Assembly (NCBI RefSeq): GCF_029626105.1
Contig: NZ_JARUBH010000009.1
Span: 3,596,001 to 3,660,000 of the forward strand
DNA: 64,000 nucleotides
Direction of reading: 5' to 3'
Origin: Solwaraspora sp. WMMD792
Lineage (GTDB): Bacteria; Actinomycetota; Actinomycetes; Mycobacteriales; Micromonosporaceae
The position numbers and the translations under genes are program-made. Numbering within the stretch: position 1 is the stretch's first letter; each line of letters starts with the position of its first letter. Under the pieces are notes generated by a model that had not been told where the DNA came from, did no database searches, and was given only the letters and a program-made list of their open reading frames with translations. Of this stretch, positions 1 through 64,000 are shown one piece after another.

Positions 1-804
1 GAGCTGATGTCCGGTGCCGCGTCCGGCTCCGGGCTGAGCACCGGATACTCCGGCGAAGCCATGCGTGCCTACTTCGCCGGGGACTTCGCCGCTTTCCTCG
101 CCGCGGCCGACGCGTTCGTCGCGACGCCCAGCGGCCGGTGGGACATCCAGGTACGGGGCCTACGGGCGTGTCTGCGGGTGCTGCGCGGCGATCCGGTGCC
201 CATGGCCGACCAGAGCGGGGTCGACGACGTCGCCGACGCGGTCCGCGCGGCCCGGGACAGCGGCTTCCGCCGGCCGTACTGGAACAGCCTCGGGTTGGGC
301 GCGTTGTGCCGCGCGCTGCAGGGGCGGGGTGCGGAGGCCGCGGCGCTGCTCGACGAGCTGGACCGGTCCTGGTCGAAGGTGCCCGCGCTGGCCAGCGGCG
401 AGTGGATCGCGGCTGCCGCGTTCGCCGCCGCGATCGCCGGCCGTGGCCCGGCGGTGCAGGTACGGGCGATGCTCGACCGGGTGCAGCATCGGACCCCGTG
501 GGCCGAGGCCGCGCTGCGGACGGTGACCGGGGCGGTGGCGGCGGCCGACGGCGAAGACCGCCGGGCAGGCGAGCTGTACGCCGCCGCGGCGGCCGGGTTC
601 GCCGACATCGACGCGACCACCGACCGGATGATCGCGTTGGCGCTGGCCGTCGCGGCGTGGCGGCGTGGCGGCGACCGCGACGCCGACGCGGCGGCGCTGG
701 CCGAGGTGCGAAGCTTCGCGCTGCGTAACAAGGCACCCGGGTTGCTGCACCTCGGCGACCAGGGCACGGGCGGCTACCGCTGGTCTCCGACGCTGGCGTC
801 GTGA
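1..804 (+). CDS. C-terminal part of an alanine-rich helical-repeat protein, 5' truncated by the window edge
   Basis: The frame is open from the first base, so the ATG at 7 may be internal and the gene probably starts before the window. The visible 267 residues are alanine-rich and look almost wholly helical, with successive short helix pairs of TPR type. There is no membrane segment, HTH or catalytic motif. Tails like this are common at the C-terminus of large actinobacterial regulators (AAA or AfsR/LuxR types), but the domain that would decide is not in view. The next gene is 150 bp downstream on the same strand with its own ribosome binding site. Function not assigned. Confidence 0.7.
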   Translation, partial: ELMSGAASGSGLSTGYSGEAMRAYFAGDFAAFLAAADAFVATPSGRWDIQVRGLRACLRVLRGDPVPMADQSGVDDVADAVRAARDSGFRRPYWNSLGLGALCRALQGRGAEAAALLDELDRSWSKVPALASGEWIAAAAFAAAIAGRGPAVQVRAMLDRVQHRTPWAEAALRTVTGAVAAADGEDRRAGELYAAAAAGFADIDATTDRMIALALAVAAWRRGGDRDADAAALAEVRSFALRNKAPGLLHLGDQGTGGYRWSPTLAS

Positions 805-954
805 CCACCGGCGGCGGGATCGACGGGCACGGCACCGCACAACGCACTCCCACAACCACCTACCGGCGTGTCACGATTCAAGGGCACGGCACGCCCCCGG
901 CCGGGGGCCCGCCGGCGGACAGGGCGCGACGGCGGCCGGTGAGGAGTTGATTCG

Positions 955-2049
955 GTGTCTGCGGGTGGCGCGCGTCGGGGGCGGCGGGACAACGGCCTCG
1001 ACGCATCCGAGTACGCCGTGGCCGGCGACGTCGACCCGCGGGTCGGCGAACACCTGCTCGACGTACTCGCCGCCGGTGGGATCGCGGCCTACCTGCAGCC
1101 GTCGTCGGACGTCAATCCGGTCACCCGCACGACAACCGTGCCGGCCCGACCGGTGGACCGGCTCTTCGTCGACCGGGCGCACCTGGACACCGCCCGGGGC
1201 TACCTGGTGCAGTTGGCCGAGGACGGTCCGGTCGCACCGGGCAGCCGCCCCGGTACGCCGGCCACCGGGTCCGGGCAGATCACGTCGCCGGCGACGGACC
1301 CGACCGTTCCGGCCGGCGCGGGGCAGCCGGCCGGTCGGGACGCAGATGTCGACGCCGTCTGGGCCGGCATCATCGCCAACTATCACGCTCCGGCTCCGGC
1401 GGACCCCACCGCCGCCCCCTGGCCGGCCGCCGAGAACCTGCCGCCGGTCGAGAACCTGCCGGTCGAGGGCCGGTCGACCAGGCGGGATCCGCTCGCCGGC
1501 GGTCCGCGCCGGGACGGGACCGGAGGCGAGGGCGACGGCCGTGAGCCGGCCAGCCGGGACGCCACCGGCCGGGACGCCACCGAGCGAGGCCCGGCCGATC
1601 GGGACAGCGACAGCCGGGACAGCGACAGCCGGGCCGGCGACGACGCTCACGGCCGCGCCGAGCCGGAGTCCACGGCCACCGCCTCGCCGGACCCGTTGCC
1701 GTGGGCGGTCGGCTACACCAACATCTCCGTCGGACGGCGGGACGACGAACCGTCCCTGCTGGACGGACTGGACACCTTCGGTGCCCGGCTGCCGGACGAG
1801 CCGGAGGAGGGTTACACGCCTCCCCTGCCGCCCCCGTTGCCCCGGTTGTCGTCGGCTGCGGTCCTCGGAGTACTGGCGATCATCGCCGGCTTCATCCTCT
1901 TCGTCTTCCCGACGGTGCTTCCGGTGGATCGTGGACTGGCCATCCTGCTCGGTTTCGCTGGCGTGGTCGGTGGGTTTGTCACGCTGATCTGGCGGCTGCG
2001 GCCGGATCACGACGAGGATGACGATCTGGACGACGGCGCGGTCGTCTGA
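955..2049 (+). CDS. membrane protein with disordered centre and two C-terminal TM helices
   Basis: This is a GTG start with GAGGAG at 941-946. The 364-residue protein has three parts. An N-terminal globular segment (about 25-90) resembles small DUF2007-like signal-transducing domains (VGEHLLDVLAAGGI, RPVDRLFVD). A long charged, disordered stretch (about 95-285) includes tandem SRDSD repeats that reflect a 15-bp DNA repeat near 1602-1631. Two adjacent membrane helices (about 300-345) are followed by a very acidic tail (DHDEDDDLDD). The cytoplasmic N-domain and double TM suggest a membrane-tethered accessory or sensory protein. No enzyme motif is visible. It is transcribed toward otsA but separated from it by 165 bp with an apparent promoter region, so the two are probably not one operon. 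Confidence 0.75.
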   Translation: MSAGGARRGRRDNGLDASEYAVAGDVDPRVGEHLLDVLAAGGIAAYLQPSSDVNPVTRTTTVPARPVDRLFVDRAHLDTARGYLVQLAEDGPVAPGSRPGTPATGSGQITSPATDPTVPAGAGQPAGRDADVDAVWAGIIANYHAPAPADPTAAPWPAAENLPPVENLPVEGRSTRRDPLAGGPRRDGTGGEGDGREPASRDATGRDATERGPADRDSDSRDSDSRAGDDAHGRAEPESTATASPDPLPWAVGYTNISVGRRDDEPSLLDGLDTFGARLPDEPEEGYTPPLPPPLPRLSSAAVLGVLAIIAGFILFVFPTVLPVDRGLAILLGFAGVVGGFVTLIWRLRPDHDEDDDLDDGAVV

Positions 2050-2102
2050 AACTGACCAACGGATGGCGAAAATCCGGATTCATTGACGGCTGTGGTCACT
2101 CT

Positions 2103-2118
2103 GTAACACTCGCGTAAC
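2103..2118 (+). promoter_or_regulatory. GTAAC-N6-GTAAC direct repeat upstream of otsA
   Basis: Two exact GTAAC pentamers (2103-2107 and 2114-2118) are spaced by six bases in the 165-bp gap before otsA. Direct GTAAC repeats with this spacing are the kind of site bound by the actinobacterial OmpR-type regulators MtrA and GlnR. The binding protein is inferred, not shown. Confidence 0.45.
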
Positions 2119-2214
2119 TTGGTCTCAGTAGGAATAATTCTCGTAGCCGATCCCCCACGAGTTCGTGATCACTCGCCATGCGCGGCATCCGCCGCAGCGA
2201 AACGAGGTCCCCTC

Positions 2215-3627
2215 ATGCGTCAGAGTTCTCTCGTCGTGGTGGCGAACCGGCTGCCGGTGGATGACAGCGTCGCGCGCGACGGCGCGTGCGAATGGCGTCG
2301 CAGCCCCGGTGGTCTGGTCAGCGCCCTGCACCCGATCCTGCAGCACACCCCGGCCACCTGGGTCGGCTGGGCCGGTGGCACCGGCCCGGCACCGAGCCTG
2401 CCCGACATCGACGGCGTACGGATGCACACCGTCGCTCTGTCCCAGGAGGACATCAGAGACCACTACGAGGGATTCGCCAACGCCACGCTCTGGCCGCTGT
2501 ATCACGACTCGGTGGAGCAACCCGCGTACCACCGCAGGTGGTGGGAGGCGTACCAGCGGGTGAACCAGCGCTTCGCCGAGGCGGCGGCGGCCGCCGCCGA
2601 GCCGGGCGCGCTGGTCTGGGTGCAGGACTACCACCTGCAGCTGGTGCCCGGGATGCTCCGGGCGCTGCGGCCCGACCTGCTGATCGGATTCTTTCTGCAC
2701 GTTCCGTTCCCGCCGCCGGAGCTGTTCATGCAGCTGCCGCGCCGGGCCGAGCTGATGCTCGGCATGCTCGGCGCCGACCTGGTGGGGTTCCAACGCGCCC
2801 AGGCCGCGCACAACTTCGCCCAGCTGGCGACGAAAGTGCTCAAGGTGCCGGCCACCGACCGGCGAATCGCCATCGACGACCGGGTGGTGCGCATCGGCGC
2901 CTTCCCGGTGTCGATCAACATGTCCGAGATGGAGTCCCTCGCCGGCCGGCCGGATGTGCTGGAACGGGCCCGTCAGCTGCGGTCCGACCTCGGGGACCCG
3001 CAGCACGTCATCCTCAGTGTGGACCGGATGGACTACACCAAGGGCATCGAGCAACGACTCAAGGCGTACAGCGAACTGATCGCCGATGGGCACATCAAGG
3101 TCCGCGACACGGTGATGGTTCAGGTCGCGGTGCCCAGTCGGGAACGGGTCGAGCAGTACCGCATCCTGCGCGACCGGGTGGAACGCGAGGTCGGACGGAT
3201 CAACGGCGAGTTCGGCCGGGTCGGCGAACCGGCGATCCACTACCTCAACCAGTCGTTCAGCCGGGCCGACCTGGCGGCGCTGTACCGGGTCGCCGACATC
3301 ATGGCGGTAACCCCGCTACGGGACGGGATGAACCTGGTCGCCAAGGAGTACGTCGCCGCCCGGGTCGACGACGACGGTGCGCTGCTGCTCAGCGAGTTCG
3401 CCGGTGCCGCCGCCGAGTTCCAGCAGGCGTACCTGGTCAACCCGCACGATCTCGACGGACTCAAATTGACACTGATGCACGCGCTGGAGGCGTCACCGAC
3501 CGACGTGGCGGACCGGATGCGCTCCATGCGCGAGCATCTGCGCACCCACGACATCCGAGCCTGGGTGCACGGCTACCTCACCGCGCTGGACCGCACCGGT
3601 TCCCTGGCCGCCCGGCTCACCGCCTGA
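2215..3627 (+). CDS. otsA: trehalose-6-phosphate synthase (GT20)
   Basis: OtsA makes trehalose-6-phosphate from UDP-glucose and glucose-6-phosphate, the first step of osmoprotectant and storage trehalose synthesis in the cytosol. The 470-residue protein has the GT20 landmarks in order: VVVANRLPVDD and RRSPGGLVSAL at the N-terminus, WVQDYHLQLVPGMLR, FFLHVPFPPPELF, VDRMDYTKGIEQRL (donor-site region) and DGMNLVAKEYVAAR, then LLSEFAGAA. Length is normal for the family. I chose the ATG at 2215 because the longer frame from 2119 adds 32 residues unlike OtsA, and the family starts at the VVVANRLP strand. No otsB phosphatase lies beside it; the next gene is convergent after 23 bp. A GTAAC direct repeat upstream suggests OmpR-type control. 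Confidence 0.95.
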   Translation: MRQSSLVVVANRLPVDDSVARDGACEWRRSPGGLVSALHPILQHTPATWVGWAGGTGPAPSLPDIDGVRMHTVALSQEDIRDHYEGFANATLWPLYHDSVEQPAYHRRWWEAYQRVNQRFAEAAAAAAEPGALVWVQDYHLQLVPGMLRALRPDLLIGFFLHVPFPPPELFMQLPRRAELMLGMLGADLVGFQRAQAAHNFAQLATKVLKVPATDRRIAIDDRVVRIGAFPVSINMSEMESLAGRPDVLERARQLRSDLGDPQHVILSVDRMDYTKGIEQRLKAYSELIADGHIKVRDTVMVQVAVPSRERVEQYRILRDRVEREVGRINGEFGRVGEPAIHYLNQSFSRADLAALYRVADIMAVTPLRDGMNLVAKEYVAARVDDDGALLLSEFAGAAAEFQQAYLVNPHDLDGLKLTLMHALEASPTDVADRMRSMREHLRTHDIRAWVHGYLTALDRTGSLAARLTA

Positions 3628-3650
3628 TCGCACCGGCCGATCGCCAGCGG

Positions 3651-4469
3651 TCAGCCGGCACCCTTGTCCAGCCAGTCGAGGATCGCGTCGACCGGCTCCG
3701 TCCAGCGTGCGTCGAGCATCAGATCGTGGCCCATCCCCGGGAACAGCAACGGAGCGCCCCCGTACCGCCGGGCCGCGCGGTCCAGCACCGCAGCCGGCAC
3801 CACCCGGTCGTCGGGGCTGCCGAGGACCAGCACCGGTGGGTCGCCCACCGGCGGCTCGACCCGCTGGCGGAGCAGCAGCTGCCACTGGGCCCGGGCCGAC
3901 GCGCGCCCCAACCGATCCACGTAGGACAGTGCGACGGCCTCCGGAAGCTCCCGGCTGAACAGTTGACCGGCGCGCAGCCGCAACGCCCCGCCGAAGACGG
4001 CCGGCAGGGTGCCGAACGGATTGCGCCGCAGCGCCGCGCCGAGCAGCGGCCAGCCACCGAGCACGGGGGCGGCCAGCACCGCGGCCCGCGCCGGATAGCG
4101 GGCCAACGCGTGACCGACCACCAACGCCCCGGCGCCGTGCCCGATCAGCACCGCCTGCCGGGGCAGGCCGGCCGCGGCCTGCACCACGTCGTGCACGTAC
4201 GCCCGCAGGTCGGCCCGTGGCGCCGCCCCGCTGTCCCCGTGCCCGCGCAGACTGACCGCGTACGCCGGGAACCCGCGCTCGGCGGCCCGCTCCAGCCAGT
4301 GCTCGGCGAACACCCACGCGCCGTGCCCGAACCCGGGCACGAACAGCAGCGGCGATCGGCCCTCGTCGCGCGACACGTCGGCGTGCAGCACCTCGCGGCG
4401 CACCGCCGGGACCGGTCTGGCCCACTCCCGGGTACGGACGATGCGGGGGGCCGCAAGGGTACGGCTCAT
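3651..4469 (-). CDS. alpha/beta-hydrolase-fold protein lacking the nucleophile serine
   Basis: The 272-residue protein has the alpha/beta hydrolase layout: LLFVPGFGHGAW oxyanion loop near residue 40, a nucleophile-elbow region around 110, an acid residue in GSPDDRVVP, and a histidine in FPGMGHDLM near the C-terminus. At the elbow, where the family has G-H-S-x-G, this protein reads GHGAG, so the nucleophile serine is Gly112 (codon complement at 4134-4136). Acid and histidine remain. It may be a non-catalytic fold member or use a different chemistry. The ATG at 4469 overlaps the stop of the upstream flavin monooxygenase by four bases (ATGA), so the two are translationally coupled and likely work on related substrates. 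Confidence 0.85.
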   Translation of the reverse strand: MSRTLAAPRIVRTREWARPVPAVRREVLHADVSRDEGRSPLLFVPGFGHGAWVFAEHWLERAAERGFPAYAVSLRGHGDSGAAPRADLRAYVHDVVQAAAGLPRQAVLIGHGAGALVVGHALARYPARAAVLAAPVLGGWPLLGAALRRNPFGTLPAVFGGALRLRAGQLFSRELPEAVALSYVDRLGRASARAQWQLLLRQRVEPPVGDPPVLVLGSPDDRVVPAAVLDRAARRYGGAPLLFPGMGHDLMLDARWTEPVDAILDWLDKGAG

Positions 4470-5869
4470 CGGGCCGCCACCTCCAGACTGTCCAGGGTCT
4501 CCTGCAGCGCGCGCAGGTAGGTGACGTGGCTGACCTCGAACCAGCGCCGGGCCGGGTCGGTCACCTTGGCGTCGTGCCAGGGCCGTCCCGCGCCGGCCTC
4601 GATCCGGGCGGCGAGGGCCGCGGTGGCCGCCGGGTCCGCCGACCGGGCGCGCAGCCACCGGGCGACCATCACGCTCTGCCAGTGGACCAGCGGGAAGACC
4701 CCGAACTCCGCCTGCACCAGCCCGACCACCGACAGCGTCGGATGTCCCGGGGCGAAGGTGTGCAGGTGCAGGCGAGGCCGGCCGTCCGCGTCGACGCCGA
4801 GCACCCGAGGGTCGAGAAAGTCGAACTGGGGCTGGTAACCGGTGGCGAGCACGACGAGGTCGGGATCCACCTCGGTGCCGTCGGCGAGCTGCACGGTGTG
4901 CCGGCGGAACCTGGCCACGTCGGGCACCGGGCGGACCGTGCCGTGCCCGATGTGCAGGACGAGTTGGCTGTTGACCACCGGATGGGCGTCGAACACCCGG
5001 TGCTCCGGAGCCGGTAGCCCGAACCGGGTCTGGTCACCGACGACCAACCGGAGCAGCCGGTGAAGAACTCCCTGGCGCAGCCAGCGCGGCAGACGCCGGG
5101 CGAGCAGCCCTGCGTTGACCTGGTCACTCGGCCGGCCGAACAGGTACTTCGGGGTGTACCAGTAGCCCCGACGGGTGGAGTGCCAGCAGCGGGCCGCCTG
5201 TTGCCCGGCCTCGACCGCGATGTCGCATCCGGTGTTGCCGCCACCCACCACCAGTACCCGACGGCCGCGCAGCTGGGTCGCGTCGTGGTAGGCCGACGCG
5301 TGGATCACCTGGCCGGTGAAATCGGACAGTCCTTCGTAGTCGGGCAGCCGGGGTGCCCAGTTGTGTCCGTTGGCGACGACCACGGCGGCGTAGCGTTGGG
5401 TGCGTTGGGCACCGTTGCCGCCGGCGCTGCGGGTCGTCACGTCCCAGCGGTCCCCCGGCGCCGGTTCGACCCGTACCACCTCGGTGCCGAACCAGATGTG
5501 CCGGCGCAGATCGAAATGGTCGGCGTAGCGTTCCAGATAGGCCAGCAACTGGCTGTGGTGCGGGTAGTCGGGCCAACTGTCCGGCAGCGGGAAGTCAGGG
5601 TACTGGCTGAACGGCTTCGACGAGATCAGATGGGTGCTGGCGTAGACCGGACTGCGGTCGTGGCGCCAGTTCCAGGCACCCCCGACGCCCGTCTCCCGTT
5701 CGTAACAGTCGACCCCGAACCCCTGTTCGCGCAGGTTCTTGACCGCGCACAACCCGCTCGCCCCGGCACCGATGACGCAGACGTTCTCACCCTGTTCGGA
5801 GATCGGGCGGTCGTCCCGCCACCGGTCGTCACCGGTGGTGGGGCTGTCGTAGTCAGCGGAAGTAGACAC
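4466..5869 (-). CDS. FMO-type flavin-containing monooxygenase
   Basis: Predicted soluble FAD/NADPH oxygenase of about 467 residues acting on soft nucleophiles or ketones. Motifs seen in order are the FAD dinucleotide fold VIGAGASG, the FMO signature FTGQVIHASAY (FxGxxxHxxxY), the NADPH fold VVGGGNTG, and the ATGYQPQFDFL C-terminal motif. The start is a GTG at 5869, preceded by a strong AAGGAG at the right distance; an in-frame extension to 6199 would run through the neighbouring gene. It lies 37 bp after an endonuclease/phosphatase gene and overlaps the hydrolase-like gene by four bases, forming a three-gene minus-strand unit. The substrate cannot be read from sequence. Confidence 0.9.
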   Translation of the reverse strand: MSTSADYDSPTTGDDRWRDDRPISEQGENVCVIGAGASGLCAVKNLREQGFGVDCYERETGVGGAWNWRHDRSPVYASTHLISSKPFSQYPDFPLPDSWPDYPHHSQLLAYLERYADHFDLRRHIWFGTEVVRVEPAPGDRWDVTTRSAGGNGAQRTQRYAAVVVANGHNWAPRLPDYEGLSDFTGQVIHASAYHDATQLRGRRVLVVGGGNTGCDIAVEAGQQAARCWHSTRRGYWYTPKYLFGRPSDQVNAGLLARRLPRWLRQGVLHRLLRLVVGDQTRFGLPAPEHRVFDAHPVVNSQLVLHIGHGTVRPVPDVARFRRHTVQLADGTEVDPDLVVLATGYQPQFDFLDPRVLGVDADGRPRLHLHTFAPGHPTLSVVGLVQAEFGVFPLVHWQSVMVARWLRARSADPAATAALAARIEAGAGRPWHDAKVTDPARRWFEVSHVTYLRALQETLDSLEVAAR

Positions 5870-5906
5870 CGGCAATCTCCTTCGTACGGCTGCGAAATCG
5901 TGCCGG

Positions 5907-6734
5907 CTAGCCGCCCCGCTTGTCCAGTCCTGGTGCCGGTTCGGTGAGCACCAGATCGGCAACGACCGGAAGATGGTCACTCGCCCGCCGCGCCGCCGGG
6001 GTGTCCACCACTTGGCAGCCGACCACCTCGATGCGCGGATCGACGAAGATCGCGTCGATCCGTCGGCGCGGGTCGCGGCCCGGGAACGTGCCGGCCCGGC
6101 CCGCCCCGGCGGCGGCAGCGGCGTCGGTGAACCCGGCGGCGGCCAACCGCCACGCCGCACCGGTGTCGCCCGGCGGCGGGGCGTCGGTGCCGGACGCAAA
6201 CCGGGCGTCGGTGCCGGACGTCGGCGGGTCGTCGGGGTCCGCCGGCTGGTCGTTGACGTCCAGCCCGAGGATCACCGGCCCGTCGACGTCGGCGCAGGCC
6301 TGGCGGAGCAGCCGGGCCTGCGCCGGCCGCTCCGTCGGATCAGTGGACAGATGCGATCCGACCACCACGAAGCGGGCCGGGCCGACCGCGCAGCGGGCGA
6401 ACACCGCGCCGCGCAGGTGCCGGCCGGGCGTCAGCGGGAACCGGACCGACCAGGTGCTCCCCACCCGTACCCGCAGCGTGGTCAGCACCAGGTTGCCCAA
6501 CGGCGGTGGCCCACCGGATCCGACGACCATGTCGAACGCGTTCGCCAGCGCGGCTGACCTGGTCCGCCACCGCCACCGACGCGGCGCCTCCTGCAGGATC
6601 GCCACATCCGGGGCGATCTGGCGGACCACCTCGGCCAGCGCGGCCCGGTCGTCACGCTGGCCGTGGATGTTGTACGTGAGCACCCGCAGCCGCACACCGG
6701 GCCGCTGCGGCGCGGTCGTCTGGTCAGCCGTCAC
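5907..6734 (-). CDS. endonuclease/exonuclease/phosphatase family protein
   Basis: A 275-residue member of the DNase I-like metal-dependent phosphoesterase superfamily. Hallmarks present are LTYNIHG (metal-binding Asn), ILQEAPR (metal-binding Glu), VVGSHLS (catalytic His), LDVND (Asp/Asn pair), RIDAIFVD and the closing SDHLPVVADL (Asp-His). A Gly/Asp/Thr-rich insertion sits around residues 175-205. The GTG at 6734 has AGGAGG five bases upstream. Members cleave DNA, sphingomyelin or phosphoinositides; nothing here decides which. No signal peptide is visible. It is the first gene of the unit that continues into the flavin monooxygenase. Confidence 0.88.
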   Translation of the reverse strand: MTADQTTAPQRPGVRLRVLTYNIHGQRDDRAALAEVVRQIAPDVAILQEAPRRWRWRTRSAALANAFDMVVGSGGPPPLGNLVLTTLRVRVGSTWSVRFPLTPGRHLRGAVFARCAVGPARFVVVGSHLSTDPTERPAQARLLRQACADVDGPVILGLDVNDQPADPDDPPTSGTDARFASGTDAPPPGDTGAAWRLAAAGFTDAAAAAGAGRAGTFPGRDPRRRIDAIFVDPRIEVVGCQVVDTPAARRASDHLPVVADLVLTEPAPGLDKRGG

Positions 6735-6779
6735 AGTCTCCTCCTCGGCACGATGTGAAGGGGCCGGAATCCGGTGGGC

Positions 6780-6819
6780 GGGTCGGCTCAGATCCGGTGG
6801 ACGGGTCGGCTCAGATCCG
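6780..6819. repeat. 23-bp-period tandem duplication at the 3' end of the ROK kinase gene
   Basis: A 17-base unit (GGGTCGGCTCAGATCCG) occurs at 6780-6796 and again at 6803-6819. The second copy contains the stop codon of the ROK kinase gene, so its last codons appear to have been duplicated into the intergenic space. Confidence 0.8.
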
Positions 6820-7758
6820 CCGGGCGAGGTCGGCCGCACCGACCACACCGGCGGCGTTGCCGAGTTCGGCCGGCCGCACCTCGGCCACCGGAATGCGGAC
6901 CCGCTGGGCCAGCGCGTCGGTGTACGCCCGTTGAGCGGGGCCGAGCAGCAGCTCACCCGCGTCGACCACGCCGCCGCCGATCACCATCACCTCGGGATCG
7001 AGAATCTGCGCCAGGTCGGCCAGGCCGATGCCGAGCCAACGCCCGATCTGCGCGAACGCCTCGCAGGAGACCGGATCACCGGAGCGGGCCGCGGTGGTGA
7101 CCATCGGCCCGGTGACCGCCTCGGCGTCGCCGCCGGCCAGGGCGAGCAGTTTGGTCGCCCGGTCCGGTTCCTGCCGGGCGCCGGCACGGGCGAACCGGAC
7201 CAGGGCGTTGCCGCTGGCGTACTGCTCGATACAGCCCTGCCGGCCGCAACCGCACTGATGTCCGTCCGGGACCGCCAGCATGTGGCCGAGTTCCGCGGCG
7301 ATGCCGTGCGCGCCACGGACGAGTTCGCCGCCGTACACGATCCCGCCGCCGATGCCGGTGCCCACGGTGAACATCACCATCGAGTCGGCGGCGTCCCGGC
7401 CGGCGCCGTGCCGGAACTCTGCCCAGGCCGCGACGTTGGCGTCGTTCTCGACGATCACCGGCAGGTCGACCGCCGCGCTCACGTACTCCCGCAGCGGTTC
7501 GTCCCGCCAGGCGAGGTTCGGGGCGAACAGCACAGTTGAACGACGTGCGTCGATCCATCCGGCGGCCCCGATACCGACCGCGCCGACCGGGTGGTTCGCC
7601 GCCAGCTCGAGCACCACCTCGATGATCACGTCCCGGGTCTTGGCCACGTCGTCGGCCGGCGTCTCGTGCCGGGTCCGGGCCAGGACCTTTCCGTCCGGAT
7701 CGACGACCCCGCCGGCGACCTTGGTGCCACCGATGTCGACTCCGATGGTCAGCGTCAC
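6811..7758 (-). CDS. glk: ROK-family glucokinase
   Basis: An ATP-dependent sugar kinase of 315 residues, likely phosphorylating glucose in the cytosol; in streptomycetes the same family member also mediates glucose repression. It opens with the phosphate-binding IGVDIGGTKVAGG, has the catalytic VENDANVAAWAE region, and carries the ROK signature ELGHM followed by the zinc site CGCGRQGC. MVMFTVGTGIGGG is the second phosphate loop. The GTG at 7758 is preceded by a GGGGAG-type site. It follows SRPBCC and DUF5304-type genes, an association known from other actinomycetes; the 105-bp gap may hold its own promoter. Confidence 0.93.
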   Translation of the reverse strand: MTLTIGVDIGGTKVAGGVVDPDGKVLARTRHETPADDVAKTRDVIIEVVLELAANHPVGAVGIGAAGWIDARRSTVLFAPNLAWRDEPLREYVSAAVDLPVIVENDANVAAWAEFRHGAGRDAADSMVMFTVGTGIGGGIVYGGELVRGAHGIAAELGHMLAVPDGHQCGCGRQGCIEQYASGNALVRFARAGARQEPDRATKLLALAGGDAEAVTGPMVTTAARSGDPVSCEAFAQIGRWLGIGLADLAQILDPEVMVIGGGVVDAGELLLGPAQRAYTDALAQRVRIPVAEVRPAELGNAAGVVGAADLARRI

Positions 7759-7863
7759 CGCTGCCGCTCCCCTCTGCTGTGCTCTTCGCGCGCCGGTGTC
7801 CGCACCGGTCCGGTCCGGCGGCTGTCCACCGCCGGGGCAGTCGTCCGGCCGGACGGTGCCGGA

Positions 7864-8571
7864 TCAGGCCGGATCAGGTCCCGGCCGGCCGTGGTCCGGC
7901 CGGGTGGCACCCGACCGGTCCGGCTCCGCCCCGGCGGCATCCGCGCCGGGTGTCGCCGGGGCGGTCACCGCCGGACCGCCGGAGCGGCCCTGGGCTGGTG
8001 GTGCGCCTGTCCCGGCGACGTCGACGGGGGCGTTCGTCGCGGCCGACCAGACGTCCCGATCACCCGCTGAGTCCGAATCATCCATGGTCCAGGTGGCCTG
8101 GCGCCAGACCTCGTCGTCCGAGGTCATCCGGCCGGTCGGCGGATCGTGCCGGTCCGGCGGCGGGCCGGCGGGATCCGCAGCCGGCGAACCGGCCGCCGGC
8201 TCCGGCGGCGCGGCGGGGTCAGCCGGACGCTCCGATTGCCCGGCGGAGTCGGCCGGACGCTCCGGGGCCAGGGCACGCAGCAGGCTGGCGACTCCGGCGG
8301 CGAAGTCCCCGGCACCGGCGGCCAGCCGGTCGGCCAGCTCCGGGCTGGGGTCACGCAGTGCCGTGATGGCCCGGCAGACCGGGCAGACGCAGCAGGCCGG
8401 GTCGCCGGTGGCGACCGGCCCGGTGCCGCCCAGCAGGTCACGCAGCAGGCCGAGGCCGCCGGCGGCACCGGCGCCGAGCCGCTGGCCGCGCGCCGCCAGC
8501 TGCGCCATCGCCAACGCGGTCGCCACCAACCGTTCCGCCTCCGCCCGCGCGGAGCGAGGATCTGTGCCCAC
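7864..8571 (-). CDS. conserved actinobacterial protein with Cys cluster and disordered tail (DUF5304-like)
   Basis: The 235-residue protein begins with a helical segment and has a compact cysteine cluster (PACCVCPVC, residues about 58-66) followed by a short helical region that resembles DUF5304-type proteins. From about residue 105 onward it is Pro/Ala/Asp-rich and low-complexity, with a small conserved-looking island DDEVWRQATWTMDD. The GTG at 8571 lies 14 bp after the stop of the SRPBCC gene, so the two are co-transcribed. The cysteines could bind a metal, but no fold-specific motif confirms that. Function unknown; it is a regular neighbour of SRPBCC and glucokinase genes in actinomycetes. 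Confidence 0.75.
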   Translation of the reverse strand: MGTDPRSARAEAERLVATALAMAQLAARGQRLGAGAAGGLGLLRDLLGGTGPVATGDPACCVCPVCRAITALRDPSPELADRLAAGAGDFAAGVASLLRALAPERPADSAGQSERPADPAAPPEPAAGSPAADPAGPPPDRHDPPTGRMTSDDEVWRQATWTMDDSDSAGDRDVWSAATNAPVDVAGTGAPPAQGRSGGPAVTAPATPGADAAGAEPDRSGATRPDHGRPGPDPA

Positions 8572-8585
8572 CGTCGGCCCGCCCC

Positions 8586-9047
8586 CTAGCCTGTCTCCGT
8601 CGCACCGAGCTGTTCCACTCGGTGCTTGAGCTGTGTCAGGGCAGCATCCATGATCATTTTTTCGGCCTTGCGGCGGAACATCCCGAGCATCCCGACGGAG
8701 AGCTCCACCTCCAGCGTGTAGGTCACCGTGGTGGTTCCGTCCCCGTTGTCCTCGATGTCGTACGCACCGTCCTGCCGGCGCTGCATCCGGGACGGCTCAG
8801 CCAGCCGCCACTCGATCCGGGACAGGTCCTCGGAGTACTCGTAGATCAACGTGTACTCGTCTGCGAGCACTCCGGCGTCCAGCACGAAGCGGACCTCACG
8901 GGCGTATCCATCCTCGTACTCCTGGCGCACCTCGACTCGGTCCAGCGCCTCGGTCCACTCGGGGTAGCGCACGAAGTCGCAGATCACCGCCGTCACCCGG
9001 GACGCGGGCGCGGCGACGACGATCGACTTGGTGGAGGACTCCGCCAT
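8586..9047 (-). CDS. SRPBCC (START-like) hydrophobic-ligand-binding protein
   Basis: The 153-residue protein fits the SRPBCC/polyketide-cyclase-like helix-grip fold: TKSIVVAAPASRVTAVICDFVRYPEWTE at the start (given here as the family opening with YPEW), alternating strands in the middle, and a long C-terminal helix (FRRKAEKMIMDAALTQLKHRV). Such proteins bind lipids or other hydrophobic molecules. From general knowledge the orthologue in M. tuberculosis (Rv2185c) also sits next to fadD15, as here. The ATG at 9047 has no ribosome binding site but has TAGCCT seven bases upstream, so the transcript is probably leaderless. The acyl-CoA synthetase gene is divergent from it. Confidence 0.88.
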   Translation of the reverse strand: MAESSTKSIVVAAPASRVTAVICDFVRYPEWTEALDRVEVRQEYEDGYAREVRFVLDAGVLADEYTLIYEYSEDLSRIEWRLAEPSRMQRRQDGAYDIEDNGDGTTTVTYTLEVELSVGMLGMFRRKAEKMIMDAALTQLKHRVEQLGATETG

Positions 9048-9054
9048 GTGGGGC

Positions 9055-9060
9055 AGGCTA
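9055..9060 (-). promoter_or_regulatory. -10 hexamer of a leaderless promoter for the SRPBCC gene
   Basis: TAGCCT on the minus strand lies seven bases before the ATG at 9047, and no Shine-Dalgarno sequence is present. This places the transcription start at or next to the start codon. Confidence 0.6.
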
Positions 9061-9219
9061 CCCGGTGCCGGGCCAAGATCAAGCCAGTGGCCGACAACCG
9101 TCCGGCCGCCACCGGCAGCGGGCTGACCGCGCAGGTCATCGGTCGCCCGGTAGGTTGCGGGTAGCCGGACGTGCACCGCCGGTCCGGTCCGCCTCAGCCC
9201 GCGAGCACAAGGAGTGCAG

Positions 9220-11016
9220 GTGCGCGAGTTCTCCGTACCACCGGTCGTCACGGTCGGTGATGCCGCCAACCTGACCGATCCGGTCTGGGACAACGCCGAG
9301 ACCGCACCGGACGCGGTCCAGTTCACCCGGCCCGGACCGGACGGGCCGCAGGAGGTGACCTGCCGGGAGTTCCGCGACGAGGTGGTGGCGGTCGCCTGCG
9401 GCCTGATCGGCGCGGGAATCAACGCCGGCGACCGGGTCGGTCTGATGAGCCGGACGCGGTACGAGTGGACGCTGCTCGACTACGCGATCTGGTCGATCGG
9501 CGCGGTGACCGTGCCGGTGTACGAGACGTCCAGCGCCGAGCAGGTCAGCTGGATCCTGGCCGACTCCGGGGCGGTCGCCTGCGTGCTGGAGACCAACGGG
9601 CACGCGATCACCCTGGCCTCGGTCCGCGACCGGCTGCCCGCGCTACGCGAGGTGTGGCAGCTGGAAACCGGCGGTCTCGACGAGATCCTGGCCCGGGGCG
9701 GGACCGTCGACGCCGCCCAGGTGCAGCACCGCCGCCAGCAGCTGACCTCGAACGACATCGCCACGATCATCTACACCAGTGGAACCACCGGACGGCCGAA
9801 GGGCTGCGTGCTCAGCCACCGGAACATGTACGCCGACATCGCCAACGCGATCCCCGGTCTGCCGAACCTGTTCCACGAGGGTGCCGCCACTCTGCTGTTC
9901 CTGCCGCTGGCGCACTCGTTCGCCCGACTGATCCAGATCGGCGCGGTGCACGCCCGGGCCACGATGACCCACGCCGCCGACCCGAAGAACCTGGTCGACG
10001 ACCTGGCCAGCGTCCGCCCGACATTCGTGTTGTCCGTACCCCGGGTCTTCGAGAAGGTCTACAACGCGGCCCGGCAGCGTGCCTACGACGGCGGCAAGGG
10101 CGCCATCTTCGACCGGGCCGACCAGGTGGCCGTCGCCTACAGCGAGGCGCTGGACACCCCCGGCGGGCCGGGGCTCGGGCTGCGCGCCCGGCACGCGGTG
10201 TTCGACCGGCTGGTCTACCGGAAGCTGCGGGCCGCGCTCGGCGGCCGGTGCCGCACCGCGATCTCCGGCGGCGCCCCGCTGGGCGCCCGGTTGGCGCACT
10301 TCTTCCGCGGCGTCGGGGTGACCGTCTACGAGGGGTACGGGCTGACCGAGACCTCCCCGGCGGTGTCGGTCAACCTGCAGCACGCGATCCGGATCGGCAC
10401 CGTCGGCCGGCCGCTGCCCGGCGTCAGCGTCCGGATCGCCGACGACGGCGAGGTGCTGATCAGCGGCGACCTGGTGTTCCAGGGGTACTGGAACAACCGG
10501 CAGCAGACCGATGAGGTGCTCACCGACGACGGCTGGTTCCGCAGTGGCGACCTCGGCCAGCTCGACGACGACGGATTCCTCACCATCACCGGGCGTAAGA
10601 AGGAGCTGATCGTCACCGCCGGCGGCAAGAACGTCGCGCCCGCCGTGCTGGAGGACCAGTTGCGGGCCCACCCGCTGGTCAGCCAGTGCGTGGTGGTCGG
10701 CGACCGACGGCCGTTCATCGCCGCGCTGCTCACCGTCGACGAGGACGCCTGGCCGGGCTGGCTGGAACGCAACGGTCACCCGGCCGGTCGCACCGTCGCC
10801 GATCTGCGCGACGATCCGACGCTGCTGGCCGAACTCCAGCAGGCCGTGGACGAGGCGAACCGCGCCGTCTCGGCCGCCGAGTCAATCCGGCGGTTCCGGG
10901 TGCTGGCCCGCGACTTCACTGAGGCGAGCGGCGAGTTGACCCCGTCGCTGAAGGTGAAACGGGCGGTGGTGCACGCCAACTACGAAGCCGAGATCGCCGA
11001 AATCTACGGGGGCTGA
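9220..11016 (+). CDS. fadD15: long-chain fatty acid-CoA ligase (FadD15-like)
   Basis: An AMP-forming acyl-CoA synthetase of about 598 residues that activates long-chain fatty acids with ATP and CoA. It shows the adenylate-forming core motif IIYTSGTTGRPKG near residue 190, the GYGLTETSP motif near 375, the GWFRSGDLG hinge region (Asp binds ribose) and TGRKKELIVTAGGKNVAP, ending in the C-terminal lysine region SLKVKR. I placed the start at the GTG at 9220 because AAGGAG at 9209-9214 sits five bases before it; the GTG at 9214 overlaps that site. The position beside SRPBCC matches the conserved actinobacterial arrangement. Confidence 0.94.
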   Translation: MREFSVPPVVTVGDAANLTDPVWDNAETAPDAVQFTRPGPDGPQEVTCREFRDEVVAVACGLIGAGINAGDRVGLMSRTRYEWTLLDYAIWSIGAVTVPVYETSSAEQVSWILADSGAVACVLETNGHAITLASVRDRLPALREVWQLETGGLDEILARGGTVDAAQVQHRRQQLTSNDIATIIYTSGTTGRPKGCVLSHRNMYADIANAIPGLPNLFHEGAATLLFLPLAHSFARLIQIGAVHARATMTHAADPKNLVDDLASVRPTFVLSVPRVFEKVYNAARQRAYDGGKGAIFDRADQVAVAYSEALDTPGGPGLGLRARHAVFDRLVYRKLRAALGGRCRTAISGGAPLGARLAHFFRGVGVTVYEGYGLTETSPAVSVNLQHAIRIGTVGRPLPGVSVRIADDGEVLISGDLVFQGYWNNRQQTDEVLTDDGWFRSGDLGQLDDDGFLTITGRKKELIVTAGGKNVAPAVLEDQLRAHPLVSQCVVVGDRRPFIAALLTVDEDAWPGWLERNGHPAGRTVADLRDDPTLLAELQQAVDEANRAVSAAESIRRFRVLARDFTEASGELTPSLKVKRAVVHANYEAEIAEIYGG

Positions 11017-11017
11017 C

Positions 11018-11023
11018 TACCAT
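11018..11023 (+). promoter_or_regulatory. -10 hexamer of a leaderless promoter for the sensor kinase
   Basis: TACCAT lies seven bases before the GTG at 11031 and no ribosome binding site is present. The hexamer starts just two bases after the acyl-CoA synthetase stop codon, so this promoter sits directly behind the upstream gene. Confidence 0.5.
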
Positions 11024-11030
11024 CCGTCAC

Positions 11031-12728
11031 GTGTCCGCACCGACATCCGACGCGCCCCGTCCGCATCCACTCGCCGCGGTGGCGCGCCTGGTCATGCTCG
11101 CGCTCGTCGCGGTACTGACCCTGGTCACCACCCGGGACCTCGGCGAACTGCGCTGGGTGGCGCTGCTGGCGGTCGCCGGCGCCCCGGCGGTACTCGTCCC
11201 CCGTCACCCGGTCATCGCCATGCTCGGCCGCCTCGCCGAGGTCGTCATCGTCGGCCTGGCCACGAGCGAGGTGGCCGCCGCCGCCAACCTGCGCGGCTCC
11301 ATCGGTGCCGGGCTGGGCGCGTCGGCGATGCTGCCGTACCTGTCGGTGCCGTTGACGGTGGCGGTGCTGCAACGGCGGACCCGCGAGGCGACCGCGCTGC
11401 TCGGCGTCACCGCGCTCACCCTGGCCCTCAGCGGGTTGTTCACCACGATCGACGGCCGACCGCAGCTGGCCCAGCTCGGCTACGTCGCGGTCTGCACGCA
11501 GTGGCTGATCCTGGCCAGCCTCGGCATCGTGGCCGCCGGCACGCTGCAGCAGGTGATGCAGGCCCGTGGGGAGAGCAAGCCGGCCCCGTACGCGGAGGCC
11601 ACCCGGCTGCTCACCCAGCTGCGCAGCGTCGCGCGGCAGCTGCCCGGTGCCACGCTCGACCCCGGCAGCATCTCCGAGCATCTGATCGAGGAGCTGCGGG
11701 CGGTGGCGCCGACCGGTCGCACCGCGGTGCTCTCCGGCAGCGGTGGGGGGCGGCTGGTGGTGCTCGCCCAGGCCGGTCTGGATCGGGTCGACTGGGAGAC
11801 GACTCTGGACGCCGATTCGGCCATCGCCGACGCCTGGGCCAGCCAACTGCCGCAGACGGCGGCCCGCTCGCAGGCCCGGTCGCATCCCGGCGGTGACGTG
11901 TCGGCGCTGGTGGTGCCGCTGGTCGCCGGGGTGCGCACGGTCGGTCTGGTGATCCTGGAGACGGACAGCGCCAACGCCTACCCGCCGCCGGTGGTCGGCC
12001 GGATCACCGCGTTGACCCGCCCGGCGGCGCTGCGGCTGGAGGCCGCGCTGCTGTTCGACGAGGTCCGGTCGCTGGCCACCAACGAGGAACGGCAACGGCT
12101 GGCCCGGGAGATCCACGACGGGGTGGCCCAGGAGCTGGTGATGGTCGGCTACGGCATCGACAACGCCCTGGCCACCCTGCCGGAGGGCAGTGACGAGACC
12201 GCCGAGGACCTGCGGACGCTGCGCGGTGAGGTCACCCGGGTGATCACCGAGCTGCGGCTGAGCCTGTTCGAGCTGCGCAGTGAGGTGGACCGGCACGGCG
12301 GGCTGGCGGCCGCGATCGCCGAGTACGCCCGTACCGTCGGATCGTCCGGCCGGTTGCGGGTGCACCTGTCGCTGGACGAGTCCGGGGCCCGGCTGCCGGC
12401 GGCCACCGAGGCGGAACTGCTGCGCATCGCACAGGAGGCGATTACCAATGCGCGCAAGCATGCCGGTGCCGCGAATCTGTGGGTCACGTGCGACATTGAC
12501 CCGCCGTACGCGCAAATAGAAGTGTCGGATGACGGTCAGGGGATCGCCGACCAGCGTCCGGACGGGCGGTACGGTCTTGCGATCATGGCAGAGAGAGCGG
12601 AACGTATCCGGGGCCGGTTGGAGATCAGGCCACGACACCCGAGCGGAACGACCGTGGCAGTGGTGCTCGGAACCTCGCCCCGGCGCGATAGCGTGCGCGA
12701 TAGCGTGACAGCACCAGAAGGGGAGTAG
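11031..12728 (+). CDS. NarL-family sensor histidine kinase with GAF-like domain
   Basis: A membrane sensor of 565 residues. The N-terminal third (about 15-170) holds five or six hydrophobic segments, followed by a GAF-like domain (about 215-345). The HisKA_3 dimerisation helix has LAREIHDGVAQE with His362 as the likely phospho-acceptor. The HATPase domain shows an N-box (RIAQEAITNARKHAG) and a DDGQGI G1 box. The partner response regulator begins seven bases downstream. The signal is unknown; a pair like this next to acyl-CoA ligase genes occurs in other actinomycetes. The start is a GTG with a TACCAT hexamer just upstream instead of a ribosome binding site. Confidence 0.92.
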   Translation: MSAPTSDAPRPHPLAAVARLVMLALVAVLTLVTTRDLGELRWVALLAVAGAPAVLVPRHPVIAMLGRLAEVVIVGLATSEVAAAANLRGSIGAGLGASAMLPYLSVPLTVAVLQRRTREATALLGVTALTLALSGLFTTIDGRPQLAQLGYVAVCTQWLILASLGIVAAGTLQQVMQARGESKPAPYAEATRLLTQLRSVARQLPGATLDPGSISEHLIEELRAVAPTGRTAVLSGSGGGRLVVLAQAGLDRVDWETTLDADSAIADAWASQLPQTAARSQARSHPGGDVSALVVPLVAGVRTVGLVILETDSANAYPPPVVGRITALTRPAALRLEAALLFDEVRSLATNEERQRLAREIHDGVAQELVMVGYGIDNALATLPEGSDETAEDLRTLRGEVTRVITELRLSLFELRSEVDRHGGLAAAIAEYARTVGSSGRLRVHLSLDESGARLPAATEAELLRIAQEAITNARKHAGAANLWVTCDIDPPYAQIEVSDDGQGIADQRPDGRYGLAIMAERAERIRGRLEIRPRHPSGTTVAVVLGTSPRRDSVRDSVTAPEGE

Positions 12729-12735
12729 CCACAGC

Positions 12736-13404
12736 ATGACCACCAGCCCCACACCGACCACCCGGACCAAGGTCCTGCTTGTCGATGATCACGACCTCAT
12801 CCGGAAGGGCCTGCGGCACGCTTTCGAGCGCGACCGCCAGTTCGAGGTCGTCGGTGAGGCCGCAACGGCGGCCGAGGGTGTACGCCAGGCGGGCGCCCTG
12901 CAACCAGATGTTGTGATCATGGACCTGCGGCTGCCGGACGGCAGCGGCCTCGAAGCGACCCGGGCGCTGCGCAAGTCCAGCTCCACGATGGGCATCGTGG
13001 TGTTGACCATGTACGCCGGCGACGACCAACTGTTCGGCGCGCTGGAGGCCGGGGCCAGCGCGTTCGTGCCGAAGACCGCACCGGCGGACGAGGTGGTCGC
13101 GGCGGCCCGGCACGCGGCCTCCTCGCCGAGCGCGTTCACCGCGGCTGACCTGGCCGAGGCGATGAAACGCCGGCTCGCGCCGTCCGGGCCGCAACTGTCC
13201 CCCCGGGAGGGCCAGGTGCTGCGCCTGCTCGCCGACGGGATGAGCGTGGCCGGGATCGCCAAGCAGTTGTTCGTCAGCGAGTCGACGGCCAAGACGCACA
13301 TTTCCAAGTTGTACGAGAAGCTCGGCGCGGCGAACCGGGCCCAGGCGCTGATGACGGCGCTGCGGCTCGGTCTGCTCGAGGCGCCGGACGCTCCGAAGTT
13401 CTGA
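12736..13404 (+). CDS. NarL/LuxR-type response regulator
   Basis: A DNA-binding response regulator of 222 residues paired with the kinase seven bases upstream. The receiver domain has the acidic pair in LLVDDHD, the phospho-acceptor Asp63 in VVIMDLRLPDGSG, the switch Thr in VVLTMYAGD and the Lys in FVPKTAP. The C-terminal LuxR-type helix-turn-helix begins LSPREGQVLRLLADGMS and contains ESTAKTHISKLYEKLG. All switch residues are intact, unlike the receiver-like protein at 31700. Target genes cannot be inferred; autoregulation of the kinase operon is common in this family. Confidence 0.94.
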   Translation: MTTSPTPTTRTKVLLVDDHDLIRKGLRHAFERDRQFEVVGEAATAAEGVRQAGALQPDVVIMDLRLPDGSGLEATRALRKSSSTMGIVVLTMYAGDDQLFGALEAGASAFVPKTAPADEVVAAARHAASSPSAFTAADLAEAMKRRLAPSGPQLSPREGQVLRLLADGMSVAGIAKQLFVSESTAKTHISKLYEKLGAANRAQALMTALRLGLLEAPDAPKF

Positions 13405-13581
13405 CCTGGTCACGTGGTGCCGGCGACGGGTGGGCCGGCCCACGTCGACCGTGGCGACTCTGATCGGCGCGGCGGGAACCTCGCGGTTCGGACGCTCTGG
13501 ATGCCCGGGCACGCAGCGGGCACAATGGCTAGCGCCACCAGCCAGCCAGCAAACGGCCAGACAGGGACAAAAGGGGCGAAA

Positions 13582-14391
13582 ATGGATCGGCCGCACTGGG
13601 CACCGGAGAACATCGACGTCGAGCGGCCGAGCGTCGCCCGGATGTACGACTACTACCTCGGCGGCTCACACAACTTCGCCGCCGATCGGGCCGCCGCCCA
13701 GGCGATGATCACGGCCGTTCCCGATGCCCCGTTGATGGCCCAGGCGAACCGGGCCTTCATGCGCCGCGTCGTGCAATTCCTCGTCGAGTCGGGAATCCGG
13801 CAGTTCCTTGACATCGGCTCCGGGATCCCCACTGTGGGCAACGTGCACGAGATCGCCCAACGGCTGGCACCGGAATCGAAGGTCGCCTACGTGGACGTCG
13901 ATCCGGTCGCCGTCGCACACAGCCGGGAGATCCTCGCCGGCAACGACCGGACCACGATCCTGCATGAGGACCTGCGCAACCCGGAACGGATCCTGCACGA
14001 TCCTCAGGTGCGCAAGCTACTCGACTTCGACCAGCCGGTCGCGGTGCTGATCGTCGCGGTCCTGCATTTCGTGCCGGACTCCGACGACCCCACCGGGATC
14101 CTGGCCGAGCTGCGCGCCGCCCTCGCGCCCGGCAGCTATCTGGTCCTGTCCCAGGCCAGCGACGACGGTCGCAGCGACGAGGAACGCCGCGAGGCGGACC
14201 AGATCTACCGGCGCACCGACAACCCGCTCAACATCCGGTCCCGGGCCGCGCTGACCAACTTCTTCGACGGGTTCGACCTGCTACCGCCGGGCGTGGTCTG
14301 GGTGCCGCAGTGGCGCCCCGAGTCGCCCGAGGCGGCCGAGGACGCCGAGCGTGCCGTCTTCATGGGCGGGGTAGGCCGACTCGGTGGCTGA
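13582..14391 (+). CDS. DUF574-type SAM-dependent methyltransferase
   Basis: A 269-residue protein of the DUF574 family, abundant in Streptomyces and Micromonospora. It starts with the family signature PSVARMYDYYLGGSHNFAADR, then QFLDIGSGIPT (SAM motif I) and VAYVDVDPVAVAHS (motif II acidic residue binding the SAM ribose). The substrate of the family is unknown. I chose the ATG at 13582, preceded by AAGGGGC at a proper distance; the in-frame upstream part has no family similarity. Its stop overlaps the GTG of the GGDEF-EAL gene by eight bases, so the two proteins are made together. Confidence 0.9.
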   Translation: MDRPHWAPENIDVERPSVARMYDYYLGGSHNFAADRAAAQAMITAVPDAPLMAQANRAFMRRVVQFLVESGIRQFLDIGSGIPTVGNVHEIAQRLAPESKVAYVDVDPVAVAHSREILAGNDRTTILHEDLRNPERILHDPQVRKLLDFDQPVAVLIVAVLHFVPDSDDPTGILAELRAALAPGSYLVLSQASDDGRSDEERREADQIYRRTDNPLNIRSRAALTNFFDGFDLLPPGVVWVPQWRPESPEAAEDAERAVFMGGVGRLGG

Positions 14392-16165
14392 GCAGTCCGA
14401 GCCGGCCGCCGATCCGCCCGGTGGACGGCCACCGGGCGTCGCCGCCGTCGCCCGGGCCTGGGCCAAGGCGGTAACCGGGACCAGCTACCTGCCGCTGACC
14501 CAGGAGCAGTTGGAGGCGTTTCTCGGCGACCTGACCGTACGGCTCGTCACGGCGCTGCGCGCCGAGCCGTTCACCATCCGGGTCGGCTACCAGGTCGGGT
14601 CGGACCTGGTCGCCGCGCACATCGCCTCGGCGGAAGGGCTCGGCCGCACCATCGAGGTACTCGACCTGCGGCTACTGCGCGACCTGGACATCGACGACCC
14701 GGACATGCCGGACCGGATGGCACGGCTGCTCGGCGGTATCGCCACCGGCTACACCCGGGCGCTGCGCGACCGCACCCTGGACGAGCAGGAGACCATCCGC
14801 CGCGCGGCGTTGGTCGCCCGGGAGCAGGCCGAGATCGCGCTGCGGGAGAGCGAGGCCCGGTACCGGCACCGGGCCACCCACGACCCGCTCACCGATCTGC
14901 CCAACCGGAGCCTGTTCACCCAGCGGCTGGACGACGTGTTCAGCACGACCGGGCGTACCGGCGGGGACGGACGCCGACTCGGCGTCTGCTTCGTCGACCT
15001 CGACGGTTTCAAGATCGTCAACGACACCCTCGGCCACCACATCGGGGACCTGCTGCTGGTCTCCGTCGCCGAGCGGCTGCGCCGGGGCGTCGGCGAACAC
15101 CTGGTGGCCCGCATCGGTGGCGACGAGTTCGTCATCCTGGTCGCCGACACCACCTGCACCGACGACGTGCTCAAGGTCGCCGAGGCCGCGCTCGCCGCGA
15201 TCGGCGAACCGGTCGTCGTCGACGGCCACGAGCTGACCGTGACCGCCAGCATCGGCATCGTGGAGCGCACGGTCGCCGGCACCACCCCGAGCGAGGTGAT
15301 GCGGGCCGCCGACGTCACCCTGCACTGGGCGAAATCGGCGGGCAAGGGCCGGTGGGCGCTGTTCGATCCGGTGCGCAACGACCACCAGCTGGCCCGGTAC
15401 GCGCTGTCCGCGGCGATGCCCGCCGCTCTCGACCGGGGCGAGTTCTTCCTGGACTACCAGCCGCTGGTCGCGCTCGCCGGCGGCGCGCTGCTCGGCGTCG
15501 AGGCGCTGGTCCGCTGGCGGCACCCGACGATGGGGGTACTCGGGCCGGACCGGTTCATCTCCCTCGCCGAGGACTCCGGGCTGATCGTCCGGCTCGGATC
15601 GTGGGTGCTGGCGGAAGCCTGCCGGGAGGCCCGGCGCTGGCTGGACCGCAGCGCGAACGCCCCGTTCGTCAGTGTCAACCTGGCTGTCCGGCAGGTCAAC
15701 GACCTCGGTCTGGTGCGGTACGTGACCGAGGTGCTCGCCGACACCCGGCTACCAGCCGACCGGCTGCAGCTGGAGATCACCGAGAGCGCCCTGATGAGCA
15801 CCGCCGACGGACCGGTCCGCACCCTGCGAGAACTGGCCGACCTGGGCGTACGGATCGCCATCGACGACTTCGGGACGGGCTACTCCAACCTGTCCTACCT
15901 CCGCTCGCTGCCGGTGCAGGAGCTGAAGCTGGCCGGGAAGTTCGTCGAAGGGCTCCGTGCCCCGGCGGGCACCGACCGGACCGACGAGAGCATCCTGCTC
16001 ACCCTGGTGACGTTGGCCCACACGCTGCGGCTGACGGTCACCGCCGAAGGAGTGGAGACCGCCGGGCAGGCCGAGCGGCTCCGGGCGATCGGCTGCGACG
16101 CCGCCCAGGGCTGGCATTTCGGCCGGCCCGGACCAGCCGACGGGATCACCGAACGACTCGGCTGA
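14384..16165 (+). CDS. GGDEF-EAL cyclic-di-GMP synthase/phosphodiesterase
   Basis: Cytosolic c-di-GMP enzyme of 593 residues without TM helices. Residues 1-150 form a helical N-domain common in actinobacterial GGDEF-EAL proteins, then a short coiled segment (EQAEIALRESEARYRHRATHD). The cyclase has an intact GGDEF (245-249); the upstream RxxD inhibitory site is absent (VGEH instead). The EAL domain has E373-A-L, the Asn of NLAVRQ, ITESAL, IDDFGTGYSNLSYL, Lys515 and the downstream AEGVE and QGWHFGRP, so the catalytic set is complete. The usual KIDRSFV reads KLAGKFV, with Ala517 for Asp. Both activities look possible. Translation is coupled to the DUF574 methyltransferase by an eight-base overlap. 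Confidence 0.93.
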   Translation: MAEQSEPAADPPGGRPPGVAAVARAWAKAVTGTSYLPLTQEQLEAFLGDLTVRLVTALRAEPFTIRVGYQVGSDLVAAHIASAEGLGRTIEVLDLRLLRDLDIDDPDMPDRMARLLGGIATGYTRALRDRTLDEQETIRRAALVAREQAEIALRESEARYRHRATHDPLTDLPNRSLFTQRLDDVFSTTGRTGGDGRRLGVCFVDLDGFKIVNDTLGHHIGDLLLVSVAERLRRGVGEHLVARIGGDEFVILVADTTCTDDVLKVAEAALAAIGEPVVVDGHELTVTASIGIVERTVAGTTPSEVMRAADVTLHWAKSAGKGRWALFDPVRNDHQLARYALSAAMPAALDRGEFFLDYQPLVALAGGALLGVEALVRWRHPTMGVLGPDRFISLAEDSGLIVRLGSWVLAEACREARRWLDRSANAPFVSVNLAVRQVNDLGLVRYVTEVLADTRLPADRLQLEITESALMSTADGPVRTLRELADLGVRIAIDDFGTGYSNLSYLRSLPVQELKLAGKFVEGLRAPAGTDRTDESILLTLVTLAHTLRLTVTAEGVETAGQAERLRAIGCDAAQGWHFGRPGPADGITERLG

Positions 16166-16239
16166 CGCCGCAAGCAGCCGCCCACCGCAGGAGGGCCGGG
16201 CGACGCCGCCGGGAGTCACGCCGCCGAGGGTCACGCCGC

Positions 16240-17364
16240 TCAGCCGGCCAGCAGCGACGCCATCCGCTGCGCCTGGGTGTCCCAGCGCCATTCACGCTCC
16301 ACCCAGGCCCGACCGGCGGCCCCCATCCGCCGGGCCAGCTCCCGGTCGGCCAGCAGGCCCGCCAGCCGTTCGGCCAGCTGGCTCGAGTCTCGACCGTTCA
16401 CGACGTACCCGGTCTCGCCGTCGCGGACCGCATCCGGCGCGCCGCCGGAATCCCCGGCCACCACTGGCAGCCCGGTCGCCGATCCTTCCAGGTAGACGAT
16501 GCCCAGGCCTTCCACGTCGAGCCCGCCGCGACGGGTGCGGCAGGGCATCGCGTACACGTCCCCGGCGGCGTAGTGCGCCGGCAGTTCCGCCCAGGGCACC
16601 GCCCCGGTGAAGGTGACGTCGTCGGCCACCCCGGCGCGCCCGGCGAGTCGTTGCAACCGGCTGCGGTCCGGGCCGCCGCCGACGATCAGCAACGCGGCGC
16701 CCGGCACCCGACGCCGTACCAGCGGCCAGGCCCGGATCAACGTGTCCTGACCCTTGCGCGGCACCAGCCGGGACACGCAGACCACCACCGGCCGGTCCGA
16801 CAACCGGTGCCGGCGGCGCACCTCGCCGCCGTCGACGCCCGGATGGTAGGCATCGGTGTCCACACCCGGGGCGAGCCGACGCAGCTCGGTCAGCCCGCCG
16901 ATCGCGCGGTCCAGCCGGACCCGGGTGTACTCCCCCAGGTAGGTCACCACGTCGGTGGCGCGGGCGATCCGGCGGAGCATCGACCTCGCGCCGGGCAGCG
17001 CGGCCCACCCCACCTCGTGCCCATGGGTCAGGGCCACCGCCCGGCTGATCCCGACCCGCCGGCGCAGGCCGTCGGCGAGCAGGCCGAGCGGCGCGGCCGC
17101 CCCGAACCAGACGGTGTCGCAGCCCCGGGCCCGCGCCAGGGCGGCGGTCTGCCGGGCCACCGCCGGCGTGGGCAGCAGCATGCCGGTCGGGTTACGGATC
17201 ACCTCGAACGGCTGGTCGGCGTCGAACCGCTCGGCACCGTCGTAGCTCGACGCGTAGACCACGATGGTCTGCGCGGGCTGCCGCAGCGCCAGATTGTGCA
17301 CGAACGACTGGATGCCGCCGGGCCGCGGCGGAAAGTCGTTGGTGACCAGCAGGGTGCGGTTCAT
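16240..17364 (-). CDS. pimB: GT4 mannosyltransferase, PimB-like
   Basis: A GT-B glycosyltransferase of 374 residues, most likely the GDP-mannose-dependent enzyme adding the second mannose to phosphatidylinositol monomannoside at the inner membrane face. It has the glycine-rich acceptor loop NDFPPRPGGIQ, VSRLVPRKGQD in the linker (Arg/Lys binding the diphosphate), LIVGGGPD, and the EGLGIVYLEGSATGLPVVAG stretch with the E-x7-E motif, named here in parts (EGLGIVYLEG). Synteny with the fadD15-pimB region of mycobacteria supports the assignment. Its ATG overlaps the stop of the M48 protease gene (ATGA). Confidence 0.88.
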   Translation of the reverse strand: MNRTLLVTNDFPPRPGGIQSFVHNLALRQPAQTIVVYASSYDGAERFDADQPFEVIRNPTGMLLPTPAVARQTAALARARGCDTVWFGAAAPLGLLADGLRRRVGISRAVALTHGHEVGWAALPGARSMLRRIARATDVVTYLGEYTRVRLDRAIGGLTELRRLAPGVDTDAYHPGVDGGEVRRRHRLSDRPVVVCVSRLVPRKGQDTLIRAWPLVRRRVPGAALLIVGGGPDRSRLQRLAGRAGVADDVTFTGAVPWAELPAHYAAGDVYAMPCRTRRGGLDVEGLGIVYLEGSATGLPVVAGDSGGAPDAVRDGETGYVVNGRDSSQLAERLAGLLADRELARRMGAAGRAWVEREWRWDTQAQRMASLLAG

Positions 17365-18620
17365 CGGCCCGCCCGGTCGGCGTACCTGCGGGCCGCCGCG
17401 ATTCGTTCCACGGTCGACGGGTGCGTGGCGGAGTAGAGGTACTCCCAGCGGGGCGGGTCCGGATCGGCGAGATTGATCGCGGACAGCCGGCGGTGCACCG
17501 CCGCGTACGCCGCCGGGTCACCGTGCAGCGCCAGCGCGTGCGCGTCGGCGCGGGCCTCGATCCGGCGCGACACCAGCGCCTGCGCCGGTGTCGCCACCAG
17601 ACCGACCAGCGTGACCACGGCCAGCAGCAGGGCGATCGCCCGCGGCTCGGCGATGTCGGCGACGCCGGCCGCCCGCAGCACCGGCCGCCAACTGCCGAGC
17701 AGGTACAGCCCGACGACGGCCGCGGCGGCGCCGAGCGCGCCCAACCCGGTGCCGGTCAGCACGTCCCGCGCGCGGGCGTGGCCCAGCTCGTGGGCGACCA
17801 CGGCGGCCAGCTCCGCCGGAGGCGCCTCGCGCAGCAGGTTGTCGTAGACGACGATCCGCCGGGTGGGGCCGAACCCGGACACGTAGGCGTTGACCGCGCG
17901 GGTACGCCGGGACGCGTCGGCGACCAGCACGTCCCGCACCGGGACGCCGTCGCGCTCGGCCAGCTCCAGCAGCTGCGTGCGCACCGGACCGTCCGGCATC
18001 GGGGTGAACTTGTTGAACACCGGCTCGACCAGCACCGGCAGAACGAACGACAGCAGCACCACCAGGGCGGCCGCGCCGGTCGCGGCCAGCGCCCACCACC
18101 AGCGGGGGGCCAGCCGAACGACGGTGTAGAAGCCGAGCAGGGCCACCGTCGCGATGACCGCGCCGACCGCGTACGACCGGGCCAGGTCCAGGCCCCAGCC
18201 GGCCCAGCCCTGGGTGGCCAGCCCGTGCTCGGTCAGGATCCGGTGCCGCAAGGCGGCGAACGGCAGGGTCAGCAGGTCGGCCAGGAACACCACGAGCAGC
18301 CCGCCGAGCAACGCCTGGGCGGCCCAGTGGCCGCCGAACGGCCGGCCGGCGACCTCCACCAGCCGGGCACCGACCGGGGTGAACCCGAGCAGCAGCGCCA
18401 CGAGCAGGCCGGCCAGCATCGCGCCGTAGCGACCCGGTCGCAACGCCGCCCGCAGGGCCCGCCCCCGCTCGACCTGATCGACGGGCAGCTCACGCAGGGC
18501 GGCGAGCTGGTCGGCGCGGGGCACCGGCGGCCGCTGCCACGGCACCAGCACGGCCGCCGCGACGACGACCGCCACCACCAGGACGGCGAAGGTGACCAAC
18601 GCCCATGCGCGAGGCGTCAT
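17361..18620 (-). CDS. M48-family membrane metalloprotease (Ste24/HtpX type)
   Basis: A zinc endopeptidase of about 419 residues embedded in the membrane. There are N-terminal TM helices (5-28, then several between 65 and 185), a catalytic HELGH at 277-281 with the third ligand in RRIEARADAHAL, and VNAYVSGFG plus IVVYDNLL in the region before the zinc site, as in CAAX-protease-1-like enzymes. The ATG at 18620 is preceded by AAGGAG; a longer frame upstream has no membrane or family features. It is translationally coupled to the mannosyltransferase gene. The substrate is unknown; members trim prenylated or misfolded membrane proteins. Confidence 0.92.
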   Translation of the reverse strand: MTPRAWALVTFAVLVVAVVVAAAVLVPWQRPPVPRADQLAALRELPVDQVERGRALRAALRPGRYGAMLAGLLVALLLGFTPVGARLVEVAGRPFGGHWAAQALLGGLLVVFLADLLTLPFAALRHRILTEHGLATQGWAGWGLDLARSYAVGAVIATVALLGFYTVVRLAPRWWWALAATGAAALVVLLSFVLPVLVEPVFNKFTPMPDGPVRTQLLELAERDGVPVRDVLVADASRRTRAVNAYVSGFGPTRRIVVYDNLLREAPPAELAAVVAHELGHARARDVLTGTGLGALGAAAAVVGLYLLGSWRPVLRAAGVADIAEPRAIALLLAVVTLVGLVATPAQALVSRRIEARADAHALALHGDPAAYAAVHRRLSAINLADPDPPRWEYLYSATHPSTVERIAAARRYADRAGR

Positions 18621-18727
18621 CGGGCTCCTTCCGCCGGCCGGTCGCCCGACCATCCTAGGTGTGCCGGCGCGGTCCCGGTCCGCGCTCGGCGACAGACCGG
18701 ATCCTGTCAGCTCGACCGGTCGATCGC

Positions 18728-18961
18728 TCAGGCGACCTGTCTTCGGGACCGGGGCCGGCGCTGCCGGCGGCCACGCGGCGCGGCCGTCGACCCGCCGAGC
18801 ACCTCGACGTCGAACCCGGCACGCGCGAACACCTCGATCGCGTACCGCTCGCCGGCGTCCAGGTTGGCCACCGCGTCCGGGCTGTCGATCAGGGCACTGA
18901 CCAGGCAACCCCGGCAACTCGGGCCGCGCTCGACGGCGCAGGTGTCACAGTCGATCAGCAT
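18728..18961 (-). CDS. small four-cysteine protein
   Basis: A 77-residue protein with a strong GAGGAG ribosome site before the ATG at 18961. The N-terminus carries two cysteine pairs (DCDTC and SCRGC, residues 5, 8, 16 and 19), a spacing that suits a zinc knuckle or small Fe-S site. A short acidic region (LDAGERYAIEVFARAGFDVEV) follows, and the protein ends in a very basic tail (RGRRQRRPRSRRQ) that could bind nucleic acid. It lies between the NYN-domain gene and the M48 protease gene on the same strand. The family is recognisable as conserved in actinomycetes, but no function is known to me. Confidence 0.75.
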   Translation of the reverse strand: MLIDCDTCAVERGPSCRGCLVSALIDSPDAVANLDAGERYAIEVFARAGFDVEVLGGSTAAPRGRRQRRPRSRRQVA

Positions 18962-19104
18962 GGTCGTCTCCTCACGTGACGGTGCGATCGGACAGTGGCC
19001 GGCGGTGACCGGCCCCCGTACGACGCAGCATCGCCGACCGACCACCGCCAGTGACATCGACGATAGGCATCAGGTACGACAGTTCCGCGCGACCGGGTGT
19101 CGGC

Positions 19105-20499
19105 TCAGGACCGGGCCAGTCGACGCAGCAGCGAATCGGCGCCCATCGGGTACGCGCCGTGCCGCCGGACCCCGTCGGCCACCTCCCGGTCGGAGGAGAC
19201 CACCACGATCACCCGGCCGGACGGCTCGGCCCGGACCAGCCGACGGATGAGTTCGTCGGCTGTTTCCCCTTTGCGGGAGAACAGCACCCGTACGCCGCGT
19301 GGAGCCGGCGGCAACCCGTGCATCCGCTCGGCGCCGTCGAAGACCACGGTCACCTCGTCCCCGGTCTGCGCGGCGATCCCACCGAGCCCGGTGATCAACC
19401 GCTTGCGTTGCTGCTCCAGCGGCATCTCACCGAAGCCCCGCTTGGTCACGTTGTAGCCGTCGACGACGAGGTGGGCCCGGGGCAGGGCGAGCAGGTCGTC
19501 CAGCCGGGCCGGGTCGTCGGTGTCGCGGGCCCGGGTCGACGTCGCCGCCGCCGGTCGGTCGGTGAACGCGTCGGCGACGTAGTCGGCCGGCAACCGGTCG
19601 GCCGGGTCCAGGGCGAGCTCCCGCCGCAGCCCCTGGGCCGCCTGCCCGATCGTCTCCAGCAGCAGCCACAGCCGGGCGTCGTCGACCGCCCGGGCCTCCT
19701 TCGCCGACTGCCGGGCGGCGCCGGCGGTCAGCTCCGCGTCGGCGAGCTTGGCGCGCAGCCGCCGCAGCTCCGCGTCGTGGTCGGCGGCGGCCCGCCCGGC
19801 GCGGCCGCGTTCGGTGGCGAGCAGCTCGTTGGCCCGCCGCTGCTGCGCCTGCGCCTCGCGCAGCGTGCGGGACAGCTGCCGGGACTCCTCGCGGAGCTGG
19901 CCCAGCTCCTCGCGTACCCGGGCCAGCTCGTCGCGGAGCTTCTCCACCTCGACCCGGGCGACGGTGCGGTCGTGTTCGGCCCGGTTGGCGCGGGCCTCGG
20001 CATCGCGGATCAGTTCGGCGACGGCGGCCCGGTCGGCCTCGGCCCGGACCGCCGCACCGGCGGCGTCGACCAGCTCACGCCAGCCCGCCGGCCGCATCAG
20101 GTACGCCAGGGCGGCGACCTCGACCGGGTCCGCCGCCGCGGGTGAGACCCCTTCGCTGACCGCTGTGCCCAGCTCACCGGCCTCGGTCAGCGCGCGGGCA
20201 GCCACCCGTTGCCGCAGCGACGGATCGTTGGTCAGCGCCGCCGCGATCGCCGCGCCGCCGTAGCGGGCCCGCCGGTTCGGCGCGAACTTGGCGACCTTGC
20301 GCAGCTGGGGTGGCATCTCGTCGGTCGGGATCTCGGGCAGCGCGGCGGCGGCGAGCACGACGATGCGCGACCGCACCGGCTCCGGCAGCACCGGCTCGGC
20401 GGGTGGACCACCGGCCGGCTGGTCGGCGGACAGGGGCAGGGCGCCGGTCGTCGGCGCCGCCCCCTCGGGACGAGCGTCGGTCGGATCCGGTGCGGCCAT
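19105..20499 (-). CDS. NYN (PIN-like) domain protein with coiled coil
   Basis: A 464-residue protein. Residues about 55-160 are helical, and about 165-270 form a long charged coiled coil (RDELARVREELGQLREES). The C-terminal third is a NYN/YacP-type PIN domain with the acidic residues expected for a metal-dependent RNase: LVVDGYNVTKRGF, VVFDGAERM and VVVSSDREVADGVRRHGA. It probably cleaves or binds RNA; no target is evident. I chose the ATG at 20499, which has GAGACT seven bases upstream and no ribosome site, consistent with leaderless expression; the frame upstream adds only non-conserved residues. It is divergent from the DnaQ-UvrC-like gene. Confidence 0.88.
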   Translation of the reverse strand: MAAPDPTDARPEGAAPTTGALPLSADQPAGGPPAEPVLPEPVRSRIVVLAAAALPEIPTDEMPPQLRKVAKFAPNRRARYGGAAIAAALTNDPSLRQRVAARALTEAGELGTAVSEGVSPAAADPVEVAALAYLMRPAGWRELVDAAGAAVRAEADRAAVAELIRDAEARANRAEHDRTVARVEVEKLRDELARVREELGQLREESRQLSRTLREAQAQQRRANELLATERGRAGRAAADHDAELRRLRAKLADAELTAGAARQSAKEARAVDDARLWLLLETIGQAAQGLRRELALDPADRLPADYVADAFTDRPAAATSTRARDTDDPARLDDLLALPRAHLVVDGYNVTKRGFGEMPLEQQRKRLITGLGGIAAQTGDEVTVVFDGAERMHGLPPAPRGVRVLFSRKGETADELIRRLVRAEPSGRVIVVVSSDREVADGVRRHGAYPMGADSLLRRLARS

Positions 20500-20615
20500 G
20501 CACCCCAGTCTCCCACCGGGTGGCCGCCGCGTGCCCGACAGGAAGAATGATCTCGCAGAGTCGATCGGATCGTTACCGATGGTACCCATGGGACGGCTGT
20601 GTCGTACCCACGTCC

Positions 20616-20621
20616 TATCGT
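20616..20621 (+). promoter_or_regulatory. -10 hexamer fixing the start of the DEDD/UvrC-like gene
   Basis: TATCGT lies seven bases before the GTG at 20629. There is no ribosome site for this GTG or for the upstream GTG at 20599, so leaderless transcription favours 20629 as the start. Confidence 0.5.
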
Positions 20622-20628
20622 CTGCGCC

Positions 20629-22446
20629 GTGGCACCGCCTGACCCCGCACCTCGACCGGCCTACACCCAGGGCTCGATCGACTCGCTGCTGTCAGCCGGG
20701 CCGGGCCAGTCGCTGTCGACCGGCGCGGACCGGTCGCTGCGGGAGACCACCTTCGTCGTGCTGGATCTGGAGACCACCGGCGGCGCGCCGGACGGCGGCG
20801 GCATCACCGAGATCGGCGCGGTCAAGGTGCGCGGCGGGGAGGAGCTCGGCGTCTTCGCCACGCTGGTCAACCCGGGCCGACCGGTGCCGCCGTTCATCAC
20901 CGTGCTCACCGGCATCACCGAGGCGATGCTCGTTCCCGCGCCGCCGATCGAGCAGGTGCTGCCCAGCCTGCTGGAATTTCTCGGCGGCGCGGTGCTGGTG
21001 GCGCACAACGCGCCGTACGACGTGGGTTTTCTCAAGGCCGCGTGCGCCCGGCACGGCTATTCCTGGCCGGCGCCGACGGTGTTGGACACCGCGGCCCTCG
21101 CCCGCCGGGTGCTGACCCGCGACGAGGTGCCCAACCGCAAGCTCGGCACCCTCGCCGGCTACTTCCGCACCCCTCGCCGGCCCACCCACCGGGCACTTGC
21201 CGACGCCCAGGCGACCGTGGACGTGCTGCACGGGCTGATCGCCCGGCTCGGCGGGCACCAGGTGACGAGCATCGGCGACGCGGTCGAGTTCAGCCGGGCG
21301 GTCAGCGACGTCCAGCGACGCAAGCGGCACCTCGCCGACGGGTTGCCCCGCTCCCCCGGGGTGTACATCTTCCGGGCGGCCGACGACCGGCCGCTGTACG
21401 TCGGCACCTCGGGCGACGTCGCGACCCGGGTACGCAGCTACTTCACCGCCGCCGAGCGGCGGGCGCGGATGTCCGAGATGCTGGCCGCAGCGGTGCGGGT
21501 CGACGCGGTCGAGTGCGCCCACCGGCTGGAGGCCGAGGTACGTGAGCTGCGGCTGATCGCCGCCCACGCGCCGCCGTACAACCGCAGGTCGAAGTTCCCG
21601 GAGCGGATGGTCTGGTTGAAGGTCACCGACGAGGTCTATCCACGGCTGTCCACGGTCCGGGCGATCTCACCGGCCGACACCACCGTGCTCGGGCCGTTCG
21701 CCTCCCGCCGGGCGGCCGAGCTGGCCGCCGCCGGCATCCACGACGCGCTGCCGCTGCGTCAGTGCACCCACCGGTTGTCCACCCGGACCCGGACCCCGGC
21801 CTGCGCGCTGGCCGAGCTGGGTCGTTGTCCGGCACCGTGCGAACACCGGATCGACCCGCTGCAGTACGCCGAGCTGGCCGTCACCCCGCTGCGTACGGCC
21901 CTCGAAACCGACCCGCAGCCACTGGTCGACACGTTGCTCGCCCGGATCGACCGGCTCGCCGCCGGGCAGCGGTTCGAGGAGGCGGCGGTGGTCCGGGGCC
22001 GGTTGGCCGCGTTCCTGCGGGCGACCGTCCGGATGCAGCGGTTGACCGCGCTGACCCGCATCACCGAGCTGGTCGCGGCACGACGGGCCGGGCACGGTGG
22101 CTGGGAGCTGGCGATCGTCCGGCACGGTCGGCTCGCCGCCGCCGGCGTGTCGCCCCCACGGCAGCACCCTCGGGCCACCATCGAGCTGCTGTGCGCCACC
22201 GCCGAGACAGTGCCGGCCGGGCACGGTCCGGTGCCCCGGGCGAGCGCGGCCGAGAGCGAGCGGATTCTGTCCTGGTTGGAGCCGGAACAGACCCGACTGG
22301 TCAGGGTGAGCGGGGACTGGTCCTCGCCGGTCCGCGGCGCCGGCCGATTCCACCATCTGCTGGTCAAGGCCGAGGAAGCCGCCCGGACGACGGCCGGCGT
22401 CGACGAAGCGGACCAAAGACTCGACCGATCGATCACCCGCAAGTAG
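20629..22446 (+). CDS. DEDD 3'-5' exonuclease fused to a GIY-YIG UvrC-like nuclease
   Basis: A 605-residue fusion known in actinobacteria (Rv2191 type). The N-terminal DnaQ-like exonuclease has VVLDLETTG (first acidic pair), LVAHNAPYDVGFL and HRALADAQATVDVL (final Asp). The second half resembles UvrC/Cho: SPGVYIFRAADDRPLYVGTSGDVATRVRSYF is the GIY-YIG module (named by its GVYIF and YVGTS parts), with the UVR-like RFEEAAVVRGRLAAFL helix further on. A CxH pair (RQCTHRL, ACALAELGRCPAPCEH) could form a cluster or zinc site as in UvrC. Likely role: repair or processing of damaged DNA. Confidence 0.9.
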   Translation: MAPPDPAPRPAYTQGSIDSLLSAGPGQSLSTGADRSLRETTFVVLDLETTGGAPDGGGITEIGAVKVRGGEELGVFATLVNPGRPVPPFITVLTGITEAMLVPAPPIEQVLPSLLEFLGGAVLVAHNAPYDVGFLKAACARHGYSWPAPTVLDTAALARRVLTRDEVPNRKLGTLAGYFRTPRRPTHRALADAQATVDVLHGLIARLGGHQVTSIGDAVEFSRAVSDVQRRKRHLADGLPRSPGVYIFRAADDRPLYVGTSGDVATRVRSYFTAAERRARMSEMLAAAVRVDAVECAHRLEAEVRELRLIAAHAPPYNRRSKFPERMVWLKVTDEVYPRLSTVRAISPADTTVLGPFASRRAAELAAAGIHDALPLRQCTHRLSTRTRTPACALAELGRCPAPCEHRIDPLQYAELAVTPLRTALETDPQPLVDTLLARIDRLAAGQRFEEAAVVRGRLAAFLRATVRMQRLTALTRITELVAARRAGHGGWELAIVRHGRLAAAGVSPPRQHPRATIELLCATAETVPAGHGPVPRASAAESERILSWLEPEQTRLVRVSGDWSSPVRGAGRFHHLLVKAEEAARTTAGVDEADQRLDRSITRK

Positions 22447-22570
22447 CCGATCGTACTACGCTCGCTCGCTTAGGCTGTTAGAGAAGTGCAGTCCTGTCAG
22501 CCAACGCCCGATTCGTGGCGTGCGTCCGGGCGGTCGACCGGCCGGGCGATGGGTGAGGAGGTGTCTCCGC

Positions 22571-24352
22571 GTGGACGTCGACGCCGGTCCCGGCGCCGCC
22601 ATCGGACGTTTCCTGCCCACCGCGACACCCCTGTCCGCCCGCCTGCGGGCCTGGCTGTCCTGGTCGCCCGGCGCGCCGGAACCGGTCGCCGAGCTGATCC
22701 GGGTCCACCGGTCGATCCACCCGTCGGCGGACCCGGCGGTGCTGCGCCGCGGCTACCAGATCGCCGACAGCATGCACGCCGGCCAGTACCGCAAGAGCGG
22801 CGAGCCGTACATCACCCACCCGTTGGCCGTCGCGGAGATCTGCGCCGGGCTCGGCATGGACACCACCACCCTGGTGGCCGCACTGCTGCACGACACCGTC
22901 GAGGACACCACGTACGACCTGCCGACACTGGCCGCAGACTTCGGCGACGAGGTCGCCCACCTGGTCGACGGGGTGACCAAGTTCGACAAGGCGTTCTACG
23001 GCAAGGCCGCCGAGGCCGAGACCATCCGAAAGATGATCATCGCTGCGGCGAAGGACGTTCGGGTGCTGGTCATCAAGCTCGCCGACCGGCTGCACAACAT
23101 GCGGACCCTCGGTGTGCGCTCCCCTGCCTCCCGGGCCCGGATCGCCAAGGCGACCCTGGACGTGCTGGTCCCGCTCTGTGATCGGCTCGGCATCCAGAAG
23201 CTCAAACGGGAACTCGACGACATCGTCCTGTTCCACCTGGAGCCGGAGGCCTACCAGCAGATCGAGGAACACCTGGCCAACCGACCGGGCTGGGCGACGT
23301 ACCTGGACACCGTCTGCGGACAGGCGCGGGTGACGTTACGCCGGGAGAAGGTCACCGCCCGGGTCGCGGCCCGGCCCCGGCACCGCTACTCGATCTGGAA
23401 GGACACCGTCGCCGGCGGCCACCGTGCCCCGTTCGACCTGCCCCGCATCGAGGTCGTGGTCACCGGGCCGGACACCGACTGCTACGCGGCGCTCGGCGCG
23501 ATCCACTGCCGCTGGCGACCGGTACCGGGCAGGTTCAAGGACTTCATCGCGGCACCGAAGAACAACCTCTACCGTTCGCTGCACACCACGGTCATCGGTC
23601 CGGACGAGCGTCCACTCGAGGTGCTGATCCGGACCGAGGCGATGCACCGCTCCGCCGAGTTCGGCATCGCCGCGCCGTACCACTTCCCCAAGCCCGGCCG
23701 CAGTCGTGCCGCCGCCCGCGCCGACGAGCTGGCCTGGCTGCGCAGGGCAATCGACTGGTCACAGGAAAACATCGACGCCGACCAGTTCGTCCACTCGCTG
23801 CGCTGCGACCTGGTGGACGCGCAGATCCAGGTCTTCACCGACGGCCGGCCGATCGTGCTGCCGGCCGGGTCGACGCCGGTCGACCTCGCGTACGAGCTGG
23901 ATCCACGCAAAGGCGCGCACTGTCTCGCCGTCCGGATCAACGGCCGACTGGCACCGCTGGCCTCCGAGTTGACCGACGGCGACGTGGTCGAGATCTTCAC
24001 CGAGAGCGACGACCAGCCGACCGGGACGGCACCGACGTCAGCCGGGCCGCGAAAGGAGTGGCTGGGTTTCGTCAAGTCGCCGCAGGCCCAGATGCAGATC
24101 AACCGCTGGTTCGCCGAACACTCCGAACCGGGCATCAGCATCAGCGACAAGGTACGCCTCGGCCGCGCCACCGTCAGCCTGATCCTGCGCAAACACGACC
24201 GGGCGTTGTCCAACGACAAACCACTGCGCCAGCTCGCGGAGAACCTCAAGTACCCGGACATGGAGACCCTGCTGGTCGCGGTGGTGGACCGGACCATCGA
24301 GCCCGAGGCCGTCGTCGATCAGCTCATCGCCCTGGTCGACCAGCCGGGCTGA
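22571..24352 (+). CDS. RelA/SpoT-homologue (p)ppGpp hydrolase/synthetase, short RSH without ACT domain
   Basis: A 593-residue RSH protein. The N-terminal hydrolase domain is complete: MHAGQYRKSGEPYITHP, LLHDTVEDT (His107-Asp108) and VIKLADRLHNMRTL. The synthetase domain keeps YSIW, a D-C-Y-A-ALG segment, PVPGRFKDFIAAPK, NLYRSLHTTV and EVLIRT, but the region of the Mg-binding Asp is altered (FDLPRIEVVV, lacking the usual D-x-x-A-x-R pattern). A TGS domain follows (about 400-455). The protein then ends, without the ACT domain of the roughly 790-residue housekeeping Rel. It may be hydrolase-biased, like the second RSH of streptomycetes (RshA). The GTG at 22571 has GAGGAGG nine bases upstream. 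Confidence 0.9.
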   Translation: MDVDAGPGAAIGRFLPTATPLSARLRAWLSWSPGAPEPVAELIRVHRSIHPSADPAVLRRGYQIADSMHAGQYRKSGEPYITHPLAVAEICAGLGMDTTTLVAALLHDTVEDTTYDLPTLAADFGDEVAHLVDGVTKFDKAFYGKAAEAETIRKMIIAAAKDVRVLVIKLADRLHNMRTLGVRSPASRARIAKATLDVLVPLCDRLGIQKLKRELDDIVLFHLEPEAYQQIEEHLANRPGWATYLDTVCGQARVTLRREKVTARVAARPRHRYSIWKDTVAGGHRAPFDLPRIEVVVTGPDTDCYAALGAIHCRWRPVPGRFKDFIAAPKNNLYRSLHTTVIGPDERPLEVLIRTEAMHRSAEFGIAAPYHFPKPGRSRAAARADELAWLRRAIDWSQENIDADQFVHSLRCDLVDAQIQVFTDGRPIVLPAGSTPVDLAYELDPRKGAHCLAVRINGRLAPLASELTDGDVVEIFTESDDQPTGTAPTSAGPRKEWLGFVKSPQAQMQINRWFAEHSEPGISISDKVRLGRATVSLILRKHDRALSNDKPLRQLAENLKYPDMETLLVAVVDRTIEPEAVVDQLIALVDQPG

Positions 24353-24382
24353 CCTGACCCGGCGCCGGCGACCGGCTACCTC

Positions 24383-24388
24383 TAGCCT
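24383..24388 (+). promoter_or_regulatory. -10 hexamer of a leaderless promoter for the NUDIX gene
   Basis: TAGCCT lies seven bases before the ATG at 24396, in the 43-bp gap after the RSH gene. No ribosome site is visible. Confidence 0.6.
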
Positions 24389-24395
24389 GAACCAT

Positions 24396-24983
24396 ATGAT
24401 CACCCGCCGATCCCCCGCACGCGCCCTGTTGTACGGCGTGTTCTACCGGTTGCCGCACCCGGTCCGTCGGCGGTTGGTCCGGCTCGCTGTGCAGAAGTAC
24501 ATCGTCGGCGCCGTGACGCTGGTGACCGATGCCGAAGTCGATCCGTCGGCACCCGCCCGACTACTGCTGCTGCGCCAGCCACCCGGCCGGGGCTGGACGC
24601 TGCCCGCCGGTCTGCTGCGACACCGCGAGGCGCCGGTGGTCGGCGCGGCCCGGGAGCTCGCCGAGGAGACCGGCATCCGGCTGGCCCCGGACCAGCTACG
24701 CCCGGCGGTACCGAACGCCGTGGTGCACGCCAAGGGCTGGGTGGACGTCGTCTTCGAAGCCGCCGTGGCAGCGTCGCGAACCCAACTGGTGGTCGACGGG
24801 GCCGAGGTGTACGAAGCCGCCTGGCACCGGCTCGACGACCTGCCCCGGCTGACCCCGGCGACCGCCCGGCTGCTGGCGCATTACGGCATCGGGCCGCTCG
24901 TCGTGCCAGCGGAGACCGACGTACCAGTGGAGACCGGCCCGCCAGCGGCCGGGCAGCCGCCGGCGGGCCAGGAGCCGGGGTGA
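24396..24983 (+). CDS. NUDIX hydrolase
   Basis: A 195-residue hydrolase of nucleoside-diphosphate-linked compounds. The Nudix box is complete (GLLRHREAPVVGAARELAEE then TGI, residues about 71-93), including the metal-binding RELAEE. A basic N-terminal helix (about 1-35) precedes the domain, and a Pro/Glu-rich disordered tail (about 165-195) follows it. Its stop overlaps the GTG of the nucleotidyltransferase gene by four bases, so both act in one unit and may handle the same nucleotide-linked metabolite, for example a nucleotide sugar. Substrate not determined. Confidence 0.9.
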   Translation: MITRRSPARALLYGVFYRLPHPVRRRLVRLAVQKYIVGAVTLVTDAEVDPSAPARLLLLRQPPGRGWTLPAGLLRHREAPVVGAARELAEETGIRLAPDQLRPAVPNAVVHAKGWVDVVFEAAVAASRTQLVVDGAEVYEAAWHRLDDLPRLTPATARLLAHYGIGPLVVPAETDVPVETGPPAAGQPPAGQEPG

Positions 24984-25840
24984 GCGCACCGGCGGTCGGA
25001 CCGGACCGGATCTGCGCAGTGATCCTCGCCGCCGGTGAGGGCCGCCGGCTGCGGCCGTTGACCGGTCTCGTCCCGAAGGCGCTCTGCCCGGTCGGGAACG
25101 TACCGCTGCTGGACCGGGCACTCGCCCGGGTCGGCGCCCTCGGCTTCACCGGGCCGGCGGCGGTCGCGGTCAACGCCTGCTACCTCGGCCGGCAGGTGGT
25201 GGCGCATGTCGGAGACCGGGCACAGCTGTCCGTGGAGCCAGGAGACCCGTTGGGCACCGCCGGCGGCATCGGCCGGCTACGGGACTGGATCGATGGCCGG
25301 GGCGTACTGGTCGGCAACGTCGACGGCTACCTCGCCCATCCGGATCTGGCTCCCGGGCCGGACATCGCTGCGCTGCTCCACGGCTGGGACGGTGAGACGG
25401 TCCGGCTGCTGGGCAAGCGGTTCACCGACCCGGCCGCTCAGGGCGGCTTCGACGGGCACCGGTTCGCCGGCTTCTCGCTGCTGCCGTGGCGCTACGTCAG
25501 CGAACTACCGGCCGCCCCCGGCGAACTGGTCCGTACCGTCTGGCGGCCGGCGGAGGCCGTCGGCGCGCTGCAGGTGATCAACTATCCGGGTACCTACCTG
25601 GACACCGGGACACCACCGGACTACCTCGCGGCCAATCTGCACGCGGCAGGTGGTCGGAGCCTGCTCGACCCGTCGGCCACGGTGACCGGCCCGGTCGACC
25701 ATTCCGTGGTCGGCGCCGGGGCGGTGGTACGGGGGACGTTGGTCCGCTCGGTGGTGTGGCCCGGCGCGCGGGTGCCGGCCGGGGAACAGCTGACCGACGC
25801 GATCCGGGTGGGCAGCGATCTGACGGTGTCCGCCGGTTGA
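24980..25840 (+). CDS. sugar-nucleotidyltransferase-like protein
   Basis: A 286-residue NTP-transferase of the RmlA/mannose-1-phosphate guanylyltransferase class. The nucleotide-binding signature is ICAVILAAGEGRRLRPLTG with the downstream PKALCPVGNVPLL. VGNVDGYL carries the metal-binding Asp, and PLGTAGGIG is the sugar-binding glycine-rich loop. The C-terminal 50 residues show hexapeptide-like turns ([17 protein letters not shown]) of a left-handed beta helix. The GTG start overlaps the NUDIX stop (GTGA). Which sugar phosphate and nucleotide it uses is not clear from sequence. Confidence 0.87.
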   Translation: MSAPAVGPDRICAVILAAGEGRRLRPLTGLVPKALCPVGNVPLLDRALARVGALGFTGPAAVAVNACYLGRQVVAHVGDRAQLSVEPGDPLGTAGGIGRLRDWIDGRGVLVGNVDGYLAHPDLAPGPDIAALLHGWDGETVRLLGKRFTDPAAQGGFDGHRFAGFSLLPWRYVSELPAAPGELVRTVWRPAEAVGALQVINYPGTYLDTGTPPDYLAANLHAAGGRSLLDPSATVTGPVDHSVVGAGAVVRGTLVRSVVWPGARVPAGEQLTDAIRVGSDLTVSAG

Positions 25841-25896
25841 CCGTTCACTATTGAGTAACATCGGCGGCGGACGCCGATGAGGGACGGAGGACCTGC

Positions 25897-26184
25897 GTGA
25901 TCACTGCGATCGTGTTGATCGACTGCGCCACGGACTCGATCCCGGAGGTGGCCGAGGCGCTTGCCGGTCTCGACGGGGTGAGCGAGGTCTACTCGGTGGC
26001 CGGGCACGTGGACCTGATCGCGATCGTCCGGGTGCGGCAGTTCGACCAGATCGCCGACGTGATCGCCGGACGGATCTCGAAGGTTCCGGGTGTACTCAAC
26101 ACCGAGTCGCACATCGCCTTCCGCGCCTACTCGCAGCACGATCTGGAGGCGGCCTTCGCGATCGGGCTGGCCGACGCCGACTGA
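25897..26184 (+). CDS. stand-alone Lrp/AsnC ligand-binding (RAM) domain protein
   Basis: A 95-residue protein consisting only of the Lrp/AsnC effector domain with no helix-turn-helix: strand ITAIVLIDC, helix IPEVAEALAGL, GVSEVYSVAGHVDLIAIVRV and GVLNTESHIAF, as in SraA-type small ligand-binding proteins. These form oligomers that bind amino acids and may modulate other regulators. The GTG at 25897 has GGACGGAGG six bases upstream. It is the last gene before a strong palindromic terminator and convergent qcrB. Proteins of this kind next to the qcr genes are common in actinomycetes. Confidence 0.9.
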   Translation: MITAIVLIDCATDSIPEVAEALAGLDGVSEVYSVAGHVDLIAIVRVRQFDQIADVIAGRISKVPGVLNTESHIAFRAYSQHDLEAAFAIGLADAD

Positions 26185-26247
26185 CCAGCGCTGCTGACTT
26201 TCCAGCGCGGACTGACCGGCGGCGCTGATCCTCCGGACGCGGGCACG

Positions 26248-26295
26248 GACAGTTGTCCGCGCCCACCGGCGAGGCGGCGGGCGCGGACAACTGTC
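26248..26295. terminator. two-way terminator: 17-bp stem, 14-base loop
   Basis: The arm 26248-26264 (GACAGTTGTCCGCGCCC) is the exact reverse complement of 26279-26295. It lies between the convergent Lrp-type gene and qcrB, so it can serve both strands. No U-tract follows, as is usual for high-GC actinobacteria. Confidence 0.85.
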
Positions 26296-26309
26296 GTGGT
26301 ACGGGACGA

Positions 26310-27974
26310 TCAGCGGCTGCCGCTGCTGATCTCCTCCCGGTCGGCCGTCTTCCTGTCCTTGTCGGCCGGCGGCAGATCAGCCGGCTGTTCCTCGGCCGGG
26401 TCGATTGCCACATGCGCCGGCGGCGGGACCTGCACCGGCTTCTCGATCGGGAAGAAGAAGCCCTTGACGGCCGGGCCGAGCGCGCCGAGCCGGTTCATCT
26501 TCTTCGGCACCACCCAGCCGACGTACTCCAGCTTGCCGTGGCCGTGCTCGTCGGTCGGTCCCAGCGGCTGGTGCACTTCGACGAAGCGGCCGTCAGGCAG
26601 CCGTCGGATGATGCCGGTCTCGACACCGTGCGCCAGCACTTCCCGGTCGTGCTGCTGCAGACCGAGACAGATCCGGTAGGTGACGTAGTAGGCCAACGGC
26701 GGGAGCAGGATCAATCCGATCCGGCCGGCCCAGGTCATCGCGTTCAGGCTGATGAAGAACTTGTCGGCGAACACGTCGTTGCCGCCGGAGATGGTCAGCA
26801 CGATGAAGAAGGTGACGGCCATCGCGCCGACGGCGGTCCGGGCCGGCACGTCCCGGGGCCGCTGCAGCAGGTTGTGGCTGGCCTTGTCCTTCGTGTACCG
26901 CGCTTCGAGGAACGGGTACGCCAGGGAGAGCATGACCAGGATGCCGGGCAGCACCACGGTCGGCCAGAACAGCGGCGGGATCACGTACCCGTCGCCGATC
27001 GGGATGGTCAACTCCCAGGCTGGCATCAACCGGGTGGAGCCGTCCAGGAACATGACGTACCAGTCGGGCTGGCTCGCCGCCGAGACGACGGCGGCCTCGT
27101 ACGGGCCGAACAGCCACACCGGGTTGATCTGGAAGACCCCCGCCATCAGGGCGACCACCCCGAAGACGATCATGAAGAAGCCGCCCTGTTTGATCGCGTA
27201 GCGGGGGAACATCCGCTCACCGACCACGTTGTCGTTGGTCCGTCCCGGGCCGGGCCACTGGGTGTGCTTCTGCTTGAAGACCAGGCCGAGGTGGGCGCTG
27301 ATCAGCGCCACCAGCAGCCCGGGGATCAGCAGCACGTGGGCTATGTAGAACCGGCTGATGATGATCGTGCCCGGGAACTCGCCGCCGAAGATCGACGAGG
27401 TGACCCAGGACCCGATCACCGGGATGGACAGCATGATCGCCGACGCGATCCGCAGCCCGGTGCCGGACAGGCCGTCGTCGGGCAGCGAGTAGCCGGTGAA
27501 GCCGGCGAGGAAGCCGACCCAGAACAGCAGCGAGCCGATGATCCAGTTGGCCTCACGCGGCTTGCGGAACGCGCCGGTGAAGAACACCCGCAGCATGTGC
27601 ACCACGATCGACGCCATGAACAGCAGCGCCCCCCAGTGGTGCATCTGCCGCATGATCAGGCCGCCCCGGACGTCGAACGAGATGTCCAGCGTCGACGCGT
27701 ACGCCGCCGACATCGGGATCCCGCGCAGCGGGGCGTAACTGCCGTCGTAGACGACCTCCTCCATCGACGGGTCGAAGAAGAAGGTCAGGTAGACACCGGT
27801 GAGCAGGACGACGACGAACGAGAAGAGCGCGATCTCGCCGAGCAGGAACGACCAGTGGTCCGGGAAGACCTTGTTCAGCAGCTTGCGCAGCGGGGTGGCG
27901 GCCTGGAACCGGTCGTCGAGCTGCCCGGCGGCCTGGCCGGGCAGCGCCCGGGCGTCGAACTTACGGCGTTTCAT
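26310..27974 (-). CDS. qcrB: cytochrome bc1 (bcc) complex cytochrome b subunit
   Basis: The membrane core of the menaquinol:cytochrome c reductase, 554 residues with two b-type haems. Features include [12 protein letters not shown] and [21 protein letters not shown] (haem-ligand His pairs and following loop, named by MRQMHHW and VVHML), [13 protein letters not shown] and [10 protein letters not shown]-terminal extension beyond the standard core (about 400-554) carries further TM helices and a hydrophilic tail, as in other actinobacterial QcrB. The ATG at 27974 overlaps the qcrA stop (ATGA); upstream in-frame sequence belongs to qcrA. It forms an operon with ctaE, qcrC and qcrA and couples to cytochrome aa3 in a supercomplex. 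Confidence 0.97.
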
Positions 27975-29077
27975 GGCCGCTCCCAGAAGTCGGGTCCGAC
28001 GATCTCGGTGTAGTCGGAGGTGGCGACGAAGAAGCCCTCGTCGTCGACGGAGATGGGCAGCTGCGGCAGCCGACGGCTGGCCGGGCCGAAGACCGGCTTG
28101 GCGTTGTCGGTGATCAGGAACTGCGACTGGTGGCAGGGGCAGAGCAGCCGGTTGGTCTGCTGCTCGTACAGGCTCGCCGGGCAGCCCGCGTGGGTGCAGA
28201 TCTTCGAGTACGCGATGTAGTTGCCCCACATGTAGTCAGGCTTGCCCACCGCCTCGTTGTTCTCCCGGGCGGTCCGGGCGTCGTCCAGCCGCAGATGGAT
28301 CAGCAGGGTCGGCGAGTCGGCGTACCGGTTGGTGTGCCCGCCGGGAATCCCCGGGAAGACCGTCATCTGACCACCGACGCTGACGTCCGCGGGCCGGATC
28401 GGCGAGCCGTCCTCCCTGGTCAGCCGGACCAGCTCGGTGCCGCCACCGACCGTCTCGACCGGCTCCCAGCCGGTGGTGGCCATCTGGTTGTCGGTGTGCG
28501 GATCCCGGATCAGGCCGCCGACCAGCGGAGCGGCCGCGACCGCGGCCACCGGAGCCAACCCGGCCAGCAGCGACACCCCGAGCAGCGGACGGCGCTTCAC
28601 CCCGAGCTCGTCCACCATGTAGGTGAGCGTGCCGCCGGTGATCTTGCGGTCGTCCGGGCTGGACGGGCCGTCGTGCCGGTCCTGGATCGCCACCTCGTGG
28701 GGCAGCAGCTTCTTGCCCCAGGTGAGGATGCCGACGCCGATGGCCAGCAAGGTCAGCCCGAGGCTGACGCCGAGCAGCGGGGTGTAGAACTTACTGATCC
28801 CGGTGCCGAGTTCGTACTCCCAGGGCCACCAGATGTACACCACCAGGAACGCGGTCGCGGTGAGCCCGGCGAGCAGGAACAGCCCGGCGACGAACCGGCT
28901 GATCCGCCGTTCCGCCCTGGTGCCGGGCACCGGAAATGGCGGCTCGTAGTGGACGATCTCGATGTCGTCGCGCCGGGCGCCCTCGCGCAGCACGTCGAAC
29001 GACGTCAGCCGAGGGTCGTCCAGGCTCACCGGCGCCGGCTGGCGGTGCTGCTGAGTGGTGTCGATGTCGGTGCTCAT
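27971..29077 (-). CDS. qcrA: cytochrome bcc complex Rieske iron-sulfur subunit
   Basis: The 368-residue Rieske protein passes electrons from menaquinol to the dihaem QcrC. The [2Fe-2S] ligands are in CTHAGC and CPCHQSQF near residues 293-316. As in other actinobacteria, the N-terminal part is long and contains three TM helices (about 60-80, 100-120, 165-185) instead of one. The ATG at 29077 overlaps the qcrC stop (ATGA), and the gene overlaps qcrB in the same way at its end, so the three are tightly co-translated. The [15 protein letters not shown] stretch after the cluster is the standard Pro loop. Confidence 0.97.
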
Positions 29078-29934
29078 GACTTCCCCGCAATCCACAGGCT
29101 GGCGAAGACCAGCGCGGTGATGCCGACCAGGAAGATGGCGATGCCCTCGGTCACCGGACCGTACCGGCCGAGGTTGGCCAGCCCGCCGGGGTCACCGTCG
29201 GTCTTCAGCCCTTCCTGCACGAAGGCGATGATGTCGCGCTTCTGCTCGGGGGTGAGCTGGTTGTCCCCGAAGACCGGCATGTTCTGCGGGCCGGTCAGCA
29301 TGGCGGCGTACAGCTGCCGGTCGGTGGCCGGATCCAGGCTCGGTGCGTACTTGCCGGAGGACAACGCTCCGCCGCCGCCGCTGAAGGCGTGGCAGGACGA
29401 GCAGTTGATCCGGTAGAGGTGACCGCCGACGGCGATGTCACCGCCGGTACGCAGCATCTCGCCGTCCGGCAGCTGCGGGCCGCCGCCCAGCTCCTGGATG
29501 TACTGGCCGAGCTGGCGGATCTCCTCCTCGGTGAAGACCACCGGCTTGCGCTCGGCCTGGGCCTCCTGCCGGGCCATCGGCATCCGGCCCGTGCCGACCT
29601 GGAACTCCACCGACGCCGATCCGACACCGATCAGGCTGGGGCCGCGTCCCTCGACGCCCTGGGCGTTGCGCCCGTGGCAGGAGATGCAGCTCTGGTCGAA
29701 CAGCGCCTTGCCGTCCTCGGCCGCCTGGGACAGCTGCGGGGTGTCCTGCGCCTGCAGGCCCGGGGCGAAGACGGTGTACGCACCGCCGGCCAGGAACAGC
29801 GCGGCGAGCAACCGGACCGCGGTGCCCAGCCGACGGCGGCCCCGGCCTCGCGGCGTGGCCCGCCCGCTGCGCAGCCGGGCGAGGAGACCACGTCCGCGGT
29901 CGGCTCGCCGGTCGGCGGGGGTGTCAGATGTCAT
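29074..29934 (-). CDS. qcrC: cytochrome bcc complex dihaem cytochrome c subunit
   Basis: A 286-residue membrane-anchored dihaem cytochrome c that replaces a soluble cytochrome c between bcc and aa3 oxidase. There are two CxxCH sites, CISCH and CSSCH. An N-terminal hydrophobic segment (RLLAALFLAGGAYTVF) follows a very basic start, and a C-terminal TM helix (AIFLVGITALVFASLWIAG) anchors the protein with the haems outside. The ATG is at 29934. It is 79 bp downstream of ctaE and overlaps qcrA by four bases. Confidence 0.97.
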   Translation of the reverse strand: MTSDTPADRRADRGRGLLARLRSGRATPRGRGRRRLGTAVRLLAALFLAGGAYTVFAPGLQAQDTPQLSQAAEDGKALFDQSCISCHGRNAQGVEGRGPSLIGVGSASVEFQVGTGRMPMARQEAQAERKPVVFTEEEIRQLGQYIQELGGGPQLPDGEMLRTGGDIAVGGHLYRINCSSCHAFSGGGGALSSGKYAPSLDPATDRQLYAAMLTGPQNMPVFGDNQLTPEQKRDIIAFVQEGLKTDGDPGGLANLGRYGPVTEGIAIFLVGITALVFASLWIAGKS

Positions 29935-30013
29935 TGACCTGAATCCTTGTCGGTTTTGCGACCTGCCTGGTCGGCACGACGCCGCACCATCACGGTGAGT
30001 GACCGCTTGATGA

Positions 30014-30613
30014 TCATTGCAGCCAGTAGATCATGAAGTAGAGGCCGATCCAGACCACGTCGACGAAGTGCCAGTAGTACGACACGACGATGGCCGAGGT
30101 GGCCTGGGCCGGGGTGAACCGCCCCATCGTGGTGCGGACCATGTAGATCAGGAAGGCGACCAGGCCACCCGCCACGTGCAGCCCGTGGAAGCCGGTGGTG
30201 AGGTAGAACACCGAGCCGTAGCCGTCACCGTTGATCTTGATGCCGTGGTGGACCAGCTCCCGGTACTCGTTGACCTGGCCGAGCAGGAAGATCAGGCCCA
30301 TCACGAAGGTGATCGTGAACCACCGCCGCAGCGCGTGCACGTCTCCCCGCTCTGCGGCGAACACCCCGATCTGGCAGGTGACCGAGGAGGCCACCAGGAT
30401 CGCGGTGAAGACCGTCGCGTACGGGATGTTCAGCTCTGGGGTGTGCTCCTCCCACATGCTGTAGTCCGCCGCGCGGATGGAGAAGTACATCGCGAACAGC
30501 GCCGCGAAGAACATCAGTTCGCTGGAGAGCCACACGATCGTCCCGACGCTGACCATGTTCGGTCGGGTCAGCGAGTGGATCCGGCTCTTGTCAATCGCTG
30601 GGGCCGCAGTCAC
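30014..30613 (-). CDS. ctaE: cytochrome aa3 oxidase subunit III
   Basis: Subunit III of the terminal oxidase, 199 residues with five TM helices, matching the short five-helix actinobacterial form. Family landmarks are [17 protein letters not shown], the FHGLHVAGG helix and the terminal [22 protein letters not shown] (quoted here as [11 protein letters not shown]). The GTG at 30613 gives the normal N-terminus (VTAAPAID); a longer frame adds an unconserved arginine-rich stretch. It is the first gene of the ctaE-qcrCAB operon, divergent from ctaG. Confidence 0.96.
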
Positions 30614-30708
30614 GCGGTCATTATTGCTGCCGGTCAGTGCCCACGGACGGCGGGGTGGCAAACCCGACCCGCCGGTGGGCCGGATAACGTCGACCGAGGC
30701 CGCTGGCC

Positions 30709-30714
30709 TAGCCT
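30709..30714 (+). promoter_or_regulatory. -10 hexamer of a leaderless promoter for ctaG
   Basis: TAGCCT lies six bases before the GTG at 30721, in the 107-bp divergent gap to ctaE. No ribosome site is present. Confidence 0.6.
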
Positions 30715-30720
30715 CGTCGT

Positions 30721-31626
30721 GTGGCAGATGTCGCTGCGATGGCCGTCCCGCCGTTCACGGTCTCGGCCCTGTTCACCGAGATCCAGCTGACCAACTGGCT
30801 GGCGCTGGCACTCGTCGTGGCCGCCGGCCTCTACCTGTACGGGGTGCACCGGCTGCGGCTACGCGGCGACCGCTGGCCGGTGTCACGCACCGTACTGTTC
30901 CTCGGCCCCGGACTGGGTGGCATCGCCGCCGTCACGGTGAGCGGAATCGGCGCCTACGACACCACGCTGCTGTCGGTGCACATGGTCCAGCACATGGTGC
31001 TGTCGATGATCGCGCCGATCTTCCTCGCGCTGGGTGCACCGGTCACCCTGGCGCTGCGCACCCTGCCCGGCAACCCGCGGCGCCGCCTGCTCGCCGTCCT
31101 GCACAGCAGGTACGCCCGAGTGGTCACCTTCCCGCTGGTCGCCTTCGGCCTGTTTGTCATAAACCCGTTTGTGCTGTATTTCACTGATTTGTACCGGTTG
31201 ACCCTGGAGAGCAGCCTCGCCCACGAGTTCGTCCACGCCCACTTCATCATGACCGGCTGCCTGTTCTTCTGGCCGCTGGTCGGGCTCGACCCGCTGCCCG
31301 GCCGCTGGCCGTACCCGGCCCGGGCGCTGCTGATGGTGCTCTCCGTGCCGTTCCACACCGTGCTCGGGCTCACCGTCATGCAGAGCAGCACCCTGTTCGG
31401 CGGCGACTGGTACCCGTCGCTCGGGCTGACCTGGGCCGACCCGTGGGCCGACCAGGAGGTGGCCGGCGGCGTCCTGTGGGCCGGCGGGGAGTTCGTCAGC
31501 GTCACCATGCTCGCCGTGCTGGTGGTGCAGTGGATGCGCCAGTCCGAGCGGGAAGCCCGACGCATCGACCGGGAACTCGACCGTCAGGAGGCGCGACAGG
31601 CCCGCGCGGCGGTCGCCGCCGACTGA
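30721..31626 (+). CDS. ctaG: cytochrome c oxidase assembly protein CtaG (caa3 type)
   Basis: A 301-residue polytopic protein with about seven TM helices and the CtaG_caa3 pattern of histidines near the membrane surface: [24 protein letters not shown] and VPFHTVLGL. Proteins of this family help insert copper into the oxidase, which fits its position divergent from ctaE. A charged helix ([19 protein letters not shown]) forms the cytoplasmic tail. The GTG at 30721 has TAGCCT six bases upstream and no ribosome site. Confidence 0.92.
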
Positions 31627-31699
31627 CCCGCTCGCCGGACGCGACCCGGACGGACGGTACGATCAGCGCGCAGCTACGAGGTGGGAGTCGAGCGAGAAG

Positions 31700-32107
31700 A
31701 TGACCGAGCGCGTGCACACCGTCCTGCTCTACAGCGACGACCCGCAGGTACGGGACCGGATGCGGCTGGCCGTCGGCACCCGCCCCGCCACCGACCTGAC
31801 CGTCGAGTTCGTCGAGGCGTCCGACTACGCCGGGTGCGTCCGGCTGGTTGACGAGTACGAGATCGACCTGATGCTGCTCGACGGTGAGGCCACCCCCGGC
31901 GGCGGGCTCGGTATCGCCCGGCAGATCAAGGACGACCGCGCCGACGCGCCGCCGACCTGCGTGGTGATCGCCCGCGCCGCCGATCGCTGGCTGGCCTCGT
32001 TCGCCGAGGTCGACGCCACCCTGATGCACCCGCTCGACCCGGTGACCACCGGCCAGACCGTCGCCGGCATGCTGCGCGGCCGGTCCGGCAAGCTGCCCGC
32101 CGCCTGA
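31700..32107 (+). CDS. receiver-like protein with altered switch residues
   Basis: A single-domain protein of 135 residues with a CheY-like layout: [10 protein letters not shown] (acidic pair), [14 protein letters not shown] (Asp at the phospho-acceptor position) and a final helix. The conserved Thr/Ser is replaced ([10 protein letters not shown]), and the conserved Lys before Pro is His (LMHPLDP). It therefore probably does not switch in the usual phosphorylation-dependent way. No output domain and no kinase are nearby. The gene lies between ctaG and trpD on the plus strand, with a possible -10 TACGAT at 31658 and a weak ribosome site. The position next to respiratory genes is shared by other actinomycetes; function unknown. 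Confidence 0.85.
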
Positions 32108-32204
32108 CCCGCGCACCACGGCACCGGCACCGGCTACACCGCACCGCATCACGGCACCACCCACGCCCCCACCGCACCGCCCCATCGCATCTGGGAGAGG
32201 CCCC

Positions 32205-33287
32205 ATGGGTGAACGGTCCTGGCCGAATCTGCTCAACGCGCTGCTCGCCGGCGAGCAGCTCTCCACCGCCGACACCACCTGGGCGATGGGCGAGATCATG
32301 ACGGGCTCCGCCACACCCGCGCAGATCGCCGGCTTCGCCGTCGCCCTGCGGGCCAAGGGTGAGACGTCGGCCGAACTGGTCGGGCTGGTGGAGTCGATGC
32401 TCGCCAACGCGGTGCCGGTCGGTCTGCCGGACGGACTGCGCGCGGAGACGGTGGACGTCGTCGGCACCGGCGGGGACCGGGCCCACACGGTGAACATCTC
32501 CACCATGGCCGCGATCGTCACGGCGGCCGCCGGTGCCCGGGTGGTCAAGCACGGCAACCGGGCGGCCTCGTCCTCGTGCGGCGCGGCCGACCTGCTGGAG
32601 CACTTCGGTATCCCGCTCGACCTGGGGCCCGAAGGGGTGGCCCGGTGCGTGGCCGAGGTCGGCATCGGTTTCTGCTTCGCCGCCCGGTACCACCCGGGGA
32701 TGCGGCACACCGGGACGACCCGGCGGGAGATCGGCGTACCGACCGTGTTCAACTTCCTCGGCCCGCTGACCAACCCGGCCCGGCCCCGGGCCGGGGCGAT
32801 CGGCTGTTTCGACACCCGGATGGCGCCGGTGATGGCGCAGGTGTTCGCCAGCCGGGGCGACACCGCGCTGGTGATGCGGGGTGAGGACGGGCTGGACGAG
32901 CTCAGCACCGCCGCCCCGACCAGGGTCTGGTTCGCCGCCGACGGCGGGGTCCGGGAAATGGTCGTGGACGCCGCCGAGGACCTGGGGGTCGCCCGCAGCG
33001 CCCCCGGCGATCTCCGTGGCGGGGACGCCGCCTTCAACGCCGATGTCACCCGGCGGCTACTCGCCGGCCAGACCGGTCCGGTCCGGGACGCGGTGCTGGC
33101 CAACGCCGCAGCGGCGCTGACCGCTCAGGCGGTACAGACCGGCGCCGCGCCGGTTGACGAGCCGCTGGAGACGATGCGGGCACAGTTGGGCCGGGCCGCC
33201 GAGGCGGTGGACAGCGGCGCGGCCGCCGCGCTGCTGGACCGGTGGGTCCAGGTGGCCCAGTCGGCTGCGGGTACCACCACCGGCTGA
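32205..33287 (+). CDS. trpD: anthranilate phosphoribosyltransferase
   Basis: Catalyses transfer of phosphoribose from PRPP to anthranilate, the second step of tryptophan synthesis. The 360-residue protein contains the PRPP-binding [14 protein letters not shown], the signature [18 protein letters not shown], and [12 protein letters not shown]. The ATG at 32205 is preceded by GGGAGAGG. It stands alone, without other trp genes, as in mycobacteria, where trpD also sits beside ctaE. The 97-bp leader is extremely C-rich and G-poor on the coding strand, with no obvious attenuator peptide. Confidence 0.96.
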
Positions 33288-33473
33288 GTCGCGACGCCCA
33301 GCGGCTGAGCCGGATGTGGTCGCCGGGACCGGTGAGCAAACAGTGACATTCTCCCAGCAATTTACCTTAATATTCCCAGCTTTGCCCCTTTTATCCGCAG
33401 ATTCGATGACGTAGCGTAATCACTGACCGCAAGGGTGCGGCGCCCCCCGCCCCCTCCCCCCTTGAGGTCAGCG
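33288..33473. other. AT-rich intergenic region before the membrane glycosyltransferase
   Basis: About 85 bases (33340-33425) are much richer in A and T than anything around them (for example TTTACCTTAATATT). They include two TCCCAGC copies at 33352 and 33376. This is a likely promoter/regulatory region for the following gene pair; no hairpin or ORF is seen. Confidence 0.5.
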
Positions 33474-34712
33474 ATGCTGCGGATCTTCCTCACCGCACTG
33501 GTCGTCCTCGGCGGTCTCTTCCTCGTCTCCCTGCTGGTCGCCTTCGGCTACGGCCTGCTGCGCCCGGAGCGGGTCCACCGCGCCGCCCGGGCACGCCGCG
33601 CCAACCACCCCCGGTACGGCCCGGTACGCCACGATCAGGTGGCTATCCTCGTCGCCTGCCGCAACGGCGCCGGCACCATCGCCGCCGCAGTGGCGGCGGC
33701 CCGCCGTACCGGGGCACCGGTCTTCGTCGTCTCCGACGCCTCGACCGACGACACTGCCCGCCGCGCGGCCCAGGCCGGCGCCGAGGTGCTGGACCTGGCC
33801 ACCAACGTCGGCAAACCGGCCGCGCTGCACGCCGGATACCGGCACTTCCAGCTCGGCGCACGGTTCCGGGCGGTGGCGATCCTCGACGACGATGTGATCA
33901 TCGCCGAGAACTTCGTCACCGAGGCGCTGGCCACCATGACCGACCAGGTGGCGATCGCGGTCGGGCACAACGTCACCTGGTGGCCGCGCGAGCACCGGTG
34001 GAATCCATGGCTGGCCAAGCGGGCCTACAGCTACTGGAACTACCAGCTGTTTCTGCGCCGGATCCAGAGCCACTTCAACGTGATGAACTGCATCTCCGGC
34101 TCCAACTCGCTGTACCGGGTGGAACTGCTCGACCGGGTGTTGCCGCAGCAGCCGCCGTACATCGTCGACGACACCTACTGGGTGCTGGAGACCCACCGCC
34201 GCGACCTGGGCCGGGTCGTCTACGCACCCCGGGCCACCGCGCTGTTGCAGGACCCGACCTCACTACGCGACTGGTACAAGCAGAATCTGCGCTGGCTCTG
34301 GGGCACTTTCCAGGGCATCCTCGGTCACCGGGTGGGGCGGCAGGTCAGCACCTTCGACTACGCGTACCTGCTGCTGATCCTGCACTGGGTGCTGTACGTG
34401 GCGGGCGCCCCGCTCACCGTGTGGGTGCTGGCCACCGCCGGACCGGGGTTGCTGCCCGGACTGCTGCTACTCGCTGCCGGTCAGGGTGTCTGGGTGGCAC
34501 TGGCCGCCTGGCGGCTACGGCACCCGCAACTGCTGCTCATGCTGCCGCTGATCATGGTCGCCGACGTGATCTACCGGGTGATCTTCGTCCACGCGGCGGT
34601 CAAGGCCGTACGCCGACCCACCGTTGACCGCTGCGTCTGGTCCTCGCCGGAGCGAATCGGCACCCCGGCAGCCGCCGCCACAGCCGCCACCCCGGCAGCC
34701 GTCACACCGTGA
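33474..34712 (+). CDS. membrane processive-type GT2 glycosyltransferase
   Basis: A 412-residue inner-membrane glycosyltransferase resembling hyaluronan/chitin/cellulose-type synthases. It has one N-terminal TM helix (3-25) and three C-terminal TM helices (about 290-312, 322-342, 350-372). The GT2 motifs are DASTDDT, AILDDDV (metal-binding Asp triplet), VDDTYWVLE in place of the usual acceptor ED motif, and QNLRW (Q270-W274), the QxxRW signature of polymerising enzymes. The ATG at 33474 has GAGG seven bases upstream; the frame before it is only prolines. An AT-rich promoter-like region precedes it and an LPVTG micro-protein gene follows after 90 bp. Probable role: making or extending a surface polysaccharide. 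Product unknown. Confidence 0.9.
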   Translation: MLRIFLTALVVLGGLFLVSLLVAFGYGLLRPERVHRAARARRANHPRYGPVRHDQVAILVACRNGAGTIAAAVAAARRTGAPVFVVSDASTDDTARRAAQAGAEVLDLATNVGKPAALHAGYRHFQLGARFRAVAILDDDVIIAENFVTEALATMTDQVAIAVGHNVTWWPREHRWNPWLAKRAYSYWNYQLFLRRIQSHFNVMNCISGSNSLYRVELLDRVLPQQPPYIVDDTYWVLETHRRDLGRVVYAPRATALLQDPTSLRDWYKQNLRWLWGTFQGILGHRVGRQVSTFDYAYLLLILHWVLYVAGAPLTVWVLATAGPGLLPGLLLLAAGQGVWVALAAWRLRHPQLLLMLPLIMVADVIYRVIFVHAAVKAVRRPTVDRCVWSSPERIGTPAAAATAATPAAVTP

Positions 34713-34730
34713 AAGCCGTCGACAGAAGAC

Positions 34731-34778
34731 CCTGAACCCGTCCAGCAGGACCCTGAACCAGTCAGCACGCCCTGAACC
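34731..34778 (+). repeat. three copies of CCTGAACC between the glycosyltransferase and micro-protein genes
   Basis: CCTGAACC occurs at 34731, 34752 and 34771, spaced 19-21 bases, within partly repeated surroundings (GACCCTGAACC). The regular spacing may be a binding array or a leftover of small duplications. Confidence 0.5.
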
Positions 34779-34802
34779 ACCTCGAACGCCTCAGGAGGCA
34801 AA

Positions 34803-34946
34803 ATGTCCGCGAGTCAGGACCTTCCAGTCACCGGAGCACCGGCCGCAGCCGTCGGGCTGGTCGGCGCGATCTCCCTCGCCATCGGTACGGCGCTGGTCGC
34901 CGTCGCCGGCTGGGGCGCGAAGCTGCGCCGCCGCAACAACCGGTGA
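34803..34946 (+). CDS. 47-residue LPVTG membrane micro-protein
   Basis: The ATG at 34803 follows a perfect AGGAGG (34793-34798). The 47 residues are a six-residue start (MSASQD), LPVTG at 7-11, a hydrophobic glycine-rich helix at about 14-37, and a positive tail KLRRRNNR. This is exactly the order of a class A sortase sorting signal (LPxTG, membrane span, positive tail), but with no signal peptide and no mature protein in front. The positive-inside rule predicts N-terminus out, so the LPVTG would face the cell exterior. Sortase cleavage would release a ten-residue peptide. It follows the glycosyltransferase gene by 90 bp on the same strand. Alternatives: a membrane-active peptide, or a remnant of a larger surface protein, although the strong ribosome site argues against decay. 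Confidence 0.75.
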   Translation: MSASQDLPVTGAPAAAVGLVGAISLAIGTALVAVAGWGAKLRRRNNR

Positions 34947-34979
34947 CTACCGGCTCAGCCGGAGCGGGCGACGGTCAGC

Positions 34980-35405
34980 TCAGTGCTCGGCGGTACGCCG
35001 GGTGCCGGTGTAGTACTCGAACAGCAACCCGGCCGCAGTGGCGATCACCGAGAGCAGCCCGAAGATGAGCAGCCACCACTGCCAGAAGACCAGGCCGAGA
35101 CCGGCGATGGTAGCGGCCAGTGCCACCCCGAACGGCCAGTAGCTGCCCGGGCTGAAGAAGCCGACCTCGCCCGCTCCGTCGGAGATCTCAGCGTCCGGCC
35201 GGTCCTCGGGGCGCAGATCGATCCGGCGCGACACGAACCAGAAAAAGCCGCCACACATCGTGCAGAGCAGGAAGGACAGGATCAGCGCCGTGGTGCCGAT
35301 CCACTCGACGTGCCCGAGCTGCCCGTAGGTCCACGCCGGGTAGACACCGGACACGACGAGCAGGAACGCCGCGACGATGCCGAACAGTCGCCACTCGGTC
35401 TTCAT
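34980..35405 (-). CDS. ctaF: cytochrome aa3 oxidase subunit IV, actinobacterial type
   Basis: A 141-residue protein with four TM helices (about 7-27, 35-57, 90-107, 108-128), the size and pattern of actinobacterial CtaF. The segment GEVGFFSPGSYWPFGVALAA between helices 2 and 3 is a family landmark (FFSPGSYWPFG). It lies nine bases after ctaC on the same strand and is co-transcribed with it. The gene for subunit I (ctaD) is not adjacent, as in mycobacteria. Confidence 0.95.
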   Translation of the reverse strand: MKTEWRLFGIVAAFLLVVSGVYPAWTYGQLGHVEWIGTTALILSFLLCTMCGGFFWFVSRRIDLRPEDRPDAEISDGAGEVGFFSPGSYWPFGVALAATIAGLGLVFWQWWLLIFGLLSVIATAAGLLFEYYTGTRRTAEH

Positions 35406-35414
35406 GACCGGCCC

Positions 35415-36380
35415 TCAGCTTCCCGCGCCCTGGGCGCTCGCGTTCCCGAAGTTCTGCGCGTCACGCTTGGTATCGAACGGGAAGGTCGTCACCGCGTACG
35501 GATCCTCCCCGATCGCGGCCAGCGCGTCCGGCGTCGAACTACCGGCCTGCTTCGCCGCGATGAACTGGTCGTACTGCTCCGGGTCGACCACCCGCATTTC
35601 GAAGTTCATCATCGAGTGGTACGTGCCACACAGCTCGGCGCACCGGCCGACGTAGGCGCCGTTCTGTTCGATGGTCACCTCGAACTGGTTGCGGATGCTG
35701 CCCGGGAAGACGTCCCGCTTGAACAGCAGCTCCGGTACCCAGAACGAGTGGATCACGTCGGTGCTGGTCTCCTCGAACCGGATGGTCCGCTCCGACGGCA
35801 CCACCAGCACCGGGATGATGTCGGACGAACCGACCGTCGACGCCACCGTGTTGGCGTCCTCGCCTACCCCGTCACGGTAGTTGAACTGCCAGTTCCACTT
35901 GAACGCGACGACCTCGACGGTGACGTCCGGGTCCTCGCTGAGCCGGTCGACGTCGGTCTGCACCACAGCCGTGTAGTAGAACAGCACCGACACGACCAGG
36001 ATCGGCGCGATGGTGTAGAGGAACTCCATCGGCATGTTGAACCGGGTCTGCACCGGCAACTGGTCACCGCGCTTGCGGTACCGGATGATGCACCAGAAGA
36101 TCAGGCCCCAGACGAAGACGCCGACCGCGAGCGCCGCGATCACCGAGGCGATCCACAGGTCGTACATCCGGTGGGCCTGCGGGGTGATGCCCTGCGGCCA
36201 GCCGAAGCCGCCGAACGCAGCCCCGACGTCGCAGCCAGTAAGCAGGGTGAGCAGTGCCGCGCCGCCGAGACCGAGCTCGACGGCCCGCAACCGGAGCTGC
36301 CGCCGGCCGGGCCCGCGCCGTGCGCGCGTCGGCTGCCGGCCGTCGGCCGACGGCTGCCCTGCTGAATCGCTTGCGACCAC
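35415..36380 (-). CDS. ctaC: cytochrome aa3 oxidase subunit II
   Basis: A 321-residue lipoprotein subunit carrying CuA. The lipobox is LLTGC with Cys50, so an unusually long, basic N-terminal region precedes the signal segment. Two TM helices follow (about 75-95 and 125-145), then a periplasmic-side cupredoxin domain with the CuA ligands in CAELCGTYHSMMNFEM and an upstream VIHSFWVPEL His. The GTG at 36380 has GGAGG nine bases upstream; the alternative start at 36455 would lengthen the already long N-tail. First gene of ctaC-ctaF. It receives electrons from QcrC within the supercomplex. Confidence 0.96.
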   Translation of the reverse strand: MVASDSAGQPSADGRQPTRARRGPGRRQLRLRAVELGLGGAALLTLLTGCDVGAAFGGFGWPQGITPQAHRMYDLWIASVIAALAVGVFVWGLIFWCIIRYRKRGDQLPVQTRFNMPMEFLYTIAPILVVSVLFYYTAVVQTDVDRLSEDPDVTVEVVAFKWNWQFNYRDGVGEDANTVASTVGSSDIIPVLVVPSERTIRFEETSTDVIHSFWVPELLFKRDVFPGSIRNQFEVTIEQNGAYVGRCAELCGTYHSMMNFEMRVVDPEQYDQFIAAKQAGSSTPDALAAIGEDPYAVTTFPFDTKRDAQNFGNASAQGAGS

Positions 36381-36583
36381 CTGGTCCTGCCTCCCTCGCG
36401 GTGCCACCGATGCCACCTGTGGCAACCGGAACGACCTGGCCACGCGTGACGACATCGGCGATCAAAGGCGTCACCGACGGTCGCAGATTACTCGACCCGA
36501 CAGGTCACCATCGGCGTGGGGTCTGGTTTGTCACCCGCCACGACCACCGGCGGGCCAGCCCACGGCCGGTACCGTCGACGGCT

Positions 36584-37723
36584 GTGGACTATCTCGACGC
36601 CGCGACCGCCGCACCGCTGCACCCGGTCGCCCGGGAGGCGCTGTCGGCGGCGCTGACCGACGGCTGGGCCGACCCGGCCAAGCTGTACACCCGGGCCCGC
36701 CGGGCCGGTCAGCTCCTCGACGCGGCCCGGGAGGTCACCGCCGACGTGCTGCGGGTTCGCACCGACGAGATCTCCTTCACACCCAGCGGTACGGTCGCCG
36801 CGCACGCCGCCGTCCTCGGCGGTCTCGCCGGGCGACGGCGGGTCGGGCACACCCTGGTGCACTCGGCGGTCGAACATTCGGCGGTGCTGCACGCCGGGCA
36901 GCGGCACACCGCCGACGGCGGCGAGGCGGTGTCGGTGCCGGTGGACCGGCTCGGCCGGATCGACCTGGCCGTCTGGTCGGCGGCGGTGTGCCGGCCGGGT
37001 GTGGCGTTCGCCGCACTGATCAGCGCCAGCCACGAGGTGGGTACGGTCCAACCGGTCGCCGAGGCGGCCCGGGTGTGCGCCGCGCACGGGGTGCCGCTGT
37101 ACGTCGACGCCGCCCAGTCGGTGGGTCGGGTGCCGGTGCCCGACGGCTGGTCGGTGCTGACGGCCAGCGCCCACAAGTGGGGCGGGCTGCCGGGCGTCGG
37201 GGTGCTGGTGGTCCGCAAGGGCACCCGGTGGGAGTCGCCCTACCCGGCCGATGAGCGGGAGTTCGGCCGTACGCCCGGAGCGGTGAACCTGCCGGCGGTG
37301 GTCGCGTCGGCGGCGGCGCTGCGCGCGGCGGCCGCCGAGGCGCACGCGCAGGCCGCCCGGTTGTCGGCGCTGGTGGACCGGATCCGCGCGACGGTGGCCG
37401 CGACGGTGCCGGACGTGGAGGTGGTCGGCGACCCGACCGACCGGCTGCCGCACCTGGTCACCTTCTCCTGCCTTTACGTCGACGGTGAGGCGCTGCTGCA
37501 CGCACTGGACCGGCGCGGCTTCGCAGTCTCCTCCGGCTCGTCGTGTACGTCGTCGACGCTGCGCCCGTCACACGTGCTGGAGGCGATGGGGGTGCTGTCG
37601 CACGGCAACGTCCGGGTCTCGCTGCACCGGGACACCACCGAGGCCGAGGTGGACCGGTTCCTGGCCGAGTTGCCGCAGGTGGTGGCCGACCTGCGGGCCG
37701 AGGCCGGAGTGGTCGGCCTGTGA
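36584..37723 (+). CDS. cysteine desulfurase (NifS/IscS-like, class V aminotransferase)
   Basis: A PLP enzyme of 379 residues that releases sulfur from cysteine as a persulfide. Seen are SASHEVGTVQP (PLP-stacking region), VDAAQSVG (Asp binding the ring nitrogen), SAHKWGG with the Schiff-base Lys198, and the active Cys321 in GSSCTSSTLRPSHVLEAMG. The GTG at 36584 starts directly at DYLDAATAAPLHP, the normal family N-terminus. Its stop overlaps the TusA-like gene by four bases, so the sulfur acceptor is probably the neighbouring protein. The gene is divergent from ctaC with a 203-bp gap. Likely feeds tRNA thiolation or other persulfide-dependent pathways. Confidence 0.92.
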   Translation: MDYLDAATAAPLHPVAREALSAALTDGWADPAKLYTRARRAGQLLDAAREVTADVLRVRTDEISFTPSGTVAAHAAVLGGLAGRRRVGHTLVHSAVEHSAVLHAGQRHTADGGEAVSVPVDRLGRIDLAVWSAAVCRPGVAFAALISASHEVGTVQPVAEAARVCAAHGVPLYVDAAQSVGRVPVPDGWSVLTASAHKWGGLPGVGVLVVRKGTRWESPYPADEREFGRTPGAVNLPAVVASAAALRAAAAEAHAQAARLSALVDRIRATVAATVPDVEVVGDPTDRLPHLVTFSCLYVDGEALLHALDRRGFAVSSGSSCTSSTLRPSHVLEAMGVLSHGNVRVSLHRDTTEAEVDRFLAELPQVVADLRAEAGVVGL

Positions 37724-38010
37724 CCGGCGACGGCGCGGCACCGCAGCCCTCCGGCTGCGAGACGGCGCAGCCACCTGGTAGCGAGGTGGCGGAGACTCTC
37801 GACTGTCTGGGGCAGCGCTGCCCGCTGCCGGTGATCGCGCTGGCCCGGCGGCTGCCACAGCTGCCGGTCGGGTCGGTGGTCCGGGTGCTGGCCGACGATC
37901 CGGCGGCCGCCCTGGACATCCCGGCCTGGTGCCGGATCCGCAATCAGGAGTTCGTCGCCGCGTCGACCGTCGCCGGCTCCCCCGCCTTCGACGTCCGCCG
38001 CACCAGCTGA
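37720..38010 (+). CDS. TusA-family sulfurtransferase
   Basis: A 96-residue protein with the TusA motif DCLGQRCPLPVIAL; Cys34 in CPxP is the persulfide carrier. An N-terminal disordered extension of about 24 residues precedes the domain, and the closing region (RIRNQEFVAAS) matches the last strand of the fold. The GTG start overlaps the cysteine desulfurase stop (GTGA), making it the natural sulfur acceptor of that enzyme. The next feature downstream is the IS30 element, 37 bp away, so any further genes of this operon have been cut off by the insertion. Confidence 0.9.
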   Translation: MTGDGAAPQPSGCETAQPPGSEVAETLDCLGQRCPLPVIALARRLPQLPVGSVVRVLADDPAAALDIPAWCRIRNQEFVAASTVAGSPAFDVRRTS

Positions 38011-38047
38011 GCTGTCCGCCGCACCCACTGCGCGGACGGTGGCGCCA

Positions 38048-38103
38048 CCGATGTGAGGCTGAGATACCTTACGACGCGGGCGGATTCAACCGGTCGTCGC
38101 AAC
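38048..38103 (+). repeat. left terminal inverted repeat of the IS30 element
   Basis: Pairs with 39300-39355. The first 22 bases and a 12-base inner block (GGTCGTCGCAAC) are exact; the middle 21 bases are only about half matched. Confidence 0.8.
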
Positions 38104-38112
38104 AGTGGGTGT

Positions 38113-39273
38113 TTATGCTGCTGACGGGGCTGATAGTAGCTCGGCGAGGGCCTCGGCGGGGGTGCGGATGCCGAGTGTCTTGCGGGGGCGTCCGTTCAAC
38201 TCGGCGGCGACAGCGGCGAGATGCTCGGCACTGTGGACAGAAAGGTCGGTGCCCTTCGGGAAGTACTGCCGCAGCAACCCGTTGGTGTTCTCGTTGCTGC
38301 CCCGCTGCCACGGCGAGTGCGGATCGCAGAAGTAGATGTCGATCCCGGCAGCGATCGACACCTCGACGTGGCGGGCCAACTCCCGGCCCTGGTCCCACGT
38401 CACCGACCGCCGCAACTGCTCGGGCATTGTCCGGATCGCCGCGATCAACGCATCCCGCACCTGCACCGCGTCGCGCCCGTCGGGCAGGTGCAGCAGCATG
38501 CAGAACCGGGTCGACCGCTCCACCAACGTCCCGATCGCCGACGCCCCGTTACGGCCGATGATCAGGTCGCCCTCCCAATGTCCGGGCACCGCCCGGTCAG
38601 CGACCTCCGCCGGCCGGTCCCGAATGTTGACCATGTCCGACAACCGGCCCCGCCGCTCACGCTCACGCCGACGCGGCCGCCGCAACGCCCGCCCCGTGCG
38701 CAGACACGCCGCCAGTTCCCGCCGCAACGCGCCCCGGCCCTGCACGTACAACGACTGGTAGATCGTCTCCGGTGAAACCCGCATGCTCTCATCGTCGGGG
38801 AACGCGGCCACCAGCCGCAGACTGATCTGCTCCGGTGACCACCGCAACGTCAACCAGTGCTGCACCACCATGTGTAGCCGCTCGTCGGCGGCCAGCTTCG
38901 CGACCTTCGGCCGTCTTGCCCGTTGCCTGGTCATCTTCTCGGCAGGTCCGGCCCGATAGGGGCCCCGCCAACCCTTGTTGCGGGTGACCTCCCGACAGAT
39001 CGTCGACGGCGAGCGACCCAACCGGGTCGCGATCGACCGCTGCGACTCGCCCCGCGCCAAGGCCAGGGCGATCTCCTCCCGCTCATCGAACGACAGGTAG
39101 CGGCCCGACGCCGCCCGAGGTCCGTTGCTCTTCACCCCACCAGCCTCGGCGAACCACCGCAGCTCAGTGGGATGAGTGACCCCGGCGTGTCGTCCCGCCT
39201 CCTCGTTCGACATACCCGCCCGGACCGCGTCCCAGAACGCGACCCGCCGGAACCGGGGCAGTGATCTAGACAT
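38113..39273 (-). CDS. IS30-family transposase
   Basis: A 386-residue DDE transposase. An N-terminal helix-turn-helix (LSFDEREEIALALARGESQR and SIATRLGRSPSTICREVTRN, typical of IS30) precedes the RNase H-like catalytic core. The acidic triad is D236 (HWEGDLIIG), D294 (VTWDQGREL) and E328 (GSNENTNG), with the 33-residue D-E spacing usual for the family. The ATG at 39273 has AAGGGAG five bases upstream; a TTG at 39291 is a less likely start. No frameshift or missing residue, so the element should be able to move. Confidence 0.95.
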   Translation of the reverse strand: MSRSLPRFRRVAFWDAVRAGMSNEEAGRHAGVTHPTELRWFAEAGGVKSNGPRAASGRYLSFDEREEIALALARGESQRSIATRLGRSPSTICREVTRNKGWRGPYRAGPAEKMTRQRARRPKVAKLAADERLHMVVQHWLTLRWSPEQISLRLVAAFPDDESMRVSPETIYQSLYVQGRGALRRELAACLRTGRALRRPRRRERERRGRLSDMVNIRDRPAEVADRAVPGHWEGDLIIGRNGASAIGTLVERSTRFCMLLHLPDGRDAVQVRDALIAAIRTMPEQLRRSVTWDQGRELARHVEVSIAAGIDIYFCDPHSPWQRGSNENTNGLLRQYFPKGTDLSVHSAEHLAAVAAELNGRPRKTLGIRTPAEALAELLSAPSAA

Positions 39274-39299
39274 CGCAACTCCCTTGATCAACTCAGGTG

Positions 39300-39355
39300 T
39301 TGCGACGACCCCTTGAACCCGAGGCGCAGGTTAGGTATCTCAGCCTCACATCGGC
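39300..39355 (-). repeat. right terminal inverted repeat of the IS30 element
   Basis: Reverse complement of the left end 38048-38103, with the same exact outer 22 bases. It ends 76 bases before the start of the methyltransferase gene. Confidence 0.8.
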
Positions 39356-39431
39356 GTGTCCAGAGGGTCGGCCGCCCGCGCACGCTACAGGTAACGAACG
39401 TCATGCTCGGGTCGAAGAGGTGCGTGCGAGG

Positions 39432-40046
39432 ATGGCGGGCGTGAGCGCGCAGAACGGGTGGAGCAAGCTGCTGGAGTCCAACCCTGGGCACTCACAGTGG
39501 TACGTCGACCGGTTCCGGTCACTGGCCCGCGACGGTGCCGACCTCGACGGCGAGGCCCGGCTGGTCGACGCGATGCTGCCGCGTACGGCACGGGTGCTGG
39601 ACGCCGGCTGCGGTCCCGGCCGGGTCGGCGCGGCTCTGGCCGCCGCTGGTCACGACGTCGTCGGCGTCGACCTGGACCCGGTGCTGATCGACGCCGCCCG
39701 GCAGGACCACCCGGGCCCGCGGTGGCTGGTCGGCGACCTGGCCGGGTTGGACCTGCCCGCACAGGGCATCACCGACGGCTTCGACGCGATCGTCAGCGCC
39801 GGCAACGTCATGACGTTCCTGGCTCCGGACACCCGCCGGGAGGTGCTGCGCCGGATGCGGCTGCACCTGCGCGACGGTGGCCGGATCGCGGTCGGGTTCG
39901 GCACCGACCGGGGCTATCCGGTCACCGACTTCCTGGCCGACACGCACGCCGCCGATCTGGTCGAGGATCTGCTGCTGGCGACCTGGGACCTGCGCCCGTA
40001 CCGCGACGACTCCGATTTCCTGGTCGCGGTGCTGCGACCGGCCTGA
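39432..40046 (+). CDS. class I SAM-dependent methyltransferase
   Basis: A 204-residue methyltransferase with SAM motif I VLDAGCGPGRVG, the acidic motif II VVGVDLDPVLID, a GDLAGLDLP adenine-region motif, and the later strand GGRIAVGFG. It begins with NGWSKLLESNPGHSQWYVDRF, typical of small-molecule methyltransferases. The substrate is unknown. The start is either ATG at 39432 or GTG at 39441; the latter has GAGG nine bases upstream. Its own promoter region may have been affected by the IS30 insertion ending 76 bases upstream. It faces the following small gene on the opposite strand. Confidence 0.88.
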   Translation: MAGVSAQNGWSKLLESNPGHSQWYVDRFRSLARDGADLDGEARLVDAMLPRTARVLDAGCGPGRVGAALAAAGHDVVGVDLDPVLIDAARQDHPGPRWLVGDLAGLDLPAQGITDGFDAIVSAGNVMTFLAPDTRREVLRRMRLHLRDGGRIAVGFGTDRGYPVTDFLADTHAADLVEDLLLATWDLRPYRDDSDFLVAVLRPA

Positions 40047-40055
40047 CCCCGCCGG

Positions 40056-40358
40056 TCAGGTCAGCTGGCGACCGTCGGGCGGGTCGACCCACACCAGCTG
40101 TACGGGGCGGACCATCCCGTACATCCGCAGTGCTGCCTTGACACCGCTGAACGGGTTGGGCAGGCCGCCGTTGGTCGGTACGACCACGGCTTCGTCGTCG
40201 AACGCCAGTCCCCAGCCGAGCACTCCACCGTCCTCGCCGGCCTCGGTCTCCGCACAGATCGCGAAGCGCGCCGGCACCTGCTCGGACGCCTGCTCTGTCA
40301 TCATCTGCCGGACACTCACAGGCGTCTCCGACTGACGTCCTACCTCGTCGAGCCCCAT
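40056..40358 (-). CDS. 100-residue protein of unknown function
   Basis: The ATG at 40358 is preceded by a perfect AAGGAGG at five bases, which strongly supports translation. The protein has a charged N-terminal helix (SVRQMMTEQASEQV), then strand-rich sequence (ARFAICAETEA, VLGWGLAFDDEAVVVPT) and a helix (FSGVKAALRMYG) before a final strand pair (RPVQLVWVDPP). It looks like a small alpha/beta domain. I do not recognise the family. It is divergent from, and only 15 bases away from, a decayed DUF5753 regulator fragment, which suggests this locus once held an accessory gene pair. Confidence 0.7.
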   Translation of the reverse strand: MGLDEVGRQSETPVSVRQMMTEQASEQVPARFAICAETEAGEDGGVLGWGLAFDDEAVVVPTNGGLPNPFSGVKAALRMYGMVRPVQLVWVDPPDGRQLT

Positions 40359-40373
40359 AGCAGCCTCCTTCAG

Positions 40374-40622
40374 TTGCTGCGGCCCGAGGACGGCCCGCAT
40401 CAGGCCAGCGCCATTGGGCAGTTCGCACTACTCGAGTTCGGTCACGGCATCCGGCCGGTGGCATACACGGAGCTTCTCGACGACGCCGTATTCGTACATG
40501 ACCTCGATCGGGTCCGCACGTACCAGTGGGTCGCCGACAACCTTCGCGAGCTCGCGCTCCCGCCCGCCGAGACGCTCAACTGTCTTCAGACAGAGCTGAA
40601 CCGGTGGTCGAAGGCGGGGTGA
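40374..40622 (+). pseudogene. C-terminal remnant of an XRE/DUF5753 regulator
   Basis: The 82-codon frame matches the end of the DUF5753 domain found in Scr1-type XRE regulators of Streptomyces and Micromonospora: GQFALLEF, then an aromatic-acidic stretch (YTELLDDAVFVHDLDRVRTY) and the closing helix (ADNLRELALPPAETLNCL). The N-terminal HTH and most of the DUF5753 domain are missing, there is no ribosome site, and the first codon is a TTG abutting the neighbouring gene. The rest of the gene was probably lost by deletion. No DUF397 partner is seen. Confidence 0.6.
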
Positions 40623-40635
40623 GCTGAGCAGAGAT

Positions 40636-40702
40636 CAAGATCAGGTGAGCGCTGTGGACGTCTCAACCGCGAGGTGAGGTCCATGGCGCTCACCTGATCT
40701 TG
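40636..40702. repeat. large palindromic element, 17-bp perfect stem with structured loop
   Basis: Arms 40636-40652 (CAAGATCAGGTGAGCGC) and 40686-40702 are exact reverse complements. The 33-base loop can itself pair (TGGAC with GTCCA, then CTCA with TGAG). It lies between the DUF5753 remnant and adoK. It may act as a terminator for adoK, whose stop is at 40804, or be a copy of a dispersed palindromic repeat. The interval 40703-40803 shows nothing else. Confidence 0.75.
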
Positions 40703-40803
40703 GCCACCGACGCTGTCGTGAGTGCGCGGGCCAACGCTGTTGCGAGGCGAGCGGGCGGGTGGGCGAGCCGGTAGACGGCGCGGCCGGCGGTGCAAGCAGT
40801 TTG

Positions 40804-41781
40804 TCAGGCCGGCAGGTGGGCGCGGACGTCGTCGGCGACGGTGTCGCCGTACGAGTCGGCGAGCCGCTTGAGGAAGAGGTCCGGCTTGACGGCGTACTCC
40901 TGCGGTCCGGTGGTCTCCAGCACCAGCGCGGCGAGCAGGCAGCCGACCTGCGCGGCGCGTTCCAGGCCGAGGCCCCAGCCGAGGGCGGCGAAGAAGCCGG
41001 CGCGGAAGCCGTCACCGACACCGGTCGGGTCGTCGGCGACCACGTCGCGGGCCACCGGTACGTGGATCCGCTCGATGCCCCGGCCGGTGATCTCCACCCC
41101 GTCGGCGCCGAGCGTGGTGACCCGTACCGACACCAGGTCGAGCACCTGGTCGCCGGTGAGGCCGACCTTGCTCTCCAGCAGCGACCGCTCGTACTCGTTG
41201 GTCAGCAGGTACTCGGCGCCGTCGATCAGCTGCCGGACGTCCTCGCCGCTCATCCGGGCCAGCTGCTGCGACGGGTCGGCAGCGAACCGGTAGCCCCGGG
41301 CCCGGCACTCGGCGGAGTGCCGCAGCATCGCCTCGGGGTCGTTGGCGCTGACCAGCACCAGTTCAAGGCCACCCACCCGGGCGGCGACCGGCGCCAACTC
41401 GATGTTGCGGGCCTCGCTCATCGCACCGGCGTAGAAGGACGCGATCTGGCACAGGTCGTCGTCGGTGGTGCAGACGAAGCGCGCCGTGTGCGCCAACTCG
41501 CTGACATGCACCGAGTCGCAGTCGACGCCGTGGCGCTCCAGCCAGGAACGGTAGTCGGCGAAGTCGGCGCCGACCGCGCCGAGCAGCACCGGGCGCAGAC
41601 CGAGCTGGGCCATCCCGAAGGCGATGTTCGCCGCCACCCCGCCCCGGCGGACGACCAGGTCGTCGACGAGGAACGACAGGGACACCTTGTCCAGCTGATC
41701 GGCGATCAGCTGGCCGGCGAACCGGCCGGGAAAGTGCATCAGATGGTCGGTGGCGATCGAGCCGGTGACGGCGATCTTCAT
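40804..41781 (-). CDS. adoK: PfkB-family kinase, probable adenosine kinase
   Basis: A 325-residue ribokinase-fold enzyme. It starts MKIAVTGSIATDHLMHFPGRF and has the first PfkB glycine motif RRGGVAANIAFGMAQLG (sugar-binding), the second motif DDPTGVGDGFRAGFF with the catalytic Asp of the anion-hole GxGD, and an N-terminal lid segment. It resembles mycobacterial adenosine kinase (Rv2202c), which also neighbours ctaC and erpA, so phosphorylation of adenosine to AMP is the best call. A GAGGG-type ribosome site precedes the ATG at 41781. Other sugar or nucleoside substrates remain possible. Confidence 0.87.
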   Translation of the reverse strand: MKIAVTGSIATDHLMHFPGRFAGQLIADQLDKVSLSFLVDDLVVRRGGVAANIAFGMAQLGLRPVLLGAVGADFADYRSWLERHGVDCDSVHVSELAHTARFVCTTDDDLCQIASFYAGAMSEARNIELAPVAARVGGLELVLVSANDPEAMLRHSAECRARGYRFAADPSQQLARMSGEDVRQLIDGAEYLLTNEYERSLLESKVGLTGDQVLDLVSVRVTTLGADGVEITGRGIERIHVPVARDVVADDPTGVGDGFRAGFFAALGWGLGLERAAQVGCLLAALVLETTGPQEYAVKPDLFLKRLADSYGDTVADDVRAHLPA

Positions 41782-41954
41782 GAGGGCCCTCGGGTGTCGG
41801 GGGTACGGAAATCGTGCGCGGGCCAGCTTACCGGGACGGGAGCCACCGGAACCCGTACCTGTCTCAACTATGCACGTTCAGCGCACAACCGACCGACTGC
41901 CGCCCAGGGCCGGACTGACGTCTGCCCCGGACGGCACCGAAAGGACCGATCGGA

Positions 41955-42323
41955 TCAGTGGAAGGAGTCGCCGCAGGCGCAGGAGTTCTGCGCGTTCGGG
42001 TTGTCGATGGTGAAACCCTGCGCGTCGATCCGGTCCGCGAAGTCGATCTTCGCGCCGGTCAGGTACGGGGCGCTCATCCGGTCCACCACGACCTCGACGC
42101 CACCGAAGTCGTCGACGATGTCCCCGTCGAGCGACCGCTCGTCGAAGAACAGCTGGTACCGCAGGCCGGAGCAGCCGCCGGGCTGTACGGCGACCCGCAG
42201 CCGCAGGTCGTCGCGGCCTTCCTGGTCGAGCAGTGCCTTGACCTTCTCGGCCGCCACGTCGGTGAGGACGACGGTGGTCGAGGCGGCGGTCTCGGCCGTT
42301 TCGGACTGCGCTGATGTGCTCAC
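41955..42323 (-). CDS. erpA: HesB/IscA-type iron-sulfur cluster insertion protein
   Basis: A 122-residue A-type carrier that delivers [4Fe-4S] or [2Fe-2S] clusters to target enzymes. The three conserved cysteines are present: one in QPGGCSGLRY and two in NSCACGDSF. The core strand-helix pattern LTDVAAEKVKALLDQEG is standard, with a short acidic N-terminal extension. Two nearby genes fit its role: the cysteine desulfurase-TusA pair on one side and the Fe-S enzyme NadA on the other. The 173-bp gap to adoK suggests its own transcript. Confidence 0.95.
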   Translation of the reverse strand: MSTSAQSETAETAASTTVVLTDVAAEKVKALLDQEGRDDLRLRVAVQPGGCSGLRYQLFFDERSLDGDIVDDFGGVEVVVDRMSAPYLTGAKIDFADRIDAQGFTIDNPNAQNSCACGDSFH

Positions 42324-42490
42324 GTGAAGGTCTCCCCTGCGACGGTGCGAATTCGTCCGTATCAGGTAACGCTAACCGGCCGGGCCACGATTCCCAATCC
42401 GGGTGGCCACAATCCGTACGTGATCCGCCGCGCATCCCACCATCCGGAAGATCACCAGGAACTCACCGTCCCACAGCCGCCGGCACGCCG

Positions 42491-43657
42491 TCAGCGGCTC
42501 CACTGGCCGGCCAGCCGGGCGGCGATCCCGCGCAGCCCGTCCGCCGGCCGGGCCAGTGCCTGCGCCAGCCCACCGCCGGTCTCGCCGCCGAAGTGGTCCA
42601 CGAGGGCGTACGCCTCGGTGACGCCGGCCGCGGCCGACTCCCGCCGGCCGGTGGACACCTGGCCGGCGAGCACTACGCAGGGCAGTCCCCGGTCCCGGGC
42701 CGCGCCGGCCACCCCGGCGACCACCTTGCCGCGCAGTGACTGGTGGTCGAACGACCCTTCCCCGGTGATCACCAGGTCGGCGGCGTCCAGCGCGGCGGGC
42801 AGCCCGATCAGCGCGGTGACGAGGTCGATGCCGGACTCGCACCGCCCGCCGAGGGCGAGCAGCGCGGCACCGATGCCACCGGCGGCGCCGGCCCCGGGTA
42901 GCGCGGCCAGCTCCGGCGGGCAGCCGGGCAGCTCCGCGACCAGGGTGCCGGCGAACCGTTGCAGCGCGGCGTCGAGCAGCAGTACGTCGGCCCGGTCGGC
43001 ACCCTTCTGCGGCCCGTACACGTTGCTGGCCCCGTGCAGCCCGGTCAGCGGGTTGTCGACGTCGGTCGCGGCGACCAGCTCGACTCCGCGCAGCCGGGGT
43101 GCGCCGTCGAGGCGGTCGACCCCGGCGAGGGCCGCGCCGCCGAACGGCAGCGCGTAGCCGGCGGCGTCGAGCGGGGTGACCCCCAGCGCGGTGAGCATGC
43201 CGGCACCGGCGTCGTTGGTGGCCGACCCGCCGAGCCCGACGACCACCCGACGGGCACCGTGTTCGACCGCCGCGACCAGCAGCAGCCCGAGGCCGTACGA
43301 GGTGGTGTGTTTCGGGTCACGTTCGGCTTCGGCGAGCAGGTGCAGCCCGCACGCCTGGGCGCTCTCCACGTACGCGGTCGGGCCGGCGGTCGCGGTCCCC
43401 CCGGCCCCCGGGCCGTCGACCAGCAGGATCTCGCCCGGCACCGGTCGGCCGAGTGGGTCGACCGTCGGTACCGGGACCCGCCGGCCGGCGGTCGACTCGG
43501 CCAGCACCTCGACGAATCCCGGACCGCCGTCGGACAACGGACGCAGCACCAGTTCGTCGGTCGGCGCCCGGTCCCGCCACCCGGTGGCGACGGCGGCGGC
43601 CACCTCGGCGGCGGGCAGGGTGCCGGCGAACTTGTCCGGACAGATCAGGACCCGCAT
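42491..43657 (-). CDS. glxK: glycerate 2-kinase (GlxK family)
   Basis: A 388-residue kinase phosphorylating D-glycerate. The family start MRVLICPDKFAGTLPAAEVA and LRPLSDGGPGFVEVL, GLGGSATNDAGAGML (glycine-rich phosphate site), ATDVDNPLTG and ASNVYGPQKGA, and VITGEGSFDHQSLRGK near the C-terminus all match. The ATG is at 43657, and the gene is divergent from nadA with a perfect palindrome between the two. In mycobacteria the orthologue (Rv2205c) is likewise next to erpA. It probably feeds glycerate into glycolysis. Confidence 0.93.
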   Translation of the reverse strand: MRVLICPDKFAGTLPAAEVAAAVATGWRDRAPTDELVLRPLSDGGPGFVEVLAESTAGRRVPVPTVDPLGRPVPGEILLVDGPGAGGTATAGPTAYVESAQACGLHLLAEAERDPKHTTSYGLGLLLVAAVEHGARRVVVGLGGSATNDAGAGMLTALGVTPLDAAGYALPFGGAALAGVDRLDGAPRLRGVELVAATDVDNPLTGLHGASNVYGPQKGADRADVLLLDAALQRFAGTLVAELPGCPPELAALPGAGAAGGIGAALLALGGRCESGIDLVTALIGLPAALDAADLVITGEGSFDHQSLRGKVVAGVAGAARDRGLPCVVLAGQVSTGRRESAAAGVTEAYALVDHFGGETGGGLAQALARPADGLRGIAARLAGQWSR

Positions 43658-43665
43658 GGTTTGGC

Positions 43666-43683
43666 AGTGTGGCAGGCCACACT
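43666..43683. promoter_or_regulatory. 8+8 perfect inverted repeat between glxK and nadA
   Basis: AGTGTGGC and GCCACACT are separated by two bases, in the 60-bp gap between divergent glxK and nadA. The position suits an operator for one or both genes. The regulator is unknown. Confidence 0.5.
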
Positions 43684-43717
43684 TGGGCTGGTCGCAGGCG
43701 GGCGGACCTGTGCGAGC

Positions 43718-44896
43718 ATGGATCTCGTGACTTCGACGTGGGTTGAGCCTTCCAGCACCGCGACCGCCCTGTTGCTGCTCGGTCGGGGCAGCGACCCGGC
43801 CAGCGAGCGCGGCGTCGACTGTCCGGGTGAGCTCCCGGCACCCAGCGATCCGGATCTGGTCGCCCGGGCCACCGCCGCCAAGGCGGCGCTCGGCGACCGG
43901 GTCTTCGTGCTCGGTCACCACTACCAGCGCGACGAGGTCATCCAGTTCGCCGATGTCACCGGCGACTCGTTCAAGCTGGCCAGGGAGGCCGCCGCACGGC
44001 CGTCGGCCGAGTTCATCGTCTTCTGCGGTGTGCACTTCATGGCGGAGAGCGCGGACATCCTGACCGGCGACGCGCAGCGGGTGGTGCTGCCGGATCTGGC
44101 CGCCGGCTGTTCGATGGCGGACATGGCGGCCCTCGGCCAGGTGGAGACCGCCTGGGAGGCGCTGGCCGACGCGGGCGCGGCCGACTCGACGGTGCCGGTG
44201 ACGTACATGAACTCGTCGGCGGACATCAAGGGCTTCGTCGGCCGCAACGGCGGGGTGGTCTGCACCTCGTCGAACGCCAAGCGGGCCCTGACCTGGGCGT
44301 TCGAGCGCGGCCAGCGGGTGCTGTTCCTGCCGGACCAGCATCTGGGCCGCAACACGGCGGTGCTGGAGATGGGCCTCGACGCCGACGACTGCGTGCTCTA
44401 CGACCCGCACAAGCCCGGTGGTGGGCTGACTGCGCAGCAGTTGCGCGAGGCGAAGATGGTGCTCTGGCGGGGGCACTGCTCGGTGCACGGCCGGTTCACC
44501 CGCAGCAGCGTCGACGAGGTGCGGATGCGGGTGCCCGGGGTCAACGTGCTGGTCCACCCGGAGTGCCGCTACGAGGTGGTCACTGCCGCCGACCAGATCG
44601 GCTCGACGGAGTACATCATCCGGACCATCGAGGCCGCCCCGGCCGGATCGGCGTGGGCCGTGGGCACGGAGCTGAACCTGGTCCGCCGGTTGGCGCTGGC
44701 CCACCCGGACAAGCAGGTCATGTTCCTGGACCGGACGGTCTGCTACTGCTCGACGATGAACCGGATCGACCTGCCGCACCTGGTGTGGGCGTTGGAGGAG
44801 CTGGTCGCCGGCCGGGTGCCGAACCAGATCACGGTCGAGGCGCGTACGGCGCATTTCGCCCGGGTCGCGTTGGACCAGATGCTGGCACTGCCCTGA
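43718..44896 (+). CDS. nadA: quinolinate synthase
   Basis: A [4Fe-4S] enzyme condensing iminoaspartate with dihydroxyacetone phosphate to quinolinate in de novo NAD synthesis. The 392-residue protein has VFVLGHHYQRDEVIQFADV, the cluster cysteines in VFCGVHFMAESAD, VCTSSNAK and TVCYCSTMNRIDLPH, plus MNSSADIKGF and LFLPDQHLGRNTA. The start is the ATG at 43718 or the GTG at 43727; the latter has GAGCAT seven bases upstream and would be leaderless. nadB and nadC are not adjacent. ErpA and a cysteine desulfurase nearby could supply its cluster. Confidence 0.95.
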   Translation: MDLVTSTWVEPSSTATALLLLGRGSDPASERGVDCPGELPAPSDPDLVARATAAKAALGDRVFVLGHHYQRDEVIQFADVTGDSFKLAREAAARPSAEFIVFCGVHFMAESADILTGDAQRVVLPDLAAGCSMADMAALGQVETAWEALADAGAADSTVPVTYMNSSADIKGFVGRNGGVVCTSSNAKRALTWAFERGQRVLFLPDQHLGRNTAVLEMGLDADDCVLYDPHKPGGGLTAQQLREAKMVLWRGHCSVHGRFTRSSVDEVRMRVPGVNVLVHPECRYEVVTAADQIGSTEYIIRTIEAAPAGSAWAVGTELNLVRRLALAHPDKQVMFLDRTVCYCSTMNRIDLPHLVWALEELVAGRVPNQITVEARTAHFARVALDQMLALP

Positions 44897-45247
44897 TCGG
44901 ACAGGCTCCCTGGATCGGATAGCAGACACCGCATCACCGGGTCACTCAACGTAATCTAAGTCCTACGTATACGTGCCGTCGTTCCCGAATTCGTGCCAAT
45001 CGCAGCCGCTGCGGGATCCCACTTTCATCACGGAGCGCTATGCTGCCTCAGGCGACGAACGGGCAGCGCGGATCTTCGATGCTCCCCGGTGACAACCGGT
45101 AACCGGATGTCACCCGAGGTCCACCGACCGCCGGCTCCGTACGTGGGTCGTCCGGTTTCACCCACCGCCGGCTGGGACATGTTCATCCCATCTCGCCGGG
45201 CCAGCTCCACCCCACAAGACGGCAGCATCGACGCGCTGGAGGTTCCC
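44897..45247. other. intergenic region before murA
   Basis: This stretch of about 350 bases has no supported gene. It contains a 10-base perfect palindrome ACGTATACGT (44965-44974) inside an AT-richer patch (GTAATCTAAGTCCTACG), a likely promoter area for murA. An alternative in-frame murA start (ATG at 45179) lies within it but lacks a ribosome site. No terminator hairpin for nadA was found. Confidence 0.55.
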
Positions 45248-46603
45248 TTGACCGACGACGTCCTGATCGTGCACGGCGGCACCCCCCTGCACGGGCAGAT
45301 CCGGGTCCGAGGCGCCAAGAATCTCGTCTCCAAGGCGATGGTGGCCGCCCTCCTCGGCGACGAGCCGAGCAGGTTGTACGACGTACCGCGGATCCGCGAC
45401 GTCGAGATCGTCCGAGGCCTGCTCGAACTGCACGGGGTCAAGGTCAGCGACGGCGTTGAGGACGGCGAGCTGGTGCTCGATCCGGCCAATGTGGAAAGCG
45501 CCTCGTTCGACCAGATCAACGTGCATGCCGGCTCCAGCCGGATCCCGATCCTGTTCTGCGGCCCGCTGCTGCACCGGCTCGGTCACGCCTTCATCCCGGA
45601 CCTCGGCGGTTGCCACATCGGTCCCCGGCCGATCGACTTCCACATGCAGGCGCTGCGCGAGTTCGGCGCGGTCGTCGAGAAGACCCCGCAAGGGCTGCAC
45701 CTGACCGCGCCCAACGGTCTGCACGGCACCAAGTTCGAGCTGCCGTACCCGAGCGTCGGCGCCACCGAGCAGGTGCTGCTGACCGCCGTACTCGCCGACG
45801 GGGTGACCGAGCTGCGCAACGCCGCGGTCGAGCCGGAGATCGTCGACCTGATCTGCGTCATGCAGAAGATGGGCGCGATCATCAAGGTGCACACCGACCG
45901 GGTGATCGAGATCCACGGCGTTTCCCGGCTCGGCGGCTACTCGCACCGGCCGATCCCGGACCGGATTGAGGCGGCCAGCTGGGCGGCGGCGGCGCTGGCC
46001 ACCGGCGGCGACGTCAACGTGCTCGGCGCGCAGCAGGCCGACATGATGACCTTCCTGAACGTGTTCCGGTCGGTCGGCGGCGCGTACCAGGTCACCGACG
46101 CCCGCCCACCGCGCGTCGGCAGCGCCGGCCAGGAGGGCGGAATCCGGTTCTGGCACCCGGGCAACGAGCTGCGCGCGGTCGCCCTGGAGACCGACGTGCA
46201 CCCGGGCTTCATGACCGACTGGCAGCAGCCGCTGGTCGTCGCGTTGACCCAGGCCCGTGGGCTGTCGATCGTCCACGAGACGGTGTACGAGCAGCGGCTG
46301 GGCTACACCGAGGCGCTCAACACGATGGGCGCGACGATCCAGGTCTACCGGGAGTGCCTGGGCGGGACCCCGTGCCGGTTCGGTCGGCGCAACTTCAAGC
46401 ACTCGGCGGTGATCGCCGGGCCCAGCAAGCTGCACGCCGCCGACCTGGTCATCCCGGACCTGCGGGCCGGGTTCAGCCACCTGATCGCGGCGCTCGCCGC
46501 CGAGGGCACCTCCCGGGTGTACGGCGTCGACCTGATCAACCGCGGGTACGAGGACTTCGAGGCCAAGCTGGCCGACCTCGGCGCCCACGTGGAACGTCCC
46601 TGA
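45248..46603 (+). CDS. murA: UDP-N-acetylglucosamine 1-carboxyvinyltransferase
   Basis: The first committed step of peptidoglycan synthesis, transferring enolpyruvate from PEP to UDP-GlcNAc. The 451-residue protein shows IRVRGAKNLVSKAMVAALL (UDP-GlcNAc binding), PILFCGPLLHRLGHAFIPDL with the active Cys122 in LGGCHIGPRPIDFH, YPSVGATEQVLLTAVLA and VHPGFMTDWQQPLVVALTQA (the last two quoted by their cores). The start is most likely TTG at 45248, with GGAGG five bases upstream; ATG 45179 would add 23 residues without a ribosome site. The sequence follows the actinobacterial MurA subtype. Confidence 0.93.
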   Translation: MTDDVLIVHGGTPLHGQIRVRGAKNLVSKAMVAALLGDEPSRLYDVPRIRDVEIVRGLLELHGVKVSDGVEDGELVLDPANVESASFDQINVHAGSSRIPILFCGPLLHRLGHAFIPDLGGCHIGPRPIDFHMQALREFGAVVEKTPQGLHLTAPNGLHGTKFELPYPSVGATEQVLLTAVLADGVTELRNAAVEPEIVDLICVMQKMGAIIKVHTDRVIEIHGVSRLGGYSHRPIPDRIEAASWAAAALATGGDVNVLGAQQADMMTFLNVFRSVGGAYQVTDARPPRVGSAGQEGGIRFWHPGNELRAVALETDVHPGFMTDWQQPLVVALTQARGLSIVHETVYEQRLGYTEALNTMGATIQVYRECLGGTPCRFGRRNFKHSAVIAGPSKLHAADLVIPDLRAGFSHLIAALAAEGTSRVYGVDLINRGYEDFEAKLADLGAHVERP

Positions 46604-46650
46604 TCCGACGCGACCCGACTCTGATCCGACGCGTCCGCGCCGGATCCGAC
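46602..46650 (+). repeat. three GATCCGACG copies after murA
   Basis: GATCCGACG occurs at 46602, 46623 and 46642. The first copy overlaps the murA stop codon. The copies are 20 bases apart on average. Confidence 0.5.
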
Positions 46651-46768
46651 GTACCCGCGCCCGGTTCGTGCCCTCGTGGACCGGACCGGGCCGGGGCGTC
46701 CGGTGCCCTCGTTCGCCGGCCGGCGAGCGACGACCGGGTGCGAGGTGCGGGTGACGCACCTGGTTGGC

Positions 46769-46774
46769 TACCCT
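46769..46774 (+). promoter_or_regulatory. -10 hexamer of a leaderless promoter for the DUF3043 gene
   Basis: TACCCT lies six bases before the GTG at 46781, and no ribosome site is present. Confidence 0.6.
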
Positions 46775-46780
46775 TCACGC

Positions 46781-47398
46781 GTGCCGTCGCTGTTTCGCCG
46801 CAAGTCCGCCGATGTCGTGGAAGCCGACCTGCCGGAGGACGATGTTCCCCCGTCGCAGGACGAGGCCGGGTCCGTCCGTGCCCGCCGGCACACGCCGAGC
46901 AAGAAGGAACTCGGTGTGGTCACCCCGAAGCGGCCGGCTGCCGGCCGCCGGCCGGCGGCAAACGCCAAGCCGCTGACCAAGCAGGAGGCCCGCGAGCAGC
47001 GACGGGCCCGACGGGCGGCGATCTCGGAGGAGTTCCGGCGCGAGGGCGGGCCACGTGACCGTGCCCCGGAGCGCGGGCTCGCCCGCGACGTGGTGGATTC
47101 CCGGCGTACGGTCGGCACCTGGTTCTTCGGTGGCGCGCTGCTCGTGCTGATCGGGTCCGGCCCGACGATGCCGCCAGCGGTGCAGTTGGCGTCGAACCTG
47201 CTCTGGGTGACCCTGGCGGTGCTGGTGGTCGTCGACTCTTTGTTGATCTCCCGCCGGATCCGCAAACTGGTGCGGGAGCGGTTCCCCAAGTCGGACCAGC
47301 GGATGGGCGGCCTGTACTTCTACGCCATCATGCGCGCGATGACGTTCCGCCGGATGCGCACCCCGATCCCCCGGGTGCAGCTCGGCGACAAGATCTGA
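46781..47398 (+). CDS. DUF3043 membrane protein
   Basis: A 205-residue actinobacterial protein. The N-terminal half (1-115) is highly charged and lysine/arginine-rich (KPLTKQEAREQRRARRAAI). Two TM helices follow (about 125-145 and 150-170), and then a conserved basic stretch (RRIRKLVRERFPKS) and YFYAIMRAMTFRRMRTPIP, which is the DUF3043 signature. The basic N-domain suggests contact with nucleic acid, lipid headgroups or ribosomes. In mycobacteria the orthologue lies near qcrB. Function unknown. Leaderless expression is indicated by the TACCCT hexamer. Confidence 0.87.
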   Translation: MPSLFRRKSADVVEADLPEDDVPPSQDEAGSVRARRHTPSKKELGVVTPKRPAAGRRPAANAKPLTKQEAREQRRARRAAISEEFRREGGPRDRAPERGLARDVVDSRRTVGTWFFGGALLVLIGSGPTMPPAVQLASNLLWVTLAVLVVVDSLLISRRIRKLVRERFPKSDQRMGGLYFYAIMRAMTFRRMRTPIPRVQLGDKI

Positions 47399-47613
47399 CC
47401 TGCCCGGCAGGCGCTGGACGGGCTACGGCACCCGAGAGCCCGGGCACCTCGGCGGGGCGGAAAAGACACTGTTTCGATTCAGTACGGGCGGTTCGGTGGC
47501 GTCGACCGAGCCCGCGCGGCTACCCTCCATCCGCAACCACGCCGCCACTGGGCCGGGGGGACCCGATCGGGTTGCCACGGTCGCTCAGCGAGTATTCGAC
47601 GAGGTGACACGCC

Positions 47614-47700
47614 GTGAGCGAGCCACACGGACCGCTGACACGGTTCTCGCCTGCCCGGCGGGCCGCCCGTAACGACACCCGCGGCGAGGTGCCGGCGTGA
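47614..47700 (+). CDS. 28-residue micro-ORF coupled to the WG-repeat gene
   Basis: The GTG at 47614 has GAGG (47601-47604) nine bases upstream and opens a 28-codon frame (begins MSEPHGPLTRFSPARRAARN, basic). Its TGA overlaps the GTG start of the next gene by four bases (GTGA). The coupling geometry is the same as for real operon pairs in this window, so it may be a leader peptide or small protein controlling translation of the large gene. Length alone cannot prove coding. The 215 bases before it (47399-47613) hold nothing else recognisable. Confidence 0.4.
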   Translation: MSEPHGPLTRFSPARRAARNDTRGEVPA

Positions 47701-50700
47701 CCGAGGGGTACTTCGACCGCCGTTGGCAATCTTGGCAGTGGGAGGACGACGGCGCACCGGACCGTTCGGCCGACGGACATCGCGACGTCGGCTGGGACGA
47801 CGACGACCGGTGGGAAGCGATGCGCCGGGCGCGGGACCATCGGCCGCAGGAACCGGGCTGGGTCACCGATCCGACCAACGAATGGGTGCCGCTACCGGGC
47901 CAGCGGTACCCCGGCGACAACGGCGCGGGTCGGTCGGCCCGGCGGGAACCGACCAGCCGCGGTGTCAGCCGTGGGCGAGCCAACGTCTACCAGTCCGGTT
48001 CCGGAACCGGGCGGGCACCTGTCGGCGACCGGACAGACCAGCCCTCGGCCCGCAGGCCGCAGATTGACGCCGACCGGGCCCGGCGGGACGGTCGCCGCGA
48101 GGCACCACGCCCGAACGAACCGGCGCCGGAAGCCGCCGGGGCCGCCGGCTGGTTCGCCGAGGGCGGCCAGCAACAGCCGTCCCACACCGACGGGACCGGC
48201 CGTCGGCAGCATCCCGACGACGTGTTCCACCACCGCCGCCGGCATCCGGACGATGTCTTCCACGAGCGCCCGTACCCACCGGAGCGACGCCGTGGTGGTC
48301 CACCCGCCGATCGGGACCGGCCCCCGTGGCAGCCGGCTGAGCCGTTCGACCGGGACCGGCCGCAGCCTCGTGACCAACGGCCGCCGGTGCGGCCGGACGG
48401 CCCGGCGTCCCGGTGGGACCAGCACCATCGGGCAGGCCCACCGGACGGCCCTCGCCGGGACGGACAGCAGCCCTCGGACGCCGACCCGCGCCGCACACCG
48501 CAGCGCTGGCATACGCCACCGCCGACGGCACCGCCACCGCCACCGGCACCGCCGCCACAGACTGCGCAGACGGCACCGCCACCGGCACCGGATCGCCGGG
48601 TGGCTGGCCGGCCGGCAGCCCGGCAGCCGGGACCGGATGAGGTGTACCGGGTCAAGCCCGCCGCCCAGGCGCCCCCGCCGGCACCTCCGGAGCATCCGGC
48701 GCGTCCGATCTCCGGCGCGGTCCCGCCACCGCCGGGTCGGATGCCCACGGCAGGGGCGGGCCCCGACGGCCGGCTCCACCGACCGGACCCGGGTCAGACC
48801 GGCGAGCAACTGCCAATTCCGGTCTCCGCCCCGGCCGGGCCGCCCCCGGAGTTCCGGGTACAGACGCCGACCGGCGAGCACCCGCAGATCCGGCCGGTCC
48901 CCCGAGGGGAGGATGTCGCCGAACCGGAGTACGTGGTGCGGGCCAAGGCCGAGCCGCGGCACGCCCCGCCGCCGTACATCGTGCGCCCGCAGCCGGACCA
49001 GCCAGCACCGCCGCGACCAGTGCAGGCCTCCCCGGCGGGACCCGTGGCTGAGCCGCCGGCGCCGGTCTCCCCCACCGCCGCACCGTCCGGTCGGGTCCCG
49101 TCGCAGGCGCCGGTCCCGGCCGAGGCCCCAGTTCCGGCCGAGGCCCCGGTCCCGGCCGAGGCCCCAGTTCCGACCGAGGCCCCGGTCCAGTCGGACGTCC
49201 CGGCGCCACCAGCCACCGCGTTGGTCCGGCCGGACACAGCGCCCGCTGCGGAAACCGCCGCTGCCGCTGCCACGGACCGCGACGGCGGACCGTCTCCGCT
49301 GCCCGACCAACTCGATATTGACCCGGCTGGCACCGAGCCGGCCGGCACCGACCCGCCTGCCACCGACCCGGCCGGCACCGAGCCGGCTGCCGGACTCACC
49401 GACGATCCGATCGGTACCGCCCCGGACGACAACGATGGCGGGTCCGGCTCCGGCCCTGCCGGGCCGCCGGCCAGTCCGGACACTGTCCTACCGGTCACCG
49501 GGACCGCCGCCGGCTCGGCCACGGCGCTCGGCGCACCCACCATGCTGGCCCCGCTCGTACAGCCGGACCTGCCAACCGACGAACCCGACCCGGCGCAGGA
49601 TCCCGAGACCGCACCGGACGAGACCGAGCCCCAGCTCAGCGATCCCGAACAGATGCTGTCGTCGTACCACTGGCGTTTCCACCACGAGACGCTACGTGAG
49701 CTGGTGGACAATCCCGACGAGTTCCGGGCCATCCGGGACCGGCTCACCGAGAAGATCGAACCGGCGACTGACAACGCCACCCGGGCCCGGCTGTTGAGCC
49801 TGCGGGCGGTCGTCTCCCGCATCCTCGGCGACCTCGGCAAGGCACTGGCCGACGCCAAACTGGCGCTAGCGCACGCCGAGGCGACCGGGGAACTACGCCG
49901 GGTCGCGATCGCCCAGGCGCGGCTGGCGCACGTGCTGCAGTGGCGGGGTGACTTCGCTGAAGCGGACCGGTTGTTCGAGGAGGCCAACTCGGCCGAACTA
50001 CCGGACCGGCTGCGGGCGACGATGCATGAACACGCCGGTCGGTCCTGCTACGACCAGGGCCGCTACATGGAGGCGTGCAACCACTTCGAACGTGCGCTGG
50101 AGCTGCGCAAGGTCGAGGATCCGGACCTGATCGCGCGTACCGAGCTGGCGCTGGACGCGGTGTTCGCCAAGGTCGCCGAGAACGGTTGGGGGCCGTACCC
50201 CCGGGACCGGGAGGAGATCCTGCGGCTGCACCGTCCGCCGCGACCGACCTTCAGTGACCAGGCCCAGCAATGGGGGTACGCGGGGGTCGACGGTGAGCTG
50301 GTGATCGCTCCCGGCTACGCCGACGTCCAGCCGTTCCACGAGGGGGTGGCCTGGGTCCGCCGGCCGGAGGCCAAATGGTGGGAGCTGATCGACGAGTCGG
50401 GGACAACGGTGATCGCGCCGACCGCCGGCTACATCGGGGTCGGCTCGTTCTCCGACGGACTCGCCTGGGTCACCGCCGACGGCACCGGCAGCTGGATCGC
50501 CATCGACCGGAACAACACCGTGGTGATCGGGACCGGCTTCGAGGACGTACGCCCGTTCCGGCGCGGCGTCGCGGTGGTCCGGCGCGGCGGCTGGGGCGCG
50601 GTCGACAAGACCGGCCGGATGCTGCTCCCGCCCCGGTTCGGCGGCTTCCCGACCGCGCTCACCGACGGCCGCTACATCGACGGCTTCACCGACGAGGGTT

Positions 50701-50942
50701 TGGCGATCATCGACTCGGGTGGGCGCAAGGGCGTGGTCGACCGGTCCGGACGGATGGTCGTACCACCGGTGCATCCGGCGATGGCGATCCACCCCGTGGC
50801 GTTCCTGGTCGCGGCCCCCGACGGACACTGGGGGGCGTTGGACCGGCGCGGGGAACCGCTGATCGACCCGGTGCTGCCCAGCCGCGCGGACGTGATGGAC
50901 GAGATCGACCGGCTGCTGGCCGACACCAAACCGCTGCTGTGA
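47697..50942 (+). CDS. 1081-residue Pro-rich, TPR and WG-repeat protein
   Basis: Residues 1-650 are Pro/Ala/Asp-rich and disordered, beginning with a tryptophan-rich motif (YFDRRWQSWQWEDD) and containing tandem PVPAEA and PAGTE/D repeats. Residues about 655-690 form a conserved helical start (YHWRFHHETLRELV), 690-850 are TPR helices (LAHVLQWRGDFAEADRLFEEAN, quoted by core WRGDFAEADRLF), and 855-1075 contain five or so WG repeats (QWGYAGVDGELVI, GGWGAVDKTGRML, HWGALDRRGEPLI) expected to fold as a beta-propeller. There is no TM helix or catalytic motif. The architecture suggests a cytosolic scaffold binding several partners. The GTG at 47697 overlaps the stop of a micro-ORF by four bases. Confidence 0.85.
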   Translation: MTEGYFDRRWQSWQWEDDGAPDRSADGHRDVGWDDDDRWEAMRRARDHRPQEPGWVTDPTNEWVPLPGQRYPGDNGAGRSARREPTSRGVSRGRANVYQSGSGTGRAPVGDRTDQPSARRPQIDADRARRDGRREAPRPNEPAPEAAGAAGWFAEGGQQQPSHTDGTGRRQHPDDVFHHRRRHPDDVFHERPYPPERRRGGPPADRDRPPWQPAEPFDRDRPQPRDQRPPVRPDGPASRWDQHHRAGPPDGPRRDGQQPSDADPRRTPQRWHTPPPTAPPPPPAPPPQTAQTAPPPAPDRRVAGRPAARQPGPDEVYRVKPAAQAPPPAPPEHPARPISGAVPPPPGRMPTAGAGPDGRLHRPDPGQTGEQLPIPVSAPAGPPPEFRVQTPTGEHPQIRPVPRGEDVAEPEYVVRAKAEPRHAPPPYIVRPQPDQPAPPRPVQASPAGPVAEPPAPVSPTAAPSGRVPSQAPVPAEAPVPAEAPVPAEAPVPTEAPVQSDVPAPPATALVRPDTAPAAETAAAAATDRDGGPSPLPDQLDIDPAGTEPAGTDPPATDPAGTEPAAGLTDDPIGTAPDDNDGGSGSGPAGPPASPDTVLPVTGTAAGSATALGAPTMLAPLVQPDLPTDEPDPAQDPETAPDETEPQLSDPEQMLSSYHWRFHHETLRELVDNPDEFRAIRDRLTEKIEPATDNATRARLLSLRAVVSRILGDLGKALADAKLALAHAEATGELRRVAIAQARLAHVLQWRGDFAEADRLFEEANSAELPDRLRATMHEHAGRSCYDQGRYMEACNHFERALELRKVEDPDLIARTELALDAVFAKVAENGWGPYPRDREEILRLHRPPRPTFSDQAQQWGYAGVDGELVIAPGYADVQPFHEGVAWVRRPEAKWWELIDESGTTVIAPTAGYIGVGSFSDGLAWVTADGTGSWIAIDRNNTVVIGTGFEDVRPFRRGVAVVRRGGWGAVDKTGRMLLPPRFGGFPTALTDGRYIDGFTDEGLAIIDSGGRKGVVDRSGRMVVPPVHPAMAIHPVAFLVAAPDGHWGALDRRGEPLIDPVLPSRADVMDEIDRLLADTKPLL
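49102..49194 (+). repeat. 18-bp tandem repeats in the WG-repeat gene
   Basis: About five imperfect 18-base units encode the hexapeptide APVPAE or close variants (APVPTE, APVQSD at the end). A second set of 15-base units near 49322-49390 encodes PAGTE/D. Both lie in the disordered region and could vary in copy number between strains. Confidence 0.8.
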
Positions 50943-51055
50943 CGCCGCGGTACTCGGCGCCCGTACCGGACAACCGGTCCGTCGGCACCATCGCGAGATC
51001 GATTTACCGCTGTACGCAAGCTCATGCCGAACGTCCCGGCGGGCCGACGGCCGAC

Positions 51056-51061
51056 TAGGGT
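51056..51061 (+). promoter_or_regulatory. -10 hexamer of a leaderless promoter for the aldo-keto reductase gene
   Basis: TAGGGT lies six bases before the ATG at 51068. Confidence 0.6.
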
Positions 51062-51067
51062 TGAGGC

Positions 51068-52066
51068 ATGGAATTCCGACACCTAGGCCGCTCCGGCATG
51101 CTCGTCAGCGAGATCTCCTACGGAAACTGGATCACCCACGGATCGCAGGTGGAGGAAGAAGCAGCCAACGCCTGCGTACGCGCCGCGCTGGACGTCGGCA
51201 TCACCACCTTCGACACCGCCGACACGTACGCCGGCACCCGGGCCGAGGAGGTGCTCGGCCGGGCGCTGCGTGGCGAACGCCGGGAAGGGCTGGAGATCCT
51301 GACCAAGGTCTTCTGGCCGACCGGCGAGGGGCGCAACGACCGGGGATTGTCCCGCAAGCACATCATGGAGTCGATCAACGGCTCGCTGCGCCGGCTGCAG
51401 ACCGACTACGTCGACCTCTACCAGGCGCACCGGTTCGACTACGCCACTCCGCTGGAGGAGACGATGGAGGCCTTCGCCGACATCGTGCATTCCGGCAAGG
51501 CCCACTACATCGGGGTCTCGGAGTGGAACGCCTCGCAGATCCGTCAGGGCCACGCCCTGGCCCGTGAGCTGAAGATCCCGCTGGTGTCCAACCAGCCGCA
51601 GTACTCGATGCTGTGGCGGGTCATCGAGGCCGAGGTGATCCCGGCCAGCGAGGAACTCGGCGTCGGGCAGATCGTCTTCTCGCCGCTGGGTCAGGGTGTG
51701 CTCACCGGCAAGTACCAGCCTGGTCAGCCACCGCCGGCCGGCTCGCGGGCCACCGACCAGTCCGGGGGCGCGACGTTCATCGCCCGGTTCATGACCGACC
51801 AGACGCTGAGCACCGTGGCGCAGCTCAAGCCGCTGGCCGAGCAGGCCGGCCTGTCGATGGCCCAGCTGGCCCTCGCCTGGGTGCTGCAGAACCCCAACGT
51901 GTCGTCGGCCATCATCGGTGCCACCCGGCCCGAGCAGGTGCGCGACAACGTCAAGGCCAGCGGGGTCCAGCTGGACGGCGGTCTGATGAAGGCCATCGAC
52001 GAGATCCTGGAGCCGATCGTCGAGCGGGACCCGGGCCGGACCGTCAGCCCGGCCAGTCGGCCGTAG
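51068..52066 (+). CDS. aldo-keto reductase (potassium-channel beta-subunit-like)
   Basis: A 332-residue NADPH-dependent reductase of aldehydes and ketones. The catalytic tetrad is visible: Asp and Tyr in FDTADTYAG, Lys in LEILTKVFW, His in DLYQAHRFDYATP. NADPH-binding elements VFSPLGQGVLTGKY and AIIGATRPEQVRDN follow. It begins with MEFRHLGRSGMLVSEISYG, typical of the AKR subgroup related to Kv-beta proteins. Leaderless start with TAGGGT upstream. It ends before a strong palindromic terminator shared with the convergent site-2 protease gene. The physiological substrate is unknown. Confidence 0.93.
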   Translation: MEFRHLGRSGMLVSEISYGNWITHGSQVEEEAANACVRAALDVGITTFDTADTYAGTRAEEVLGRALRGERREGLEILTKVFWPTGEGRNDRGLSRKHIMESINGSLRRLQTDYVDLYQAHRFDYATPLEETMEAFADIVHSGKAHYIGVSEWNASQIRQGHALARELKIPLVSNQPQYSMLWRVIEAEVIPASEELGVGQIVFSPLGQGVLTGKYQPGQPPPAGSRATDQSGGATFIARFMTDQTLSTVAQLKPLAEQAGLSMAQLALAWVLQNPNVSSAIIGATRPEQVRDNVKASGVQLDGGLMKAIDEILEPIVERDPGRTVSPASRP

Positions 52067-52085
52067 CCGGCACCGTGCCAGGTCC

Positions 52086-52119
52086 GTCATGCCGCTGCGG
52101 CACACCGCAGCGGCATGAC
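52086..52119. terminator. two-way terminator: 15-bp perfect stem, CACA loop
   Basis: GTCATGCCGCTGCGG (52086-52100) pairs exactly with 52105-52119 across a four-base loop. It lies between the convergent aldo-keto reductase and M50 protease genes. Confidence 0.9.
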
Positions 52120-52176
52120 ACACCGGCCGACGCGTTCGGCCCGGCACGGGTACCCCGCCGCCGGACCAGACAGCCG

Positions 52177-52977
52177 TCAGGACCAGAACCGGATCAGCGC
52201 CAGACCGTAGCTGTAGAGCGGGGCGGGCAGCCCGAGCAGGTCGCCGAGCCGGAACACGGCCTGGAAGAACGCGCCGCCGATCTGGTCGTCCCACAGCAAC
52301 GCGAACAGGCCGATGAAGCCGAACGGCGCGAGCACCTGGTAACCGCGCTGCCAGGCCGGCGGCAGCCACGGTTGGATCATGTTGCCGCCGTCCAGTCCGG
52401 GGACCGGCAGCAGGTTGAGCACACTGGCGGTCAACTGCAGGAAGCCCAGCAGGGCGAGGCCCGCCCAGAACTCCTGTCGGCCGCCCGGATCCACGCCGAC
52501 GAGGAACGGCACCGCGAGTGCCACCGCGAGGGACACGTTGACCGCCGGGCCGGCGAGGCTGACCAGGGTGTGCCGGAGCCGGCCCGGAATCCGGTGCCGG
52601 TCCACCCAGACCGCGCCCCCGGGCAGGCCGATCCCGCCGAGCAGGACCACCAGCACCGGCAGCGCGACGGACAGCAGCGGATGGGTGTACCTGAACGGGT
52701 TGAGCGTCAGGTAGCCCCGGTGCGCCACGCTGCGGTCACCGAACCGGTAGGCGACCAGCGCGTGCGCGTACTCGTGCAGGCAGAGTGAGACCAGCCAGCC
52801 GCTGACCACCAGCGCGAAGACGGCCAACCGGGCGTACCGCTCACTTGACCAGGCGAGTGCGCCGCTGCCGGCCACCAGGGCGACCAGGACGAGGAAGACC
52901 GGGCTGGGCCGCCAGCTCGTCGCCGGCCGACCGGCCAGCGGGCCACCCGACGGTCCGTCGGACGGCACCGGCCGCAT
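52177..52977 (-). CDS. M50 site-2-type membrane metalloprotease
   Basis: A 266-residue polytopic membrane protein with about six TM helices. The zinc-binding HEYAH (in SLCLHEYAHALVAYRFGD) lies in the second TM helix, and the second ligand motif NLLPVPGLDGGNM lies in a later one, the standard M50 pair. It is the short form without a PDZ domain. The gene starts two bases after the stop of the 66-residue gene upstream, so they are co-translated. Likely role: intramembrane cleavage of a regulator or peptide; no substrate is encoded nearby. Confidence 0.92.
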   Translation of the reverse strand: MRPVPSDGPSGGPLAGRPATSWRPSPVFLVLVALVAGSGALAWSSERYARLAVFALVVSGWLVSLCLHEYAHALVAYRFGDRSVAHRGYLTLNPFRYTHPLLSVALPVLVVLLGGIGLPGGAVWVDRHRIPGRLRHTLVSLAGPAVNVSLAVALAVPFLVGVDPGGRQEFWAGLALLGFLQLTASVLNLLPVPGLDGGNMIQPWLPPAWQRGYQVLAPFGFIGLFALLWDDQIGGAFFQAVFRLGDLLGLPAPLYSYGLALIRFWS

Positions 52978-52978
52978 C

Positions 52979-53179
52979 TCACTTGCCTGCCGGCAGCAGA
53001 CTCATCCGGTACTCGGTGCGGTCGTCCTCCAGCAGCTCGACCGAGGCGACGCCCGCTGCGGCCAACTCCCGCCAGGCCTGGCCGATCCAGGACTCGGCGT
53101 CGGCCTGGGTGCCGAACGTCTCGGTCGGCCCCTGCGCGGGCTGACCTTCCGCGTCCACGTACCGCCAACTCCATGGCAT
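52979..53179 (-). CDS. 66-residue partner protein upstream of the M50 protease
   Basis: A small soluble protein with a GGGAG ribosome site seven bases before the ATG at 53179. It is strand-helix-strand in character (MPWSWRYVDAEGQP, helix AESWIGQAWRELAAAG, strands VASVELLEDD and TEYRMSLLPAG), much like small conserved actinobacterial proteins of unknown role. The stop is one base from the M50 start, so the pair is translationally coupled and may be partners. A -10-like TAGGCT lies about 70 bases upstream on this strand, giving a leadered transcript. Confidence 0.8.
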   Translation of the reverse strand: MPWSWRYVDAEGQPAQGPTETFGTQADAESWIGQAWRELAAAGVASVELLEDDRTEYRMSLLPAGK

Positions 53180-53334
53180 ATCGCTGCTCCCGTTAGCTTT
53201 CAGTGCGCTTCGACCCAGTGCGCTTCAACCCTCGGCGATGGATGCATGCAAGCCTAGCCGCGACCGGTGACATCCCACCGCACCGGAGCACCGCCGGCAC
53301 CGCCCCGGCAGGTCACGGCCGGCCGCGCCCGCCG

Positions 53335-53340
53335 TAAGGT
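53335..53340 (+). promoter_or_regulatory. -10 hexamer of a leaderless promoter for the CobU-CobT gene
   Basis: TAAGGT lies six bases before the ATG at 53347. No cobalamin riboswitch was recognised upstream. Confidence 0.6.
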
Positions 53341-53346
53341 ACGGGC

Positions 53347-55065
53347 ATGTCCGTTGGCGGGTGGCAGTCCATTCTCGTGCTCGGTGGGATCCGGTCCGGC
53401 AAGTCCGACTACGCCGAGTCCCTGGTCACCGGGGATCCGGTGGTGCGTTACGTGGCGACGGGAGCGGCGGATCCGTCCGACGCCGAGTGGCTCGCCCGGA
53501 TCGAGGAGCACCGGGCACGCCGGCCGACCGACTGGCACACCGACGAGGCCACCGGGGATCCGGGCCGGCTGATCGAGGCGATCTCGTCGGCCCGCGCGGA
53601 GGAGACGCTGCTCGTCGACGACGTGGGCGGCTGGGTCGCCGCGCTGCTCGATCCGGCTCGGCAACCAGCCGACGACCGGGCCGCCATCGCTGAGCTCGCC
53701 GCCGCGGTGCGGTCCTGTCCGGCCCGGTTGGTGCTGGTCAGCCCGGAGGTGGGGCTGGCGCTGATGCCGTCCACACCGGTCGGCCGGGCGTTCGCGGATG
53801 CGCTCGGCCTGACCAACCAACTGCTGGCCGAGGTGGCCGACACGGTGGTGCTGGTCGTGGCCGGACAGCCGGTGCAGCTGAAGTCGACCGGGCCGACCGT
53901 GACCGGGCCGACCGTGACCGGGCCGACCGAGCAGGCCAGGCCGGAGCAGACCGAGCAGGCCGGGCTGGCGAGCGGCCCGGAGCAGGCCGGCCCGGAGCTG
54001 GCGGCGGCCGATGGTTCCGGCACGGCGGCGCAGATCACCCCCGGGATGACCCTGCCGATGCCGGCGGAGAAGACCCGGACCGCCGGCGTCGCCCGGCTGG
54101 GCCGGCTGGACCTGCCCGGCGCCGGGTTCGGTGCGCTCGAAAACGTCATCGGGTTCGCCGCCGGTACGCAGGACGCGGTCAGCCCACGACCGTGGGACCC
54201 GGTCCAGGTGGTGCTGATCCACGGCGACCACGAAGGTGGAGTCGCCGCCGGCGACAGCCCGCAGGACTCGGCGCGCCGGGCCGACCAGGCCCGCGCCGGC
54301 CACGGGGCGCTGGCGCGGCTGGCCGCCACCGCCGGTGCGGTCGTCGACGTCGTCGCCGCCCCCGTCGCCGCCCCGATCGAACACCGATCGGCGCTCACCC
54401 CCGACGAGGTGGACAGCGCGTTGGCGACCGGGTGGGAGGTGGCGCAGCGGGCCGGCCGGGCCGGCGTGGCGGCGATCGTCATCGCCGCCTGCGGCGCGGG
54501 CGGTGCCGCCGCAGCGGCCGCCGTCGTCGCGGCGACCACCGGCGCGGAGCCGGCGGCGCTGCTCGGCCGGGTGCCTGCGGCGGGCGGAAAGGTCGACGAC
54601 GCCGCGTGGATGTCACGGTGCGCCGCGGTACGTGACGCGCTGCACCGCACTCGGCGCGGCACCCGTGGTGCCCGGGAGGTACTGGCGGAGTACGCCGGCG
54701 GGGAGATCGCGGTGGCCACCGGGGTGCTGCTCGGTGCGACCGCCAACCGGATCCCGGTGCTGTTGGACGGCCCGGTCGGGGTGGCCGCCGCGCTGGTCAG
54801 CCGGGATCTCGCCGGCCAGGCCCGGCACTGGTGCCTGCTGCCCGACCATGGTCGGCAGCCCACCGTGCGGCACGCGGCGGACGTACTCGGCCTGACCCCG
54901 CTGCTGGACCTGCGGCTCGACCTGGGTGAGGGCGCCACCGCGCTGGCCGCGTTGCCGCTGCTGCGTTCGGCGCTCGCCCTGGCCGACACGCTCGACGAGC
55001 ACCCGACGTTCGCCGAACCGGAGCCGGCCGGCCCCGGTCCGGCCGCTGCCGACCCGGTGCGGTGA
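53347..55065 (+). CDS. cobU: fusion of CobU (adenosylcobinamide kinase/guanylyltransferase) and CobT-like protein
   Basis: The 572-residue protein has two parts. Residues 1-180 are CobU: P-loop GGIRSGKS, EEHRARRPTDWHT with the guanylylated His, LVDDVGGWV and a final VVAGQP. A repetitive linker (about 180-245, with TGPTV repeats) leads to a CobT-like half (245-560). That half keeps AVDA-type strands, DGPVGVAAALVSRDLAG and the catalytic Glu region DLGEGAT, but GDHGV reads GDHEGGV, the GEMGIGNTT segment is replaced by AACGAGGAAAA, and the GHRSxEPGH region reads DHGRQPTVRH. CobU activity looks intact; CobT activity is doubtful. The stop overlaps cobS by four bases. Leaderless start. Confidence 0.87.
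   Translation: MSVGGWQSILVLGGIRSGKSDYAESLVTGDPVVRYVATGAADPSDAEWLARIEEHRARRPTDWHTDEATGDPGRLIEAISSARAEETLLVDDVGGWVAALLDPARQPADDRAAIAELAAAVRSCPARLVLVSPEVGLALMPSTPVGRAFADALGLTNQLLAEVADTVVLVVAGQPVQLKSTGPTVTGPTVTGPTEQARPEQTEQAGLASGPEQAGPELAAADGSGTAAQITPGMTLPMPAEKTRTAGVARLGRLDLPGAGFGALENVIGFAAGTQDAVSPRPWDPVQVVLIHGDHEGGVAAGDSPQDSARRADQARAGHGALARLAATAGAVVDVVAAPVAAPIEHRSALTPDEVDSALATGWEVAQRAGRAGVAAIVIAACGAGGAAAAAAVVAATTGAEPAALLGRVPAAGGKVDDAAWMSRCAAVRDALHRTRRGTRGAREVLAEYAGGEIAVATGVLLGATANRIPVLLDGPVGVAAALVSRDLAGQARHWCLLPDHGRQPTVRHAADVLGLTPLLDLRLDLGEGATALAALPLLRSALALADTLDEHPTFAEPEPAGPGPAAADPVR
53883..53927 (+). repeat. 15-bp tandem repeat in the CobU-CobT linker
   Basis: About two and a half copies of a GGGCCGACCGTGACC unit encode TGPTV repeats in the inter-domain linker. 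Confidence 0.7.
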
Positions 55066-55859
55066 CCAGCGAGCGGCCCACCGGTGCGGTGCGCACCGTC
55101 TCCGCCGGCGTCCGGCTCGCCGTCACCACCTTCACCGTGTTTCCGCTGCGGCCCGGCGCGGTGCACCGGGCGGCGGCGGCCGTGGCGATGTCGGTCGCCC
55201 CGGTGGTCGGCCTCGGGCTGGGCGTGCTCCTCGCAATGGCCCTGCTCGCGCTCTCGGCCGCCGGGACCCCGGCGCTGGTCGCCGCAGCGCTCGTGACGGG
55301 CCTGGCCGCAGCGTCGACCCGGGGACTGCACCTGGATGGACTGGCCGACACCGTCGACGCGCTCGGCTCACACCGGCCCGCTGACGGCGCGCTGGCGGTG
55401 ATGCGCCGGCCGGACATCGGTCCGTTCGGCGTGGTTGCCCTGGTCGTCGTACTGCTGGCGCAGACGGCGTCGCTCGGGTCGCTACCGGCCGGCCGGTCGT
55501 GGCCGGCGGTCCTGGCGACGGTCGCCGCCGCAGTCGCGGCAGGCCGGCTCGCGGTCACGTGGGCCTGCCGCCAGACCGTGCCGGCAGCCCGACCGGACGG
55601 GCTCGGCGCGCTGGTGGCCGGCACCCAGCGGTGGCCGGCGGTGGCGGCCGGCACGGTCCTGGTCGCCGCCGTGGCGGTCGCCGCCGTACCCGACCGCCCC
55701 TGGCAGGGGCCACTGGTCGTGCTGGGCGCGGTGCTGCTGTGGCTGATCTGGCTGCGCCATCTGGTACGCCGGTTCGGCGGGATCACCGGCGACGTGCTGG
55801 GTGCCGGCGTCGAGTTCACCAGCACCGCCGTCTACCTCGGCCTGGTGACCGTGCGGTAA
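55062..55859 (+). CDS. cobS: adenosylcobinamide-GDP ribazoletransferase
   Basis: The last step of cobalamin nucleotide-loop assembly, joining adenosylcobinamide-GDP with alpha-ribazole at the membrane. The 265-residue polytopic protein has the catalytic motif RGLHLDGLADTVDALG, the HRPADGALAVMRRPDIGPFG stretch (quoted by core VMRRPDIGPFG) and GGITGDVLGAGVE. The GTG at 55062 overlaps the CobU-CobT stop (GTGA), so the two act together. The end of the gene is duplicated just downstream (a 17-base CCTGGTGACCGTGCGGT copy at 55883). Confidence 0.94.
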   Translation: MTSERPTGAVRTVSAGVRLAVTTFTVFPLRPGAVHRAAAAVAMSVAPVVGLGLGVLLAMALLALSAAGTPALVAAALVTGLAAASTRGLHLDGLADTVDALGSHRPADGALAVMRRPDIGPFGVVALVVVLLAQTASLGSLPAGRSWPAVLATVAAAVAAGRLAVTWACRQTVPAARPDGLGALVAGTQRWPAVAAGTVLVAAVAVAAVPDRPWQGPLVVLGAVLLWLIWLRHLVRRFGGITGDVLGAGVEFTSTAVYLGLVTVR

Positions 55860-55934
55860 CCCGGTGCCCGAAGCCGCCGTGACCTGGTGACCGTGCGGTG
55901 CCGGCCGCGCCCCGACCAGCCGCGCCCCGACCAG
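55841..55934 (+). repeat. short direct duplications after cobS
   Basis: CCTGGTGACCGTGCGGT occurs at 55841-55857 (end of cobS) and again at 55883-55899. CCGCGCCCCGACCAG is tandemly repeated at 55905-55919 and 55920-55934. Together they indicate recent slippage in this gap. Confidence 0.8.
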
Positions 55935-56038
55935 CCGGCGGCGGGCCACGGCGATCGGCAACCTCGGCCGCCACGGGTCCGGAGCGCGGTAGCGTTCACC
56001 TCGCCAGCGACGCACGACCCGGGGAGCAGTGAGCACCT

Positions 56039-57343
56039 ATGGCCGCCAGTTCGGACGACCTGCTGCTGCCGGTTCCGGTGCCGGAGTCGCTGGCCGCCAC
56101 CTACCTGGTCCCGGTAATACCGCCGGACGCGGCCGTACCGGATGCGCTGGACGCGGTGGACCGGCTCGGTGACCGGCTGTCCCGGCCGGTACGTGACCTG
56201 ACCCGGCAGATGCTCGGCAGCCCGCTGATGACCGTGCAGACCCGCCCGGTCGACCGGCTGCCGGAGCTGCCGCCGGATCTGCTGGCCGCGTTCGGGGCCA
56301 CCGGTGGCCAGCTCGCCCGGCTGCGCACCGCGCAGCGTTGCGTGGTGGTGCAGGCCAGCTACCGGCCGGGTTGGCCGCCGGCGCACGAGTGGGCCGCGCG
56401 GGCGGTCGGCGCGGCGCTGGCCGACGCGCTCGACGTCGACCTGATCGACCTGTTCGGGCTGCAGTTCCTCGACCCGGCCGGCGCGTTGCGGTCGCTGCCC
56501 GACGCCGACGGACGGATCCGCCTGGTCGACTGGGTCCTGGTGCCCTACTCCCCCGACGACGACGGGCTCTGGTTCACCACGAAAGGGCTACGTCGGTTCG
56601 GGCTGCTGGAGCTGCAGGCGCAGCAGGTGCCGCCGAGATTCGTCCGGGCCTGGGGGGCGATCATGACCGGGACCGCCCGACGGCTGCTGCGGATCTGGAC
56701 CGAGGCCCTGGCTGAACCGGAGCCGCCGGCCTTCGTCCAGCTGCCGGTGAACCTGCCGGTGTCCGGCCACGACATCGCCGTCGCGTACGGCAACCAGGAC
56801 CGGCACGATTCGGCGGGTTCTGCGCTGCTGCGGATCGTGCTGGACCCGTCGACCGATCCGGAGGCCGACTCCTTCCTCACCCTCCGTCCGCCGCCGCAGG
56901 TGGCCGACAGCGACGCCGGGGACTATTTCGCCCAGGTCTGCGGCGAGCTCTTCGGCGCCGGGCAGCCGGAGATCCACTACGCTCGACAGAGCGACGCGAT
57001 GGCGCAGGCGATCACCACCGCCCGCCGGTCGCTGGGCGGGGTCCGGGCCCGGTTCCTCGCCCGCGCGCTCGGCGGCCAACTGCTGGTCAAGTACGGTCTC
57101 ACCGCGCCGGACGGCCACGAGTACGTGTGGGCCAGCGTCACCGGCTGGCCGCATCCCGGCCGGATTCACGCCGCCAGCACGGTCGACGCGGTCTGCGACC
57201 CGACCGTACGGGTCGGCAGCCCGGTCGAGGTGGACGCCGCGGACGTGGTCGACTGGGCGCTGATCAGCGGGGACCGGATGGTGGAGGGTGGTTGGACCGA
57301 GTCGGTGCTCGATCAGGGCGACCGAGGTGCGACCGGGCGCTGA
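56039..57343 (+). CDS. DUF2314-domain protein
   Basis: A 434-residue protein without TM helices. The N-terminal two thirds (about 15-260) form an uncharacterised domain with repeats of the kind PESLAATYLVPVIPPD and YRPGWPPAHEWAARAVG. The C-terminal part (about 325-425) matches DUF2314: LLVKYGLTAPDGHEYVWASV, a hydrophobic strand, then VDWALISGDRMVEGGWTESV. Such proteins are thought to be immunity or housekeeping adaptors in some lineages, but nothing here proves a role. The ATG at 56039 has a GGGGAGCAG-type ribosome site. The gene is convergent with gcvT, 28 bp away. Confidence 0.8.
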   Translation: MAASSDDLLLPVPVPESLAATYLVPVIPPDAAVPDALDAVDRLGDRLSRPVRDLTRQMLGSPLMTVQTRPVDRLPELPPDLLAAFGATGGQLARLRTAQRCVVVQASYRPGWPPAHEWAARAVGAALADALDVDLIDLFGLQFLDPAGALRSLPDADGRIRLVDWVLVPYSPDDDGLWFTTKGLRRFGLLELQAQQVPPRFVRAWGAIMTGTARRLLRIWTEALAEPEPPAFVQLPVNLPVSGHDIAVAYGNQDRHDSAGSALLRIVLDPSTDPEADSFLTLRPPPQVADSDAGDYFAQVCGELFGAGQPEIHYARQSDAMAQAITTARRSLGGVRARFLARALGGQLLVKYGLTAPDGHEYVWASVTGWPHPGRIHAASTVDAVCDPTVRVGSPVEVDAADVVDWALISGDRMVEGGWTESVLDQGDRGATGR

Positions 57344-57371
57344 GCCGGGACGCCGGCAGCGCAGCTGGCAG

Positions 57372-58499
57372 TCAGCGCACCGACGACGGCACGAACGGCG
57401 GGGTCACCACCCGCATCGGCGCGTGCCGGCCGCGTACGTCGACCTGCACCTCGACACCGTCGGTCGGCACTGCGGCGGTGTCCAGCAGAGCCAGGCCGAC
57501 GCCTGCCTTGCGGGTCGGCGAGAACGTACCGCTGGTCACCGCACCGACCTGCGCTCCGTCGAGCAGCACCGCCATGCCGGGTCGCGGGATGGCCCGCTGT
57601 ACGGCCTGCAGACCGCGCAGCAGCCGGGCCGGCCCGGCCGTCTTCTCCGCCAGCAGTACGGTCCGACCCCAGAAGTCCGGTTTGCGCCAGCCGACCGCCC
57701 AACCGAGCCGGGCCTGCACCGGGGTGACCGCCACCGTCAGGTCCTGACCGTGCAGCGCATACCCCATCTCGGTGCGCAGCGTGTCCCGCGCGCCCAGCCC
57801 ACAGGCCCGCGCGGCGACCGGCGTCTCGGCGGCCAGCAGCAGGTCCCACACCCGGCCCGCCGCCTCGGCCGGCACCACCAGTTCGTAGCCGTGCTCGCCG
57901 GTGTACCCGGTCCGGCAGACGACCAGGTCGGTGCCGGCCAGCCGACCGGCGGCGAAGCTCATGTACGGATGCCCGGTGGGCAGTCCCAGCCCGGCGAGCA
58001 GTCCAGCCGAGGCCGGTCCCTGCACCGCCAGTACGGCGTACCCGGTGTGCTCGTCGGTCACCGTGACCCCGCCCGGCGCCGCCGCCCGCAGGCGGCCGAC
58101 CACCTCGCCGGTGTTGGCCGCGTTGGGCACCAGGAACACGTGGTCGTCGGCGTACCGGTAGGCGATGATGTCGTCGACGACGCCGCCGGTGGCGTCGTCG
58201 CAGCAGAGCGTGTACTGGGCCGAGCCGGCGGTGATCCGGTCCAGGTCGTTGCTGAGGCAGGAGTTGACGAACGCCGCCGCGCCGGGTCCGGTGACCCGGG
58301 CCTTGCCGAGGTGCGACACGTCGAACACGCCGACGGCGTTGCGCACCGACTCGTGCTCGCGCAGCACGCCGCCGCCGGCGTACTCCAGCGGCATCTGCCA
58401 GCCACCGAAGGCCGCGAACTTCGCGCCGAGCGCGACGTGCCGGTCGTGCAGCGGGGATTTGCGCGGCGCGCCGTCCCCGGTCATGGTCACCTCGGTCAT
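57372..58499 (-). CDS. gcvT: glycine cleavage system T protein (aminomethyltransferase)
   Basis: The 375-residue tetrahydrofolate-dependent subunit releases ammonia from the aminomethyl lipoyl group of GcvH. Family elements are [19 protein letters not shown] (folate-side start), [36 protein letters not shown] with the catalytic Asp, [29 protein letters not shown], and the C-terminal [14 protein letters not shown]. gcvH and gcvP are not adjacent; position beside pepA and lpd is conserved in actinomycetes. The ATG at 58499 has TAAGTT seven bases upstream, a leaderless pattern. Confidence 0.94.
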
Positions 58500-58506
58500 G
58501 GGAGGC

Positions 58507-58512
58507 AACTTA
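58507..58512 (-). promoter_or_regulatory. -10 hexamer of a leaderless promoter for gcvT
   Basis: TAAGTT on the minus strand lies seven bases before the ATG at 58499. No glycine riboswitch was recognised. Confidence 0.55.
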
Positions 58513-58634
58513 CCGGCGGACCCGCAGGTGGCTAGCATCGGCGGGGCACCACCCCGTCCGGCGGAGCAAGTTGCGCCGGAGACCAACCTGCCGGTCGCCC
58601 ACAAGGCAACCGGCCCAGCTGCCGGAGACGCCGA

Positions 58635-60224
58635 GTGACATCAACCACCACAACCCTGGACCTGGTCGACACCGACCCCGCTGAGCTGGCCGTGGACGCG
58701 CTGGTGATCGGTGTACATAGTCAGGACCAGCCGGACGCAGACCAGGCGGCGGACGGCGCGCCGGGCACGACGCGCGCCCTGTTGCTGGCGACCGGGGCGG
58801 AGAGCATCGCGGTCGCGTTCGAGGGTCGACTGACCGAGGCCCTCAGTCTGCTCGGCGCCACCGGCGCCGCCGGCGAAGTGATCAAGCTGGCCACGCTCGG
58901 TACGGTCGGGCCGCCGCTTCTGGTCGCAGTCGGGCTGGGTCCGGAGCCGACCGGCGCGGCGCCCGCCCCGGAAACGCTGCGCCGAGCGACCGGCGCGGCG
59001 GTACGGGCACTCGCCGGCACCTCGCGGGTCGCCGTGGCGTTGCCGGTCCCGGATGACGCGGACGGACCGGCGGCACTGCGCGCGGTCGCCGAGGGCGCGC
59101 TGCTCGGTAGCTACCGGTTCGCCGGCTACAAGACCCGGCCGCAGCCGGGCCGACGGGCACCGGTCGCCTCGATCGCCCTGCACGTGACCGACGCCGCCGA
59201 CCCCGCGGTGCAGGCCGAGGTGGCCCGAGCGGAGGCGGTCGCCGCGGCGGTGATCGCCTGCCGGGACTGGGTGAACACCCCGCCGAACGAGCTGCGGCCG
59301 CCGGCGTTCGCCGATTCGGTACGGGACGCGGTGGTCGCCGCCGGGCTGACCGTGCAGGTGCTGGACGAGCAGGCGCTGGTCGACGGGGGCTACGGCGGGA
59401 TCCTCGCCGTGGGCGGCGGCTCGGCCGCCCCGCCCCGGCTGGTGATCGTCTCCTACACGCCGCCGGAGGCGGCCCCGGACGCCCCACGGGTCGCGTTGGT
59501 CGGCAAGGGCATCACCTTCGACACCGGCGGCGTGTCGATCAAGCCGGCGCAGGGCATGTGGGAGATGAAGTCGGACATGGCCGGCGCGGCCGCCGTCGGG
59601 GCGGCCATGCTGGCGATCGCGGCGCTGCGGCCGTCGGTGCCGGTCACCGCGTACCTGCCGATGGCGGAGAACATGCCGTCGGGTACCGCGTACCGGCCCG
59701 GCGATGTGGTGACCATGTTCGACGGCAAGCGGGTGGAGGTGCTCAACACCGACGCCGAGGGCCGGATGGTGCTCGCCGACGCGATGGCCCGGGCCTGCGC
59801 GGACGGCTGCGACTACCTGCTGGAGACCTCGACGCTGACCGGCGGTCAGGTGGTCGCGCTGGGCAAGCGGATGGCCGGGGTGATGGGCAGCGACGAGCTG
59901 TGCGCCCGGGTACGGGCCGGCGGGGACGCGGTGGGCGAGCCGGCCTGGCCGATGCCGCTGCCCGACGACGTCCGCAAGGGCATGGAGTCGGAGGTGGCGG
60001 ACATCTGCCAGGTGAACTCGGCGATGGACCGGGCCGGCCACATGCTGCAGGGCGGGGTGTTCCTCCGCGAGTTCGTCAGCGAGGGGGTCGCCTGGGCGCA
60101 CCTCGACGTCGCCGGCCCGGCTTACCACTCCGGCGAGCCGTTCGGCTACTGGAGCAAGGGCGGCACTGGCGTACCGGTGCGCACGCTGGTGCACCTGGTG
60201 CAGGACATCGCGGCCAACGGCTGA
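58635..60224 (+). CDS. pepA: M17 leucyl aminopeptidase
   Basis: A 529-residue two-zinc aminopeptidase. The M17 catalytic domain (about 215-520) carries [14 protein letters not shown] (zinc-ligand region), [11 protein letters not shown], the signature [13 protein letters not shown], and LVGDVT-like acidic residues. The N-terminal domain (1-170) is more variable, as usual. The GTG at 58635 has GGAG seven bases upstream. It trims peptides in the cytosol and often binds DNA in other bacteria. It ends before a 34-bp perfect palindrome. Confidence 0.95.
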
Positions 60225-60239
60225 CCCGTCACAGCCCGA

Positions 60240-60273
60240 CGTGGGTCGGGTGCCGGCCGGCACCCGACCCACG
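60240..60273. terminator. two-way terminator: 34-bp perfect palindrome
   Basis: The first 17 bases (CGTGGGTCGGGTGCCGG) are the exact reverse complement of the last 17, so the hairpin has only a small central turn. It lies between the convergent pepA and DUF-type genes, and is the longest perfect palindrome seen in the window. Confidence 0.9.
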
Positions 60274-60281
60274 CGGGGACG

Positions 60282-60617
60282 TCAGCCCCGGTCGGCCCGG
60301 TCGGCCCGCTTGCGCCGTTCGTTGAAGTCCCGCATCCGCTGCGGGTAGCCGACCAGCGCCACGTCGTAGATCGGGATGGCCATCTTGTGCGCGAAGCGAC
60401 GGGCGGTGTCCGGGCCGTCGACCCGACGACGGGTCCACTCACCGTCGTACGCGATGAGCATCACCGTCGTCTCGGTAACCGTGGTCCGGGGCTCGATGAA
60501 CGCCTCGACCCCGCGGCGGCTGCGGACGAACTCCTCGAGATGGTCGAGATCAGCCCGGTTCGCCGGCCGTCCTCCCGGTGCCCCGCTCGACTGCTTGCGC
60601 CGACGAAACCACGCCAC
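60282..60617 (-). CDS. conserved 111-residue actinobacterial protein
   Basis: A small basic protein. It starts MAWFRRRKQ, has a helix (ADLDHLEEFVRSRRGVEAFI), then strands EPRTTVTETTVMLIAYDGEWTRRRV (core TVMLIAYDGEW) and a C-terminal helix YPQRMRDFNERRKR. The GTG at 60617 has a GGAGGGG-type site eight bases upstream. It regularly lies between pepA and lpd genes in actinomycetes. No known function; the strand-rich core with a tryptophan suggests ligand or RNA contact, which is a guess. Convergent with pepA. Confidence 0.8.
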   Translation of the reverse strand: MAWFRRRKQSSGAPGGRPANRADLDHLEEFVRSRRGVEAFIEPRTTVTETTVMLIAYDGEWTRRRVDGPDTARRFAHKMAIPIYDVALVGYPQRMRDFNERRKRADRADRG

Positions 60618-60793
60618 CGGCGTTCCCCTCCCCCAGCTGACAAGACCGCGCAGGTGCCGGCCGGGCGGCCTGGTGCGGTCGGGCCGGGCCCGGCTGTCCG
60701 ACGCCCGCGCGCATAGACGGACAGGGCAAGCCTACGTTGCGACCACGTGTCCTTGGGCACCTCGTTGAGCGTTCAGACACTACAAGTGACAAG

Positions 60794-60883
60794 ATGACCG
60801 GGGAAAGTCTGCCCGTTCCATGGGACGACGCAGGGGACGGCCCTCCTGTGCAGCGACGTGACCTGGGAGTGAACTGTGAGTGA
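60794..60883 (+). CDS. possible 29-residue leader ORF overlapping the lpd start
   Basis: An ATG at 60794 opens a 29-codon frame (starts MTGESLPVPWDDAG) whose TGA lies eight bases inside the lpd start. Overlap of this kind can set translation of the following gene. There is no clear ribosome site, so coding is uncertain. The rest of the 258-base interval 60618-60875 shows no other feature. Confidence 0.25.
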   Translation: MTGESLPVPWDDAGDGPPVQRRDLGVNCE

Positions 60884-62264
60884 GCCGAACGGCGGGACCT
60901 TCGACCTGGTCATCCTCGGCGGCGGTAGTGGAGGCTACGCGGCTGCCCTGCGCGCCGTACAACTCGATCTGTCGGTAGCCCTGATCGAGAAGGACAAGGT
61001 CGGTGGCACCTGCCTGCACCGTGGCTGCATCCCCACCAAGGCGCTGCTGCACGCCGCCGAAGTGGCCGACAACGCGCGCGAGTCCGAGCAGTTCGGTGTC
61101 AAGGCGGACCTGGTCGGCATCGACATGGCCGGGGTGAACAGTTACAAGGACGGCGTGGTCGGCCGGCTGTACAAGGGCCTGCAGGGCATGATCAAGTCTT
61201 CGAAGATCACCTACGTGGCGGGCACCGGCCGGCTGGTCGGCCCGGACACCGTCGAGGTCGACGGGGCCCGGTACACCGGCCGCAACGTGATCCTGGCCAC
61301 CGGGTCCTACTCGCGTAGCCTGCCCGGCATCGAGGTCGACGGCGAGCGGATTCTGACCAGCGAGCACGCGCTGGAGCTGGACCGGGTGCCGTCGTCGGCG
61401 ATCGTGCTCGGCGGCGGGGTGATCGGTGTCGAGTTCGCCAGCGTCTGGCGCTCCTTCGGCGTCGACGTGACCATCGTCGAGGCGCTGCCCCGGCTGGTCG
61501 CCGCCGAGGACGAGGAGTCGTCCAAGGCGCTGGAGCGGGCGTTCCGCAAGCGCGGTATCGGGTTCAAGACCGGCAAGCCGTTCGAGAAGGTCGAACGTAC
61601 CGAGTCCGGCGTCCGGATGACGATCGCCGGCGGCGAGACCCTGGAGGCCGAGCTGCTGCTGGTCGCCGTCGGGCGCGGGCCGGTGACCGCCAACCTCGGG
61701 TACGAAGAGCAGGGTCTGAAGATGGACCGTGGCTTCGTGCTGACCGACGAGCGGCTGCGGACCAACCTGCCGAACGTCTACGCCGTGGGCGACATCGTGC
61801 CCGGCCTGCAGCTGGCCCACCGCGGCTTCCAGCAGGGCATCTTCGTCGCCGAGGAGATCGCCGGCCGCAGCCCAGCGGTGATCGACGAGAGCGGCATCCC
61901 CCGGGTCACCTACTCGGACCCGGAGCTCGCGTCGGTCGGGCTGACCGAGGCGAAGGCCAAGGAGCAGTACGGGGCCGACAAGGTCAAGACCTACAACTAC
62001 AACCTCGGCGGCAACGGCAAGAGCCAGATCCTCAAGACCACCGGCTTCGTCAAGCTCGTCCGGGTCGTCGACGGCCCGGTCGTGGGACTGCACCTGGTCG
62101 GTGCCCGGGTCGGCGAGCTGATCGGCGAGGCGCAGTTGATCTACAACTGGGAGGCCGACCCGGCCGACGTCGCACCACTCGTGCACGCCCACCCGACCCA
62201 GGGCGAGGCGCTGGGCGAGGCCCACCTGGCCCTGGCCGGCAAGCCGCTGCACGCACACGCCTGA
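60876..62264 (+). CDS. lpd: dihydrolipoyl dehydrogenase (E3)
   Basis: The 462-residue FAD disulfide reductase reoxidises the lipoyl groups of 2-oxoacid dehydrogenase and glycine cleavage complexes. It has the FAD fold LVILGGGSGGYAAALRAV, the redox disulfide GGTCLHRGCIPTKALLH, the NAD fold VLGGGVIGVEFASVW, ANLPNVYAVGDIVP and the C-terminal HAHPTQGEALGEAHLA with the catalytic His-Glu pair. The GTG at 60876 has GGGAG nearby. sucB follows 19 bp downstream, so the two E2/E3 components are co-transcribed. Confidence 0.96.
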   Translation: MSEPNGGTFDLVILGGGSGGYAAALRAVQLDLSVALIEKDKVGGTCLHRGCIPTKALLHAAEVADNARESEQFGVKADLVGIDMAGVNSYKDGVVGRLYKGLQGMIKSSKITYVAGTGRLVGPDTVEVDGARYTGRNVILATGSYSRSLPGIEVDGERILTSEHALELDRVPSSAIVLGGGVIGVEFASVWRSFGVDVTIVEALPRLVAAEDEESSKALERAFRKRGIGFKTGKPFEKVERTESGVRMTIAGGETLEAELLLVAVGRGPVTANLGYEEQGLKMDRGFVLTDERLRTNLPNVYAVGDIVPGLQLAHRGFQQGIFVAEEIAGRSPAVIDESGIPRVTYSDPELASVGLTEAKAKEQYGADKVKTYNYNLGGNGKSQILKTTGFVKLVRVVDGPVVGLHLVGARVGELIGEAQLIYNWEADPADVAPLVHAHPTQGEALGEAHLALAGKPLHAHA

Positions 62265-62283
62265 CTAGAGGAGTCTTGTAGAT

Positions 62284-64000
62284 ATGCCGGTATCGGTCAC
62301 CATGCCCCGGCTCGGCGAGAGCGTCACCGAGGGCACCGTCACCCGCTGGTTGAAGCAGGAAGGCGACCGGGTCGAGGTCGACGAACCGCTGCTGGAGGTC
62401 TCCACCGACAAGGTCGACACCGAGATCCCGTCGCCTGCGGCCGGGGTGCTCACCCGGATCGTGGTGAGTGAGGACGAGACCGCCGAGGTGGGCAGCGAAC
62501 TCGCGGTCATCTCCGGCGGGCAGGACGACGGCGGACAGCAGGAGGACGGCGGACAGGACGACGGTGGGCAGACCGCCCCCGCCGAGCCCGCCGCGACCAC
62601 GCCGCAGGAACAGCCCGCCGAGCCGGAGCCGGCCGCAGCGCCGGCCCAGCCAGCGGCCGACAGCGCCCCACCGGCGACCGGTGGCGACGCCACCGCGGTC
62701 CGGATGCCGGCCCTCGGCGAGAGCGTCACCGAGGGCACCGTCACCCGCTGGCTCAAGCAGGTCGGTGATTCCGTCGAGGTCGACGAACCGCTGCTGGAGG
62801 TCTCCACCGACAAGGTCGACACCGAGATCCCGTCGCCGGTCGCGGGGACGCTGCTGGAGATCAAGGTGCCGGAGGACGACACCGCCGACGTCGGTGCCGA
62901 GCTGGCCCTGGTCGGCAGCCCCGGTGGGGCCTCGGCTCCGGCGGCACCGGAGCCGGCCGCCGCACCGCAGGCCGAACCCGCCCAGCCGCAGCCGGCGGCA
63001 CAACCGGAGCCGGCCGCCCCCGCACCGGCCCAGCCGGGCGCCTCGTACGCCAGCCCGGCCCCGGCCACCGAGTCCGCCGCACCGACGCAGGCCGCACCGC
63101 CGGCACCGGCACAGCAGACCGCTCCGGCGGCCCCGCCGGCCAGCGCCAACGGTGACGGCGGTTACGTCACCCCGCTGGTCCGCAAGCTCGCCGCCGAGCA
63201 GGGGGTCGACCTGGCCTCGGTGCGCGGCACCGGGGTCGGCGGGCGGATCCGCAAGCAGGACGTGCTGACCGCGGCCGAGCAGGCGCGGGCCGCCGCCGAG
63301 CGGGCCAAGGCCGAACAGGCCAAGCCGGCGGCACCGGCTGCGGCACCGGCTGCGGCACCGACGGCGGCCAAGGCGCAACCCAGCCCGCTGCGCGGCCGGA
63401 CCGAGAAGATGAGCCGGACCCGGACCGTCATCGCCAAGCGGATGCACGAGTCGCTGCAGAGCTCGGCCCAGCTGACCACGGTCGTCGAGGTCGACGTGAC
63501 CAAGATCGCCCGGTTGCGGGCCCGGGTCAAGGGCGACTTCCAGGCCAAGCACGGCGTCAAACTGTCGTTCCTGCCGTTCTTCGCGCTGGCGGCGGTGGAG
63601 GCACTGCGCACCTACCCGGTGGTCAACGCCTCCATCGACATGCAGGCCGGCACGATCACCTATCCCGACGGGGAGCACCTCGGCGTGGCGGTGGACACCG
63701 AGCGGGGTCTGCTGGTGCCGGTGATCCGCGACGCCGGCGATCTCAACCTCGGTGGACTGGCACGGCGGATCGCCGACGTGGCCGAGCGGACCCGGACCAA
63801 CAAGATCGGCCCCGACGAGCTGTCCGGTGCCACCTTCACGCTGACCAACACCGGCAGCCGGGGGGCGCTGTTCGACACCCCGATCGTGCCGTTGCCGCAG
63901 GCCGCCATCCTCGGCACCGGAGCGGTGGTGAAACGCGCCGCCGTGGTCGACGACCCGGAGCTCGGCGAGATCATCGCACCACGGTCGATGGTCTTCCTGG
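62284..64000 (+). CDS. sucB: dihydrolipoyllysine acyltransferase (E2), 3' truncated by the window edge
   Basis: The frame is open from the ATG at 62284 to the end of the window (572 codons). There are two N-terminal lipoyl domains, each with [10 protein letters not shown] (lipoyl Lys43 and Lys177), long Ala/Pro linkers, and an E3-binding domain (about 294-330: [19 protein letters not shown] with GTGVGGRI). The catalytic acyltransferase core then begins at about 375 ([17 protein letters not shown]). The active-site HxxxD is beyond the window. Actinobacterial E2 with two lipoyl domains serves the pyruvate and 2-oxoglutarate dehydrogenase complexes. A GAGGAG site precedes the start by ten bases. 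Co-transcribed with lpd. Confidence 0.95.

Follow-up and report, generated by a model that had tools for sequence, protein, structure and literature searches.

Background

What can a sorting signal do when it carries nothing to be sorted? The question is raised by a small gene in the window, i.e. the whole 64-kb stretch of DNA analysed here, which encodes a micro-protein lacking the usual signal peptide and mature domain and lying directly behind the gene of a membrane glycosyltransferase (GT). The established task of sortases is to anchor proteins. Where a signal without cargo has been conserved next to a polysaccharide synthase gene, and in Saccharibacteria next to a sortase gene as well, a role of sortases in holding polysaccharides on the cell surface becomes directly testable.

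An earlier note on this DNA had described the gene as a free-standing sorting signal, forming a two-gene module with the GT and possibly representing an undescribed small-protein family. These proposals were followed up by comparing sequences across Micromonosporaceae and Saccharibacteria, and are supported.

Results

The micro-protein gene and its glycosyltransferase

The 47-residue LPVTG reading frame, its AGGAGG site and the distance of 90 nt from the stop codon of the GT to the ATG are in the sequence as the earlier note had claimed (Table 1). The translation of the gene is MSASQDLPVTGAPAAAVGLVGAISLAIGTALVAVAGWGAKLRRRNNR followed by a stop; an in-frame stop precedes the ATG, which is 4 nt away from the AGGAGG. 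Six residues only, MSASQD, are N-terminal to the motif, where the cut would be expected between Thr10 and Gly11, and the most hydrophobic 19-residue stretch begins at residue 17 (Kyte-Doolittle mean 2.29).

Table 1. Positions, in the window, of the micro-protein gene, its parts and the neighbouring glycosyltransferase gene
Feature	Position	Strand	Basis
GT2 membrane glycosyltransferase, 412 aa, hyaluronan/PNAG-synthase-like	33474..34712	+	Pfam, NCBIfam, PDB profile, low-confidence model
AGGAGG ribosome-binding site of the micro-protein	34793..34798	+	sequence; orthologues with similar sites
Free-standing sorting-signal micro-protein, 47 aa	34803..34946	+	translation, tblastn orthologues, alignment, dN/dS
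LPVTG motif, residues 7-11	34821..34835	+	L7, P8, T10, G11 invariant in 18 rows
Predicted membrane helix, residues 17-35	34851..34907	+	hydropathy maximum; G18, G21, G28 invariant
Basic tail KLRRRNNR, residues 40-47	34920..34943	+	sequence; R42 invariant

Curated models do not cover the micro-protein, in agreement with the earlier proposal. The top Pfam score was 13.9 bits against a cut-off of 28, and the LPXTG anchor domain of NCBIfam (TIGR01167) reached 12.8 of 15.9 bits. The motif is LPVTG, without the Pro-Glu-Pro before the helix that defines PEP-CTERM signals, and for this short query no Pfam or NCBIfam match over cut-off pointed to a likeness with IcaD/PgaD. The frequency of such reading frames by chance was estimated with a description comprising 35-70 aa, LPxTG within the first 25 residues, a hydrophobic stretch and a basic tail: the gene is the sole match in the real window, and one match was obtained in total over 200 shuffles, which were mononucleotide and not dinucleotide-preserving. 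Conservation, presented below, is the stronger test of whether the micro-protein is real.

The GT most likely starts at the ATG at 33474, since M1 is conserved, and not at the mechanically called GTG at 33435. It features a GT2 domain (PF13641, PF00535 and PF13632, all over cut-off), a D-D-D motif (DDD at residues 138-140), QxxRW (QNLRW at 270-274) and membrane helices, the combination which marks GT2 membrane polysaccharide synthases, and we read it as a predicted enzyme of this type. Its best NCBIfam model is PgaC/IcaA (TIGR03937), with 60.6 bits against an equivalog cut-off of 422.3, and a PDB profile search retrieved hyaluronan synthase 1 (E 2.4e-6). The first five matches of the structural model were hyaluronan synthases and the sixth was the Bcs cellulose complex, after which came mostly soluble GT2 enzymes; as its pLDDT is 64.9, i.e. 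low-confidence, and the TM-scores are 0.6 or less, the fold match is taken as support only.

About 3 kb from the pair, a reading frame on the minus strand (38113-39291) resembles by eye an IS30-type transposase, and the gene adjoining it has a class V aminotransferase fold (PF00266).

Conservation of the micro-protein in Micromonosporaceae

A tblastn search of 354 Micromonosporaceae genomes (E 0.001) returned micro-protein matches in 31 of them. The gene is present in 26, intact in 24 and frame-disrupted in two, where the copy either diverges from the family near the C-terminus (G256) or has its ATG out of frame with the rest (G258). Homologues with an intact start and an LPxTG motif, which the earlier note had suggested looking for in this family, are therefore represented by 24 orthologues, which are 46-47 aa long, start with ATG behind a purine-rich ribosome site and carry the motif LP[VL]TG (LPVTG in 12, LPLTG in 12). 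Among the remaining matches, those of G127, G211 and G337 were found on reading to be C-termini of longer frames; the match of G020 was left unread, as were second matches in G189 and G309. One further genome, G004, holds a remnant in which the end of the GT and the end of the micro-protein run together. There, in the trpD-ctaF interval (L010 / L087), a deletion joins the C-terminal part of the GT to the micro-protein end; on the sequence, one species of the window genus has lost the pair in this way.

In an alignment of 18 rows the invariant columns are M1, Q5, L7, P8, T10, G11, G18, G21 and G28, followed by L31, A35, G38, A39 and R42. The median pairwise dN/dS is 0.40 (273/276 pairs of the 24 coding sequences), and variable columns concentrate at third codon positions (42/46, vs 31 and 24 at the others). 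No larger fused form was seen at the GT locus among the Micromonosporaceae copies; the earlier note had named a decayed end of a larger gene in relatives as evidence against its reading, and this check came out in favour of the note. Sorting signals at the ends of longer proteins do occur in the window genus: of 20 further matches read, 11 are visible signals ending longer frames (e.g. LPITGAP, LPTTGAP, LPVTGAP) and nine are not.

Judged by sequence, the micro-protein represents a genuine and unusual family of small proteins that no curated model describes. It is not filed here as an ordinary sortase substrate because it lacks the signal peptide and mature domain that such substrates usually have. 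No description of LPxTG micro-proteins of this kind was found in the open-licence PMC literature, the only literature covered.

Pairing with the glycosyltransferase gene

A GT match (E 1e-60) was obtained in 27 of the 354 Micromonosporaceae genomes, which include all 26 with the micro-protein. The micro-protein ATG follows the GT stop by 4-90 nt in all 24 placeable pairs. In the 27th genome (G290) the GT is broken, and by eye apparently just the start of the micro-protein gene lies downstream; among the genomes with the pair, at least three GT frames are broken (G209, G256, G292). At the same threshold, the window genome was the only one with the GT among 394 genomes of the class.

The surroundings of the pair vary greatly. 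Neighbouring genes within 4.5 kb were compared for the window and for 14 named actinomycete loci, of which 12 are from Micromonospora and one each from Pilimelia and Longispora. These loci sort into about six or seven unrelated neighbourhoods, the count being approximate because one neighbourhood group partly overlaps another; common to all is the GT with the micro-protein behind it. Within the window genus, the pair lies between trpD and ctaF in 5/5 genomes possessing it. In 23 other genomes 24 ctaF loci were read: 13 of them have trpD within the stretch examined and no GT or micro-protein match, and one (that of G004) holds the remnant described above. The presence of the GT in 26/26 micro-protein genomes, at short distance, supports the proposed two-gene unit.

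A deacetylase link on the actinomycete side was considered and not counted: no deacetylase adjoins the window pair, and the matches found in 5/17 sequences, window included, were weak (E 1.7e-5 to 0.003) and about 5-8 kb away.

Sortases of the window genome

The suggestion that a sortase might be found elsewhere in this genome proved right. Four PF04203 matches are present, all more than 500 kb from the pair: one class E sortase (L001; 228 bits, cut-off 160), the only one of that class in the genome, two class F sortases over cut-off (L002 and L003), and a class-F-like protein (L004) with 113 bits, below the cut-off of 166. By tblastn no sortase was detected near the actinomycete pairs (14 loci, flanks up to 8 kb and less at contig ends); the search took in the flanks of 16 loci, and its sole match was in L122, a Saccharibacteria locus. 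In Actinoplanes missouriensis, one study reports that its authors inferred recognition by SrtE of LPVTG, common to SspA, CwpA and CwpB, and that a quadruple class F sortase mutant had no phenotype (PMC13251363).

Small LPxTG proteins beside sortases in Saccharibacteria

One scan of genome contigs with the GT alignment yielded 16 loci, two of which are MAG contigs named Candidatus Saccharibacteria. In the first (L121), a 47-aa micro-protein whose motif reads LAATG begins 12 nt after the GT; the GC content is 0.53, compared with 0.52 for two other loci of the same genome. The second (L122) has the GT together with a convergent sortase (PF04203, 91 bits) and, upstream on the opposite strand, a 56-aa micro-protein with LPNTG. 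Across 342 genomes of the Saccharibacteria class the GT was found in three: G355, to which L122 belongs; G430, with a 57-aa LPSTG micro-protein, the GT and a sortase 1 nt after it; and G682, where the sortase begins 2 nt after the GT and the micro-protein is not assessable, the GT being cut by the contig edge. A sortase is thus beside the GT in 3/3 loci, two of which have a small LPxTG protein. In G682, the GT-sortase pair (L137:4548-9752) lies near two large genes which by eye resemble quinol/cytochrome oxidase subunits. The window pair is likewise beside ctaF and ctaC, a likeness which is probably coincidence.

An independent search, with the G430 micro-protein alone against 244 genomes of the class (E 0.01), matched 20 genomes, the query's own included. 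All matches except that of G538 are small free-standing reading frames, of which 16 carry LPxTG and the remaining three LPNTA, LPNTS or LPHTS. A sortase (PF04203 in every case) is present locally in 17 of the 20 loci. In 15 it directly adjoins the micro-protein gene in the same direction, and in G355 and G430 the GT lies between the two. No sortase was found around the matches of G392, G538 and G559, that of G559 being at a contig edge. We estimate, without a formal test, that this direct adjacency is far above chance, because the 21 genomes checked contain 67 sortase matches, i.e. about three per genome of 0.7-1.2 Mb. Moreover, a GT2 gene occurs in 18/20 loci and a deacetylase homologue in 15/20. 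Both were assigned by BLAST grouping with Pfam run on representatives only, which confirmed PF01522 in 5/5 of the deacetylase group and GT2 in 4/4 and in L122.

Three of the cluster sortases were scanned in NCBIfam; none reached a class cut-off and two reached the general sortase model. In the 18 that were aligned, His and Cys are conserved in 18/18 and Arg in 17/18. Around the clusters 222 reading frames were called, and none showed a further C-terminal sorting signal after setting aside two micro-proteins with upstream starts and one false match in a long protein.

In G392 (L172, 902-2372), a 59-aa LPQTG micro-protein precedes a GT2 gene by 31 nt with no sortase between, close to the actinomycete two-gene pair with the order reversed. 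In L160 and L171, a dockerin type I match (PF00404) lies at the C-terminus of the deacetylase homologues, which is unusual beside a sortase cluster. A profile of the Saccharibacteria micro-proteins matched 15 of 230 Patescibacteria genomes. Short open frames were obtained in G355, G379, G360 (with an internal stop) and G1270 (40 residues, the motif part only); the other matches are in frames of 204-2720 residues, whose loci were left unread.

Relation between the two modules

In a GT tree of 29 rows, midpoint-rooted for drawing only, three well separated GT2 groups occur in this setting; the actinomycete enzymes join L121 (93/78 support) and then L122, L136 and L137 (100/100). The shared GT suggests common descent of the two micro-protein families. 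Their profile comparison is weak (probability 44%, E 2.3e-4), and the families may be convergent.

Discussion

Proposed function

The micro-protein could be a sortase substrate acting with the neighbouring GT in surface polysaccharide biology, a reading on which our judgement is evenly balanced. It would insert with the N-terminus outside and the C-terminus inside, a topology suggested by the basic tail, with LPVTG facing outward at the membrane. The resident class E sortase, or in Saccharibacteria the neighbouring sortase, would cut the Thr/Gly bond and pass the short N-terminal peptide to an amine of the envelope. If the GT2 enzyme makes a hyaluronan- or PNAG-like polymer, the peptide could be the covalent handle which retains this polymer, or the synthase itself, at the surface; this part of the proposal is tentative and, taken alone, less likely than not.

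Several lines of evidence favour a sortase substrate: the conserved gene under a dN/dS of 0.40, the invariant L, P, T and G, and the strict GT pairing in unrelated neighbourhoods; the class E sortase of the genome, together with the LPVTG recognition inferred for A. missouriensis SrtE (PMC13251363); the clustering in Saccharibacteria of small LPxTG proteins with a sortase, GT2 and deacetylase homologue; and the occurrence of three GT2 groups in this setting, with no other sorting signal among the 222 reading frames. Other observations count against it, namely LPLTG in half of the intact orthologues, LAATG in L121 and the LPNTA, LPNTS and LPHTS variants, the distance of more than 500 kb to any sortase of the window genome and the lack of a sortase match in the flanks (up to 8 kb) of 14 actinomycete loci, the broken GT frames, the rarity of the pair (26/354 family genomes), and the poor GT model with its soluble GT2 matches.

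The principal alternative, which we regard as rather unlikely, is a small structural subunit of the synthase, of which IcaD/PgaD is an example, with a helix that stabilises or gates the GT and an LPxTG motif that is secondary or serves for turnover only. The tight gene order after the GT and the invariant G18, G21, G28, L31 and A35 of the helix would suit such a subunit, but L7, P8, T10 and G11 are equally invariant, and a synthase subunit needs no sortase of the kind found directly beside the Saccharibacteria micro-protein in 15/20 loci. Less probable still is an ordinary surface peptide: the sortase would anchor the decapeptide to peptidoglycan, where it would act by itself, for example in adhesion or spacing, and the GT would be no more than co-expressed. 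Sortases normally anchor their substrates to lipid II (PMC13251363), yet the pairing with three GT2 groups and in 26/26 genomes suggests more than co-expression. It is improbable that the free signal acts as a pseudo-substrate or regulator, occupying the sortase to set its timing or place with a regulatory link to the GT: the missing cargo and the sortase adjacency in Saccharibacteria are what such a role would predict, but what accompanies the micro-protein throughout Micromonosporaceae is the GT (26/26), and no sortase was found in the flanks searched. Lastly, the gene might be the end of a larger LPxTG protein that has decayed, or a frame open by chance; larger proteins of these genomes do end in similar signals, and a few copies are frame-disrupted. 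This reading is scarcely credible and was dropped, as 24 orthologues are intact and have an ATG and a ribosome site, no fusion was seen at the GT locus, dN/dS is 0.40 and the 200 shuffles gave one match.

The sortase-substrate reading has a broader and equally tentative form, a class of sortase systems common to Saccharibacteria and actinomycetes which would serve a polysaccharide pathway and not a protein. A peptide of 10-25 residues would be exported by its own sorting signal and transferred by the sortase, and a hyaluronan- or PNAG-like polymer would thereby be held covalently at the cell surface; the link could form via free amines made by the deacetylase or via a peptide residue that is glycosylated. 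Those Patescibacteria that have been cultivated live on other microbes (PMC12206443), and it may be speculated that such surface polymers bear on their contact with hosts.

Comparison with known systems

Several known systems share components with the one described here. PNAG synthesis employs IcaA/PgaC, IcaD/PgaD and a CE4 deacetylase. The resemblance lies in a GT2 enzyme nearest to PgaC/IcaA and in the PF01522 deacetylase homologues beside the Saccharibacteria clusters; the differences are that the equivalog cut-off is not reached, that the small protein is a sorting signal and that the window pair has no adjoining deacetylase. The XrtG-associated glycosyltransferase (TIGR03111) is a GT2 similar to PgaC whose name links it to an enzyme of the exosortase family. 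Its cut-off is 363.95 bits, compared with 12.7 for the window GT and 107.4 for that of L164, and the enzyme concerned here is a sortase.

Among sortase substrates, the classical LPxTG proteins SspA, CwpA and CwpB, from A. missouriensis, which belongs to the same bacterial family as the window genome and also has a class E sortase, resemble the micro-protein in the order of LPVTG, helix and basic tail. CwpA-G are proteins of 219-762 aa (PMC13251363), in contrast to a micro-protein with no signal peptide and six residues before the motif. In Actinomyces oris, GspA is a cell wall-anchored protein which is glycosylated; it differs in being a surface protein and not a bare signal, and in being glycosylated by an LCP enzyme, LcpA (PMC6381275).

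The closest parallel in function is offered by PEP-CTERM proteins and exosortases, for which a coupling of sorting to exopolysaccharide was proposed from genome comparison (PMC1569441). Both systems combine a membrane sorting signal, a processing enzyme and a tie to exopolysaccharide genes; PEP-CTERM proteins differ in their PEP motif, their exosortase, their occurrence in bacteria with an outer membrane and their signal peptide and mature domain (PMC1569441), whereas the micro-protein system has LPxTG and a true sortase fold. In a study of the PEP-CTERM protein PepA, its overexpression raised bound exopolysaccharide and lowered the soluble fraction (PMC9850573), and by analogy PepA is the best functional precedent for the micro-protein.
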